Translations under genes and position numbers: made by a program
Shown here: positions 1-64,000 of the stretch, in pieces
Layout of the letters: each line of letters starts with the position of its first letter
How positions within the stretch are numbered: the stretch's first letter is position 1
NCBI GenBank assembly: GCA_033439295.1
Contig: JAVTLE010000014.1
Span: forward strand, 4,278,001-4,342,000
Length of the DNA: 64,000 nucleotides
DNA from: Deuterostichococcus epilithicus
Lineage: Eukaryota > Chlorophyta > Trebouxiophyceae > Prasiolales > Stichococcaceae
Direction of reading: 5' to 3'
The notes under the pieces: model-generated
What the model saw: only the letters and a program-made list of their open reading frames with translations
What the model was told of the DNA's origin: nothing
The model's database searches: none

Positions 1-3000
1 TATGATGCTTCAGATGCATGGTGGCTGTGCTGGCACTGCTTGCCGGCTCCGGCCGTGCTTGCCCACTGCAGAAGCACTGCTGGCTGCTGGGGTCAAAGAC
101 AAGCTGCACGCCCTGCTCACCACACACCCAGCCTGTGGTTGCCATCGATCGGTGTGCCTCGCAGTGTGGGGTTTTCAATAAGCAGTCGCTGCTCGGCGCA
201 GGCAGTGCTGTTCTGCCTGGAGACGCAGTACCGGCTGCTGGAGTCGGCGTGGCCGCGCGAGGTGCTCAAGCTGCCCAGCTGCAAGGAGGTGGTCGCGGCG
301 GACGGCTCGCTGCTGTTCCGCGGGCCCCGAGTGCGCATGGGAATCCACTGGGCCGGGGAGGGCACCGTGGCCCACAGGTGCGGACTTGTGTCCCCGTCTG
401 CGAGGCGGTTGTGTGTCTTGTTGAGAGGCAGGAATCTGAAAGGCAGGACGTCAGAAGGGGGACACCGCTAGCGCCGTTTGGCCGGCAGCGGCGCTGCCGC
501 TGCACAGCAATGCGTCATTCGTCTGTCCTGGCACCTACAGGGTGCAGCCGGGCAACCTTTCGCGCTGGTGACGCAGCCCAAAGTCAATGGACCCAGTTCC
601 TGGGCTGCTTGCTCGAGAGGCACCTGAATTGCGTTCAGCACCATGTTGCCGCTGCGCTGCTGTCCACCCGATATCTTGTCCGACACCTCCTGACACCGCC
701 CACGCAGGCTGCACCTGCTGACGAAGCACCGGGTGTTCTCGGGGCCGGGCTTCCTGGTGGCGCAGGAGATCGGGGATGCGGCGCACGGCGGCCAGGTGGT
801 GCTATCCCACGACGCCTGGCTGGAGCTGCGCAACTGCATGGACCAGGCAAGGGCCTTTTCCCTGCCGCAACCCCCTTCTCCTCCCGGACAGCGGAGCAGC
901 TGTGCCGCTCAGCTGCGCCACCCTCCTGTTCTCTCGGTGTTGCTCGTGCCGGCGAGCTGCGGCGGCACTCTGCCGCACTCTTGTGAGTTTCCCTTTGCGC
1001 CCTCGTCGCTGCCACCCGCCAGCCTGCAGGCAGCGCACTGGCGGCCGGCTGCTTTCAACCGGTCCTGACCCTGCGACCGGTCCTGCGGCCGACGCCATGC
1101 AAGCCAGTCTGATCGGAGCCCCCGACAGGTCTTCTGGCTGCCGCCCTGCCGGTGGCCGCTCTGCATGGACCTCCGAATGCTGAATTGCTGGTAGGAATGT
1201 TTCTTTTTGGATGGACCAAAAGCCGGTGAAAGCAACGCTGCCGCTGCCGCAGGCGGGCTTTCCCACCGTGGAGCAGCTCGGCCTGTTCAAGGTGGACGCC
1301 TGGCCGGCACCACTGTGGCTGTACCAGGTGCGCCCGATCCAGGGTCAGGGTTCAGGATGCTCGTGCACCGTCTCCGGCGGGGCCTGCCCAGCCGCTGCAG
1401 CACAGCAAGCCGCTTGTGCACGTGCGAAGTGGCGCACGAGAGCGGTCCCCTCCGCGTCACTGGACCCTGCGCAAGGCACCTGCTTTCGCGGCGCGATCTG
1501 AGCTTGCAAGTCAAGCGGGGCCTGATCGTCTGAACACCTCGTGCGTCACTCATCATCAGGTTCAGCATCACATGAGCCCCTCCCCGGACTTGCGCGCAGG
1601 TGACGCACCTGCTGGGCAAGCCGCTGCTGCGGGTGTTCGGCCCCATGCGGCGCATCGTGCAGATCGAGCCGGGGTGGGGCCTCAACATTGTGCCGCCGCC
1701 CGTGCCGCGCTCGCCGCAGGTGCAAAGGGTTTAGGGGTCCAGGTTTGAACCGCTGTCCTGCTGCGCTTGTGTGGCTCGTGGCAGGCCGTTCTCGCCCCCA
1801 AGACTACGTCAAGGGACAGAGAGTGCCAGTTGAGCAGCCGAGCAGGGGAATGCACGCACTGCCGCTTGCATATGGTGAGCCTGAACCCCTGCTGCAGGGC
1901 GACTGGACGTCAGTCTCGCAGTGATCCATCGCTGAGTTGATGTGGCCAAGCGCTGTGTTTACATATCGCGGTTCAGGGCCCTCTCACGTTCGTGGCGGTG
2001 CGTGCTGCGCTCGACGAGCTAGGTTTGGAGGCCGTGACAGGCGGCCCGCCGCTGGAGCTGCCGCCGCTGATCGCACGCAAGCTGTACGAAGTCATGGCCA
2101 TCACCGCGATGCAGTTCCGGGGTTACATCTTTAAGGTCAATGAGCCGCAGGCGAGTGCGCGCCTCTGGGGCTTCCGTCCACTTGAGCCTTGGTTTGGTTC
2201 TGGCCTCTCCTCCCTGCCGCGCTTGCTGTAATGACACCTGCACTGTGGCTGCCTTCCGATCTGCGTTCTGGGCGCGCCCCTGCTGTGAATACCTTGTGCG
2301 ACTGGGCTCGGCAGCGGCAGGAATGCCATGTCATGGGTCTTCACACCCACTTCAACCCTCTGGACTCTGCGGCAGCTGTGCTGCAGTCTGCACACTGTTG
2401 TTCGGGTTGCACCCTGTGCGTGCTCCGAGGTCTGCCTTGCCGGCCACGACCCGGCGAGCCTGACACAGCCTCCACACCTCACCCGCGGCCCGCTCCGTGC
2501 CTGGTGCCTGGCTCGAAACACACAGACCCTGACAAAGTCTCCCTGTGACAACCCGCAGGGCCGCTTCATGCTGGCGTTTTCCAGCACCCTGGACGCAGTG
2601 CGCTGCTGCCACGCGGCGCAGGCGCACATCCTGTTCACCGCCTGGTCGCCGGAGGCGTTTGTGTTCTCGGGCGCCACGGAGCACATGCCGGACGGCCGCC
2701 TGGTGTTCCGCGGCCCGCGCCTCGCCACCGCCATCCACGAGACCGTGGAGTACAGGTGCCTGCCAAGCCTACACATATTAGGGTAGGCGATTTCTGCGCT
2801 CTGCAGCAGTGGTGCTATGCTCCGCAACAGCAATTAAATGTGTGAGCTCCTGCCCTGCTCCTCGGCCGACTGCCAGGCCTGGTGTCTCTCTGCTTTCTCG
2901 ACAATCGGGGCGGCGCCACCGCAGCCGGTCGCCCAAGCGCAGGGCCGACATCATGATCCAAAGCCGCCTGACCGCCTTGTTCAATGGCAAGATATCAGTC

Positions 3001-6000
3001 GATTGACCACAGTCAAATGTGCTACATACTGCCGGCCCTCCAACTTTGCAGAGGCAACTCCGAGTGACATGGGTGGCCGGGTACATAGTACAGTCAATTA
3101 CACCGCCAGGGAGCCTTCTCGCAGCTAGAGCACACAAGGGAGTTGGACACTCATGTAGCCTGAAGCCCTTCCCGATGATTCTTCTGGCGTGACTGAGGTG
3201 GTGCCTGGTGACATGGACGACCACGCGCAATCACTTGGTCTCTCCTCGCTGCTGGAGTCAAACAGCAGACATTGGGGATACTTTTCAACTCCTGCCACTT
3301 GAGCTTGGCGCAGCATGGCAGCAGTGGCGCTGAGCAACATGACCTAGACAGCCGCAACAAGCTTATCCCGACCCCAAACCTCATCACGCCCTTGCAGCTT
3401 TGCGGAGGATGCGGGGAGTGAGGCAGACAGCCGCGCACAGCGCCGCCCTGCGTCGGACATGCAGCCACAGAATAGCAACACAACAGCAATATGCGTTCCG
3501 CACGGACCCTGTCAAGTCTTGCAGCATGGCGGAGAGGCGGCGCCAGGCTATGCGGAAGGCCGCGTGCATCACCGCAGAGCGTGTCAGCATGCGGCAAATT
3601 GCAACTGACAGACTTCGGTTTCTTGGTTGCACAGCGTGGCGGAGGTGGCGCCGAGCGACATCGAGGGCCGCGCGCAGCACCGGCCGGTCGAGTACTCTGG
3701 CCCGGGCGAGGCGTTTGTGCGCCACATTGCCAACGCCACCTATGGCGGCCAGGTGTGTAGCGGCCACTCTGCAGTGCCAAAAGCCCGCACGGAACGACGC
3801 TTGCAAGCCATGGCGTGGTCAGCCACAGCGAGCAGCGCCTCCCGCTCATGGAAAACAACACCTGCGACTCGTCGCAGCGGTCGTGTCCTGTCAGCTTCCG
3901 GACGGTGGCTGCGGGCTGTGTGTCTCTGTGTCCTCGACAGACACAATGCAGCTTCAGACTAATATTGCATACACTCATGTGCTCGCCGCCCGGGCTGTGC
4001 AGGTGGTGCTGACAGAGCCAGCGTGGACAACGGTGCAGGATCACATCCCTGGTCAGGCTCAGGTGAGCTACGTCCCCCCCCTGCTGTACGAGTTGCTGGG
4101 TTTCAAGACCGTCTGCACTGCTGCCGCTGCGGCAGACGCACCGCCTGCTGCGTCCCTGGGCGCCACGCCCCACATGCCAGACCCCTGCAGCGATGCACGA
4201 ACAGGGTGCCGCCCGGCGCCGCAATGGCATGGTGGGCTCTGGCCGGACTGGGCAGCACTGAGGCTGACAAGCAGCTTCACAGCTGCGTTGCCTTCATGAA
4301 GTGGCCCCAGTCCGACGAAATACAAACCATTTCATCAGCGGCGCTGGGCACTGGTAGCACAGCCGCAGGCAACATGGCAGGGGTCAGCATTTCGCAGTGC
4401 GAGCAGGCAATGGATCTGGCTACACATGCCTCATTGCCAGCTTGACCATGCTGCCTCGACGGCAGCTTCGACGCTGCCACTGAACCAGCTGCAACATCAA
4501 TCACCAATGCTGGAGAGGTGTTCTTGATCGCTGCATTCAGATGTCCGTGCTGCTGGCGGCCGCTGTGCCACAAGTGACCGGCCTACAAATCTGATCTGAC
4601 GCTGCCTGTCCCCTCGTGCGCAGGTCATCTCCCTGGGCATCCACGTCATCGAGGTGGGCCCGGCGGCGTACCGCATGCTGCTCATGGAGGTCATGCCCAG
4701 CGTGCTGGCGCGGCGGACCTTCCCGCCGCCACGCACCGCGGCGCAGCTGGAGCCCGGCTTCAGGGACGCGCCCGACCCCGCGCACCACCTCGCCATCCTC
4801 TTCATGAAGGTGGGGCCTGGCATGGTTGTGAAGCAAACCGTGCTCCACGCCTAGTGGGAACAGACAGGGGCTCCTGGGGCCGTGCCTGACCCCGCACACC
4901 ACGTCGCCACCCTGTGTATGAAGGTGCGCAGGGGTGCATGCCGGCAATGTCGTGTCGTTCGGTGGTCATGTGTGTGTTCTGATTGGAACACAATGTGCGT
5001 GTTGCACAACCTCGCCATCCTGGTCGTGAAGGCGAGCGGCGCGGGGGCAGCTCAAACCCTGCCTTGAGTTCTGCCTTAGGTCTGCCTGCGGTCAGCTTCA
5101 ATTTGCTGCCCGCCACTGAGCTCGAGTCAGCGACGCAGTTGTCATGGGGGGGTGGGGGTGTCAGGCGGCGGGCACCCTGGATCAGCGGCGCTCGCCCGGC
5201 GGACGAGCCGGTCACAACCGCTGCCACGAAACACCGACGATGCATGTGTGGAACCCTCCTCCCTTTGTGGCATTAACAGCAAGGGGAATAAAGACCATAA
5301 TCCCCTTGGCAACAACAGGCCAGCAAGCCGCGGGAGGTGACGGCGGCGGAGCAGGCGGCGGGCTCCGTTGCGGACGAGCTGGTCATCTCCACCATCACCG
5401 AGTACAACCTGGCGGTCGCCATGATCAGCCGCGCGGTGCGGCAGCTGCTGCCGGCGTACGACGGCTATGAGTGCAAGGAGCCCGAAGCCGCCAAGTTCAC
5501 GCTGGCCTTCAGGTGCGTGAGAGGTTTAAGAGATGCAGCTCCCCCCGCATCGGTGCACCGAGCAGCACATGCGCAGGCGGCAGCGCCCCAGGTCAGGCGA
5601 ACAGCTGCTGCCGCTGTGCAACGCGGCAGGGGCAGGAGGACATTCGCAGCCTGCTGGAGTTTGGGTGCAACGACCTCCCTTCTTTTGGACGAACACCAGC
5701 AAACAGGCTCAAGGGACGAGTGAACCCTCGATCTCGAAGGTGGTGCGGCAGTGGCCGGCATATGAAACATAAACCGACAAGAGGTGCCACTGGCATTCGT
5801 GTAACCTTGCTTGCAAGTCGTTTATCGAGGGCCTTGGTGCAACTCGGTAAGGCAGGACCTGCATGTTAGCAGCCGGTGACTGGACCGCTCCAGACAATGG
5901 AGATGTCCTGACAAGTGCTGCTGTACTGCAGTTGCTGTGCCAAGCATCGTGTTGTACCATGTGACGTGCATCGGCAGGTTGGAGCCACCTTTGGCATTGT

Positions 6001-9000
6001 GGCGGCAATGAGTCAGGCTGTAGCGCGGCCGCTCGCAGAAGCAGCCCTGCACATTCTTCGATATTTGCCTCGCCTTGTGCGCCACCCAAGTGGAGCTTGG
6101 GGCCACATGGGTTCACGCCATGCATGGCAGGTTTCGCGGCGGCCTGAAGCTGGTGGCAAGGGAGCAACACCGTCTTCTTTGCTGTGTCTTTGGCAATAAT
6201 CCCCAGTGTGCTTTGCGCATGACAGGATACTGGAGGCGGGTGTGGCGGTGGGCGGCGGCCATGCACAGCGAGCTGCTGACGCTGCCGTGGCCACGGGCGG
6301 CGTCGCAGCCTTTGCTTGTGGCTCGGAAACGCACATGTCTCCAGGGATCTGCGGCCTACTCAAACCCTCAACTCTGCCTTGCAATAGGAGCCTGGAGGCG
6401 GGCGTGCGGTGGGCGGCGGCCATGCAGTCCGAACTGCTGACGCTGCCGTGGCCGGAGGCGGTGCTGCAGTGGGGCGCCTGCGCCGAGGAGGTGGACGGCA
6501 GCGGCAAGCCCGTGTGGCGCGGGCTGCGCGTGCGCATGGGCCTCGCCTGGGGCGGCGCCACCTACCGCAAGCCGCTCAACACTGGTGAGCAATGCCGAGC
6601 CCGTGTTGCTGGTGGGCAACGGTGCCCCTCGGCAAGCAGTGCGTGGAGCGACGTGGATTCGTGCGGGCATGCGCTGTGCAAAGGCAGCTGAAAGCCAATG
6701 CGGACATCGTGCGGACGTGCCGTTCTACGACTGCTGCGGCAGTCCTGCACGTCCGCAACCTGAGAGTTTTATTTGCACGACACATCTTTCTGTCGTACTC
6801 GTTCCCAGCGAATATGGCGACTGCGGCAGCAGTCCTGCATCCCCACCTTTTAAACGGAAGCTCTGTTTTCCCCCTGCATGAACGGGGGATGACTGTCTTG
6901 TCACGACCGTCAGGGAACACGACGCATTGACGATGTTTCCGGATGCCCTGCTGGGAACAGCAGCGTAGTATCTCGAGTTGTGGCGTGCCCGCCTTGGCGG
7001 CAATGCCTCCGCGCGGCGGTGGCAGCGCGAACGCCGCCAGTCCAAACCCAACGCAGCCTTGGCTCCCGCCTTTCCCAGGCCCAAGCCCAAGCCCCGACGT
7101 CCATCTCAATTCTATCCCAACTCTGCCTTCGGAACCTGCCGATGGCAGAACCCAGATGCCGAACCTCAAGCTGCCCTGCCACCGCAGGCCGCGCCGACTA
7201 CTTTGGCAACCTGCCCAACCTAGCGGCGCGGGTGTCCGCGCTGGCGGCGCCCGGCCAGGTCCTGGTGGAGGGCTCCGGCCTGGGACTGGACCAAATGGCC
7301 ATCACACAGCGCGAGGACAGCGTCGTCCTGCTGCCGCCCTCTGATGGTGCGCTGTGATGTCAAGAAGGGTGTCTCATTCACACCAAGCTCGGCGACTACA
7401 CGATGCATGCTGCTGCCGCCACCCACGAGTGTGCTGCGCACTGAGTCTGCTGCCGGCTGTGTGGGCCTGGGACTGGCGCCGTGCTGCTGTCGCCGCCGGG
7501 CTAACGCGCAGCGTGCGCCGGCCTACTGCCTGGTTCATTGCATCAGGGAGCCGGGGTGTGTTGCGGCTGGCGTTGGGAGATGCTCCATCCATGCACATGC
7601 AGCCTGCTGCTCGGATCAGCTGCTGGCTTGCACCACTCTCGGCGCCGCCACCTCGTTCACTGCTGATACACATCCCACAGCGTCGACAGCCCTCTAACCT
7701 GCCCTCACACCTGCAACGCAGGCGGCCCCGCGAGGGAGGGCAGCTCCATGCGGGGACTGTTCAACAGCAGCCGGCCGCCGATGCGCGACATCAGCGACTT
7801 TGAGCAGTATGGCAGCCTGGACGGTGGTCGCTATGGCTGCCCGGTGCAGCTGCGCTACCTGGGCCAGTTCATGCTCAAGGTGGTGTGCCGGCTCCTGCTG
7901 CGTCCGAGCAAATTGCCGTGGGCACTGCGGCAGGCCTGCAGTTGCACCATGCGCAGGCCTACTCAACGAGCCTGATGCCTCAGTCGCCTGCTGCATTCGG
8001 CAGATGCTGGCAGCCCGTCAAGAGCATGGAGCTCGCCACTGGGCATCTGACCAAGGGTTTTGGATGAGCGAGGTCTGCGTCGCCTGGAATGCGACAGCAT
8101 CGCACATGTCGCCGACGCATGTCACTCCCAGAGCATGGAGATTTACCGCAGCAGCCTCCGCCAGCCTGGTGTCTTCACGCGTGCGCAGGGGCTGCGTGAG
8201 CCGAAGGTGATCTGGCAGGCGCTGCCGGCCCGACTGGCGGCGGCGCGAGAGTTTCAGCTCCCGCCCGAGCACATGGCTCAGCGGGTCTCCAGCCTGACGG
8301 CCAAGCGCGCTGCCAAGGGCAGCTCCGGAACCAGCTTCAGCGCTGGTAGCAGCGAGTCCGGGGGCGGCATTGGCGGCACCTCCCTGCTGCCAAAGTGAGG
8401 CTCGGTTTTCCCCAAGAGCCCTGCGGGCTTTGTTGCTAGGACAATCGGATGTGCTGTCCGACGGCCAGGGAGCCTGTTGCAATACACCAAACCTGGTGCC
8501 GCCGCCGCCGTGGGAGCTTGGTGGGAATAGTGTTGCCTGCAACGGGGTGCGGCACCACCGCTGCAGTGTGCGTCTCGCTCCCTCCCAAAGCGGATCTATT
8601 GGATGACGCCCTGTGGCATTGCCGCAGGAGCCTGGTGGAGCTGGTGAGGCTGCGGCGGGGGCGCGGCACCGGCACCGTCAACGGCAGCGAGACGGATGCC
8701 ACCGGCTGCTGGGTCGCCGGTCGCGCCACCAGCCTCACGGCTCGCCGGGACAGGTGCCCCGCACTCGGAGAGCTCTTGCGCTGGCATGCCAGAACCTGTA
8801 CAAACATGGCGTTGAAGTTCGGATGGCCTGAGTGCATGTCGACGCATTGCCGACTGTGCCGAGCGGACACCACCCATTGCATCTGGTGCCTGATTTAATG
8901 AATGTTCAAATCCACGACGAGAAGCATACTCCAACATCTCTGGCATTCGGAACAGCTTGGCTGAACGAAGCCCACGGGTCTGCTGCCGTGTACACCTTGT

Positions 9001-12000
9001 TTCCACTATGCGACAGCGTGCTGACTCCGACATTCCATTCTCTGAGGTTGCAGAGCATGTCTGCACGCCCTGTTGCCGCTCTCACTCCCAGAACGTCAAG
9101 ACTTTTCCTGCTTGCACGCAGCAACCCCAGCGCCCGCGATGGCCGCGCAAACGGCGACGCTGGGCGACAGGGCAGTGCCACCCGGCTGCAGCACTCGGTC
9201 AGCGGCCAATCCAGTTCCTCGCCCCTCGAGCGCAGGTGTGTGTGCCAGCATATGGAACAGGCGTCTCGAGGGAACTGACATTGAGGGCTGACAAATACGT
9301 GGGCGGCAGCAAATGATGCGGCGGCTTTGCATGCACCTGGAAACAGCACTTTGCAAGAATTATCTGCGCCCGGGGGTGCAAAGCAGGGTCGCATTGGCAT
9401 CACGCGCACGTGGCTGCGGCAGCAACGTGGCCGTGGCGCCGGCGCCGCAGCCGCCGTCTGCCCGACTGCAGCCGCTGCCTGACATGCGTGCGCCGGCCGC
9501 GAGCCACAGCAGACTGCTGCACCACCGCTGAAGCTGAGGGGACCCCAAACCTGGCCGCAGCCTGACGTCCGGCACGGTGGAACGCTCGCCCTCGTGGAGT
9601 GAGGACGGCCAGGCACTGCCAGGCCGTAGCAGCGGCAGCCGGTCGCTTCCCCGCCACTCTCGCTCCACCTACAGTGAAGGTGCGCCCGCGTCGGCTCCGC
9701 TGCCTGCGGGCTAGGCCCCCACCCAAGGCTGCGCTCGCCCGTGGATCAGGTCCGGCCACGGTCCGGCGCGGCGCTGCAGGCTCGATCGTCCGGTGCTGAC
9801 GGGTCTGGCGCGGCAGCGCCTCAGGTTGTTGCCGGCGCGCCGTTAACTGCACTTGTGGACAAGAGCGCAGCAGCGGCGTTGTGCCCCTCTGGCCATGACA
9901 AGATGTGCCAGGTGTCCCCCTGCTTGCGGCCCACACCTTGCGCAGGCGCACCGGCGCCCCCGTGGGCAGTGTTGGCAGTCCTCTGTCGTCTGGTCCCAGC
10001 GCGCCCAGGAACGCTGCACTTGGGAAAAGGCGACTTGACAACAAACTTGAGTCGATTTCTTGAGTCGCAGGGCTTGTGCCGGCACCGTCCAAACGCAGCT
10101 CGCTCACCGCCGGCTTCCGGCGCGTGAACCCCAAGGCGTCAGGATCCCGGTGCGCTGACCGCCGGCGCTGCGCGATGCCGCACGCCGCAGGGGCGCCCTT
10201 GCAGTTTGGGCACACGTCTGCAGCTTGTGTAGATGTCCGCAAGTCGACTCAGGCCGGAGATCCGCGGCTGTGGCAGGCGTGCTGCAGCATTGCGCAGCGC
10301 ATGTTGGGCGTCGGCCTCAGCGGTGCTCCGTAGCAAGGCAGCGGCGCCAGCTGCTACTGCCGCTGACTCGGCAGCCCGTGCTTTGCACGCAGTTCCGGCC
10401 ATGGGTCCAGCCCCTTTGCGGCAGCCGCGACTGTGCGTGAGGCGCAGAGCGGCAGGAACACGCCGCAAGGCGCCAGCACGCCGCTGGGCGGCAGCCCACC
10501 TGGCAGCGGCTTCTACCCACAGCCCTCCCTCGGGTGAGCCGCTCCCTCGCGGCATCTCGCTCCGGCATGAGGGCCTGGCGTCGCGCATGTGGGCGGCATC
10601 CTCCGCTCGTGCATCTGCTGACGACCCGGGAGGCGGGGCAAAGAACTCCTGGGTCGTTTTGTCCTTTTCATTGGCGGTAGGCAGTCGTGAAGGTTTTGGC
10701 CTAGTGTGATGAGTTCCAACAATTTTACCCCTCAAGAGCTGAGGAAAGCTTAGGAGATTGGCAAGCCGTCCTTCTCTGAGGAGCGCCTTCGATGCTCCTG
10801 CGCCCGCTGCATCGCCAGGTCGGCCGAGCTGGGCAGCACGGCGGCGGCGGCGGCGGAAGGCGGCGGCAGCCGGGCATCGCTGGACGCGGCACACGCCGAC
10901 AGCCAGGCGGACTACGGCAGCGCCGGCAGCATGCCGCTGTTCGTGCGACACGGTGCCGGCAACGAGACCGTTGCCAGCCGCTCGCACGGCGACCTCGCCG
11001 GCATGCACTTCCCGCAAGGTTGGCTTCTCTGGGGCGCGCACCTATGTCAGAGGCCATGCTCAACCTCTCGTATCGCAGCAGCGGCATTCACGGATGGTGC
11101 CACCATGCGATCGATCCGGTCCACACGCAGTCATTTCACGAATCGATTCGCCTGACGCGGCTACGAACCCCTCGCCCCGCTGCTGCGCAGGCAACTCGCC
11201 GCAGGGGTCGGCAGTCGACGGCACGCCGCCCCCGGCGCTGCCGGCGGCCTCGCCATTCTCCCGCGCCAGCGGCTCGGCGCACAGCGGTCGCGCCAGCCCC
11301 TACTGGCAGCAGCCGCCTCCAGCGGCGCATGGCGGACAGGCGGCGCACCGGGCGGCCGGCGCGGCCGCCGGGCAGGCGGCAGGCGACGACCCTAACGCGC
11401 CGCGGCGTACGGTCGTGGGGTTTGGCGGCCAGCGGTGCGTGTCCTCGCAGTGCAGCTCTCCTTGTTCCTTCTGCAATTGCAGGACTCCGTGGCTGCCCGC
11501 GGCCTTCTTGTTCTTGTTGGGGACTGACCATGTCGCTGCTGGGAGACACTGCTCCGCCGCGGACCTCTCAGGACCAGTGCACGCCGCCCAGCCGTCTGCC
11601 GGCAAGCAGCGCCGTGCCGCCGTGGCGTGCAAGCAGCTACTCCTCTGGCTGCTGACTGATCCGGCTGCGGGGGACGCAGGCATGCGGGCGGCGACGACGC
11701 GCCGTCGTCGGCGCCGCCGCTGGCGGATATGGCCGGCCGGTATGGCACGACGTCCATGGGCTACGCACGGGAGGTGGCGGAGCTGTTCCTGGGCCGCCCC
11801 TCGCGCCCGTCGCTAGACCAGGCACATCCTTCTGGCACTTGCTCCGCACACCCTTCTGGCACTTGCTCCGCACATCCTTCCGGCACTGCTACGCGTCCGC
11901 CACTGCAGACCCGACACCCTGAGGCCGCTCGCATGCTCGCTGGAACGGAGGTCGCGTTTTCAGAGGCTTGAGTTTCGGCCCGCCTTGCAGCTGAGATAGG

Positions 12001-12824
12001 CCGAGGAAGGCTGCACATGCGCTGGAGGCGCCATCCCGTGGTCGGCGCAAGTCAGCTGGCGTTCGGCGGCGATGGCGTCTCCTGCGCTGACTGGCGCCTT
12101 CATACTGCAGGGCGGCGGGTCCAGGCGGCCCAGCCGCAGCTCGCATGGCGGGACTCATTACTACGACGACATCCGCGCCGGCAGCATCTCCCCCCAGCGG
12201 TGCGCACCACACGGCAGTCCATCTCACCCCAGGATGTTGTGTGCAACTCCGACACCAAAAAGGGCCCGAATCGTGCCGTCGGCGGCTGCCCGGACCTGCC
12301 CAGACGTCTCCGCTGCTGATGCTGGAGGTGGCCACCGTCGGCGCTGCAGTACGCCACAGGCCAGCAGCGACCCCTGCTCAGTGTGCCCCCTTGGTCACCC
12401 TTGGTCAGCTGGTTTCGACAGGGTAACGTCAGCACCCTGCTGTGCTCCGTCAGTGCCAGCTGGAAATGATTTGGCAGGCAGGTGCGCTCGAACACCTCCC
12501 AGGCACAGCCCCGGCGGCAGCGAGCCAGGCCGTGAGCCCAGCACTCGCGGTCGCCCATGGGTTTTGCGCCTGCGTCCTGTCCACGAGTGCCGGTCTGAGG
12601 GTGAACCGCTCGGCACCCGGCCGCACAGGAGCCAGGGCAGCATCACCGGCGGCCCCGACGAGGGGGACGGCTCGGTGCGTGGTGGCGGGGCATACAGCTT
12701 CTCGCGCCGCGCCGTGCGTCTGCCGGACATCGGCGGCGGCGGCGGCAGCGGCGGCGGCGGCGGCGGGCTCCGCCGCCAGCCATCGGCATCGATGTCTGTT
12801 TCCGACTCGGAGGACGGCGCTTGA
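1..12824 (+). CDS. Tandem class III nucleotidyl-cyclase-homology protein, degenerate; 5' end outside window
   Basis: About 20 short exons read as one protein. Three successive cyclase homology domains share the same landmarks: a 'W(P)' helix, a 'RGPRVRMGIHW' type strand (copies near 335, 2715 and 6520) and a 'GGQVVL' type strand (near 790, 3745 and 7250). Class III cyclases make cAMP or cGMP, but the metal-binding Asp positions appear lost here, so a regulatory or scaffold role is more likely than catalysis. The third domain keeps an 'NLAAR' (NxxxR) signature. After the domains (from about 7711) come Ser/Gly/Ala/Pro-rich exons ending in a Gly run and 'SVSDSEDGA' before the stop at 12822. No membrane segment is visible in the part present. 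The N-terminus lies upstream. The disordered 3' half could belong to a second gene, but exon phases and spacing are continuous. Three introns appear to use GC donors (847, 2151, 11822). Confidence 0.72.
202..1320 (+). other. Cyclase homology domain 1 (C-terminal half)
   Basis: Exons 202-377, about 708-846 and about 1251-1327 join in frame. They give 'FRGPRVRMGIHWAGEG', then 'FSGPGFLVAQEIGDAAHGGQ' and 'VVLSHDAW', then 'VEQLGLFKVDAWPAPLWLYQ', matching the order of the C-terminal half of class III cyclase domains (hydrophobic strand, nucleotide-contact region, GGQ strand, closing LG...PLYQ segment). The NxxxR catalytic pair expected just before GGQ reads FLVAQEI here, so the Asn and Arg are missing. 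The N-terminal half of this domain should lie upstream of the window. Confidence 0.7.
1977..4811 (+). other. Cyclase homology domain 2, metal site lost
   Basis: The exons begin 'GPLTFVAVRAALDELG', where active class III cyclases have a TFxFTDIxGST strand with the first metal-binding Asp; here it is replaced. The second metal strand (typically TEGDAFMVAF) reads 'VNEPQGRFMLAF' across an exon join at 2150/2560. Then follow 'FRGPRLATAIHETVEY', 'RPVEYSGPGEAFVRHIANAT' and 'YGGQVVLTEPAW', and an exon at about 4624-4811 ('VISLGIHVIEVGPAAYRMLL'). No NxxxR motif is present before GGQ. The fold is recognisable but the known catalytic residues are absent, which argues for a pseudoenzyme domain. Confidence 0.65.
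3313..3665 (+). repeat. Decayed copies of an exon 5' edge in the intron before it
   Basis: The exon beginning at 3636 opens with CAG|CGTGGCGGAGGTGGCG. A diverged copy of its acceptor and first ~30 bases lies at about 3313-3343 (CAGCATGGCAGCAGTGGCG...), and a shorter, poorer copy at about 3521-3550 (GCAGCATGGCGGAG). The upstream copies are not in a usable frame. They look like relics of local segmental duplication around the splice acceptor. Confidence 0.5.
4764..5048 (+). repeat. Three direct repeats of an exon 3' end with its splice donor
   Basis: The exon ending at 4811 encodes 'DPAHHLAILFMK' followed by a GTGGGG donor. The intron contains a second copy at about 4871-4940 (reads 'DPAHHVATLCMKV', donor GTGCGC) and a third, more decayed, at about 4980-5048 ('LHNLAILVVK', then GCGAGC). 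The spacing is about 110-118 bases. Only the first copy joins in frame to the next exon at 5322. Confidence 0.7.
5322..7357 (+). other. Cyclase homology domain 3, partly degenerate
   Basis: Exon 5322-5513 carries 'DELVISTITEYNLAVAMISR' and ends 'PEAAKFTLAF', again lacking the TEGD acidic pair. It joins in frame (AG|G) to the exon at about 6388-6584 ('SLEAGVRWAAAMQSELLTLP', 'RGLRVRMGLAWGGATYRKPL'). The exon from about 7188 reads 'GRADYFGNLPNLAARVSALA', the closest of the three copies to the canonical G(R)xDYFGxxVNxAAR signature, followed by 'APGQVLVEGSGL'. This copy keeps the nucleotide-facing Asn/Arg but not the metal Asps. Confidence 0.68.
6221..6470 (+). repeat. Tandem exon duplication, upstream copy frameshifted
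   Basis: About 80 bases at 6225-6303 are repeated at about 6387-6465 with high identity, including the CAG or TAG acceptor and the segment encoding 'AAAMQSELLTLPW' (upstream copy reads 'AAAMHSELLTLPW' in another frame). The upstream copy has one extra base in the GCGGGTGTGGCGG stretch relative to the functional copy, which breaks the frame when spliced to the preceding exon. It is best read as a dead duplicate exon. Confidence 0.75.
11822..11893 (+). repeat. 24-bp minisatellite, three copies
   Basis: Three near-identical 24-base units (GCACATCCTTCTGGCACTTG followed by CTCC, and variants) start right after the exon that ends 'RPSLDQ'. If the preceding exon reads through, they encode 'AHPSGTCS' repeats. 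If the GC donor at 11822 is used, they are intronic and the next exon starts at about 12112. Confidence 0.8.
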
Positions 12825-14050
12825 GGCGGCGGCGAGGCGGCGGGGTGCCGGGGAGATGTTGGCAACGGGGAGGGATAGCAGATGCAGCTGATGGCGCAGT
12901 AGGGGACGGGCGGTGGCCATGCAGGCCTGCGGCGCGCAAGTGGTAACAGCTCATGCATCATTCGATGCTTCAGATCGTGGTCAGGCACGGACGAAGGTTG
13001 GTCACATCCTTCTTGTACATTTCCTCTGCGCGTTGGTATACCGAAAGCCGGTCTGACGACGCCTGCCTGGTCTCGGACACCCTGCTGATAAGGGCGCCTC
13101 ACTTAGTGGCTTCTGACAGCTAGGGGAGCAGGCACTTTGCATGCATGTTGTGGCAAACTGCAACGTTGCTTTGGGTCACAGGCATGGCAGAGCAAAAGCA
13201 GAGACTAAGCGAAGCCCGAGGACCAGTCTAAACAATCAATACATTGTTAGGGTTTACACCTTCGAGATGATCACGTGACCCGCTAGGTTTATGAGAGAGC
13301 ATGAATCACGTGCATGGCATTATTTTTCTTGACGGCACAGCGAACAGAAGACACCATAAGACAACAGCGCATTCAACACATCCGTATCTGACGCTGCAGA
13401 AGTCGAGCTTCATACGCCCCCACCTATCAAATCCGCGCTTGAGCACAGGTGCGGCGCGTCTGACGAATCACGTTCGGATCTAACCAACCCGATTGTCAAG
13501 TCTCCCTGCCAGCAGGACTAAGCAGTCCTGCTGCAACTGCATTGCTATAACTGGCAGGAATCATCGTCCCGCGCGGTTGCGTAGTCGTCAGGGATGCTTT
13601 GACGTCGACCCGCTGCCGGTTGGTTGGTGTGCAATACTAGAGTGGATGCTCGGACCTGCCAGGCTTTGCGTCCACAGCACCTCAGGACAGCCTAATGATT
13701 GTCACTTGTGGGCGTGCACGCCACCGTGTTCGTCTCTCCTTGACTGCAGGTTGACCTCTGCTCGGCACGTCTCACGGACATCGGTAGACGACGGCCTGAG
13801 CGCAGCTGCTGATTTACACACACTTCGCGGGGCAAACATGACTGGAAGAACAGGTAAGCTGCCCCGCCCGTCGTTGAGTGCCCTCGAAAGAGCTCATGCA
13901 TGATGCACTCCGCTGGCACCCATGATTCTGGCTGGTCGATGCTTTCATTGCAGGTCTGCACGCGTCACGATGCGGCTGACATGAAGGTGGCTCTGCGGGA
14001 ATTCTCCTTGATGGCCTGCTGCGCGATATGCAGGATCGAGCAGGCGCTGC
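12825..14050. other. Intergenic, no gene seen
   Basis: The sequence is less GC-rich than the flanking coding DNA. It holds one GTTAGGGTTTAC telomere-like motif at 13246 but no open frame with convincing codon bias. It separates two same-strand genes and probably holds the 3' UTR of the cyclase-like gene and the promoter of the next one. Confidence 0.6.
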
Positions 14051-15497
14051 ATGATGGCATTACTGGTGACACTGGTCGTCGCTGCCAGCTTCACCAGCAC
14101 AGCGGCGCAGATCGGTTCCGGCCTCACGCCGGTCGCTGTAGCGACACCGGCAGCGACCGTGGCGACACCGGCAGCGACCGTGGCGACTCCAGTAGCGACC
14201 GTGGCGACGCCAGCAGCGACTGTGGCGACGCCGGCAGTGACGGCTGCGCCGGTCGCGACACCGGTTGCCACAGCCGCAGCAGGTGCAGCAATCATGGATC
14301 CTCGAACGGGTCATGCAGTTGCCCCGCGTTCGCTGGTGCATCGGTTCTTATCTCCAGCACGCAGTTTGAGGCACTTGCCACACACCCATCAATCGAATCA
14401 CCTGCAGCAGCACATGGCTGACCATCGGAGTGGTTTCTGCTCAGGTGCCGCAGGCACCGGAACGTCGCTGGCAGGTGCGGCCCCTGCAGCGGCAACAGCG
14501 GCTGCAGCGCCGGCAGCGGCGGCAACGGCAGCCACCGCGGCGTTGTCACCTGCCGCAGCCATTGCCGGTGCGCTGGCCGCAGCACCGGCGGCCGCCGCCG
14601 CCGCAGCCGTGACGCCGGTCGCAGCAGCAGCTGCGCCGGTCGCGGCAGCAGCTGCACCGGCCGCAGCAGTGGCGGCGCCGGCAACAGTCGGCGTGGGCTC
14701 CGGAGCCGCGGCTGTGACGCCGTTAGCGACGGCCGCCGCGCCGGCGGCGGACGCAGGCAGCAGCTTGGCACTCACATCCCCCGTGGCCACGACGGTGCGA
14801 CTGCTCGGCCGGCTGGCTGGGCTGCACAAACTCTGCGCAGATGAAACACACACTGCAGAATGGCGCGTGTCCAGATGGCATATCGCCTGCATTCACAGGA
14901 GAGTATTTCTGAAATTGTGTGGCGGTTTGTGCGCAGGCGACAGGCACCAGTGGCCTGGCCACCAGCGCGGCCTCGACGAATGCGATCCAGCAGACGGGAG
15001 GCGCCGGCACGAGCGGCACCGCCATTGCTACCGGCACGGGCGCCAGCACCGGCTTGGTGTGCTTTGTTTGCAATCAACTTGCGCTGCCGGCGCTTGGCGT
15101 CAGCCCCTGTGGCTTTGCTGCATGGGCACGGCATCGAGAAGACGCCCGGCAGGCACTGCACAGCTGCATGCTGACTGCCGGCAGGACCACGCCTGCGTTG
15201 TGCTGGAAAGCACCAGCAACCCATGGAGGCCAGCAGCTCGGATGCATACACCGTACGTCCATCCGCCGATGGCAAACAGCCTCCCTGGACTTACCATTGG
15301 CACTTGCGCCGCAGGTGTCATCCGCCGCCAGCACGCCGGTCAACTCAACGACAAGCAGCGGTGTGGACCCGATTTTTGCTCAGATCGCGGCGGCGCCAGA
15401 CTCAGGGGGGGCACACCGCGCCGCCGCCGTGGGCGGCCCAGCCGCGCTGCTGGCTGCGGCCTGCGTCGGTGCACTCATTGTGGCCGGTGCGGCGTGA
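14051..15497 (+). CDS. Secreted Ala/Thr/Pro/Val-rich protein, arabinogalactan-like, GPI-type C-terminus
   Basis: Four exons (14051-14282, 14445-14794, 14937-15056, 15315-15497) join with GT-AG borders and intact phase to give 294 residues. The first ~20 residues (MMALLVTLVVAASFTSTAAQ) form a signal peptide; a start one codon later is equally possible. The mature part is almost wholly Ala, Thr, Pro, Val, Gly and Ser with many TPA, APA and SPA triplets, as in arabinogalactan proteins whose prolines are hydroxylated and glycosylated. The last ~25 residues ('GGPAALLAAACVGALIVAGA' then A-stop) are hydrophobic and end without a charged tail, as GPI-anchor signals do. Expected location is the outer face of the plasma membrane or the cell wall. 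The composition supports the class, not a specific function. Confidence 0.75.
14145..14262 (+). repeat. 21-bp coding tandem repeat
   Basis: GCGACCGTGGCGACACCGGC-type units of 21 bases repeat about five times inside exon 1 of the arabinogalactan-like gene, encoding successive 'ATVATPA' heptads. The last units drift to 'VTAAPVATPVATA'. Unit number is likely to vary among strains. Confidence 0.85.
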
Positions 15498-16995
15498 GCT
15501 GGTTTCAGGGGCGTGGGAGCGGCAGCCTCGCTGCGTGTGTGTGCGCGGCACTTGCAGCGCTCAAGACGTGACCTGCGTCGCAGCGCTGCGTGCTTTCAGC
15601 AATCGGCGACAAGTTTTGCAGTTTTCAATCTTTGCTGCGCTGCCAGCCTGTGCTGCAGCGTCCCGCTGGACGTGACAAATTCTTCTGCAAACTGTGCTTC
15701 GGCAAACTCGGGCATCCTGAGCTGTGACACCAGTGACCCCAAGTATTAAATTCGTAGACAGATAGCTCAGGTATGGCAGGCCAAAGGGCTCGGGAATGGT
15801 TTGGGCCAGCGCGGCTGCTGTGGTGTGCACTGCGATGTCGCACGCTGCAGTTGCTTGCATTGTGCCTTGATATCCTTGATGGCCGTCGTGTAATTTGCTG
15901 TTCGACTAGTCTCCCGTTCAAAATTGCATGTCATCGACACCCCTACCTTCATATTCCCTCTAGTGAGAGCTTGTATTCCGCCGCTGGCAGAGGACGCCTG
16001 ATCCCAGGCACTGGTGGGTTAACTGGCCGTGACTGGCACTGATGGTGACAGACTTTCGTGCACCTGACAGGTACCAGGTGCATTTCCAAACCTTCCACGA
16101 GCTGGTAAGATTTATACATTAAGGAGCTGAAACCCTTTCAAGAGCGCCGATGCCAATGTCGAAGGCCTGGCATATGACCAGGAAGTGTGCACCTGCCCGC
16201 CTTGAGGGTCCCATCACCACAAAAAGTTGAATATCTAGTCTAACTAGACAGGCCCTTCACAAAGCGTCAGCTGCTGCCAAGCCCCCAGGTTGCCGCCGTG
16301 CCGCGGCCGCTCAAGCGGCGGCACAGCACACAATCTGCAGGCTTGGCCTGTGCAACAGGAGCAAGAAAGTGGAGGAACAACAACTGTACGGACTGCGCTC
16401 AGCCGCAGTCAGCTGCCTACAGGTATCACAAACACTGCCTAGCTACCAGAGTCTGGGTGTCTCGGACTGATTGGCTCCGACCATCTACACTGACAGACTT
16501 CGATTTGCCGACTCTACTTGCTGCAGCTAGCGCTCTGAACGCTTGCGGCGCTTCGGGCGGCGCTCTTGTGCAGCCATTGCACTCCATTCGTGAGCCGCAG
16601 AGCGCCCGCAAACAGCCTCAGAAGGCCAGCTTGCCATCACAACTGTTGGCTGAGCAAACCACCCTGGCGCCGCCGGATGGCTGTGGCTTGGTGAGGCCTG
16701 ACTGCCATCTGACCTCCTGATCCCCAATCACACCCGTTTGCAAGTAGTGCGATGAGCCCCACCGTGCCGCAACAGCCTGCCGCCCGCCGACAATGCATTC
16801 GAGCAAAGGCTGCAGCCCGTCACCTCTTGCCGACATTCTGCTTGAAAGCGCCAATGTAGTTGCCTGCATGTTGAGCGATGCCACCATCAGCCATCAAGCA
16901 CAACGCCTACGGCAAGTAGCACACCAGATCAGCATGCCGGGTGTGCACGGAAGCTGGCCACTAGCTGCATTGGACACAGTGAGCAGGTGGCGCAG
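15498..16995. other. Convergent intergenic region, no gene seen
   Basis: This lies between the stop of the + strand arabinogalactan-like gene and the stop of the - strand CAP gene, so it should hold both 3' UTRs. Short open frames occur on both strands but none has a recognisable motif or consistent codon bias. Confidence 0.55.
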
Positions 16996-18275
16996 CTAAC
17001 CGGCAGGGTAGTAGCGGCAGCTCCACAGCCCGCAGCTGGCTTTGGCGCAGCCGACCTGCCGCGTGCCCTTCCACACCATTTGCGTGCTGCACGCACAGCA
17101 CATACGGAAGCCTTGGCCGCGCACTGACACCCGTCTCGCAGGCAGCTGCACCGATGCCGAGCAAGCAATCCGGCAACACAGCCGACATGCATCGGCTCGG
17201 GGGCGCAAGGGTCCAGCTGCGATCCTACAGCAAGTTTGCAGGTGCCAAAGTGGCTGCGGCGACGCACAAGTGGCCGGCGTTGCCCTGGAAAGTCGCGGCA
17301 CCCCAATTGTAGGACCCCGCCTCCGACGACCACATCTTGATGGCCTGCTGCCACGTACGGGTGCCCATGGCCAGGTTCTCGCCTGCACAAGTGTGGCACG
17401 CGGGCAATCGGTGCTCTCCTGTGTGTGGCGGTGCCGTGACCGGCAAAGCGTGTGCGCGGTGACATGTGGCACTGTGTATGACAGACGGTCGAAGGCGCTG
17501 GCTGTGCTTGCACGTCTGCGTATACAATAACGCACCGTAATTGTTGGCGCGCAGGCTGCTCATGTCGTGACTGAGGTTACACGTGTTGGCGGCAGTCTGC
17601 AGTTGGGGACGAGACAAACCGAAATCAGACGCGTGCGTCGAGCTGCGGATACAGGCGTACCTGCACTGAGGCAAGCATGCCTGATCAATTGCAGCACGTG
17701 CAGCAAGCTGGCTGTGGCACTAGGCACAGGTGGCGGTGAAATTCCGGCAGACAACAACGCTTTCAGCGATCAAGCTTCCGAAAAAGGTTGGCGCAGCGTT
17801 GCAGGTGATGCGTCGCGCGTCATGCAAGCTGAAACGCTTTGCAGTCAGATCTCAGTGGCCCACCTGCGCCGATTTCGCCAGCTTCGAAGACCAGGTCAGC
17901 GACCGCGCGCCATACCTGCTCCGCAAGCTGTTATGCTGTGCCAGGATGCGTTTGATGACGTTGCGGTCGACGACGCCGTTAGACTGCGGCGCAGAAGACG
18001 TATTAGTAGGGCTGATGTCCACAATCTGCGTATGCCAGCTGTGCACGTGCAACGAACCCCTGGCAGCATCTTGGGAACGACTGAGCCAAACGCGACCGAG
18101 GATCGAAGTGCTATGGCAAGTGCATGCAGGCGCTGGAATGAAGGCGAAATGGCGCGCCAAAGTCGATCAGCCCGCGGTCGGTCGTAGTGACGTTTGAACT
18201 TACCGAGGCGTCGGCCGCGCCAGCGAGCAGCAGCAGCAGCGCCATGAGACCTCCAATCGTGATCCTGATAGCCAT
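16996..18275 (-). CDS. Secreted CAP-superfamily (SCP/PR-1-like) protein
   Basis: Five exons on the minus strand (18275-18204, 17983-17864, 17596-17536, 17382-17268, 17086-16996) join with GT-AG borders in phase to give 152 residues. The first 24 residues (MAIRITIGGLMALLLLLAGA...) are a signal peptide ending exactly at an exon border with a GTAAGT donor. The rest is one CAP domain: 'ILAQHNSLRSRYG' (CAP helix 1 with its His), 'LTWSSKLAKSAQ', 'NYGENLA' (conserved Glu), 'GHFTQMVWKGTRQVGCA' (CAP1 signature with the second His) and 'CRYYPAG' at the end. In plants and algae such proteins are extracellular and linked to defence and sterol or peptide binding. The stop follows directly after the CRYYPxG motif where relatives usually add a few residues, so one more short exon is possible. 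Confidence 0.9.
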
Positions 18276-19647
18276 GGCGCTACTCTCCTGAAGCCTGCAG
18301 GCCAAGACACCAACAGGTGATGGACGGCGGCAAGAACTTGGTCCCTGGGTGCATCGACACCGTCGCACCGGCGCCTGCTACACAGCCCGCCATGCCTCAG
18401 TCGAACGGGATCTGGTTGCTTCTCGAGTGATCAGCGATGCGCGGTCACCACGCCTAAACCTCAATACTGCACTTCTGTACTTGACGCTGTGCCAGCCGGT
18501 CCGTCTCAGACGACCGGCAGCACCACAACAATCGTGCGCTGCGACGGCCACCCTACGATTGGCAGCAATGTTTATGCATCAGGTGTAGGTGGCTGCGTCC
18601 GCTGGCCATTGGCCTGTTGGCGGGCTGCTCAACATCAGAGTCAGCGCCCTGATCCCGGATCAGCGTGGTGCAGTGTGCTCTGACTACGACTGCAGGATGC
18701 GCGACGTCATGTCGCCAAGTGCCGCCTCGACACCGTTGCGTCCGTCAAATAGGCTAGGGGAGGGGCGTCTCGTGTGCGTTACCTTGCGTCTGCGTTGCCG
18801 ACAGAGCCCGCCTGGGCAATCGCGACGCGGAGTGGGATAATTGGTGACGCACTGCGGAGAGGAAGCGAAGCAGGCGCCTCGATCGCAAGTGAGGAGTGAT
18901 GGAAGTGTGCGGTGTGGGAGGGTTGGTCAGACCAAAATGTACGGCAGACTTTCTGTCAGCCAGTCTGACCAAGGTTTCCTCTCTAAGATTTCCTCCTCTT
19001 CGAAGTAGAACACGGACTGTGAGCGTATCAGCTTCTGACATCTCATAAACGACGTCGATGCACACCCTCTCTGGCGTGCTCGCCACTACGCGGGCCATGC
19101 GCAGCAGGCGGCCCTGCACTTAGCGACATGGCTGGACCCAGCGCTGCACACCGCCAACTAGGGGGCTTCTCCGGTGTCGCAATGCCATCTATCAGGTACC
19201 CTGTCCAGGAGCCTTGCAGCAAAGAGGCGGGGGTTGGGCATGCCCAGCACGCCCTACGCGGCAACGCACCGAGGCCCGCCACACCCCGCTGCGGTGGATG
19301 TCCGCACGCCTGCGGTGCCACAACGTCATGGCCTCAAACGACCAGCAGGTCAGCCGCCTGTGCATGCCCTCGTCACACAGGTGCATGAGAACACAGGCAG
19401 GCAATTGCCTGTGGCCGAACAGTGCTGACGTCAGGGAAGCTCCCCTGTACCTCAATGTGGTGAGAAGCCGCTGGTGGCACATTCCAGGACCATGTGTGCC
19501 GCTGCGCGAGCGTTACGTGCCCACGGCAGGCGGCCGTCCCGCCGCCCCGGCCTGCTGCCACCGCCGGCGGGCTGGCCAGCGCCGCGGCCGCCGCGCGCTG
19601 CACGAGGACAAGCTGCTCCGCCCCTTCCAGCGCAGGACGAGCGAAGC
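18276..19647. other. No recognised gene
   Basis: The 5' part (18276 upward) should carry the promoter of the minus-strand CAP gene. Open frames further on, for example minus strand 18754-19119, show no recognisable domain and no clear splice structure. Confidence 0.45.
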
Positions 19648-20226
19648 TCAGGAGGCCCAGGTGGCGGTGCCGACGCCCTCCCACATGACGCCCGCCTGCT
19701 CGACGCCCTCCAAGCCCAATGCCGCGCCGTCCTGTGTGCACGGAAAAAGGGGCCCAGGGTGGAAGGGCATCGCCGGGACATGGGCGCTTGCTGTGTACGC
19801 CCTCGTGCACAGGCTCTCGCAGGCACGATCGAGCACAGCGAGCGGCTGGTAGGGCTCTTGGCATGCCGGGAGTCTCTGCAGCTGACGCCGTGGCTGTGGC
19901 GCCCAGCCTCATTTCTCCAAAAGGCTCCTCTCTTCCCTCATGAGCCCAGACCCATCTGGGTTCATTCCCAGATACCTCCAGGGGCCGCAGTCTGTGCCAC
20001 TACAGGCGTGTGCCCGCATTGGGAGGCACGCAGGCCCCTCAGCGCATTGCCGCAAAGGGCTGGAGAGCTCAACCCGCATCACGTCCCCCTCACCAGGAAG
20101 CCGCTGCCGTCGCTGTAGTGGTCGAAGAATGCTCCGCAGGCATCAAGGCGCCGCCTCTGCGGCGCACTCGCAGCCCCCGCCCGCCGCGCATCGACGTCGC
20201 CACCCAGAACCAGCACCTGCAGCAGC
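19648..20226 (-). CDS. 3' exons of an unrecognised protein
   Basis: Two minus-strand exons look real by splice consensus and codon bias. About 20226-20104 follows a CTGCTGCAG acceptor and reads 'VLVLGGDVDARRAGAASAPQ...FFDHYSDGSGFL' before a GTGAGG donor. About 19738-19648 follows a CACACAG acceptor and reads 'DGAALGLEGVEQAGVMWEGV...ATWAS' to a stop. Upstream exons were not resolved; an Ala-rich segment at about 20400-20515 may belong. No family is recognised. Confidence 0.35.
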
Positions 20227-20756
20227 ACAACGCCGCAAATGATCAGGAGCAGATGCACACAGTAGCAGGTGCGCACAATGTGCCGCTCTGAAGTGGTTGT
20301 GCCAAAAGCCCTGCCACACCGGGACGCCTGCTGGGCAGCGGCTACCTGCAGTGCAGCCTCGCGAGTCCGAAACACGAAGGGCACTGCGCATCGGGGTGTT
20401 TGTGCAGGTCAGACACTGGCCTGCTGCGCCGGCGGCTGGCGCGGCTGGCGTGCAGCCGCCCGCCGACATCGCCTGTCTGTTTGTTGCGCTTGCTGCGGCC
20501 TGCGCAAGTAAGGTGCTCGGCGTCATGCGATGCTGTGATGTCATCTATGAAGGAACATCGGCTCGTGGGGACAACTGGAAATGCAAAGGCTTTCTGTACC
20601 ATCATAAGATATGTAGTCACGGCCAGCGGCGGCTGTCGCTGCTGGGGCTCCGCCTATCGGGCAGTCAACCCTTGGAGCGCCACCGCTGCAAGGCCCTAAG
20701 CCCTCGCCCTGATGGGCCCTGCTGAGTTCAAACGAAAGGTCAAATATGCATCGTCA

Positions 20757-21500
20757 TCACCCTGCCGGCGGCTGCACGTCGTCCCAGACGCCATCATCGC
20801 CCGCCGCCAGCTCGGCCGTGATGTGGTCATCGCGTTCCAGGGGGTCCAGCGGTCTGCCGCAGAATGGGCAGGGCCTGGCGCCGGCCGCGCTGACTGCCGC
20901 GCCCGTCGCNCCCCCCACGGCCGCTGTGCCACCCGCGGTGGCCGCCGCCGCTGGGCTTTGCGCTGGCGGCGCCGGCGGACGCCGCCGATGCTGGAGGCTT
21001 TTCGGTTGTGCTGCAGCCCGCCCGCTGCTGTGGCGCTGTGCGACGCGTGCGCGCGCCGATACTGGCTCCCACGTAGCAGTGCTGCAGCGCCGCGGCGGGA
21101 CCGGCCCTGCAGGCTGCCCGGTGTTGCCCTGCAGTGCAGCGATTGTTGTTGTGTCCATCCGCCCTGCACATCAGCATGCAGGTATCACCCCGCAGCAGTT
21201 TACAGAAGCTCGAAATGTACGTTCTCCACCTGCTCGGCGGCTGGGCTGTGTGCGAGGCCATCGTAGCTTGAGCTCAGCATGCCCATCAGCACTGACTGAG
21301 CCGCAGGTGGAGCGTCTGCCTGCGCCGCATGCCCGTTGGCAGCCTCGCCGGCATTCCAGGCTCGCTGTCTGCGCAGCAATCGTGTGTGATTGAACCTGTA
21401 GATCTCTTGAACCCCTCGCACACTGCTGCTGCAATAGAGGGCTAGCGCCTTCACCCAGTATATTGATGCCTTCGCAGATCGACATGGGGCATGCGAGTGT
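20757..21500 (-). CDS. Hypothetical protein with C-terminal CPFC zinc-type motif
   Basis: The minus-strand frame ending at 20757 closes with 'ARPCPFCGRPLDPLERDDHI' and an acidic 'AAGDDGVWDDVQPPAG' tail, preceded by an Ala-rich linker. CPxC followed by GRPLD resembles the second half of a RING or zinc-ribbon finger, but the partner Cys/His pairs were not located with confidence. A likely upstream exon near 21210-21330 reads 'SVLMGMLSSSYDGLAHSPAA...VENVHFEL'. One unresolved base (N) at 20910 lies in the linker. Function unknown. Confidence 0.35.
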
Positions 21501-21503
21501 CGG

Positions 21504-23950
21504 CACCTCTTCAGTAGTCTCGATACATCAGACTGCAGGCCTCTTGCCGCCTCATGCGCCATGACTTTGCAAAATCTGTGCCGGGAATCTGGGCTGTCAG
21601 CAAGCTCGCCGCGCGGGTCTGGCTGTCGTGAACCTCACGCGGAAATCGGGCATAAAAGCAGATGACTGGACACTCCTCGACACGTATGATCGCGACACGG
21701 GCATGCACTGATGCAATCGATGCATGGCAGCTTGCACTTGGGTGAAACCCCAAACCCGTCATTGACGTTGTCAACAAGCAGTTTCCTTCGCTGCTTGCTG
21801 AGTCGAGTCTTGTCGTGTGGAACATCGATTGGCTGGCATGGTAGTCATCCTCATCAAGTTGAAAATTTGAAAGTTTGACTTCGTCGGGCGTAAATGATAA
21901 CAATGGGCGCTCGCCGGGGGCGAGACGCGAGTTTGATCAGATCGCTCGAAAGGCAGCAGTCGAAAGGGGAGCAGCCAGGTCGCTAATAAGGCCGGCCGAG
22001 GGATGGCTGCACCCTGTAGCGAAGCTGGCCACAGCAAGACGACACGTCGCAACATGCAGCAGCTGGCATGGCATGCTCGTGCTACTACGACCGCAGGACT
22101 CATACAGATAGCACATCTGCACGCTCCAGGGCACTGACGGCTCGGGGTGAGGAAAATTTAACAATTCATCCACTAAACCCTAAACCCTAGATTGTGTCTG
22201 AGTATCAGCGCGACATGAAGGTTCCACGCCAAAAGCGCTCGCACATCAGTGCAGAAGTCTTTCTGACATCTGCTGGAACAAGCACGCGCAATTTGCCGCA
22301 TGCAGCTTGTTTGGCGAGCATCCCCAGCCTGGACATGAACAGCCCCCCTGGTACTTGGTAAACTTACCCACGAGCAACTTGACAACCCCCGCATCACTGG
22401 TAACAGACCTGTGACAAATCTTTCCCCCGTGGTTGATCTCTCCGAAACGCCCCTTATGCGACCTGCCGCAGCCCGCAGCGGTTGCCAGCTGCAGCAGCCG
22501 TGCAACCTGCCAGCGGACTGCCCTGCAGCCGGGAGGCTTCCGAATCACAGTCTGCGTCTGGCAATCGCGAATACCACCCTCGTGTTCATACCTAGCAATA
22601 AGTACCCGGAATCATCCCCCGTTCTATGGAAAATCGTACTAAGGGCGCGGAAACGATTCTTACATCAACTCGCCAAACCTTACAACGCCGGCTGCCGGGG
22701 CGCCGTGCGCACGGCCAGCTTCAGCGCGAGGCGCATGCCTCACGCAAGGTCTGCAGACTGGCCCAAGGAACAGCTGCCGGACCACGGAAGACCTGAAGAC
22801 GCAGACTGCAACCGGCAGCAGGCGTGAGAGGTTTCCCGTCGACGACTCTTAGGGTTTACTACGGCCAGGCGGAAAACTTGAGTGCATAAGTTTGAATCAC
22901 CGAAGGTGATCGAACTAATAAGCAGAATTTCCAGTCCCCAATTGCTGACAGACAAGTCTGCCACTCCGCCGAGAATGCAGGTCTTCCAGTCCCTCGCAAG
23001 ACCACACCACAGTCTGTCGGACAGAGCCTCGCTGCATTGAGCCCAGAATCATCAAGCCAGCGCCCTGAATTGGCAGAAGTCAGGGCAGAGTGTGTCATGT
23101 TGGCGAAGACTTCCCGCCAGCCAGATGTCGCCACTTGGCAGCTTCCAACTTTGGTGCCACGTGATCGATTGTCTAGCTGTCGAGGGCTCTATGTGTGACT
23201 ATTGTTGTACCAGAACAACAGGACAAAACTACCAACGTGAAACGTCCAACACACTGTCACAACACTTCTCGACCTTCTCCTTCCTCTGCGGGCTGTCACC
23301 GCTGCGCCGGTGCGCGTCCTTGCCTGCCTCATGCATGTACAGTCATGCCGCGTCTCGCGGGAACAAAAACAGGCCTTTTTCCCTTCTCCTGCGAATTCCA
23401 TGCTTGGGATTGCACCCGCATCTTCTGCAGCCCTGGCGGCGGCCTTGCAGAACCGCAACGACAGATGTGCCGCACCGCTGTCGGCAACAGTCGCATTGCT
23501 GTCATCGCCCGTCATCCTAATAATGCCTTAGTCAGGGGTCCAGCTGCCTCTCGTTTCGACCGGTGTCAGCTGGTGTCAACGCCGCCTGCTTTCAGCTTGT
23601 GAAGCTGTCAGCCTGGGCATCTTGGGCTGGGGGACGCACCTCACTGCGCGGCCATCGATACACGCGGGCAGCTCCTGACTCATTTCCAGTTACCAGCTAG
23701 GCATCTTATCTGCCCCCCAGTGAAGTACACACGGCTGCTCAGCTGCGAGACGCTGGCTCCAGGGTCCAGTAAAGCCGTTGCAAGTCTCTTGACGCAGCGG
23801 GTAGTGTATATTGCAGGACTCAGCCGGCAACGCGGTCCGGCCCGAGGGACACTTTCCTCAGGGACCTCACAGCCAGCCGGGCTGCAGAATCGCTGCAGCG
23901 GCCTACTCCATACGCATCGGAAGCTGATGCCAGCGCTGCCGCGGGACGAC
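21504..23950. other. No recognised gene
   Basis: This is moderate-GC DNA with two telomere-like motifs (22172, 22849). Open frames such as minus strand 21511-21903 and plus strand 23092-23520 have ordinary composition but no motif I recognise and no flanking exons I can chain to them. Confidence 0.4.
22172..22190. repeat. Interstitial telomere-like repeat (CTAAACC)
   Basis: CTAAACCCTAAACCCTAG is two and a half units of the plant/Chlorella-type telomere repeat (TTTAGGG on the other strand), located in DNA without a recognised gene. Confidence 0.85.
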
Positions 23951-26512
23951 ATGGCGATGCGCGGGCAAGAAGCCGCGGGCGAGTCTTCGTCAGCCGATGT
24001 ACAGCTGTCGTCCTTTGCTGCCTTGCTGGACGCAGCTCAACACCAGAGCCAGTTCGCGGCCCCGCACGGCGACTCGGCCAAGCAGCAAGGAGATCAGCGC
24101 CGCACTGGTAACCAGCATGCTCCACCTCGATCGGGCCAGCCGTCAGCGGGCAACTGGTTGGCAGCCGGACCAGCGGGGACCAAAGCCGGCAGCAGAAAAA
24201 AATGGCGATCACCAACGCCGTCGTGCGGCGACGCCCCCGGCAGGCCGAACAGCCGGTCCGGATCCCCGCCCAAATTGGTCGGCCCGCCCACTGCGGCAGC
24301 AAAGCGCTGCCAGAGCCTGCTAAGCTCCGCGCGAGCGGCGATCCGCGAGGCGCAGGCCGTATCAGGTAGCGTCCTGTCTCGCAATCTGGTTCATCGTATG
24401 CAGCAACCAGTTGCGCCTGCTCCCTGTCCTCCGCAGGTTGCTTGATGACGGGCACTGACGCAACCTGCGCAGCCGCGGCACAGCCTGCGCAACCGCAGCA
24501 CTCACGGCAGAAGCACAGCCTCCTATTGCATTGCAACCATGCAGTGCATCCACCGGATTCGCATGTGACCTTCTGACATGGCTGTCTCGCGATACAGGCC
24601 AAAGCGCCTCTGACCTGCCAAAGCTGAGCTGGCAACCGGGCGGAGCCATGGCCAGGCCCGTGCCGTCACCCAGGTATAATGCCATGGAGCAGATCCTGCT
24701 CTAGAGAATTGCATGTGGAGTAGCAGTCGCCTCCGAACAGAATGCCGTACCAGCCAACGCGCAATTTCGACAAGTCCCTCTGGCATGGCATGCCAAATCA
24801 ACGCCAGCCGGCTAATTGTGCCCTCACACCAATGTAGCTTGCAATCCACTCATACAAAGACCGGTCGTTCCTCCTGCAGCAGGACAGCGGCGTCAAAGAA
24901 GAGCGCCAAAAGGGTCGCCACCTGGCTGACTGGGCCGACGACCGGGCCGCTGATCGAGACCGATACCTCCGCGCCACCGCGGCAGCCGCCGCCACTCTCG
25001 CCTCACCTGTTGCAGCAGCTGGGTTCGCAGCTGGCGCTGCAGCAGCAGCAGCAGCGGCACCACCAGGCGCAGCGGCAGCAGCTGGAGCGCCAGCAGCTGA
25101 CGCAGCGCACGCTGGCCGCCATGGGCGAGCAATGCTCGTGGCCGGGCGCACCCGCGCACGCGAGCCCGCACACGCAGGCCGCGTCGGCGTCGGCGGAGCG
25201 GACGCCGCTGGGCTGGCTGCAGCAGGCGTTGGCCCCCGGCGAGCTGGCGGCGCTGCACCCGGCCGGGGCCTACAGCAATTCGGGGTACCTCGCTGCGGCC
25301 GCCGCGGCGGCGGCCATGGCGCCGGCGCTGCAGGCGGCCAGGCCCAGGTCGCACAGCAGCCCCGAGCTGGCCGCGCTTCTGGCGGCAGCTGCGGCGCAGG
25401 CCGCGGATGCTCACGGAGGCCGACCCTTTGCGCCAGTCGCAATGCGGGCGCATCTCGGCGCAGGCGCGCAGCCGCCGCCGCAGGCGCGCCGTGCGGCTGC
25501 GGTCGACGAAGCTCTCCTGGCCTCTGTCTTTGACGTCCAGGGGAGCGGCAGCTGCTACGCCGGCAGCACTCGTCCCAGCAATGCCCTAGCGGCAGCGGAG
25601 GCTGAGTCGCGCGCGGCCGCCCTGCTGCCGGCGGCTGGCGCGCAGCCGAGTTTCGAAGCGGTGCATGCCACCGTCCGGATGCTAGCCAGCAGCGGCGGCG
25701 GCGCTGCGGCAGTTGCGCAGGACGTTCTGGCCGCTCGTAGCCTGCCGACGGCGGGCGTTGACGGCCCGAAGCTGTGGCACAATTCCTGCATTGCTGGCAG
25801 CAGCGGTCTGGCAGATGCCAGCTTTGCGATGCGCCAGGCGTCGCCATCGGCGCCCTTGGCAGAGCAGTGGGCCAGACTGCAAGGGTGCGGCTGACTTCGC
25901 GACGCTGCGTCATGTTGAGGGACGTGCTGGTTTCAGACTTGCAGCTTGCACAGCTGCACGTTGGAGGAGATGTGCACACTGCTGCAGCTCGAATCGTCCC
26001 GGCATGGCTGAGGCGCAGTCGTCCTCCATCTCAACCATGCATATGAAGTCACGTTGCGACCCCTGCAGGCGGGCGTCTCCGCTGCAAGATGGTATGCTGT
26101 TGGGCCGTGGTTCGGGCGAGGTGCAGAAGCTCGACCGCCCGTCGAACTCATCCCAGGCGAGGCACCTGAAAACTGCGACATTCCTGCGCATTTGTGAAAG
26201 GTTTGCATTTGATGCCAACCCGCTGCAAAGACACTCCGGATGGATGAACCATCGTGCCCGTTTTGAGCGCAGCTGTCGGCCCTCACGGGCACGGGGCTTG
26301 ACTTGGGCGGCAGCCTGGGCGCCGGCGGCTCAGTCTGGCGGCCTGGCAACCAGGCGGCCACCTCGCACGCGGCAGGCGGCCGCCGCATAGCGTCCGGAGG
26401 CGGCGGCGGCGGCGGAGTGTCCAATGGCGCTGCGGCGCTGGCACAATGGGGCGCAAAGAAGCGGCGGATGGACATGTCTGGTGGCGCTGCGCTGGCCGCA
26501 GCTACCCAATAA
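23951..26512 (+). CDS. Gln/Ala/Ser-rich protein of unknown function
   Basis: A first exon from about 23951 reads 'MAMRGQEAAGESSSADVQLS', then a Ser/Pro/Lys-rich stretch ('GSRKKWRSPTPSCGDAPGRP') to about 24365. A large exon at about 24940-25885 encodes 'LLQQLGSQLALQQQQQ' followed by further Gln- and Ala-rich sequence and 'PRSHSSPELAALLAAAAAQA', with nearly all codons ending in G or C. A last exon from 26273 gives 'LSALTGTGLDLGGSLGAGGS', a Gly run and 'QWGAKKRRMDMSGG' (a basic KKRR cluster) to a stop at 26510. PolyQ/polyA and the basic cluster are common in algal transcription regulators, but no DNA-binding domain is visible. Exon joins are uncertain because all frames are open in this GC-rich stretch. 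Confidence 0.45.
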
Positions 26513-27689
26513 CCGTGGAAGGGTCATGACATTGCGGCGTCAACAGGCAGGCTTGGGGACGCCTCCGACTCAGTGTGTAGTTGACGCCTCAGCGCCGTTG
26601 CCATGTCCGTGACTTCTGCCATGAACCTTTGACCCCCAGATGAGGCTCTCATTGGTCGCAAGCTGCGTCAGCCTGAGGGGCTTTGGCGATCGACTGTTCT
26701 GCCTTGAGCTCCTGACCTGAAACTGGCTGCAACTGGGTCCGCGACGGCGCTTGCAGTGCCGGGGCCAGACTGTACCAACCCAATGTGAAGTAACGGCCAG
26801 GACAATCTGCAGCGGGCACTTAATGCAGGCGTTCATCACTTCCTCTCTCGAACATGTGCTACACCTAGGCCTTTGGCCTTAGCAAACTGGTCCAATCTTT
26901 CTCTTCTCCACTTCTTGTCTGACAAAATTCCGAGAAAGACTGACGTGTTCGTTTGCAGGTGCAGTTGTTTCTTATCGCTTAAGACAGAGAACCCAAAGGC
27001 GCATGTTGACCTGTCACACCCAGCAAACGTGCTGAGCTGTTACCCGACGCTGTATCGTCGGCCGCCTTGTAAAGACTCAAGATTTTGCTGGACCTGTTTT
27101 GGTCGGAATGGACACCACTACCGGCCTTCTGGCGAGCCAGTCGCCGTGTACAACATGCTCCAAGCGCTTACAGGGCTACAAAGCGTTCGCGTTGTTCACC
27201 TCGCAGCCGCAGCGCCACCGATCGTGCGTTGAAACGGTGGCAGCCGGATCGGCGCACGACGGTAATAGCCGCAGACTTCGAGCAGCTCAGCAGATACTCA
27301 CGCCCCAGGTGCAGCATCTGAAACGCAAGCTTACAGCTGAGACTCCAGCCAGCCTCAGGAACGACGAGCAGTGGCAGCTCAACGCCACATCAGGTCAGTC
27401 TGCAACCTCGATCAATGACAGGGTGAGGCTTCGATCCACACCAATGATGCCTGACTCACCGTGTCGTAGGCATCGGACCTCACCAGGCCACATTTGCTGC
27501 AGACCAAGGCTCATGGTGTTGTCAGAATCTGTGCGTCCTTCAAATGTCCTGCTGGCCATGTCAGAAACAGCAAGCCTGTTTTGAAAGAGATTTCGCAAGG
27601 AACGATGGTCAACAGACCGAACTGAGCCATGTACTTGGCGTGCGAGCTCTCACACCGCTGGGGGGTGTTGATCACCTTCCACCCGAAGC
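26513..27689. other. No recognised gene
   Basis: This lies between two plus-strand genes. An open stretch at 27099-27584 includes 'SPCTTCSKRLQGYKAFALF' but has no partner exons or family resemblance. The promoter and 5' part of the PDZ gene probably lie at the right end. Confidence 0.4.
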
Positions 27690-29023
27690 ATGCTCGATGC
27701 GCAGCGGACTCTCGCCTGCACCCATGGCTGCTGCATGTCGACTACCGAGGAGCGTGACGCAGCCGCCCTGCCCACTTTCTCCCGGTGTCGATCTATCACG
27801 CGGGCCACCTTGTTAAGCGCACAGCTGTGCATGTGCGCAGCCGCCGCCGGGGTGCAGCCGCTACACGGTGGAGCTGCGCAAGCCGCTGGGCCTGGTGCTG
27901 GAGGAGGACCGGCACGGCAGCATTTTCGTGGTGCGCATCGAAGAATTGTACCCTAGGGTTGAAACGCCTGGGGTTCTAGCCCAGATCGTACTGAACCAGC
28001 CGCGGGGACAGGCTGCCGTCGCCGGTACATGCCGCTGTGGGAGGAGAGGCCACAGAAGGGGTGGCGGGGGAGGGAGAGCGGCGGCAGCAGCCGTTTGGGC
28101 GAGCGCCATAGTAGCGTGTTCATCTACGCGCACTTGTGGCACCTGCTCGGAGGACCTGCTCTGCCCGAGGAGTGATTCTGGGAAGTGATTACCAGCTGCA
28201 CCTGACAGGCAAAGCGCTGCCGACGCTGCCGGCTGCCCTGCAAGAGCTGATCTGTCACACCTCGCATTTGGGATGCAGGCAGAGGTGACAGAGGGTGGTC
28301 ATGCGGCCAAGTCTGGCCTCGTCACCAAGGTGAGCGCACCGTCGCAGCCTGGCGCCTCCACATGGTTGTGAGCTGCCGCATGACGTGCATACGTCTCGAA
28401 ATACTTACGACAGAGGCTGTGGGCCTTGATGCACAAGGCCTACTCTGTGTGCACAGCTAAAGCACTGCAGCGCTTCAGCGCCTCCTGGCTGCTGCACACC
28501 CATGCCGCCGAGAAGCTAATCGCAAGGGCTGCCTCAAGCAGGGCGACCAGCTGATCGCCACCAGCGGGTATGTCTATGAGCGGGAAACCGACTACCAGAG
28601 TGTGCGGGTGCGCAGCGGTGAGAAGTCGGTTCGCCTGAATGCGCGTGGCGAGGTGCGTGCGTCTCGAACTTTGTGTAGCTCATGACCCTTTGCTTTTCAG
28701 TGTGGCTGCCACAGACGCTGGAGCTTATCCGGCCCTGCCTCTGCATCTGCTGGGGCCCATGCGAGCTGCGCCCTGATTTGCTACGCTAGGGAGCGGTGCA
28801 ATGCTCATGGCAGCACCTGCGAGGCTGCTCAATCCTGCGGCTGGTCGCCCAGAGTGCTGGCCCGTGCGCATTCCCGAACGGTGCGCCTGAGATCGTCCTG
28901 TCGGGATGATGGCCGAGCCAGTAGCGCATCTCTGCCGTACAGGACTTTGCAGTCGTCATGGCTGCCATCAGGAGTCATCCTGCGCAGCGAGAGGTACGGC
29001 TGGAGCTGCAGCGGTGCCAGTAG
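27690..29023 (+). CDS. Single-PDZ-domain protein, probably chloroplast-targeted
   Basis: Four 3' exons chain in phase. 27858-27930 gives 'RYTVELRKPLGLVLEEDRHG' and 'SIFV'. 28279-28329 gives 'AEVTEGGHAAKSGLVTK'. 28542-28652 gives 'GDQLIATSGYVYERETDYQS' and 'RLNARGE'. 28943-29023 gives 'DFAVVMAAIRSHPAQREV' and 'RLELQRCQ' to the stop. Together they form a PDZ fold: the carboxylate-binding PLGL loop, the GGxAxKSG turn and GDQLIATSG, ending in the EVxLExQRC strand. Plastid PDZ proteins of plants and algae (MET1-like group) show the same Y-T-V-E-x-x-K-P-L-G-L opening. The first exon is not fixed; an initiator at 27690 or 27724 would give an Arg/Ser/Pro-rich transit-like N-terminus. The small size (one PDZ, no TPR seen) suggests an adaptor. 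Confidence 0.75.
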
Positions 29024-30381
29024 CCCTGCGGTTGGCAGGGCAACCGGCGATTGGGATGGGAAACGGAAGAGTCAGCCCTCGGCAGATTCGCAGGGCCACT
29101 GAACAACAGGTGGGAAGGTCTCAGCGGGCGACGATTTGGTTTTGAGGTTGTTGGGTTGGAAAGCGTACGCGCAATGAGAAGGTTGCACCCTGGACTTTGG
29201 TATGCCTCTCATCGCGTTTCATTCGCAGCGTTTTAGACTGCAGCATGCAGATAATCAGTTTTGATTTGGCGATAGCTCGACTGGTGTAGAGCGCGGCAGC
29301 GGCATGGCCCATCTGCGGCGGTGACCGTGAGCATTGCAGAACAGGCAATGGATTTTGGTGATTTGAAGTGTTGTTTGTAATCCGCATGCCGTCGTCAGCT
29401 CGACACAGAAAGCACTCTCTCTGGCGAAGAATCTAAACGTGTCAATCTGCACCTAGCGAGAGTTGTAAATCGGCCAGCCGTTCATACGGACACTGCTCCG
29501 TGATCGATCGTTTCCAGAGGCAGGGGCAAGATGCACTTGGTTGATGTTGCGATAGGCAGCAGGCAGTGGCAGGCACGACAGCCGCCTCTATGGTTGGTCG
29601 CCTGCCCTACCTGGCCGTGACTTCCGGGCAAGGGCCATTGTTTTTGCGAGACTCGCCTCGTGAATCGCAGACCAGGTGCCTCTTTCTCTTTGCGCGTCGC
29701 TTTGTCAAGCTTTGCGGTGCCGCACACAGCCAGCTGCATTGCAACCTAGCCGTGGTGGCTCGATAGGCGTTAGGTCCGTGACGCATGCTGTACCGGCTCC
29801 CGTATAGTGGAGTCGACCATTGTGGTCCCGCTAATGGCACCGAGCTACCAGATATGTCTGACTTCACAGCCATGTATGCTCCTCCGGCATGCTCGGCTGC
29901 CGTGGGGATACAAAGAAGTAATCCGGCTATGCACGTCTGTCAACATGTCCAGATGTTGCCCATGCGCGTCATGGGCCACAGAATGACCCGCATCGCAAAT
30001 TGACTTGTTAGTTCGCTTACATCACCAGAGAGTGCATGGGTGCTGCTGCACGGGGGGCCATCCTTCTGCCCGTACGCTTTCGGACTAATTAACCGCGTCG
30101 CACCCAAGCTACACGGACGGCACTCAGCGCAGGCCACTGCTGAAGACGTGAGGAACCATCGCTAAGTGCCCTGAAGCGTGGTGGCACGGGAGGAGCGGCA
30201 GCTTGACCCTCTTGACCGGGCAATCACGGGATTTTAAGCTCTTCTGGTGTCGTGCCCGGCGTGCGGTTCTGCAGGTGGCCAGACACATGAATCAGATTGC
30301 ATTGGGCAGCGGCTGCCGCCTGGGACCGCTGCTGCCTTTCTGACCGGCGTTGGAGCTGGGAGGCCACGCGGACGTTCACGG
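29024..30381. other. Intergenic, no gene seen
   Basis: The composition is near-average and no frame shows coding bias. It contains the 3' UTR of the PDZ gene and the promoter region of the receptor-like kinase gene. Confidence 0.55.
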
Positions 30382-33300
30382 ATGGCTCGGGTTGCCGAGT
30401 GGGCCATCCCGGTGGCTGTCTCGCTGCTGCTGCTGGTGCACCTGGTGGCGGCGACGGCCGTTCACGGTCCCGGCGCTTCAGCGGCCACGTCGACAGCGCT
30501 TGCCAGGTCAACCGCGTTGGCGTATCAGCCGGCGCGTCAGCGGAATCGGCGACTACTTGTCCAGCATGCACACCTGGACGTCGCGCAGGCAGCAGCCAAG
30601 ACTGCCGTGCAACGCGTGCTGGTGGGTCTCGACATGCCTAGGGCCGGCATGGCATCGCACGCTGCGGCGTGACGCCGCGCGTTGGGATCCCTGGCGTCTT
30701 GGAGAAAGTTTGTTCCAGCCTTGAGCCTGCACGCCCCAGCTGTCCATGCACTCAAAGCGTGGCAGCCTGGCTCTGTTCGGGTCTTGCGGATATGTGTCGT
30801 CAAGGTCGCACCAGACCTGTTTGGCTGCAGATCTGCTCGCCGCCGCTGCTTTGCCATGCGCAAACACGTATGGATTTCATGCGTGCAGTCCCTGAGCCAG
30901 GCGATGTACGGGGAGGAGGCGTGCCTCAAGCCATGCCGAGAGGGCTTTCAGTGCATGTGGCAAGCGGCGTATCTGGGCGCCTGCGATGCCGACGGTGACG
31001 ACCAGGCCTGGCTGTGGGACGCTGCCACGCTGCACATCCGGGAGCGGGCGTTGCAGAACTCTTGTCTCACGATGTGCCCCAGCCAGGTGAGGCGGCTGTG
31101 CAGCAGTGCAGCGCTGCAGTGGTGTGGCGGTCTGGCGGGCCCTGGCGCCTGTGACTGGCCGAATGGTGCTGGCAATGTCGCGGGAGGCACTGGCTGGGGG
31201 TTCAGCGCCAAACGGGCACCAGCAAAGGCTGCAAACGGGCGTCGAATCCGGCGCCAATGAGTGCCAATGACGACGCCGAACAGCCGCCACCAAAGGCTCA
31301 TCTTGTTGTGCGCAGAACGCGACGGCGGGTCCCTGTTTCGTCCAGCAGCAGGGGATGACCACAGCCGGCGACCACCTGGGCGTCATGTGGGCGCCATGTG
31401 TCGACTCTCCCTACCAGCAGTGGCGCCAGGTGCGCAGTCGCTCATCCTGTCGCACCGTGCTGCGTGCGTCGGCATTGCCCGCTGCAGCCCCAAGCTCCGA
31501 GGGCACACCGGCAGGCAGCTTGTGGCCAGTATGGACGCTGACTTAATAGCTGCATCCAATAGTTGCATCTGACAGCGACTTTCAGAGCAAAAGGAAGGTA
31601 TGGACAGCCCTGCGTGTTATTGTGTGCAGGCACCGGATCAGCAGTGGCGGTGCGCCGCAAATGACTACTGCCTCGCCGCAGAGACGCAGTCGTGCGGCGC
31701 CGTCAGCTCGTGCACTAATGCCACTGCCGCATCGGGCTCCCAGCGCGCCGCCATCGCGGCGCCCTGCGGCGGCGGCGCGGCGACCGCGTGGCGCACAGCG
31801 CTCNGCGNGCCGGCGGCAGGCGCCCGGACCATCGCGGCAGCATCCGACCCGCAGCCGCCGGCGCTGCTGCCCACGGCGCCGTTCACTGTGGAACAGCTGA
31901 CGCTGGGCGTCCAGCTGGTGGCGATTGGGCTGCCGGGCTCGCAGTGCCTGGCGGCAGAGTTCTCGACGCCCTGCAACCCCGCGGCGGACACCGTCGTGTG
32001 CGCCTGGCAGAATGTGGCGGTGCGGCCATGCAACCTGTACACCGAGCCGCCGCTAGCGGAGAGCCCCGAGGACTTGTGGGTCGTCGACCGCACTGCCGGG
32101 GTGATGCGCTGGGCCGGCGCGCCGCAGGTGGGGCTGCTGCCTGCCGCACCTTCTGCCTGCCTACTGCGTAAGCCCCAACCCGCATCGACTGCAAGCCAAG
32201 ATGTCATGACCGTCGCCCTGGCCGCCTGCCCTCCGCTGTGGTCACCAAAAGCCCCACCTGGAGCGCAGGCAGACATGTGTCTGGACGAGTGCCGCCCTGG
32301 CGACGTCACCGGCGCGTGCCTGTTCCCCAACGCCAGCAGCAATGCTGGTGCGCTTTCGGCACCACCGCTCTGTACTGGCGCAGTGAAAACGTGCTGGCAC
32401 TGCCGCCATTGCAGCCGCCGACCCCTTGCTGACGCCGCCATTTCTGCCGCAAAAGCACCTGCAGCTGCAGCTGCTGCTGCTGCTGCTTGCGGCGCACCGC
32501 GGTCTGCCATTTGCGGCATGAGACTCCACTTCACGAGCTGAACTCCACGTTCCAGCCAGAGTGCAGGCAAACAGAGGCTCACTGCTTGGGCTGCCCCCCG
32601 CTCACTGCTTGTGCTCCCCGCTCCAGGGTGGCGACAGTGCAGTGGCACCACCTACCAGCAGTGGAACAGCAGCAGGGCGCAGGAACCGGACGCAATTGCG
32701 GTGACGCTCAGCAGCAAGGCCGGCGCCAACGCGACCTGCCTGGGGTACAGCCCGCTGTGCGTCGCGGACGGACAGCCCACCAGGCCGCTGGAGGTGAGGG
32801 AGCTTGTAGGTTTTGGTCCCAGGCCTTAAGCGCCAGCCATGCTCGTGCTCGCTGCAAGACACTGTGCACTGAAAGGAAGCGCCGCAGATGGTGACCCCTG
32901 CGCAGCCATCCTGCCTCGCCGCTGCAACATCCGCACGCCAAGGCGCCTGGTGGCCAGCATGCCACCGGCTGTCCGGCCAGCCGCGGGCGCATGTCTCGGA
33001 GAGCACACGCTGAGACACACGTTGCAACTGCTGTGCACGCAGGAGGTCACCCCGGCTGGCACGGTGGTGCCTGATTCTTGCTGGGACGCCTCGGCCAACG
33101 ACAGCCTGTCGTGGGCGGCAGCCCCCGTCAGATCCAGCGCCAGCCAGGTGCGCCGCGGGTGGTTCCTGGTGGCGCCAGGCGCCAGCCTGACGGCAGACCC
33201 TGCAGATGTTCTGACTGGCAAGCAGGGCGCTCAGCAGGTGGGGGGCGGGGACAAGTGCTGGTCTTTCAGGCTGTGTCATGCAATGCATCAACAGGCAGCC

Positions 33301-36300
33301 TGGCACTGGGCACACCGCTTCCCTGAGCTTGGGGCGTCAGCCTCGCAGAAGGGCTGACCCAGCGCCTAGGCCCATGGCCGCGCTGTGCACTCGCGGCAGC
33401 GCCCCGCGGCAACGCCAATTCAAATACCTCCCGCCTTGCCTGCACAGGTACCCATCCTGAACAATGCACAGGTGGAGACTTGCGGCGGCGACAACACGCC
33501 GACGCAGCTGTGGACGGCAAACTACATCATGCCGCAGGGCGAGATCGCCAAAGTCTCGTTCCGCTCGGTGAGGCCTGTCGTTCGTTATGCGCTGCTGGCG
33601 CGGCTGCGCCGCACCTGCCAAAACCTGTCTGGCACGGGCATGCTGCATTGCGCACAGTCTAGGCTCGCACTTTGCCCAGCTGGTCTGCACATTGACGCTG
33701 CATGGACAAGCTGTCCAGCTGACCGACCTGTGGCGCGACCCAGATGTCAGCTGTGGCATGCGCCCCTGTGCGCACTGCTGGCTGCGGGCCGCTGGGGGTT
33801 TTCACTACGTTGGTGTGTCAACACCCCTAGGGCCGCAGCAACAGAGCAAGCGCCGCTCCACCCGGGCGCTGCTGGTGACACAGGCCCTTCCCTTTCCTCG
33901 CTGCAGGTGGTGCTGACTCCTGAGCCTTCTTCCCTTTGCTTGCTGCAGGTGGTGGTGCAGCTGACAGTGCGCCTCCAGGGCACCGACCTGCTGGCCTTTG
34001 ACGCGGCCGTAGCGATGGCAGTGCTGGCAGCCCTGCGCCGGCAGGTTCAGGCCGCCACAGTGCTGAAGCTAATGCTGCAGGAGACGGAAATCTTTGCGTG
34101 CCGGGACCCGCGCCGCCAGGGCATCGGGTGCCGGCTGTCGCCGCAGCAGCTTGCGGATGGTGAGCGGGCTCTGCGCTGCCTGGCTGCGGGCAGCTCGGAC
34201 ATGCAGCCTGGCAGTTGCATGAAACTTGGATATATGACGACACTTGCACAATGTCGAGGTATTGCACCTGGGTCGGTGCATAGTGCAAGTGCTTAATGCT
34301 ACCCTTCAAAGTTGAACGCCCAGGGTACCCCCGCTCTGGGGTGCAGGGGACTGCACTTGCGCCAAGGTCAAGGGACGCTGTCTGACGGAGACTGTGACTT
34401 TTGTGCAGCGACTGGCGTCGGCGCTGCTGCATATGCGGGCCTTGCACAGCAGGTCATGTTCACGGCCAACTTCACAGCAAGCGGCGAGGCCGTGCTGGCC
34501 ATCGCCGCATACCTGCGGCGCGACGCAACGACCGGCATCAGCGCCGCTGTGTCAGCTGCGCTTCGAGACCTGGCGTCGGTGCGTCGTGCCCTATCGTGCA
34601 ATGCCGCATCGGCTGCGGCACTGCTTTCTGTTGCGTCCCCCCAGCACCCGAAATGCATCGCGCCGCTGCCGCCGCGAACCTGGCTGGTCGCCCATCGGAC
34701 ACTTGCGGCCAAACGCTCTGGAGGCCCTCAGATGGACTGATTCAGGCACTCCCAGGAGCCTCCCAGACCCAGCCTTGCTTTCTGATGCGTGCATGTCTGC
34801 TGCAGGGTCGGTCGGTGGGCGGCGTCGACTTCGCCACTGTCGACTCGCTGGACGTCATGGTCTCGCGGCTGCGGCTGGACCAGCAGATGGTCACTGCCAC
34901 CGCTGGTGGCGGCGCCGGCCTCAGCGGCGGTCGCCTGGCGGGCCTCGTCGTGGGTGAGGTCCCGGTGCAGCATCGCTCTCCGGTGGCGCTAGCATTCTAT
35001 CCGTTTTTGTCGATGGGAAGCCATGGTCTGGCGGCGCAATCGGTATTCGCTGGGGCCGACCCTGGCTGGCAGCGCCTGCAGTCGTCCTGTGCAAGGTGCT
35101 GCGGCTCGAGAGGGGTCGACTCACAGCCATCTTATCATGGAGGAGCAGTCTGTTTGCGACAATGAAAACTGCTGGTGATTGTGGCGGTATGAGTGCTTGC
35201 AGGCGTCGTGGCGGCCGTGGCGATCACATTGGCGGCTCTTGCCGCATTTGTGGTGCGCCGCCGCCGCCGCCGGTCTGATCTGCTAATATGGCACAGGGTG
35301 AGTCATCCACACGGACTGTCACGAGGTGGTGTCTGCAGCACAGTGCTCTCTGGCCTTGCAAACTATGCGCCAAGTACTCCGGCTGTAGGCCTGTGAAAGG
35401 CTGCTGAGTGTGGCAGGGCAAAACATATTCTGGGAGATGTTGACCTCCTCCGCTTTTGCACATTTAGGGTTTTAAAAGCACAGTCAGCCAGACATGTACC
35501 TAAACCATGTGATGGCGCAAGCTTCATCTACTAATGTGCCTCTGAAACGTGAGGCACTCGGACTTCTCAAGGTCACTCATTCTGCTTACCCAGCAGAATG
35601 GCACCGGGTACTCCAAGGACTCGGACAGCATGCTGGCCGGCGGCAAGCCCAACATCGAGCGGCAGTCCATCTGGAGCAGGATTTGTAAGTCCCGTCCCAC
35701 TCTCCTGGTCTTTGTACTCTCCTGGCCGCTGCCTCATGCCAGGGCCGCAAGCGGCTGCCATTGACAGGGCATGACTTGTGTTCCTGCGCTCAAGGCTTCC
35801 ATTGCTTTTCTGCTGCACAGCCATGGGCGGCAGCAACCGTGGCATGAGGACGATGGGCAAGATGGACGCCAGCATCCAGGTGCGTGCAGAGGTGCTTGCG
35901 AAATGCATCTGCTGCCTCTTGGGGAGCCATACAGCATGCAACAGAGCCAAGCCTGGCTGGCTGACTTGATGTGTTGATGCGCAATAGATGTATGCAGATG
36001 ACACATGGGGAACGGCCGGTAGCTGCTGCGCAGTGAGACCCTCATTCGCACATTTAACTTACTGCAGGGTTGGTACATTGACCCTGGGGAGATTGCCATC
36101 TGCAAGCGAGAGGACGGCACCGACTGGCTGCTTGGTACCGGCAGCTATGGAAAGGCGCGGCCCCCACTCACCCTTCCTGCTGGCCTGGCATTGGCAGGGT
36201 TTTGTGCAGGCTTGCACGTGTTGGGCTGGCTCTGGCTGTGGCTTGCCGCCGCAAGGGCGTAACAGCCACAACTTATTAGGGCTTGGTGGGTTCGGGCCTG

Positions 36301-39300
36301 TCAAGTGGTGCGATTTGCACCAATGGACTGCGGCGTCACCGCTTTGACGGTCTTTCACTTTTCTCTGCTCCCCCTCCGCAGGTATACAAAGCGCTGCGGG
36401 GCGGGGTGCAGGACGTCGCCGTGAAGGTGCTGCTGTGCAGCGACGAGGAGCAGCTGCTACAGTTCGAGAAGGAGATCGGCATCCTCAAGTCCATCAGCTA
36501 TGACCGCAACATCGTGCAGTTCTACGGCGCCACCATGGTGGGCACCGAGCCCATGCTGCTGCTGGAGTACTGTGAAGGCGGCGACCTGCGGTAGGGTGTC
36601 GTCCCATCTCCTCCTGATCTGCAAACTCAGTCCCCCTCTCACCTAGTGTTCGATGTCACAGGAGTTGCAACGCTCTGGGCTTCCTGCCGGTGGCCTGCCG
36701 ACATAATTGTCTTTCTTGTCCCAAAGACGAATTTGGTGCAATCCCTATGCCCCTACCCTCTTCCCCACAGCCGTCCCTCTGGAGGTGCTAGTTCATCTGC
36801 TGCTGACCAAACATCAAATCCTCGCCATTCTTGCCACAGGGGCGCGCTGGCGGCAGACAATGCGGAGGCGGACATTGACGGCGAGCGGCAGCTGGGCTGG
36901 TACAACAGCGGCCACCGCATTGCGCTGGACGTTGCCCGCGGCCTCGCCTTCCTGCACCAGATCAATGTGCGCTTTGCTGGTATCCCTGTGCAGCAGGGCG
37001 TGCCGCCCTTCTGCATTTCCCAGGCTGCAGCTCTCCCTAATCTGCCACAGTCCCCTGCAGACTGCTGATGGGTTTCCGCCCCCGGAGTAGGCGGGCGCCC
37101 AGGGTTGTTTCTACCAAGCTCCTTCCGGCCCCCTGGGAGCTCGTCATGATGCCGGTTGCTACTTCCAACGCAGGTGGTGCACTCGGACCTGAAGTCGCTC
37201 AACATCCTGCTGACGCGCGGATGGGAGCTGGCCAAGATTGGCGACGTCGGTGTCGCGCGCTTCATGCACTCCATGGAGGTGGGGCCGCCAAACTCTGCGT
37301 GGGTGTGTCTTGGCATCAGCTCCGTTGACAACCCTACCAAATCACTTTGGTGGAGAATTGTGGCTATACTGCCGACATGCAATCTGAAGGCTCTTTTTGG
37401 TGCTCCAGCCAATGCGCCCAGCTGCCAAACCCTGAAGGTGCAAGACACCTTCACCACTGCCGCAGGAGGTGAACGAGGTGGCCATGGGCACGTTCGCATA
37501 TGCCAGTCCCGAGATGCTGCTCGGGATCGACTCCGGCGTCAAGGTGGGCGCCCAAGACCCGCCGGTTGTGTGTCCGCCCACTGCTCAGCTGTGCAAGGGG
37601 CACACCGGGCTGGCCCCAACGATTCCTGCCATTGTCCTGCTACAATGAAGCCCGACAATCAGTGTGCAATGACGTACCTGGGGCGCCACACCGTGTGCAG
37701 AGCGACATCTTCTCCTTCGGCGTGGTGCTGTGGGAGATCGTGACCGGCGGCTTTGCGACGCGTGGGCGACTGCACCCGCCGGTCGTACCGGAGCAGTGCC
37801 CGCAAACCATCGCCGACCTTATCAGTGGCTGCATGAAGGTGCGGCATCCTGCGGGCGACGGCACCCCCCGTCCAGCTTACACTGGCGTGCCGCTTGCCGT
37901 GGCTCTGGAAAGCGCAGAGAGGCCTCGGGGAGTTGCAGACCCGGCGATTGTTCACACATCATTCACAAGTGCTGGCATTTGTCGTCGTGTGAAACGGAAA
38001 AAGTCAATCATCCCCCTGCCCCCTCGGGGCCTCGGCAGCCGCCAAAGCTTGCCAAAATGGTACAACGGAAATCCTGTCTGAACCCTCGACTCCTGATCTG
38101 AGCAGACAGACCCAGCTGAGCGTCCTGGAGCGCGCGAGATATTCGAGCGCATGCGCGACGCGGTGGCGCCCATGGACATCTTCCCCAGCGGCGACTGCCT
38201 TACAGCAGCAGCCGCAGCAGCAGCCGCGGCCGTGAGCGAGGCCACGTCCTCCAACCACGACAGCGGCCCGCTGACGCCGGTGCACGAGGTGCGGGGGCCC
38301 TACCGTGTGGTCTCTCAAGCTGAAGGCTGTCCTTTCAGAGAATGCGCGGCGTGCGTGACGTCAGCTGCGTGGTGCCCCGCGATGGATGCCAGCGCAGCTG
38401 CACCCGCCTGCTGCCTGCTGCCTGTTGCCTGCCACACAACCCACTTCATGTGGCATAGTTCCTCGGTGCCAGAGTCTGATATCCCACTCTGCCCCCTGCA
38501 GGAGCAGCATGGGCGGGGTCCTTCGCCGCTGGGCGCGGCGCCGGCGCCGCAGGAAGCCAGCCCGCTGGACGCCCGCCTCCCCAGCAACACCAGCGTCGCT
38601 TCGTCGCAGGGTGGCGGCGGCGGCACCGGCGGCACCGGCAAGAGCCGCGTGAGCCGCACCAGCAGCAGCCTGGCGCCCGGGCCCGTCGCCCAGGTTGAAC
38701 GCTCCTCCGTCAGCCTGACCAACAGTGAGCTTTCGTTTCCGCTCTTCACGTGAAAGACTGTCAACAGTGGTGCCGAATTTTACGGTGCCTAGCTGGGTGT
38801 CTGCCAGCGAATGGCTGGAATGCCCCCAGTCTCGTCAGGTTCCAGCTGCTGGTTCATGCTGTATTTGCTCCGGTTGCATTGCAGGAGGACCGATTGTTGC
38901 TGGCGGCAGCGCTCCTGTATATTGAGTTGGTGCCGGGACAGCATCTCAGGTGCTCGGCCTGTACTGACACACGTGCATTCACCGCTTTTTGCAGGCTCGT
39001 TCTCTCGCCACTCGGGGCACGCAGCCATCCCGCAGCGGGACACGCAGCGATGGCACCGCCATGCGGCGGTGGCACGCTTCCGAGCAGAGTCGGCGCCTAT
39101 GGCGGGCTGGATCGCGGCGCAGCAGATGCCGCCGCCGACTCCCGGCGCGCTGCAGCGCGGCAACAGCATTAGCAATGTGCTGGCGCAGCCCGTGACGCCC
39201 CTGAATGGCTCGGTGCGTGCTTGACCCTGGGTTGCATTTCAAGCTCTTCATTCTGCACAAATGCCATCTAGCGCATGCGCTTCCTTCTGCTTCATCGGCA

Positions 39301-42300
39301 GCCTGAAGATTACTGTCGGCGCACATTGGGCTGCGATCATGAGCGCTGTGGCCGGATTCTCTGAGGCATGCCTGCTCAACAGTGAAGCAGCAGAGGACTT
39401 CTACCCCCCCCCCGGGGTCAACCCTCGCTTCTCTCATGCATGACCTGCCAATGTCCTGCTGTCACACAGTCCCTCGCACGGGTGCTGCGGCCGACGATCA
39501 GCTGCGGCAGCCACGGCCGCGGCTTCAACGCTTATGCCGAGTTTGATGCCGCCACTGCGTCGGAGCCACAGGCGGACTCGACCGCGGAGGCGGCGGATCT
39601 CACGCCACTCAAGACGCAGTCCAGCCCCGAGTGTTCCACGGCGATGACTGCTGCGGCCGCTGCCGTCGCCTCCCATGCAATAGACGCAGGTGAGGTACTC
39701 TTGGGGCTGTCATGAGGAGACGCAGGCAAGAGCTCGTGAGAGGTTCTTGTGTCTCGACTCGAGTGGCCTTGGCTCAATGCTGCGCCGTGTTGGCGAGGGG
39801 TTCACCCGGCTGCCTATGGTCCCAAGCAACCTACCAGACCATCCAGCCTACCAAAGCCTCACGAGTGTTTCCGAGATGCGAACCAGCGCCATCACACACA
39901 TCACCGACACAACGTTTCTGTGCGCTCGCAGCCGGCCTCAGCCGCCGGGCGTCGGCCACCTCCACAGCATTGGGCGGCTCCCAGCTGAACCCCTTTGCAG
40001 AATTTCTCGCCGCAGACATCGCCCGCGCCGCCGCCGCCTCCGAGGGCGACAGCCCCAGCGTCCGCATCACTGCCGGTCCCCCACCGCCCAGCACCTTCAG
40101 CGCCGCAAACTATTTCAGGCTTCCCTCGGGCGACCGTGCGGACTCGGCCAGCATGCTGGCACGGCCGGCCGGCGGCTCCGCTCAAAGCCCCGCTTCCAGC
40201 TGCGACAGCGCCGCTGCAGCCGGCGGCAGCAGCTCCGTTTGCGTGCGCGGCTTTGGCNGCAGCGGCCGGCCGCCGCTGCCGCCGAGCCCGCACGCGCGGC
40301 TGTCGGCAAGCGAGCATGGCCCCGAGGGGGTGAAGGTGTGTGGATTCAATCGCTGCGCGCATACTGACTGCCCCAATGCGCTGCTGTGTTGTTGTGTACT
40401 GCCCAGCAAAGAATGCTGGCAAGGCAGGCGGCCGCCTGCGTGAGTGGCAACAACTGTGGCAGCTACAACAGGCAAGGCTTGCGCCTGAGCTCTAGCCGCC
40501 AACTCTAACTCCATGTATGCTGTCGACGTGCTGCAGCGGGTGTCGCGCATTGCGGAGCACCCGTCGTGGCATGTGGCAGGCTCTGTCAGAGCTGCCTCGG
40601 ATTCGGTGACGAATCCTTATGCCTTCTTCAGCCTGCCATTCCCAGCGGCGCAGCCGGTAGGTTCTCACCCTGTACCCTGCCAGTGCTTCTCGCTCTCTTG
40701 TGTTGGCTTCGTATCACACCGAATTCAAACCCATTGGCACAGTGAGCTACGTGGCTGGACCCATGGTCCTGTAACCCGTCCAACCCTGCATGGATCACAA
40801 CCCATGTCGTCTGCTCGCCTGTGATCCTCGCAAGCATGGCGCTTGCAAGCGTGCACGTGTGCGGTGTCCAGTATGGTTTGCTTCAGGCGAGCTTCCTGCG
40901 AGCCGAGTCGGATTGTGGGCAACGAGAAGGTTTTCTCCTTTTCAAGAAATAATCACTTGCAATGTCTTGATGCAAGTCTCCACCGTCATGCTTTCGCCGC
41001 CGCAGGCAGCCACAGATGCGTCGCCAGGATTGGGCAGCCCGCCGGCTGAGAGCCCGTACCTCACATTCCTGGAATCTCCGTTCCAACTTGGCGAGCCACC
41101 CCGGTCGGCCAGCCCCATGCCGCACCATGCCGACGTCGGCGGCGCCGCGGCGGCAGGACCGGTGGCGGGCCTGGCCACATCGGGGGCGCTGTCGGAGCTC
41201 AGCCCCAGGCCGGCGCCGCCGCCCAACCCCTTCGCCACGGACTCGCAGGGCTCGCTGTCTCCGCAGGTGAAGCACTGGGAAGCAGTTTGTTCATGTTGGA
41301 GACGCACTCCTGCACCTGCCTCCTGTCTGACGGTTGAAGCTGGCTGCTGCTCACGCTGCGGAAGTCCCGATGCTACTACACTAGCATGCTGGGGGCTCGG
41401 GGGCAGTCGATGTCATGTATACGCCGCGAACACACACGTTCACCTGTCAATGGCCGGTCTGCTGCAACTGCAGAGCTCGGTGTCGGTGTCGCCGCGGAAG
41501 CCGCCGCCCAGCCCGTATGCCAGCCTGATGCTGCAGTCGGCAGGCGAGGAGTCCTCTGACAGCGGCGGCGGCGGTGGCGGCCGCCCGGCACGGCGCCCGA
41601 GCAGTTTCGAGGCGCCGCCGCNNCCGCCCCCCCCCGCCGCCGCCGCCGGNAGCACGGTGGGCCGGCTGCCAGCGGCGACAGCGACAGCAAAGGACACGGC
41701 TGCCGCACCGCAGCTCGCAGTTTTGGAGGAGGGCCGGTCCTCCAGCCTCGATGATCGCACCATGTCCTTCGACAGCTGGAAGGTACGGCCGGCAGCGGTG
41801 GCTTGAATCATGCATAAGACATGCCATGTCGCCGAGGGTTCACCAGGTCACACCAACTGATGTGCAACATTGAGCTGTGTCTACCACAGCGTGCTGTACA
41901 GTGCCTGTCTGATGGCAACTCCGTCTGCTGATTGATCCTCAGGTGCCTGAGCTCATGGAGGCAACCAGCAGGAAGGATGCAGCGGGCAATGGCAGCGGCG
42001 CTGCCTTGCCAACAGCCCAGACCGTCCAGCCTGGCTCTCCCGCCGGCAGCTCCCCACGGCATGGGCGGCAGCAGCAGCAGCAGCAGCAACGGCAGCAGCG
42101 GCAGCGGCAGCAGCAGCAGCGACGGCAGCAGCGGCAGCAGGCCTCAGTCGCGTCCGCGCCGGCCGCCGCCGCAGCGAGTGCCATCGCCGCTTCGGCAGAC
42201 CCGCTTCGGCAGACCCGCTCCGGGGGTGATCCAGTCCCGGAGCTGCGGCAGCAGCGCGGCAGCGCAGCGCGGCCCTCCGGCGGCATGGTCAGGGAGCTCA

Positions 42301-45300
42301 TCCCGGAATGGGAAGCCATGGCAAAGCCCACGGCTGCCTCCTCGACGGCCGCCGTCTATTCCGCCGCGCAGCTAGCGCCGGCTGCGCCCACCATCGCCGA
42401 GGCAAAGCCATGGCAGGGCTTTGCGGCGCAGGTGCTGCCGCGGGGCCTGTCCAGCGTGCGCCGCTCCACCGCACCGGCGATTTCGCGCCGCAGCAGCTTT
42501 GGCGGCGACAGCGGCGATGAGCCTGCCCTGAGCCACCCCATCTTTGTGCCTGCGAGCAGCATCTCAGCGGCTGCAGCGCACGCAGACATGCAGCAGGGCA
42601 TGCTGCGGCAGTCCGGCAGCACTGAAGAGGCGACAGTGAAGACGGCGCTCGTGGCGGACGTGCCTGCCGCAGCGACGTCTGCAGCAATCGCAGTGGCGGC
42701 TGTGCCCCCGTTTGGGGCAGCAGCAGTGGCAGCGCCTGCGACGGCGGCGGCGGCGGGTGTGCCGAACGCGGCAACACGAAGTGGCAATCTGCTTGGCGGG
42801 CGCCACCGCATGTCAGAGAAGCCAGCTGCAGCGCGGGCAGTGCAGCAGCGGCCGGCAGCCGCGCCGCAGATGTCGCCCAACCCCTACGCCGCCTTCCTGG
42901 AGGCAGGGCAGACGACACCGCCAGAACCCCAGCCCAACCCCTACGCATCCTTCCTCGACACAGACGCAGCGCCGGCGCCGCCGCAGGCCTCGCCAAAGCC
43001 CTACGCCTCTTTCCTCGAGTCGGCCGTAGTGCCGCCACCGCCGCCGCCGCAGGCACCGGCAAACCCCTACGCCTCCGTCCTGGGTGCGGCCCCGGCACCG
43101 CCGCAGCCGCAGCTAGGGCCGCCGCCAGTGCTGCCGGCTACAGAGGCGCCCGCGACGGCTCCGCAGCAGCTCGGCGTCGGGCCTGCCCCGCCGGTGGCCA
43201 GGCCGTCAATATCGAGGCTGTCCATCGTCTCACGGGCATCAGTGTCCCCTGGCTCAGTGTCTCGCGGGTCGGTCTCACGCGGCTCAGTGTCCCGTGGATC
43301 CGTTTCCCGGGCCTCGCCCGCGGCGGCGACAGGCATCGGCGCAGCGATGGCTCGCCGCGCGCCGCCAGAGGCCTCACCAAACCCCTACGCTGAGTTCCTG
43401 GCGCCTGCGGCGTCGCCGCCGCAGCCGTGCGCCGTGCCACAGGCGGCGTCAGGCGCGGAAGGCGCTTCAGCCTCCGGCCCTGGTCGCGCCACCAAGNAGC
43501 CGGCGCCGNCCGTCAAGGCGCGGCAGCTGGCGGAGCAGGCGGAGGCAACCTCCGCGCTGCTGGCGTCAGCCGCGGCGTACAAGGCCAGCCGTGCGGCGAC
43601 GCCCATGCGGTGAGTGCATCGCATCCCGCTGCACCACATGCTGACAGTCCCGTGGTGTATTTTTTCTCTGGGGCTGTGGATATGCAGCTGCATCCAGTCA
43701 CATCAGGTCGGGAAAGCGGCTGCGTCGAGCAGCAAAGAGTTTTGACTCCTCCACAGGTCTTCGAGCCTGCTTTACGGGCAGGAACTGCGTGGTCCACCAG
43801 GCCGATGGCGCGCTGAATGGCGTGGGCAGCCAGCAACTGAGTTCGCGACATGCAGCCTCTCTCACCCATGAGACCAACCCTGAGGGATGTTGAGAACACA
43901 AGTTTGGTTGCGCACACGAGGTTAACGCTCATGAGGATGGTGACTCTTATGCTCGCAGGCTGCCGGTGGAGGGCTTAGAGGAAGTGGCGGCTGCAGCGGA
44001 TGCCGCGGAGGCGGCGCTGTCGAGCCGCTGCGCGTCGGTCTCCGGCCCCGACACCCCAAAGCCTGTCCGCGAGCCGACGCCGCAGGCAGCGCCTCAAGCA
44101 TCGCCTGAGCAGGTGCACCGCTGCGTCCTGGAGTTGCCACGCACGCTGGCCCCGGCTTGCTGGCCGGAAGGGGACCCTCTGCTGGCCAGCCGATGCGGGC
44201 ATCGACTGCAGTCCGCATGTCACTGCATCCCTGTATGGCAGCGCACGCCATGCAACCCCCATGCGCGATGCGCTGCGGCTGTTCCTGCTTGCCAGCAGCC
44301 TCTAGCGACACATGGATGCACCGGAGGGCCTGACGAACCACCTGCACCGCTGCCCCGACAGCGGCCGCTGCTGCGGCGGGCAAGCATCAAGCGCCAGACA
44401 CAGAAGATCCGGCCGTCGATGTTGCCACTGGCGGCACTGACCGCAAAGGGCAGCGCCTCCAGTCATTCCCTGAACCAGGTGCGAACTGTCAAACAGCGCA
44501 AGTCTGTGCTCTCATCACCTTCGCCATTCTGAGGCGTGCCCGCGAGTTCGTGCACCGCTGCCGACAGCCATTGACTCAACCATCAAACTCCCAGATGCCC
44601 GGCCATGCGTTTTCCACGACTTGATCTTGACAAGCGCTGCTCCACTGCAGACCCCCGCACAGGCCTTTCAGCGTCTATCACATCAGCCATGCATGTTACG
44701 ACCCCGAACCACTTTTCGACTCATCATTGCACGCTCCAGTCCAGCGACTGGTTGACGAATCCTTGTGTTCCAGGATTCCCTCTCGGCGCTGGATGCCATC
44801 CTGGAGGCACGCAGCGCGGCCACCAAGGCCTCTGGCGGCAGCGGCGGCGACGTACGGCTGGCCAATGGCGCGCAGCTGGCGGGCGGCCTGCAGCGGGCGG
44901 CGCTGTCGGGCGGTGGCCTGCAACGCTCGGCGCCACCAGCCATCCGCACCGTGCAAGTCGCCTACGGTGGGTGACTGGGTGTCTGTGTGGCAAAGATCGG
45001 ACAGCAGCGAAAATGGCCACGAGCGTGAGAGAAGTGGGGGTGGATGGGGGCCACCCTTCCTCAGTGTCCAAACTGGCGAAATTCCAGGAATGTCCAGCTC
45101 TGATAGCTTTGCACCAGGCGGACCAGCTGCAGCAAGTCGATGATGCTGAGCTAGGCGGCCAGCCGGAAGAGCACCAGCTGACAGCGGTCTCAACCCTAAA
45201 CCCAACGCTGCAGGTCGCACGCCGCCGATCAGCCCCTTCATCGGCGTCTCGGAGGCCGCAACCGCCGTGAGGAGCGCCAACTCGCGGTCCGCCAGCGTGC

Positions 45301-46428
45301 CCGCCGCCGTGCCGGAGCACAAGGAGATGTCGCCGTCTGGGTCGCCCGGCCGGTGAGCGTCTGGTGCTCTGGTCCTTGGATCGGGTGTCAGAGTACAATT
45401 GCCAGCGTAGGCCATCCTTCCGATTCAGGAGCTGCAACCCCTGCGTGCCGAGGTGGCAGGCGGACTCTGTGGCACTGATGTAGATAAGGTTTACCATTGA
45501 ACCTCCAAGACCTCATGTCCGGGAGTAGTGTTGCTGACATGTCGCTGTGGCAACGACAGGCTGCCGCTGCCGAAGAGCCCCTTTGCAGAAGGTGGCCCAG
45601 AGGACGAGGGTGTGGCGAACTCCTTCTTTGGCAAAGTGACGCCATACACGCCAGGCCAGTCAGGTGCGCACCACGAGAAATACAAGAGACCTCCCATCTT
45701 CAATGTGGGCCGCCGAAGATCAGCTGCCGCCGGCCCGTACAGTCTTGCCACCCGTCCTGCTGGCGCCAGGGTCATCCTTGCTATGCCAGGCGATAGTCCG
45801 GTTCGTTGTACCAAAAAACGCCTCACGAAGCGCCAGTGATAGCCTGGACGTGGACAATATTGCGTTCGTACCAACCTGGACATGCTGTGAGGCGCAGGCT
45901 TGGCGCTGCGGCGCGTCGCCAGCCTCGGTACAGGCCCGCTCTCGTGCGAGCCGTCTTCCACATCAGGTTTGCTCACAGCTCGCACCTTTGCACCGATATA
46001 CCAGCCGGGTTGAAGCACAACAGAATGTATAGTATCTGCATTCTGCATGTCGGCTGGCATGCCTGCATGTAGCCCTGCTCCTGGTCCAGGGCATGCTACG
46101 TTGCACCGTTAAGCATGAGTGAGTGCCTTGAAGGGAGAGAGTCCTCCTGATATCTGTGCAGAGCATAATCCTGCAGCCGGTGATTTGAGTCCAGCAACTC
46201 CTGGCACCGTAGCTCTCAAGTGGCGGAGATCCCAGGTGGCACGCTGACACTGCCATTCGTGCGCAGCTGGCGGAGCCAGCAAGTCCGGCAGCCGGGCAAC
46301 GAGCCGGGCGGCATCACTGCGGGCGGTGGCGGAAGCGGAGGAAGCAGCAGATCGCGAGCTGGACCACTTGATGCACGGCTTGACCGACTGGAGCCGCGCC
46401 GAGCGCGGCGGACTACTTCGCCGCTGAC
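30382..46428 (+). CDS. Receptor-like TKL kinase with Cys-rich QxW (ricin-B-like) ectodomain and NPY-motif tail
   Basis: About 35 exons. The start at 30382 gives 'MARVAEWAIPVAVSLLLLVH', a signal anchor or signal peptide. The ectodomain (30882-35000) is Cys-rich with repeated QxW signatures. A helix at about 35202-35275 (VVAAVAITLAALAAFVV, then RRRRRR) crosses the membrane. The kinase domain follows (36068-38170): 'GTGSYGK|VYKAL', 'DVAVKVL', 'FEKEIGILKS', 'VVHSDLKSLNILL', 'IGDVGVARF', 'YASPEMLLG', 'SDIFSFGVVLWEIV'. The tail (38200-46428) is long and Ser/Pro/Ala-rich, with a repeated NPYAxFL motif, and ends in an exon reading 'ASKSGSRATSRAASLRAVAE...GLLRR' to a stop at 46428. Inferred role: perception of an extracellular glycan or other ligand and phosphorylation of cytoplasmic targets. 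Several ambiguous bases (N) fall in exons. The gene could be over-joined at its 5' or 3' end, but ectodomain-TM-kinase continuity is strong. Confidence 0.8.
30882..33567 (+). other. QxW / ricin-B-like extracellular repeats
   Basis: Successive exons carry the hallmark of beta-trefoil ricin-B lectins, a Q-x-W close to a Cys and a small hydrophobic strand: 'DDQAWLWDAATLHIR...NSCLTM' (about 31000-31070), 'SPYQQWRQ' (31408-31431), 'PDQQWRCAANDYCLA' (31633-31677), 'TTYQQWNSSRAQ' (32650-32685) and 'TPTQLWTANYIMPQGEI' (33500-33550). Cys residues are frequent and N-glycosylation sequons (NAT, NAS, NSS, NDS) are present. Whether it folds as one or more trefoils, and binds sugar, cannot be told from sequence alone. 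Confidence 0.6.
33885..33966 (+). repeat. Duplicated splice acceptor and exon start
   Basis: CCCTTCCCTTTCCTCGCTGC and the following AGGTGGTGCTGACT (33885-33918) are repeated at 33925-33965 as CTTCCCTTTGCTTGCTGC then AGGTGGTGGTGCAGCTGAC. Each copy has its own polypyrimidine tract and CAG. The second acceptor (exon from 33949, 'VVVQLTVRLQGTDLLAFDAA') gives the coherent protein. Using the first would insert 14 residues (VVLTPEPSSLCLLQ) in frame. Confidence 0.75.
36068..38170 (+). other. TKL-type protein kinase domain, non-RD
   Basis: Exons 36068-36154, 36382-36591, 36839-36966, 37172-37277, 37466-37542, 37701-37839 and 38109 onward encode all subdomains: glycine loop, VAVK lysine, alpha-C Glu in 'FEKEI', gatekeeper region 'LLLEYCEGGDL', catalytic 'HSDLKSLN', metal-binding 'GDVG', 'ASPE' and the closing 'PAERPGAREIFERMR'. 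HRD is replaced by HSD (non-RD) and DFG by DVG, while the catalytic Asp, Asn and Lys are retained, so activity is plausible. The intron after 'GSYGK' appears to use a GC donor (36155). Confidence 0.88.
42058..42145 (+). repeat. CAG/CGG trinucleotide-rich coding repeat (polyGln/Arg)
   Basis: A run of CAG with interspersed CGG codons in the tail exon of the kinase gene encodes QQQQQQQ and RQQRQRQQQQ-like sequence. The frame is set by the flanking motif-bearing exon (41943-43611), so it is coding. Confidence 0.8.
43225..43320 (+). repeat. 12-bp Ser-Arg-Gly-Ser-Val coding repeat
   Basis: Units of about 12 bases (TCAGTGTCCCGTGGAT and variants) encode 'SVSPGSVSRGSVSRGSVSRG' and more in the kinase tail. 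Regular SxSRG spacing offers many basophilic phosphorylation sites. Confidence 0.75.
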
Positions 46429-47813
46429 CGCATCCGAACACTTGCCGCACAAAGAGGCGCAACGCCCCGCAGCGCGGTTGACCGTCGCGGCAGGGTCGGA
46501 GGCGGCCAAGGCGGCAGAGCAGCGCTGGACACGGCGCCCCGGCGTCTAAGGCCCTGCCGGGGCGCTCCGCGCCGGCAGACGGCTGCCGGCGGGCTGCCCC
46601 ACAAGCTAATGGAGACCACGGAGGTCGCGGACAGGTTCTCTGCGAGCTGCGGTCCGCCTGAAGCGGCACTGCTACAGATTCGCAGCAGCAGCACAGGTCG
46701 GTCGAGAGCTAGTACTACGGATAGGATGTCATAATTGGGCGCCGTTACCCTAGCAATACTCAGAGAGGCGCACACTCCAGGGCCGGAGGATTTGACATTT
46801 GATTGCTGACAATGACGGTGCAGCTGCGCACGCGCATGCTCGCGTCGCCCTGCTCAGCGCTCCCCTCGAGTTCCTGCGCATCAATTTGATTCCATGCCGG
46901 CGCTTGCATGCGTGCCCGTGAATTTCTTCCTTTTGCTGGTTTTGCATTAGTCGAACCGCGTGCTGGCTCAAAGTCTTGACACTTTGGCTTTTCGCGATGC
47001 ATTCAAGTGTTGGTGGATAAGAGATATTCCCTTTCGAAGTGGTAGAGAGACCACAGCAGTCACGTGCGCGGCTGCCGTTGGCTTCTGTATGTTGAATTTG
47101 ATGACAATCCTTGAGTCTGTGTTGCTTTTTCTTCCCGAATGCAAATCAGCGCAATTCCAAGGAATTCATTCGACTCAGATCTACCGCCTCCCTGCTGTGC
47201 TTGGCGTCCGTTTCATCTGCACTCCCCAGCTGCATGGTGCAAGCAGTCGATTCGGTGAGCTTTGCCCGGTCGTCTTGGGTCTTGTACACAAACATGCTGA
47301 CTTCCATTTGCTGTTGTACAAGTTGCAAAAACACCCCACAGCTGGAGAGAACAACAGAACATGTATGCGTGTCGTACAGAGTATCGTAGGTTTGACAAGG
47401 GTCAAGGTGTCTTGAAAGGGCATCTATCCAACGGCATATTCGAAATCTCCAAGGCTACACTACAAGCTTGGACTTGCAGCCGGCACCCCTGCTGTCTCAC
47501 CTTCACTACCCTCGCTTTCGCCAGCACGGTGAGCTTCCCCTCCGCCTCGACACATGCGACACCCATCTTGCACTGGCATGGCAGTGGTCGTGCACTAGAT
47601 GAAGCCAGATCTGTAGTGCCGTAGGAAACTGCTGGTGTGGTTGTATGCATGCTGCCTGCTGAGCTGCAGCCTTGCGGGTTGACCTGATCAGGCAACAATC
47701 TGCGCAAACATTTGTGCATGCAGCGTTTATTGGCTATTTCTCGTGCTGTGCCTCTGTGTCCGCCAAATAATCAACTGACGGCGTCGACTTCTCTACATGC
47801 AGATTAGTCTGAA
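46429..47813. other. Intergenic, no gene seen
   Basis: AT content rises, coding bias is absent, and no domain is recognised on either strand. It should hold the 3' UTR of the kinase gene and the promoter of the secreted-protein gene. Confidence 0.55.
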
Positions 47814-49576
47814 ATGAAGACGCAGATCCTCTCCGCCTTCGGCCTCGTTTTTTTGGGTGAGTGCGATGTGGACAAGCTTTGGTTTTACTTGTCATCTCGA
47901 TCCGTGCTTCTGTACGGTACCCCCACCCAGGACGCATCTTGATGCGCCGCGCGGGTCTGGCCGTGGAACAACGAATGCTGCTGATCCAGATCGACCCGCC
48001 TGCACAGGCCTGAGCCTGCAGGCCAACGCCGCGAACAGTGCGAGCACAACTCACCTGCATGCACAGCCTTGGTTGCAGCTGTGTTGGCAATATGACTCCA
48101 GCTCTCACTCTCGCTTACTTTGACCCGAGGCCCAGCTCTTGTGAACGGAAGCATCTCGACCAGTGTTGACATACGTGTCGTTGCGTCAACTTCATCACAG
48201 CCGACATCCTGTGGGGACGCCCATCTCGGGTGCGTTCCACTCGCTTGCTATATGTCGCTGACCCACCTGCAGCGTCGTCAGCAAAAGTAGCGGCATCGCA
48301 TCGAGCATTGCCGTCTCAGCTTGGTGGTGCCGGCTGTAGCCCGCAATTGGTGCTTGCTATGATGGGTTACCAGCAGGCGATTTATGTGGGTGTTCACCTC
48401 TGGGGAGCGAAGCCCAGCAATGGCTGTGCATGCTGTAGCAGTCTGTACATGTCTGCTGAGTCTGGCACAGGCAGCACGATCACGCCGCTGACAACAATGC
48501 GTTTCTTCTGCTGCCGCACTCATCATAATGTTGCACGACAGTTATGCAAATGCTGACAATCACGGTGTCTGCAATTCGCGCAGGTGTGCCTGCCGCCCGG
48601 CAACCCCAATGCGCCCATCGCACCACAGCAGTGCGTGGGCGGCGCATGCACCCCTGCTGGCCCGACCGAGGTGAGCAGCGCTCAATCGCATGTGCATGTG
48701 CATATGCCGCCCAGCTAATGACGGATAATGCCGGCAGTTTGTGGGGCGCACAAATAGCTGATGCGCCAGAACACTTTGATCCAGTGGTTCAGACACTTTG
48801 CTTCCTTTGCAGACATGCTCCCTGAGCCACAACACAGTGTTCAAGACGTACACCGTGAGCCCCGGCGACACCTGGACGAGTGAGTCCATCACTGACTCAC
48901 TGACGGTCACATGATCAGGACCAGTGCAAGAGCTGCTGCAGCTGAGTCGAGAAACTTACCGAAATGCCGCCGCAGCGATCTGCGCTTAGTTGCTTGCTTG
49001 CTGCCACGTAGGTAACATGCCTGCCGCCATGTCATCAGTGCTGCCTGCCTGCCGTCAAGTCACTGCATGATGCCAAGCGCTGTACACATGTAGTGTCAGC
49101 GGAACCGCCCTGCAAAACTCGCAGCCAGCTGCTTGACCGTCTACCCTGCTGGTGATGCTGCGCAGTCACTTACCAGCACAGCACGCATGATGCCAAGCTG
49201 GCTACTGCTGGAAAATGCGGCCCCGCGGTGGCGGGCGCCGAGGGCATCGTCGCTCCTGTCGGCAAGGTGAGGCTTGGAAGCCATGCTGCCCTAGACCGAA
49301 AAGTATTCCCGTCATGAACCACACCATTCATACGTGTGCTAATCGGCTAAGCGCCTGCTCATGATACAAAAGCTTACCGCGCATTTGCGGCAGAACCCTT
49401 GCCCGCCTGACCACTCGGTGCTGCTGCACTGGCACGACAGGGTGACGGCGGCGGCGCGGGCAAGACGCCGACTCGCAACCCCGACAGCTTCACCTACACC
49501 TGGAAAGTTCCCGCTGGGAAGTACTATGTCTACGATTCGCAGTCGCAGCCGGACGGCAAAAAGAACTGGTGCGCAC
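47814..49576 (+). CDS. Small secreted Cys-containing protein; 3' end unresolved
   Basis: Exon 1 (47814-47856) ends in a GTGAGT donor and joins across a CACAG acceptor near 47996 to complete a signal peptide 'MKTQILSAFGLVFLGLSLQA' followed by NAANS. Later exons read 'CLPPGNPNAPIAPQQCVGGA' and 'CTPAGPTE' (about 48585-48670), 'TCSLSHNTVFKTYTVSPGDT' (about 48813-48880), 'VTYQHSTHDAKLATAGKCGP' (about 49167-49267) and 'NPDSFTYTWKVPAGKYYVYD' with 'SQSQPDGKKNW' (about 49442-49573), each with GT-AG borders. YTVSPGDTW resembles the opening of a LysM repeat but the rest does not follow it. A possible last exon at about 50530-50844 reads as an Ala/Pro-rich, acidic-start tail. No family assigned; extracellular location likely. 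Confidence 0.5.
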
Positions 49577-51417
49577 TACCGCGCTGTACACTGTTGCACA
49601 GCGTTTGTTGATAGCGGTCTGGAACGTCAAAGGCTCCAGCTGGGAGGGTATCGAGTGTTATGCTGTTCTTGTTTGAAAACAGCCCTCATTGCCATCAGCA
49701 GACAACCATATGACATGCACGTCTGCAACCTGTGCCCACGCACAACGCATGATGGTACACAGCAAAGCCCTGCGCCCTGCGCCATCTCAATCTCCTTCAT
49801 TGTTTGCGCAGTGACGACTGGAACCTGTACATTCCTGTCGTTGTCCAGTAATCCTGAAGGAATCCTGGGCCAGCTTTTCCCTTACGAAGGCTTGGTCGAC
49901 AGCATAGATAGTTGTGCCTGCATGTTGCTTGTTGCCTGGCAGTGCATTGATCACGGTAGTCATGAACACGTTTTGCAGCAAGACACTTCAGCCATATGCA
50001 GTGGTGACAGGAATTTGCTACAGCTCCATTGGATGATATAACGGGACTATTTCTGCATTTCGAAACCAAGCAATGTCGCGGCCAACTGCAACCAGTTGCC
50101 GACAGCAGGTGCCCACAAGTCCAAATGCTGTGTCTAGCGCGCCCATTTGCTTATGTGCTTTATGTGCTAGCACTGCTTTCACCTTACGTACACACTTCAC
50201 TCCATCAACGTCAGCTCACACTGACAACGACTGCCATCTTCCGCCGTTTTTACTGTGTTTGGCCTCAGCGTGGGCGCTGTAATGCCTTCAATCTACCACA
50301 CCGTCTTTCCTCTCTGCTTCCAAATCGGCATTGTGTCGCCGCTGCAGCACATCCTGAGGCGTCCAGATGAACAGTGGACCCTTCCCTGAAAGCCACAAAT
50401 GCTACTCTCAGCAGGAATCTCCGATGGCTGTGTGGAAGCGCAAATGTCACGGCAATTGACTTCTTGCATGCACGAACCTCGTGCTACTCTCCAAGATGGC
50501 AGTGACGATGGGATCACTGACCTGCATCACCGCCTGCCGGTGCTGCAGCAGTAGGCGCTTGCGCCGCCGCTGCCGATGACGACTCGGCTCCTGGCTCTGA
50601 GCTGCGGCCGGCTGCATCTGCGCCGCCGGCCGCCGATGCGCCGCCCTCTGCGGGCGCCGTTGCTGCTGCTATCGGCGACTGCGCCTCGGGGCTGTCGCTC
50701 CACCGGCCGCGGTCATTGCCCCGGCCCGCCTCCGGATCGGCGGCGCCGAAAAAGCCCAGAAACGCCGCCAGGCGCGCACGGAGGGGGGCCTGTGACGCAG
50801 CCTCATGCAGCTGTCACGAGAGAGGGGAAACTGTGAAGGCATGCGCATGATGACACTCCGCAGCCTCAGTCTGTGCGGTGCGGGGTGTGGCGGTGTAACG
50901 GTGTGCTTGCGGCGCGTTGGCGCCGCGGCCCACTGTCGCCGGAGGAAGCCAGACAGGCGAGCTGCGCTGCGCCGCAGCATGGCCGTGCAGGAGGTGAAAA
51001 CTTAAATCCTGAACGGACCTGGGCGCTGGGCTGCAGTCCTGCACCCTCCTCCAGGAACACCTGCTGTGCCGCGGCGTGCGTCGCCGCTGCGCTGTACCAC
51101 CGCCGGCGCCTGCAGCAGCACTGGTTGAGGCGTCAGCAGCCTGCAGCTTCTACAAGCAGCCTGTGACTTTTACAGAGTTTCACCGCATCTGAACCTCTTA
51201 TATTCGTGCAACGTGTGCGCACTTGAGCTGAGCGGGCGATGCCGCCGGCAGCGCCACCGACGCCGGCAGGAGCGAGGAAGCAGGAAGTTGCACATGCGCC
51301 GAGCGCAGCAGCTGCGCCAGTCCCGCCACTGCGGTCGGCGGCACCCGGACCCCATGCGCCGTAACATGCCTGGATGAAGGCGCACTGTTAGAGCGGCAAT
51401 ATGGAACAGCAATGGCA
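49577..51417. other. Mostly unassigned
   Basis: Apart from a possible C-terminal exon of the upstream secreted protein at 50530-50844 ('ADDDSAPGSELRPAASAPPA' after an acceptor), no coding segment is supported. The right end should hold the 3' UTR of the minus-strand At4g00755-like gene. Confidence 0.4.
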
Positions 51418-53250
51418 TCATGAGGTCATAGGGAGACAGCCGACCCCCTGCCCCTCGCCTGTCCCCTTGTGGCGGTGAGCTGGCGAGGAGCTTGGCGCAC
51501 ACGCCAAGCTGATGCTGAGCGGCATCACGAGCAGTGCGTCGCGCATCGGCCCAGTTTGTCTTCTGTGTTCAGGCGCCTCGGCTGCGAGGCGCTTCCAGCG
51601 GCTGCAAAAAGCAGGGCCATTGCGCTGCATGCGGCCGCGGTGCGCGGCTGCTGACTGCCGCCTGATTTTGAGAATTGAGATTGAAAAAAAAAAAAAAACC
51701 TGATGGCGACGTAGTATTGCAGGTCCTCCATCTGCCGCTGTCGTCGTCCGCTCATCAGAACCCGCAGGTAGCCGCCCACCTGGAGGGCGCAGCGCAGGCG
51801 GGCCGGTCACTCTCCCGCGCTACAGGCGATCCCTGTCAGCACGCTTTCACGGCGCAGACTGTCCATGCGCACGCCCGGCAGCCAGCCCAGCATTGCTGTT
51901 GGGCACGGTCCGCAGGCTGAGCCATTGCCAGCATGGAGCGTACAACCCCCAACCCTAGGAAGGCACGTGCCGCACGGCAGCTGCATCAAGCAGCCGGCCT
52001 CGCACGCACCGGCGCGGTGGGCGGCACGTGGAAGGTCTGCGGCCAGTCTGCTGCGGCGACATCGTGGCGGGGCCCTGCCGGGTGCATCGCCTGCAGGCTG
52101 GGGCCAACCTCGAAACTGACCTGCAGCGGCGGGTAGACCGGCTCCCTGCGGCAATGAGGCAGCCGCACTTGTTTTTATTATATATTGTTACTGCATCCGT
52201 GGCAACTGCTGCTGCGGATCGTGCATCCGCCTCGGCGTGCTTTGGATCAGCGGCGCCCCGCAGGAGCGGGGTGCTTCCTTGACGAGCCACCCGACCCGGC
52301 AGCCGGTTGCAACCCACCCGAACTGGTAGCGCGCACGGTAGACGGCGACCGTGATTGCCCGCAGCGCGCACAGCGGGTCGGCCAGCCGGAAGGTCAGCCA
52401 GTCCACACCCGCCGCACCCGAACGCCCTGTGCTGCTCCAAAATGTGTCGTCGTCGTCCACAGCGTTTGCTGCAGGGCAAGGAGTCGGTGTGATTTCATCT
52501 GATGCGACGTTCCATGTGATGCCACGGCGCCTGATGGAGAGTGGCAGTGTGTTGCGGCACACGGCCACCGGCCGTCGGTGGTTTTTCAGATGCCAGTCCC
52601 CTCGTCCGCGGCGTCTCTGGCAAAGAGCCGATTTCAGGGTTTTGATGCCACAGCATACCTTGAAGTTGTCTCCCGGCAGTGGCATGTGAGCACAATGCGC
52701 AGCAGTGGAGTGGCACGCTGAGGAGATGGTTTGCAGTAGTGAACCGTGTTGGTCGGAGATGTGCACCATGACTGCATTCACACCGCACGTGGTGTTAATG
52801 CATCATGCATCCGTGTGGCAACTGCATATCCTTTTGCCGACACATGGCTATCACGTTGCAGTGGGATCCCCGCACCCACAGACTGATTCTCCGCATCGGT
52901 GGAACTGGCGGCCACGCCGGCCGCCACCAGCTGCTCGGCTCGCACCGCATCCGCCGCCGCGTTGGCGGCTGCCGCGTGCTGCCCAAACTCCAGCGCATGC
53001 CCGTCGTCCGTCTCGTCACAGAAGTCAAAGCCCCTGCGGAAGCGGGCCAATGCTCGACTGAGTCTGGGCAGGAGCACCGTGCAAGGCTGACCGTGTTCCA
53101 CATCTTTCAGGTGGCGACGAGAGAACAGAGAAGGGCGAAGGATGACGAAAGGACAGGAGGCTGGGGCGCTGTATGGCCATGCACAGGTGTTGCAACCTGC
53201 ATTTGCAAGGCGCATGTGCCGTTTAACACGACGGAACATCATAAGCATGA
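51418..53250 (-). CDS. Plant At4g00755-like (F-box family) C-terminal domain protein
   Basis: Minus-strand exons join in phase. About 53190-52876: 'LPRLSRALARFRRGFDFCDE...LVAAGVAASSTDAENQSV'. 52468-52318: 'NAVDDDDTFWSSTGRSGAAG', 'WLTFRLADPLCALRAITVAV', 'YRARYQFG'. 52145-52010: 'EPVYPPLQVSFEVGPSLQAM...WPQTFHVPPTAP'. 51779-51700: 'VGGYLRVLMSGRRQRQMEDL', 'QYYVAI'. A probable last exon is 51620-51418. The order ASSTD / FWSSxG / L.(Y/F)RL..LC / YQFG.PVYP..V.F..G / GG.L.(I/V)...GR.Q.Q..D..YY matches the domain downstream of the F-box in plant At4g00755-type proteins, a jelly-roll-like module of unknown ligand. I could not find an F-box; a possible 5' exon at about 53320-53275 reads 'MDVFRMQIRAVLRS'. 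If the F-box is present it must lie at 53250-54100. Confidence 0.65.
51684..51698 (-). repeat. T15 tract directly after a splice donor
   Basis: On the gene's (minus) strand the exon ends ...GCCATCAG at 51700 and the intron starts GT followed by an uninterrupted T run. The homopolymer therefore occupies donor positions +2 onward, an unusual donor context. Confidence 0.8.
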
Positions 53251-54109
53251 GTCGAACCGGCGAGCAGTGCGCACCTCGAGCGCAGTACCGCCCGTATCTG
53301 CATGCGGAACACGTCCATGGCGACGTTGGGCCGCTCGTGCTGTGGCCTCCAGGCTACCAACGCCATTCAGCGGGCGTGCGTCCTTGTATATTTCCTGTTA
53401 CTTACAAATGATGTGTAAGTTCGGCTTGCTTTCGCATGCTTCACAGTCCAGCACTGTCCATGACCTTGCGAGTGCGCATGAAGTTGCACAACTGGGCCCG
53501 ACTTGGCTATCACTTGTTGGCTCCAGACGAACATGCACGTGGAAATCGATTGTGCAGTGTGCAAGATCAATTCGCACGCAGCGCAGTGACCGTGCAGGGA
53601 TGGGCAAGAGCTGGCTGAGCTGGCAGACTGCCAAACTTTGGCTTTCTAATAGCACCTGGTCGATGCCGGAGCCCCTTGAAAGCTGAAGCAGGCTGCACTT
53701 TCGCTGTGCTCCAACTTCCAACGCTGGCGCGCAGGTTATCGTCAGCGTTCCGGAAGGTCCAATCTGTGTTGAAGGCTCGCTACCCGGTTGTCGTATAGGG
53801 CTCGAGCTCGCTCGCCGCTGCCGGATCTCGAGGACTTCCACAACTCGATTTGGCGGTGTGGCAGACGTTTTGGGCACATTGGTGCTCAGTCGAGGATTCC
53901 AGGTTCCAATCAAAACCAGGTCTCCAATTTTACATACGAGTATTGAATGCGCCCGGGATGGTGCTGCCCGTGTGGTTGGCCCTGAAGCACAAACGCAGCA
54001 CGATGCCGAGCTGCCGCCCTATGCAGCACATGGGTTCACTGCCCACGCTGCGGCTGGCATCAGAAGTCTACAAGCCAGGTCTGCCAGCAGTGCCATACGG
54101 CGCCGCGGT

Positions 54110-57100
54110 CTCATGTCGCGGCGGCGAGTGCCAGCATCTGCTCAAGCTTCTGCTTGACTGCCTCCAGCTGCTCCTGCTGCTCCGCCTGCGTGGCGGACAT
54201 GCAGTGGCAATGTCATTCGCCGAAGCTCGCGAAGATGTGACAAAAGGGGACAGTAAGCATTGCAGCTGCTGCAGCTCACGCAAGCCAGCCCCAGCCTCCA
54301 ACCTTACGTATGCGTGAGCGGGATTCGGTCGGCATCGTGCGTGCTGTCATCCTGAGCGGGATTGTGACGGCATTGCGCATGCTGTCATCCGTCGCCTTGC
54401 CCACCACGGTGCACCCGACCTGTGCCTCAAGGATGCCAGCAACCGCCCGCCTCTGAAACATCATGAAACACCAACATTGATCCTCAGACGAAGAGTTCAC
54501 AACAAAGGAGGATCCACACCTGCTGCTGCCGTGCCTCTGCCACCACGTGCGGCTGCGCCTTCTCCAGGAACTTGGCGTTGGACAGCCGCCCGCTCAGCCC
54601 TGCGACCTCCTTCTCCAGCTTGGCCTGCTGCTTCCGCAGGCGCTCCGCCTCCTTCTCCGGGTCAAAGAGGCCTGCACATGTCAGGGGTTTGGGTTTGTGG
54701 TTTGGTGACAGGGCACGGCCATTCCATGAAGGCCTGCTCGGCGTCAACGTGTGGCCGCATGTCGACGGCGCCAGGAAAAATGCGATGAGCGCCCCCGAGT
54801 CGCCGCTCAGCAGCGGCCGCGTCGCCGGCAGCGAGTGCGGCAGAGCCGGTTGCAACCGCGATGCGCAGTCGACAGTTCCCGTGCCTGACAAGCTACAGCA
54901 ACGATGGACGGGGTTTGCATGGATGGTGATGCAGCCCACCTGCCAACAGCAGCACCGCTTTCACACCCTCCGCCACCGCCGGGCTCATGCGCAACCCCTC
55001 CAGCACCCCACAAGCTGAGACATCTTGCAATTTCTATGAACAATGAAGCCCACCTGCCAGCGGCAGCACCACCTCCACTCCCTCTGCGACCACCAGGCTG
55101 ATCTGCTGGCCGGCCTCCGAAGCCGGCGCCGCCTCCGCCACCGCAAAGGCGCCGGCATCCAGCTTCGCCAGCGTGCACAGCACCGCCGCCTCGCTCCGCA
55201 GCGCCTCCCTGCAGCAAAAAGACAATGGTTGCACGGTCTTTCTTGTAGGCACGGGCTGTACTCTGCTGGTGGGCAAGACGTCTGCAGCAGTAGCAGCAGC
55301 AGAACGAGTGCAAATTGATCTGACACCTGCAATGGACACACCGCCAGAGCGCTGGCAGCGCCGCCTGGCCGCAGGCTCGCCGGGCTGGAGCGGAGGGCGC
55401 AGCATGACCCTGCATGCACACACGAAGCCTCACCTGAGCTGCGCGTCGCCAGGCACGACGACGGTGGCGGTGATGCGCCGCCCGGGCGTCACCCCGTACT
55501 CCGCCCGCGCGTTGCGGATGCCGCGCACTGCCAGCTGCAGCACCCCAAACTGGTCCAGCGCGATGGCGTCGACTGGCGTGGAGTCGGCCGGCCACGGCGC
55601 CACAATCAGCGCCTCGCCTGCGGCGGCAGGGGCCGGGCACGCCTGTCAAGGCTGAGCAGGATGAGCAGCCCAGATGCCGGCTGCAAGCAGCAGCAGACGG
55701 CGCGGAGGCTCCTGTCCGACCCAGCTGGCTGAGTGCACTGTCCGACTCTTCCTGGAGGCGCCACACAGGCTTGGTGAGCATGAGCCCTGGAGACCGCGCC
55801 CTGCGTCGCATGCGGGAGGTGGCGCATATGCAGAGCTGCTTCTCCTCAAAGCAGGCGCCAGAACCTTGGTTCCTGGGGCTGGGAAGCTGCACCTGCTGAC
55901 AGAGCAGCAAGCCTACATCCTACAGCCTAGACCCTCGCAACCCACCGGTGTGCGGCAGCGCCTGCCACAGCTCCTCGGTGATGAAGGGCATGAAGGGGTG
56001 CGCCAGGCGCAGCACCGTGTCAAAGGCGTACACAAGGACCGCCCGAGCCTGCGCCGCCGCCATCTCGTCCGATGAATACAGCCGGGCCTTGGCCGCCTGG
56101 AGGCGCAGGGAAAGAGTCATGAAGTGCATGTTTTCCAGTGCCGCGTGATGTGACGTACACCAGCTCTGCTCGCGCCGCCGCCACTGCCGCGGCGCCTGAT
56201 GCTTACAGCCGCCCCTTGGCGCCTGGACCAGCAAGAAAGAGACTTTTGTGCGACATGAAGGGTGCCCAGGCGCAGCAGTGCGTCAAAGGCACACGCTGGC
56301 ACCACTCACGCACGAGCGGCCACTTCCTCACCCCCCCTACGTCCGCGTGTTGGCCACCTGAGTCGGATCGAAAGGTTTGTAAAGCCTGGAGAAGTGTCGC
56401 TCACAATATGTGTGAGCGATGCAGCAGCACCGCTCGCGCCGGCACCGCCGCCGCTGTGCCTGTCTCGTCTTCACTGCCATGGGCGCCTGGAGGAGACAAC
56501 ATCTGTGACGCAACCTCCCGACAAGCCGGGCGACGAGATTGTAAGACCACCAGTCCCGAGCTGCTGCACCCACAACCGATTGACTCACCCTGCGCCGCCC
56601 CCAGCTGTAGAGCCCTAAACCCTAAAGCCGAACGGTCGCCCCGGAGACCATGTGCTTGCCGGCTGGCGCAGCGGCCGAGGTCATGAAGCAGCAAGGTGGG
56701 CAAGACTGCACGCAGTCATCGGATTCAGATGAGCCGATTGCTACGGCAGCATCGTCACGCTATGCTTGTCACTCCTCCGCTGCGCACCCGGCTGCCTCGG
56801 CTGCAGCCAGCCACAACTTGGGGCGTAGATGCGTTCTGCGAGCGGCATAGCAGGCCCAGCCTGCTGTGACACGGCTGTGGGATCGTTCCAGCTCCCCACC
56901 TTCGCACACATCTCCTCCAGATACACTGCGGCGCCCTCACACGTAGGGCGTCCGTTCGATCGCACATGCTGGTACAATTACACCTCAAGAGGGGATCTCA
57001 CATATCTCACACTTAGTCACGGATGTCGTACCTCTATGTACCAGTCGGCGAAGTCGCCCCAGAAAAAGTCGTACAGGAGCCGCCCCGCCTCCGCAAGCTC

Positions 57101-60100
57101 CAGCTTCTCGTGCGCCGCCGTGCTGCGCCGCACCACCTGCAGACCATCGAGGGACAGCCTCCTGAGCGGACCTTCGATGTGGGTCACCCAGCATGGCAGC
57201 AGGGGGGTTGCGCAGAGCACACGGCAAGGTGCCACTGGTTCGGCCCGCATGCGGGTCAGAGGAGTGCAACCTGATCCGGGCAGCGGCCGTTGGGGACTGC
57301 GCAAGAGCCCACTGTGCCCGGCGCGATGCCGGGCGCAGGCAGCAGGACTGACCTTGCACTAACACTCGCACTCACACACGCACTCGCACTCGCATTTGCA
57401 CTTGCAGGTGTTGCACTCGCACGCCATGCGGAGCCCTGCATCCAGCAGCTGGCGGCAACAGGCGAACGGCTTAAAAAGCATGCGGCCTCGCGCGTCCCGG
57501 CATGAGGCTCTGCCTCAAGGCGTCGCTGGGGCCGTCGCTGCCATGGTTCCCGCCACAGCAGCGCTGCAGTGCGCAGCGTACTGTTGTCGATGGGACTGTT
57601 GAAGCGGCAGTTGAGAGCTCTCTCCGCATCAGGGTGGCTGTTGGTGCGACCATGCAGGGGCGATAATCAGCGACCGGCCAGGTGAATAGTAGCAAGGTTG
57701 GAAACGCTGCAAGGGTGCGCACCTCGTGCAGCGAGGACAGGATCCAGCGCTCCGCCAGCGGCAGGCCCCGCAAGGCGGCTCCGCCGCTGAAGTCCGCCGC
57801 CGCGAGCTCCGCCCACTCCTCGCCCGACGCGTCGTCCAGGTTGACCAGTATGAACTTGCCGGCGTTCCACAGCTTGTTGGCGAAGTTGCGCGACGACAGC
57901 ACCCGGTCCATGGCCAGGTTGAGGTCCTGCCCCATGGTCGTGCCTGCAGGGTTTTGCAACAGGGCTGGGACTCAGCCACCGCCAGCGTCACGCTCGTGCC
58001 TGCAGGTTCCGGGTTTTGCGGGGATTTGTCGGCTGCGAGTCCCTGCCAGCGTGCCTGCAGTCGGTGGTGCGAGTCAAGGTTACAGATCTAGCGCCATAAT
58101 CCAGCATGTTCCTGCATCTGCGGCGCATCATCTTGCAGTCATGGCCCGAAGGTTGATCCCGAGATGCTGTTTGGCGTCCAGCAACAACCAGATGAGTTGA
58201 CTTGCCGCGCGTTCGTGAGTAAGACATGGAACGTGAGACTGTTTAGCCTAGCACGAGGGACAGCTTCATCTTCCCGCAGCCACTTGCATACTTGACTTGC
58301 AGCAGAATCCCTCGCCCTGGACTGGAGGCAGGACTGCTTTCATGCTCAGGGCATCCGAAGGGGCGGCAGAGCTGGCGGTGCAGACGGCAGAGAGCGGCAG
58401 CGACAAGGGCGGCGGTGAGGGACGCGCATGGCGCCGAGCCCTGCTGCGGCAGCGGCAGCACTGCCCAGCAGTCTGGCGACATGGCGCAGGGCGTCCCGGT
58501 GTGAGAATCCTTCAGGACCAGGCCTCGGCGAGGTGGCTGTCAGCATCTCCAGTGGTAACAACGCCGTGCACAGTCACCTGTGGCGAGCGTGTAGCGCAGC
58601 GCGTCGGCTCCAAACTCGCCGATGGAGTCGAGCGGGTCCACCACATTGCCCAGGGACTTGCTCATCTTGCGCCCCTGCGCGTCCCGCACCTGAACACCAG
58701 GGGCACCACGCAGGGTTCAGGACACGCCTTCGCACACGGAAGGCCCAGCAAGTGGGACAGTGTCTGCGCCGCTGCGAACCCAGCGGCTGCGGCGGCAGTC
58801 AGGACGCGTCCTCGCACACATTGCCCTGCGACGTGCTCGTCTTGTGCCCCTGGGCGTCCAGCGACTGCAGCCACGAAGGACGACTTGCAAGAGCGCAGCA
58901 CGTTCCAACGGTTCTGTGCTTTGTCTTCGGACCCGTGCGCCCTCTGGCCAAGCTCTCTGCCAAACACCGTCAGCCGGCTGCAGCAATAGCTTTATGTCCG
59001 TCGCAAGATGTCCTTGTGAGGCGCTGTTCATGGTGGTGGCAGGGGGTGACAATTTCGGTAACATCCTGAGCCCGTCGCCGGGTCACATCAACAAAAAGCC
59101 GAGCTCACCAGGCCGTGCAGCAGCACGGTGTGGAAGGGCGCCTGTCCAGTCAGCGCCAGGCTCATCATGATCATGCGCGCGACCCAGAAGAAGAGGATGT
59201 CGTGGCCTGTCTCCAGGACTTGCGTCGGGAAGAAGGTCTGCAGGTCCGCCGCGCCCTCGTCGGGCCACCCCAGCGTGCTGAACGGCCTGCGGTGTCGCGC
59301 AATTGACAGAAGGTGGGCCGTGGTGTGGGCTTGTAGGGTTCAAGTAGGGTTTCAAGATGCCGCGGCCAGCAGCACCGCCTCGCGAAGGGCACCGACGAAC
59401 AATGCAAGCAGCCTTGCTCCAGCATCCTGCCCCATGTCGGCAGGTGCCACACTGGTGGCACATGGGTCGCAGCACAGCAGCTGACACAGGAGTCGCATGC
59501 CAGACTCGGGACAGCCGCCAGTGGCGCTGCGACGAGGCGACAGCAGAGCGCGACACCAGCTTCAATAAAGATGATAATTTACACACAAAAACACGCACCA
59601 GAGACCGGAGGAGAACCAGGTGTCCAAAACGTCCTGTTCCTGCCGCAGCGCCACGCCCTCGCCGTGCCTGCAGTTTGAAAAGGAATGCTTGCAATCCAAT
59701 TTAAAAAGGATGGACAATAATCTGTTTTCTATTTCATAATGCAGCAGGCCGCAGCTCAGGGTGCCCGCAGCGGTGCCGGGCGCGGCACCACAGGGGCTTT
59801 TGGCGCGGCGGCGGCGGGACCGCATGGCGCCGAGCAGCGCCTGTGCATGCATCGAAGAGACACAGCTGGCTGGCAGCTGCTGTGCCGTGGGCGCACGAGC
59901 GGCGGCGCCAGAGGAAAGCGCCGCTGCGAAGCACAAAATGGAGCGAAGGTGTAAAACTGCGCTCACTGTTCCCGCGCCGCCGCCAGGGCGTCTGTCTTGT
60001 TGCGAGCGACAATGTAGTGGGCCGACACGCCGGTCTCGGATGACGCCGCAGCGGCCTCGTCGGGGAAAACGTACCACACCGGGATGCGGTGCCCCCACCA

Positions 60101-63100
60101 CAGCTGCCGCGATATGCACCAGTCCTGCGCGGAGAGTGGGCGGAGGAAGTTGCCGTGGTGCGGGAACAGGGGGACGCTGCACATCAACAGAGGTTCAGGC
60201 GCGCGCAACAGCCCGGCAGTCGGAAGACCCGACGCATGCCAACCGCATGCGGCAGGGGCGCATGCATTGGCGGAGGCGCCACAATAAAAACTTCGGCAGT
60301 CCCTGCAAGTGCAGCGGGCTCTGATTTTGGCGCCAACACCGCCATGTTGCAGGCTGCAGTAGCAGCCTCCGGTCGTTTCCTCCTGCAGGAGAGCCCTTCT
60401 CTCGGGAGTCCCCATGCAGCCGTGACGGCATGAGGCTGCTGCACAGCAGATTCTGAGTGCAGTGCATGCGACATCGTGGTTGAACAGGGTGCGGCCCAGC
60501 CCAGCATCAGCAGGGCCGTGCACGAGCCGCCACCGAGGTGGCCTGTCGCTGCTTGAGCGCAGACGCTGCAAAACATGAACGCGCATGCACATCGTGCAGA
60601 TAGAGAAATGGGAATACAAAACCCACCCGGATGTTCTCCAGCCACCGGTTGTACACCTTCTCAAAGCGCTCCGGCACGATGCGGACGTCGCCGCCGGCGA
60701 CCGCCGCCAGCGCCGGCCCCGCCAGCGGCTCCATGCGCACGAACCACTGGTCCCGTACCTGCAGGGCACAGCGGCGATAATCGAGAATGCGCACTCTGGT
60801 CCAGCATTGTGTATATTCAGGATGCACTGTTCGAAGCGCCCTCGTCCGAGGGCGCTCGAGTGTCTGCTGCGGGTCTAGGGTTTATGGCCCTTGCCGGCTG
60901 AGCAGGCGGGACCAGGCGAGAGAATGCTGGGACAATGCCTCCCCAGTGGGTGGGATGCTGCGACGGGGATGCAGCAGACGCACCAGGGGCTCGACGACCT
61001 CGCCGCCGCGCTGCGAGCGCGGCACCCGGTTCGTGTGCGGCTCCTTCTTGATGGCCAGCCCCCGCTCCTGCAACAGGCCATAGCGAGCCCATCCATCAGC
61101 GCCTGTGCACTGCAGCCGCGTTTGGAGACGCGACGTGTGCCAGCCAGGGGGACGATGCACAGCTGCGCGTGCGCCCGGCTGTCGAGACATCTATTGCTCG
61201 GCTCCATGCCCTCCTGTAGCCAAATACAGTGGCCGGTCCTGGAGGCGAGTGCCTGATTGGCGGCCTAAGTGGCTCGAGAGCAGGAGTAGAGCTGAACTTG
61301 GTGGAGGCGCTCGTGGCGTGCAGCGTCGCGCGGCTTGCCCAACAGCCGCGCGGTGAAGGGTTTGTACAAAGGACACCACAGTGAGAAGCATTGCCGCGCG
61401 GAAAGCATGGCGCTGTTAGCGTCGAGCAATGCCATCTCCGTCTGTACTTGCTATGTGCAGTCAGTTAGGTCGGTGTGAGCGCCATGGGCATGCCGGACTG
61501 CAACCTTCGCAGAGCTGACCAAGAGCCGCTTGGCGTACAGGAAAGTGGACAAGCCATCGGCGTGCACTTGCATGTCGCCTGGGAGCAGCTGATGTGGAAA
61601 ATCCTCATGGCAGGTTGCAGCCCGGAAGTCCTGCGTGAGACGATGCGCCACTCCACTGACTACACGGCTCATGAGGCGTGTGCACACTCGTCACGCCTGC
61701 TGCTGCCTGCCGACGAGAAACCAGGGCTGGCTGGAACAGCCAGGAGGTGTGGCGGATGAGAGTTGGCGTCAAGATGCACAGTCGTAGCCCTAAACCCTAG
61801 ATAGTGATTGTGCCGCACCTCCAGCGCTGCCCACACAGCTGGCCGGGCATCAGCGCGGTCCATGCCCGCGAACTGGCCCGCGCTGTCGTTCAGGCTGCCG
61901 TCGTTGTTCATGATGTTGATGACCTGCAGCCCCCGCCGCTGCCCGACCTGCATGTCGGGGAAGGAGGTGCAGGTCAGAGGCTGCACTGCTCTTTGAGGTG
62001 CAGCAGATGTTGCGCCGCGGTGGGGATGCAGCTGGGTACGAGGCCGCACACGTTCGCGGCGTGCGGCATGCCCTGCAGCGATGCAACAACGAGAGCGAGT
62101 CACAGCAGGGAGCTGCGCTGCAGATGCTCCAGCAGCCGGGGCCGACCACAGTGTGACTGCGTGCAACCCCTCTTCTTGTACTCTCTTTGCGTGATGGCGT
62201 GCAGGCAGGCCGGGCAGTCCACCTCAAAGTCCACGGGGTCGTGGCCGGGCGTGATCTTCAGCGCGCCGGTCCCGAACTCGCGGTCCACTGCCTCGTCTGT
62301 CACGATGGGGATGCGCCTGCGGCATGGGACATGGCCGCTGTGAAGCCGGGCCGCGCACGGCGCAATAACAGAAGGAGCAACAACCCTCAGTGCGCACGCC
62401 TCGGCACTGGCCCGGAGAGCCGACAGGAAGCTGGCCGAGGACCCACGCCACATGCAGACCGGGCCAGCCGAGGGTCGTCGCCGTCGTTATGGGACTGTGC
62501 CGCCAGCATGCGACGGGCAGAGGCGAGCCCCTGCCTGTCGGTGAAGGGCACCAGGCACTCCTTGCCGATGAAGGCCGCGAAGCGCGGGTCCTCCGGGTGC
62601 ACCGCGACAGCCGTGTCGCCCAGGATGGTCTCCGGCCGCGTGGTGGCCACCGGCAGGAAGTCGTCCGGCCCGCCGCCGGCGACCGGGTAGCGGAAGTAAA
62701 ACATGGAGCCCGGCTCCTCAGAGTACTCGACCTGCGTGCGTGCCCACGCAACATGCAACCCATGAGAGCGGCAGAGCATCTCGATGTGCACATAGCGGCC
62801 GCCAGCAGGACGTCTGATGGCATCCGGCAGCACCAGCGACTGCTCCAGCGCGAACCGCCTCCAGGCTGCAGGGAAGCTCCAGCACCGGGAGCTGCAGAGG
62901 CGCTCCATGTCACCAAAGTGTCGCAAGCCGCAAGAGGGATGAGGTGTTGTACGTCCTCCGGCTGTCAGTACATTTCGCCCGCAGCAGCATGTCGTACCCT
63001 GACCCACCTCCAAGTCAGAGACCGCCGTCTGCAGATTGGGAGACCAGTTGACGAGGTAGGAGCCCTTGTAGATCAGCCCGCGCTCGTGCAGCCGCACGAA

Positions 63101-64000
63101 CGCCTCCGCCACCGCGTCTGCAGGAGCATTCAAGTCCAGTGAAGGCATGTGACACCCCTGCAGAGTCCCTGATTCTGCAGGCGCCAGGTGCATCACCGGT
63201 GCATCTGCGGCGCATTGGACACTTTTTCAAAAAGGCAGGAATGTGGCAGAGCCCAGCAGTTGCGGGGGGCGTAGCTCTTTGGATGACAGCCCTGCTCTTA
63301 GAGCTGCTGCCACCGGCATCCGCTGCCGTGCGTGCGAAAATATTCAGGGACACACCCTCCACTGGAAGTTTCTTTCCGTTTTTGTTCCGCACGGTGCCAA
63401 AAGGGCAACAATCCTTAAACCATGCCCGGGAATGAACACTGATCGAGTCTCTAGAATGCGCTCACTGCTGAGGCCGTCGTCCAGCGTGAAACGCTCGCGG
63501 GACCAGTCGCAGGAAGCGCCCAGGCGGCGCAGCTGCCCAGTGATGGCGCCGCCATACCGCGCCTTCCACTCCCACACCCGCTCAGTGAACGCCTCGCGGC
63601 CAATCTCCTTCCGCGAGGTGCCCTCCTCCGCGAGCATCTTCTCGACCACCAGCTGCGGAAATGTTCATCTGATTGGTTAAATGATTTATTAAAAGGTTCA
63701 GAATGTGCCGGTGCAGGTGATAGTTGCGGACGGCTTTGCAAGCACGCTCGCTTCTTGCGGCAACACCCTCCTCAGGCCGAAAAGACCTCCGGCCAGCTCC
63801 CAGCAGCACCCTGTTCCACCAGGCTCCTGCCGACCACCGGCGGCAGGGATGCGTGCGTGATCGTGCGGGCGTGATGCATGCTCATCAAGCGACTGCTGCG
63901 CACTGTGACAGCCTTCTATGCACAGTAGCTCAAGTCGCATATGTGTCTCCCAGGCTTGGGAAGGATCAGGCTGCCGCCGCCGTTGGCGCCACAGCGCTTT
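54110..64000 (-). CDS. Valyl-tRNA synthetase, bacterial/organellar type; N-terminus beyond window
   Basis: About 18 minus-strand exons, read from high to low coordinate. 63655-63464: '[20 protein letters not shown]'. 63118-63005: '[20 protein letters not shown]'. 62735-62535 and 62317-62198: CP1 editing domain, '[20 protein letters not shown]' and '[13 protein letters not shown]'. 60760-60630: '[10 protein letters not shown]'. 60125-59965: '[18 protein letters not shown]'. 59655-59595: '[12 protein letters not shown]'. 59291-59110: '[15 protein letters not shown]'. 58690-58575: '[10 protein letters not shown]'. 57945-57722: '[10 protein letters not shown]'. 57185-57030: '[12 protein letters not shown]'. 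56100-55945: '[12 protein letters not shown]'. 54675-54110: C-terminal coiled coil '[20 protein letters not shown]' to '[15 protein letters not shown]' stop. It charges tRNA-Val and edits Thr-tRNA-Val. The bacterial-style anticodon domain and coiled-coil arm suggest the plastid and/or mitochondrial enzyme. The HIGH motif should lie just past 64000. Confidence 0.95.
56613..56627. repeat. Interstitial telomere-like repeat in ValRS intron
   Basis: CCCTAAACCCTAAAG is two units of the plant-type telomere repeat within the intron between the '[11 protein letters not shown]' and '[12 protein letters not shown]' exons. Confidence 0.85.
57358..57420. repeat. CACTCG-type hexamer microsatellite in ValRS intron
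   Basis: An irregular array of ACTCGC/ACTCAC/TTTGCA hexamers occupies about 60 bases of the intron between the 57185-57030 and 57945-57722 exons. Confidence 0.75.
61788..61800. repeat. Interstitial telomere-like repeat in ValRS intron
   Basis: CCCTAAACCCTAG lies about 20 bases downstream (minus strand) of the exon ending near 61819, close to that intron's donor. Confidence 0.85.

Follow-up and report, generated by a model that had tools for sequence, protein, structure and literature searches.

The window (the whole stretch of DNA that was analysed, 64 kb long) carries on its forward strand a gene for a putative receptor-type kinase with a long cytoplasmic tail. The main parts of this gene are:

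30382..30468, + strand: start codon and possible signal peptide, MARVAEWAIPVAVSLLLLVHLVAATAVHG (translation, sequence judged by eye)
35203..35297, + strand: transmembrane exon, VVAAVAITLAALAAFVVRRRRRRSD (by inspection), with RRRRRR directly after
36068..38165, + strand: protein kinase domain, split over 7 exons
36068-36154, 36382-36590, 36840-36966, 37174-37278, 37466-37543, 37701-37838 and the start of 38106-38288, + strand: kinase exons
38166..46427, + strand: cytoplasmic tail of 1493 aa, from hand-spliced exons; stop codon 46425-46427
46359..46382, + strand: LDHLMHGL, LD-like C-terminal element (similar endings in two paralogues)

Gene models, for this gene as well as for its paralogues, were built on splice-site and phase logic. 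The hand-spliced model, which begins with the transmembrane exon and ends at the stop codon, comprises 25 exons; since its phases are consistent and it contains no internal stop, the motif sites described below and the kinase share one reading, and the tail, whose exons can be joined in frame to those of the kinase, reads as part of one gene with it. The N-terminus at 30382 has a hydrophobic stretch (by eye; ectodomain exons up to 35202 are only partly modelled). By inspection, a transmembrane segment precedes the kinase, with comparable stretches in both paralogues.

The stretch 36280-36594 matched Pfam PK_Tyr_Ser-Thr with 36.1 bits (cut-off 23.1), and a second kinase stretch matched below the cut-off. 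For the spliced kinase domain the best PDB match was CTR1 (E 2.8e-27). The spliced domain contains VAVK, HSDLKSLN, GDVG and SPE, with the catalytic Lys, the catalytic-loop Asp and the metal-binding Asp all present; together with the transmembrane segment, these residues identify the product, as far as sequence goes, as a TKL/RLK-type receptor kinase. No tail exon tested against Pfam gave a significant match, and tRNA and Rfam scans over the window were empty. The segment 42849-43448 is predicted to be disordered (AlphaFold2 run on the single sequence of these 200 residues, mean pLDDT 53.6). The original prediction of a receptor-type kinase with a long motif-bearing tail is supported, and in the segment examined this tail is predicted to be disordered.

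We located the following motif copies in the tail:

39527..39547, + strand: NAYAEFD, degenerate copy (spliced model; absent from the original prediction)
39988..40008, + strand: NPFAEFL, Phe copy retaining F at +3
40612..40632, + strand: NPYAFFS
41051..41071, + strand: SPYLTFL
41225..41245, + strand: NPFATDS, NPF class, without F at +3
41510..41530, + strand: SPYASLM
42879..42899, + strand: NPYAAFL
42936..42956, + strand: NPYASFL, inside TRF array
42996..43016, + strand: KPYASFL, inside TRF array
43062..43082, + strand: NPYASVL, inside TRF array
43380..43400, + strand: NPYAEFL
45231..45251, + strand: SPFIGVS, PF class
45576..45596, + strand: SPFAEGG, PF class

All 11 sites listed originally are present, offset by 0-4 bases; for instance, KPYASFL begins at 42996 instead of 42995, and the start of SPYLTFL is 41051 where about 41055 had been given. 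A six-frame scan of the 64-kb window with a motif regular expression returned 18 hits; 11 of these are in the tail and 7 elsewhere, one of the latter (36740) lying in an intron between kinase exons. In the 1493-aa tail we counted 10 instances of [NSK]P[YF]A, whereas shuffled tails had 0.19 on average and 0 of 2000 shuffles reached 10; for [NSK]P[YF][AL]x[FLV] the count was 9, versus 0.03 in shuffles. Nine of the 14 tyrosines of this tail are inside the motif, NAYAEF (39527) included. Two of the originally listed sites, NPFATD and SPFAEG, have no hydrophobic residue at +3.

Two paralogues of the gene, both with the kinase-plus-tail layout, were found in the same genome. Kinase domain identities across the three genes are 68.7, 65.3 and 59.8%; the paralogue tails, 806 and 1468 aa long, do not align with the window tail. 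When the three pairs of tails were compared by BLAST (E<=1), the sole match was an 18-aa piece (E 0.65), and this piece contains the motif. NPYxxF occurs 4 times in the window tail and 6 and 5 times in the paralogue tails, with shuffle means <=0.001. We appear to be dealing with at least three related receptor kinases of the cell surface whose tails drifted apart while copies of NPYxxF, probably a site for the docking of other proteins, were kept. When the 6-kb regions preceding the two paralogues were compared with the ectodomain frames of the window gene, nothing convincing emerged (one match, E 0.004, 43 aa).

Position statistics were computed for the residues flanking the 43 tyrosines of the three tails pooled (14, 15 and 14). 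We observed N at -2 in 20 of 43 (0.8 expected), P at -1 in 24 (4.9 expected) and F at +3 in 24 (0.9 expected); the figures for A at +1 (14 against 8.7) and L at +4 (11 against 2.6) do not carry the A-containing consensus proposed originally. Judged by these frequencies, the core common to the three tails is N-P-Y-x-x-F. It had been claimed that a core persists as linkers diverge; retention of the motif in three unalignable tails upholds this, with the core being NPYxxF and not NPYAxFL-like.

Pooling of Tyr and Phe copies, also part of the original prediction, is not supported. F at +3 was seen at 18 of 24 PY sites versus 2 of 18 PF sites (three tails; Fisher p 4.5e-5). The residue at +3 after the 24 PY was F in 18 cases, L in 3, and V, G and Y in one each; among tyrosines without preceding Pro, F at +3 was present in 6 of 19. 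The NP[YF] sites of the three tails have Tyr in 18 of 23 and Phe in 5 of 23, and NPF tripeptides occur in every tail (2, 2 and 1). By appearance, the Tyr copies represent one motif and the Phe copies another, an xPF class, mostly without the +3 Phe, being interspersed among the others.

One could ask if neutral repeat expansion, i.e. duplication of copies in a fast-evolving low-complexity tail with no shared function, would produce this pattern. TRF detected 60-66 bp units at 42932-43110 in the large exon, the five copies of which share codons at 0.80 versus 0.50 expected, and these five look locally duplicated; sharing is also slightly raised for all pairs among the 28 sites (0.61 versus 0.54 expected). 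However, the remaining window copies show no excess (0.33 versus 0.44 expected, 24 comparisons). Furthermore, the motif is retained in all three unalignable tails and is part of the best matches between them, which counts against neutral expansion; we consider this explanation very improbable. Simple repeat expansion was rejected as the whole explanation. The original statement that the copies are not due to repeat expansion is nonetheless incorrect for a portion of the large exon.

In the whole genome the exact DNA pattern for NPYxxF had 51 matches, 15 of them in the three kinase genes, and the reversed control had 48. The 36 matches elsewhere formed no further cluster by eye; as NPYxxF outside the three genes is at background (36 versus control 48), nothing marks it as a general sorting signal here. 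Downstream of the kinase at 16 other related kinase loci, neither NPYxxF nor NP[YF]xx[FL] was found (0 of 16); the looser [NS]P[YF]xx[FL] occurred once each at 3 of the 16, and a few had a single NPF or NPY. The tail block compared with its own genome gave the self-match and a chance match (E 0.87). Viral contigs searched with the tail block, the kinase and the three-kinase alignment yielded no confirmed relatives; the same alignment run against genome contigs matched 40 loci at 22-31% identity, all titled bacterial and none algal, and these were set aside. Motif peptides had weak matches in PDB (E 0.68 and 1).

The reading that we favour, at somewhat less than even confidence, is that of a disordered multivalent docking tail on one of three paralogous receptor-type kinases, from a photosynthetic eukaryote that is probably a green alga, with endocytic adaptors as the likeliest readers. 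The tail would present many short docking motifs as weak multivalent sites acting together; the mu subunit of AP-2 or AP-1 would read the Y-x-x-Phi part, an EH domain would read the NPF copies, and copy number would set the strength of receptor clustering and uptake. Altogether 29 of 43 tail tyrosines fit YxxPhi (10/14, 9/15 and 10/14 per tail), so by sequence the tails have the pattern of this sorting signal, a tyrosine followed at +3 by a bulky hydrophobic residue in the cytoplasmic part of a membrane protein. The genome contains AP mu subunit exons, one of which keeps F-L-D, which we take to be residues of the Tyr pocket, and an EH exon with a Trp that is presumably the ligand-binding one. 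AP mu subunits are not known to need N-P before Tyr and usually accept Leu at +3; EH domains have NPF as known ligand. In plants, YxxPhi of BRI1 is used by AP2 (PMC13176895), and a double NPF is bound by AtEH1 (PMC8144573); in the main text of the latter paper on EH and NPF, NPY occurs 0 times. The EH-type reading suggested originally is possible for the NPF copies, which are only 5 of the 23 NP[YF] sites. The PTB comparison made along with it fails, as NPxY is absent from all three tails; a PTB domain search, run without a positive control, gave no match.

Since Phe dominates +3 here, with Leu being usual for AP mu and N-P not known to be needed there, a dedicated reader is possible. The docking tail might then be read by a dedicated algal protein (a signalling scaffold or condensate former) and not by endocytic adaptors, a reading that we hold to be possible but would not call probable. 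It is in line with a motif stricter than YxxPhi and with clustering of NPYxxF solely in three related genes, and the related C-terminal elements of these genes, two of them LD-like, may add a docking site. However, such a protein is hypothetical, and the separate PY and PF rules resemble two known endocytic ligand types.

The C-termini of the three genes are alike. LDHLMHGL and LDLLMRDL fit LDxLLxxL save for Met at the fifth position; LDVLISAN does not. The sole PDB match of the window C-terminus (E up to 10) was a 28-residue paxillin chain, 6iui_C, at a non-significant E of 1.1, and a search for a focal-adhesion-targeting domain, without a positive control, found none. The paxillin LD motif has the consensus LDXLLXXL (PMC7703752); two of the three genes have an ending that resembles it, and the third has LDVLISAN.

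Another conceivable reading is phosphorylation of the NPY tyrosines, either by this kinase itself or by a partner, with SH2-like readers then binding the phosphotyrosine, cf. Monosiga RTKB2. The architecture is like that of RTKB2, a family with related kinase domains whose disordered tails carry Tyr motifs repeatedly; few tyrosines of the window tail (5 of 14) are outside the motif; and the animal receptor tyrosine kinases CSF1R and TrkA are among the first 60 PDB matches of the kinase. Nevertheless, we think a phosphotyrosine tail improbable: the best of those matches are plant CTR1 and BRI1, Phe replaces Tyr in 5 of the 23 NP[YF] sites, and SH2 (six-frame, introns unspliced) and PTB both gave 0 matches in searches without a positive control.

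AGC kinases have a PIF-pocket ligand of the FxxF type, and several tail copies show [YF]xxF with small or hydroxyl residues after it. That the tail docks to another kinase by a hydrophobic motif of this kind is most unlikely, though, as the AGC ligand is not known to have N-P ahead of its aromatic residue and is normally present just once in a kinase. PAM2, the MLLE ligand, was rejected as well; its spacing is N-P-x-A-x-x-F, and at the listed tail sites, by inspection, Phe is one residue nearer.

To our knowledge, little is known about the wiring of receptor-like kinases in unicellular algae. A family with drifting tails and one retained motif offers a testable handle, a six-residue peptide with two candidate readers. 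Multivalent tyrosine-motif tails are a design of animal and choanoflagellate receptor tyrosine kinases, and the algal genes would provide a further, independent example of it. A bolder proposal is that NPYxxF represents a hitherto undescribed short linear motif that has a reader of its own, and that receptor kinases with multivalent Tyr-motif tails, to which an LD-like helix at the C-terminus is added, arose in this lineage independently of those of animals and choanoflagellates; we regard this extended proposal as rather doubtful. The terms NPYxxF, NPFxxF and NPYxx were not found in the literature searched, and the titles and abstract openings of the matches listed contain no description of algal kinases with such tails.

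Among known systems, Monosiga brevicollis RTKB2 is also a receptor-kinase family with related kinase domains, diverse ectodomains and Tyr-bearing elements of a disordered C-terminal tail that are absent from other proteins (PMC3584944). The RTKB2 tail has six RM2 repeats; isolated RM2 was a substrate and, when phosphorylated, bound an SH2 domain (PMC3584944). However, RM2 belongs to a tyrosine kinase and is a repeat of ~80 residues arranged around a predicted site of Src/SH2 type (PMC3584944), whereas the algal tails have a 6-residue motif with free linkers behind a TKL-like kinase, in a genome with 0 SH2 matches (no positive control). The plant BRI1/AP-2 system (PMC13176895) is similar in its RLK-like kinase, a tyrosine motif fitting YxxPhi and AP mu subunits in the genome; the algal copies differ in being numerous, in lying C-terminal to the kinase domain within a long tail, and in having N-P ahead of Tyr as well as Phe at +3. 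With SCAMP5 and AtEH1/Pan1 (PMC8144573) the algal genes share NPF copies in a disordered-type region, along with an EH exon in the genome; compared with the SCAMP5 NPF ligands, 18 of the 23 algal NP[YF] sites have Tyr, and the +3 Phe belongs mostly to the PY sites and is mostly missing from the PF ones.

All 11 motif sites placed in the tail of the receptor-type kinase by the original prediction were located in the sequence, and the motif is real. The 1493-residue cytoplasmic tail (38166..46427, forward strand) holds 10 copies of the pattern [NSK]P[YF]A; shuffles gave a mean of 0.19, or 0.22 when residues were shuffled inside 60-residue blocks, and at least 10 occurrences were seen in 0 of 2000 shuffles of either kind. 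Motif copies hold 9 of the 14 tail tyrosines (NAYAEF at 39527 counted). Searched as DNA in the whole genome, NP[YF]AxFL had four matches, all within this gene (reversed control: two). The earlier observation is confirmed and strengthened; the function of the motif is something we infer.

The genome examined comprises 46.8 Mb in 21 contigs, and the window is C12:4278001-4342000. PF00504, the light-harvesting family, has 39 exon matches in this genome, and the genes studied contain many introns, so it belongs to a photosynthetic eukaryote, probably a green alga. The window gene was spliced by hand, guided by splice-site sequence and reading-frame phase. The model covers 35203 (transmembrane exon) through 46427 (stop) in 25 exons with consistent phases and no internal stops: 1843 codons, stop and partial first codon included. 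GC-AG introns were seen once in the window kinase (36155) and twice in the model of paralogue B (minus strand of its stretch, L033). In the kinase domain (36068..38165) the expected catalytic residues are present; its catalytic loop, HSDLK, is of the non-RD type, and DVG replaces DFG (37174-37278); the paralogous kinases have HGDLK or HGDMK, also with DVG. Its best PDB matches were plant CTR1 and BRI1, with ZAK, IRAK4, TAK1 and the animal receptor kinases CSF1R and TrkA also among the best 60 of 2614.

A kinase query gave 110 exon-level matches in the genome (the window's own among them), from which 20 stretches were taken; the 18 kinase loci inside are a subset of related kinases. Clustered motif copies were found in two, paralogue A (contig C12, 1496.6-1503.6 kb) and paralogue B (contig C13, 23.8-33.2 kb, minus strand), each splicing to a kinase-plus-tail model without internal stops; the A model starts in a transmembrane exon, and a transmembrane-like stretch lies upstream of B. 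Downstream of the kinase in the other 16 loci, one with just 247 downstream bases and one with just 77 aligned residues, neither NPYxxF nor NP[YF]xx[FL] was present; a single [NS]P[YF]xx[FL] occurred in each of three loci, and the number of Y..F ranged from 0 to 4. On contig C10 (505-593 kb) we saw an apparent cluster of related kinase exons; the stretches examined there have no NPYxxF tail. In a FastTree phylogeny of 18 tips (alignment projected from tblastn pieces, one locus left out for coverage) the three motif-bearing kinases group with support 0.977, with little support (0.22) for the order among them.

Kinase identities are 68.7% (window-A), 65.3% (window-B) and 59.8% (A-B). BLAST of the three tail pairs (E up to 1) gave a single match, 18 residues at E 0.65, containing the motif. 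In comparisons of 14-residue segments the best match of each pair scored 50-51 versus a maximum of 47-49 in 20 shuffles and again contained the motif; lower-scoring matches were low-complexity or C-terminal. The three gene ends are alike (RELDHLMHGLTDW, AELDLLMRDLSGY, RELDVLISANSMTW); LDxLMxxL fits the first two and not the third, and shuffled sequences averaged at most 0.007 occurrences of the LD pattern. As this likeness falls in the last exon of each model, it supports the gene models.

C-terminal LD-like element, fitting LDxLMxxL in two of the three paralogues
46359-46382, window gene
L027:7010-7090, stretch with paralogue A
L033 near 321-280, minus strand, stretch with paralogue B

The element resembles the paxillin LD motif; against PDB (E up to 10) the sole match of the window C-terminus was paxillin (6iui_C), at a non-significant E of 1.1.

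At the other end of the gene, a hydrophobic N-terminal stretch (30382) may be a signal peptide. Putative ectodomain exons (31300-32800) carry a repeated QQW element (SPYQQW, PDQQW, TYQQW), which we take to be reminiscent of QxW lectin repeats; Pfam gave no match in the single QQW-type stretch that was scanned (31573-32541). While the kinases are 60-69% identical, the 6 kb upstream of each paralogous kinase (L047, L048) did not convincingly resemble the ectodomain of the window gene, as if ectodomains had been swapped or were evolving very fast.

The consensus first proposed, [N/S/K]-P-[Y/F]-A-x-[F/L]-L, requires correction. Together the three tails have 43 tyrosines. Of these, 20 have N at -2 (0.8 expected), 24 have P at -1 (4.9), 24 have F at +3 (0.9) and 11 have L at +4 (2.6), giving a core N-P-Y-x-x-F; A at +1 shows scarcely any enrichment (14 of 43 versus 8.7). 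Phe at +3 follows 18 of 24 PY sites versus 2 of 18 PF sites (Fisher p 4.5e-5), and 6 of 19 tyrosines lacking the preceding Pro. We read the Tyr and Phe copies as two probable motifs, NPYxxF and xPF. As an exact DNA pattern, which intron-split copies escape, NPYxxF had 51 matches genome-wide versus 48 for the reversed control; 15 fell in the tails of the window gene (4), paralogue A (6) and paralogue B (5), and no further cluster was seen among the 51.

The original prediction also held that the copies did not arise by simple repeat expansion. Window copies beyond the large exon show no excess of codon sharing (0.33 versus 0.44 expected, 24 comparisons). The claim is partly wrong in the large exon, where five copies share codons at 0.80 versus 0.50 expected (45 comparisons) and TRF found 60-66 bp arrays; these copies therefore spread at least partly via local duplication. 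Codon sharing was 0.61 versus 0.58 within A, 0.64 versus 0.55 within B and 0.62 versus 0.55 between genes. A short SRGSV tandem repeat (43239-43309, 15-bp units) adjoins the motif block; paralogue A has a related SISR-S stretch, and these are possible kinase sites. AlphaFold2 of 42849-43448 by itself gave a mean pLDDT of 53.6, single-sequence models being frequently poor; together with the Ala/Pro/Ser-rich tail composition, this hints that the segment may be disordered.

What could read these motifs? AP mu exons had 10 matches in the genome; the one at L049 reads VFLDVVESVNLL and keeps the F and D that presumably form the lining of the Tyr pocket of rat mu2. One EH exon exceeded the cut-off, with a Trp in KVWAMAD that we take to bind the ligand. 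Genome searches for the PTB, SH2 and focal-adhesion-targeting families, each run without a positive control, gave no matches. Plant AP2 is reported to use YxxPhi on BRI1, IRT1 and PIN2 (PMC13176895), and EH1.1 of AtEH1 binds the double NPF of SCAMP5 via Trp at about 33-59 uM (PMC8144573). Given these precedents and the AP mu and EH exons, clathrin adaptors would be the most economical candidate readers. A dedicated reader would be nearly as likely, since a mu subunit needs neither the strict N-P nor the Phe at +3.

The terms NPYxxF, NPFxxF and NPYxx were not found in the literature searched. The Monosiga RTKB2 tail has six RM2 repeats; isolated RM2 is disordered and a substrate, and once phosphorylated binds an SH2 domain (PMC3584944). 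RTKB2 and the window kinase family differ in kinase type, motif and likely readers, but are alike in design.
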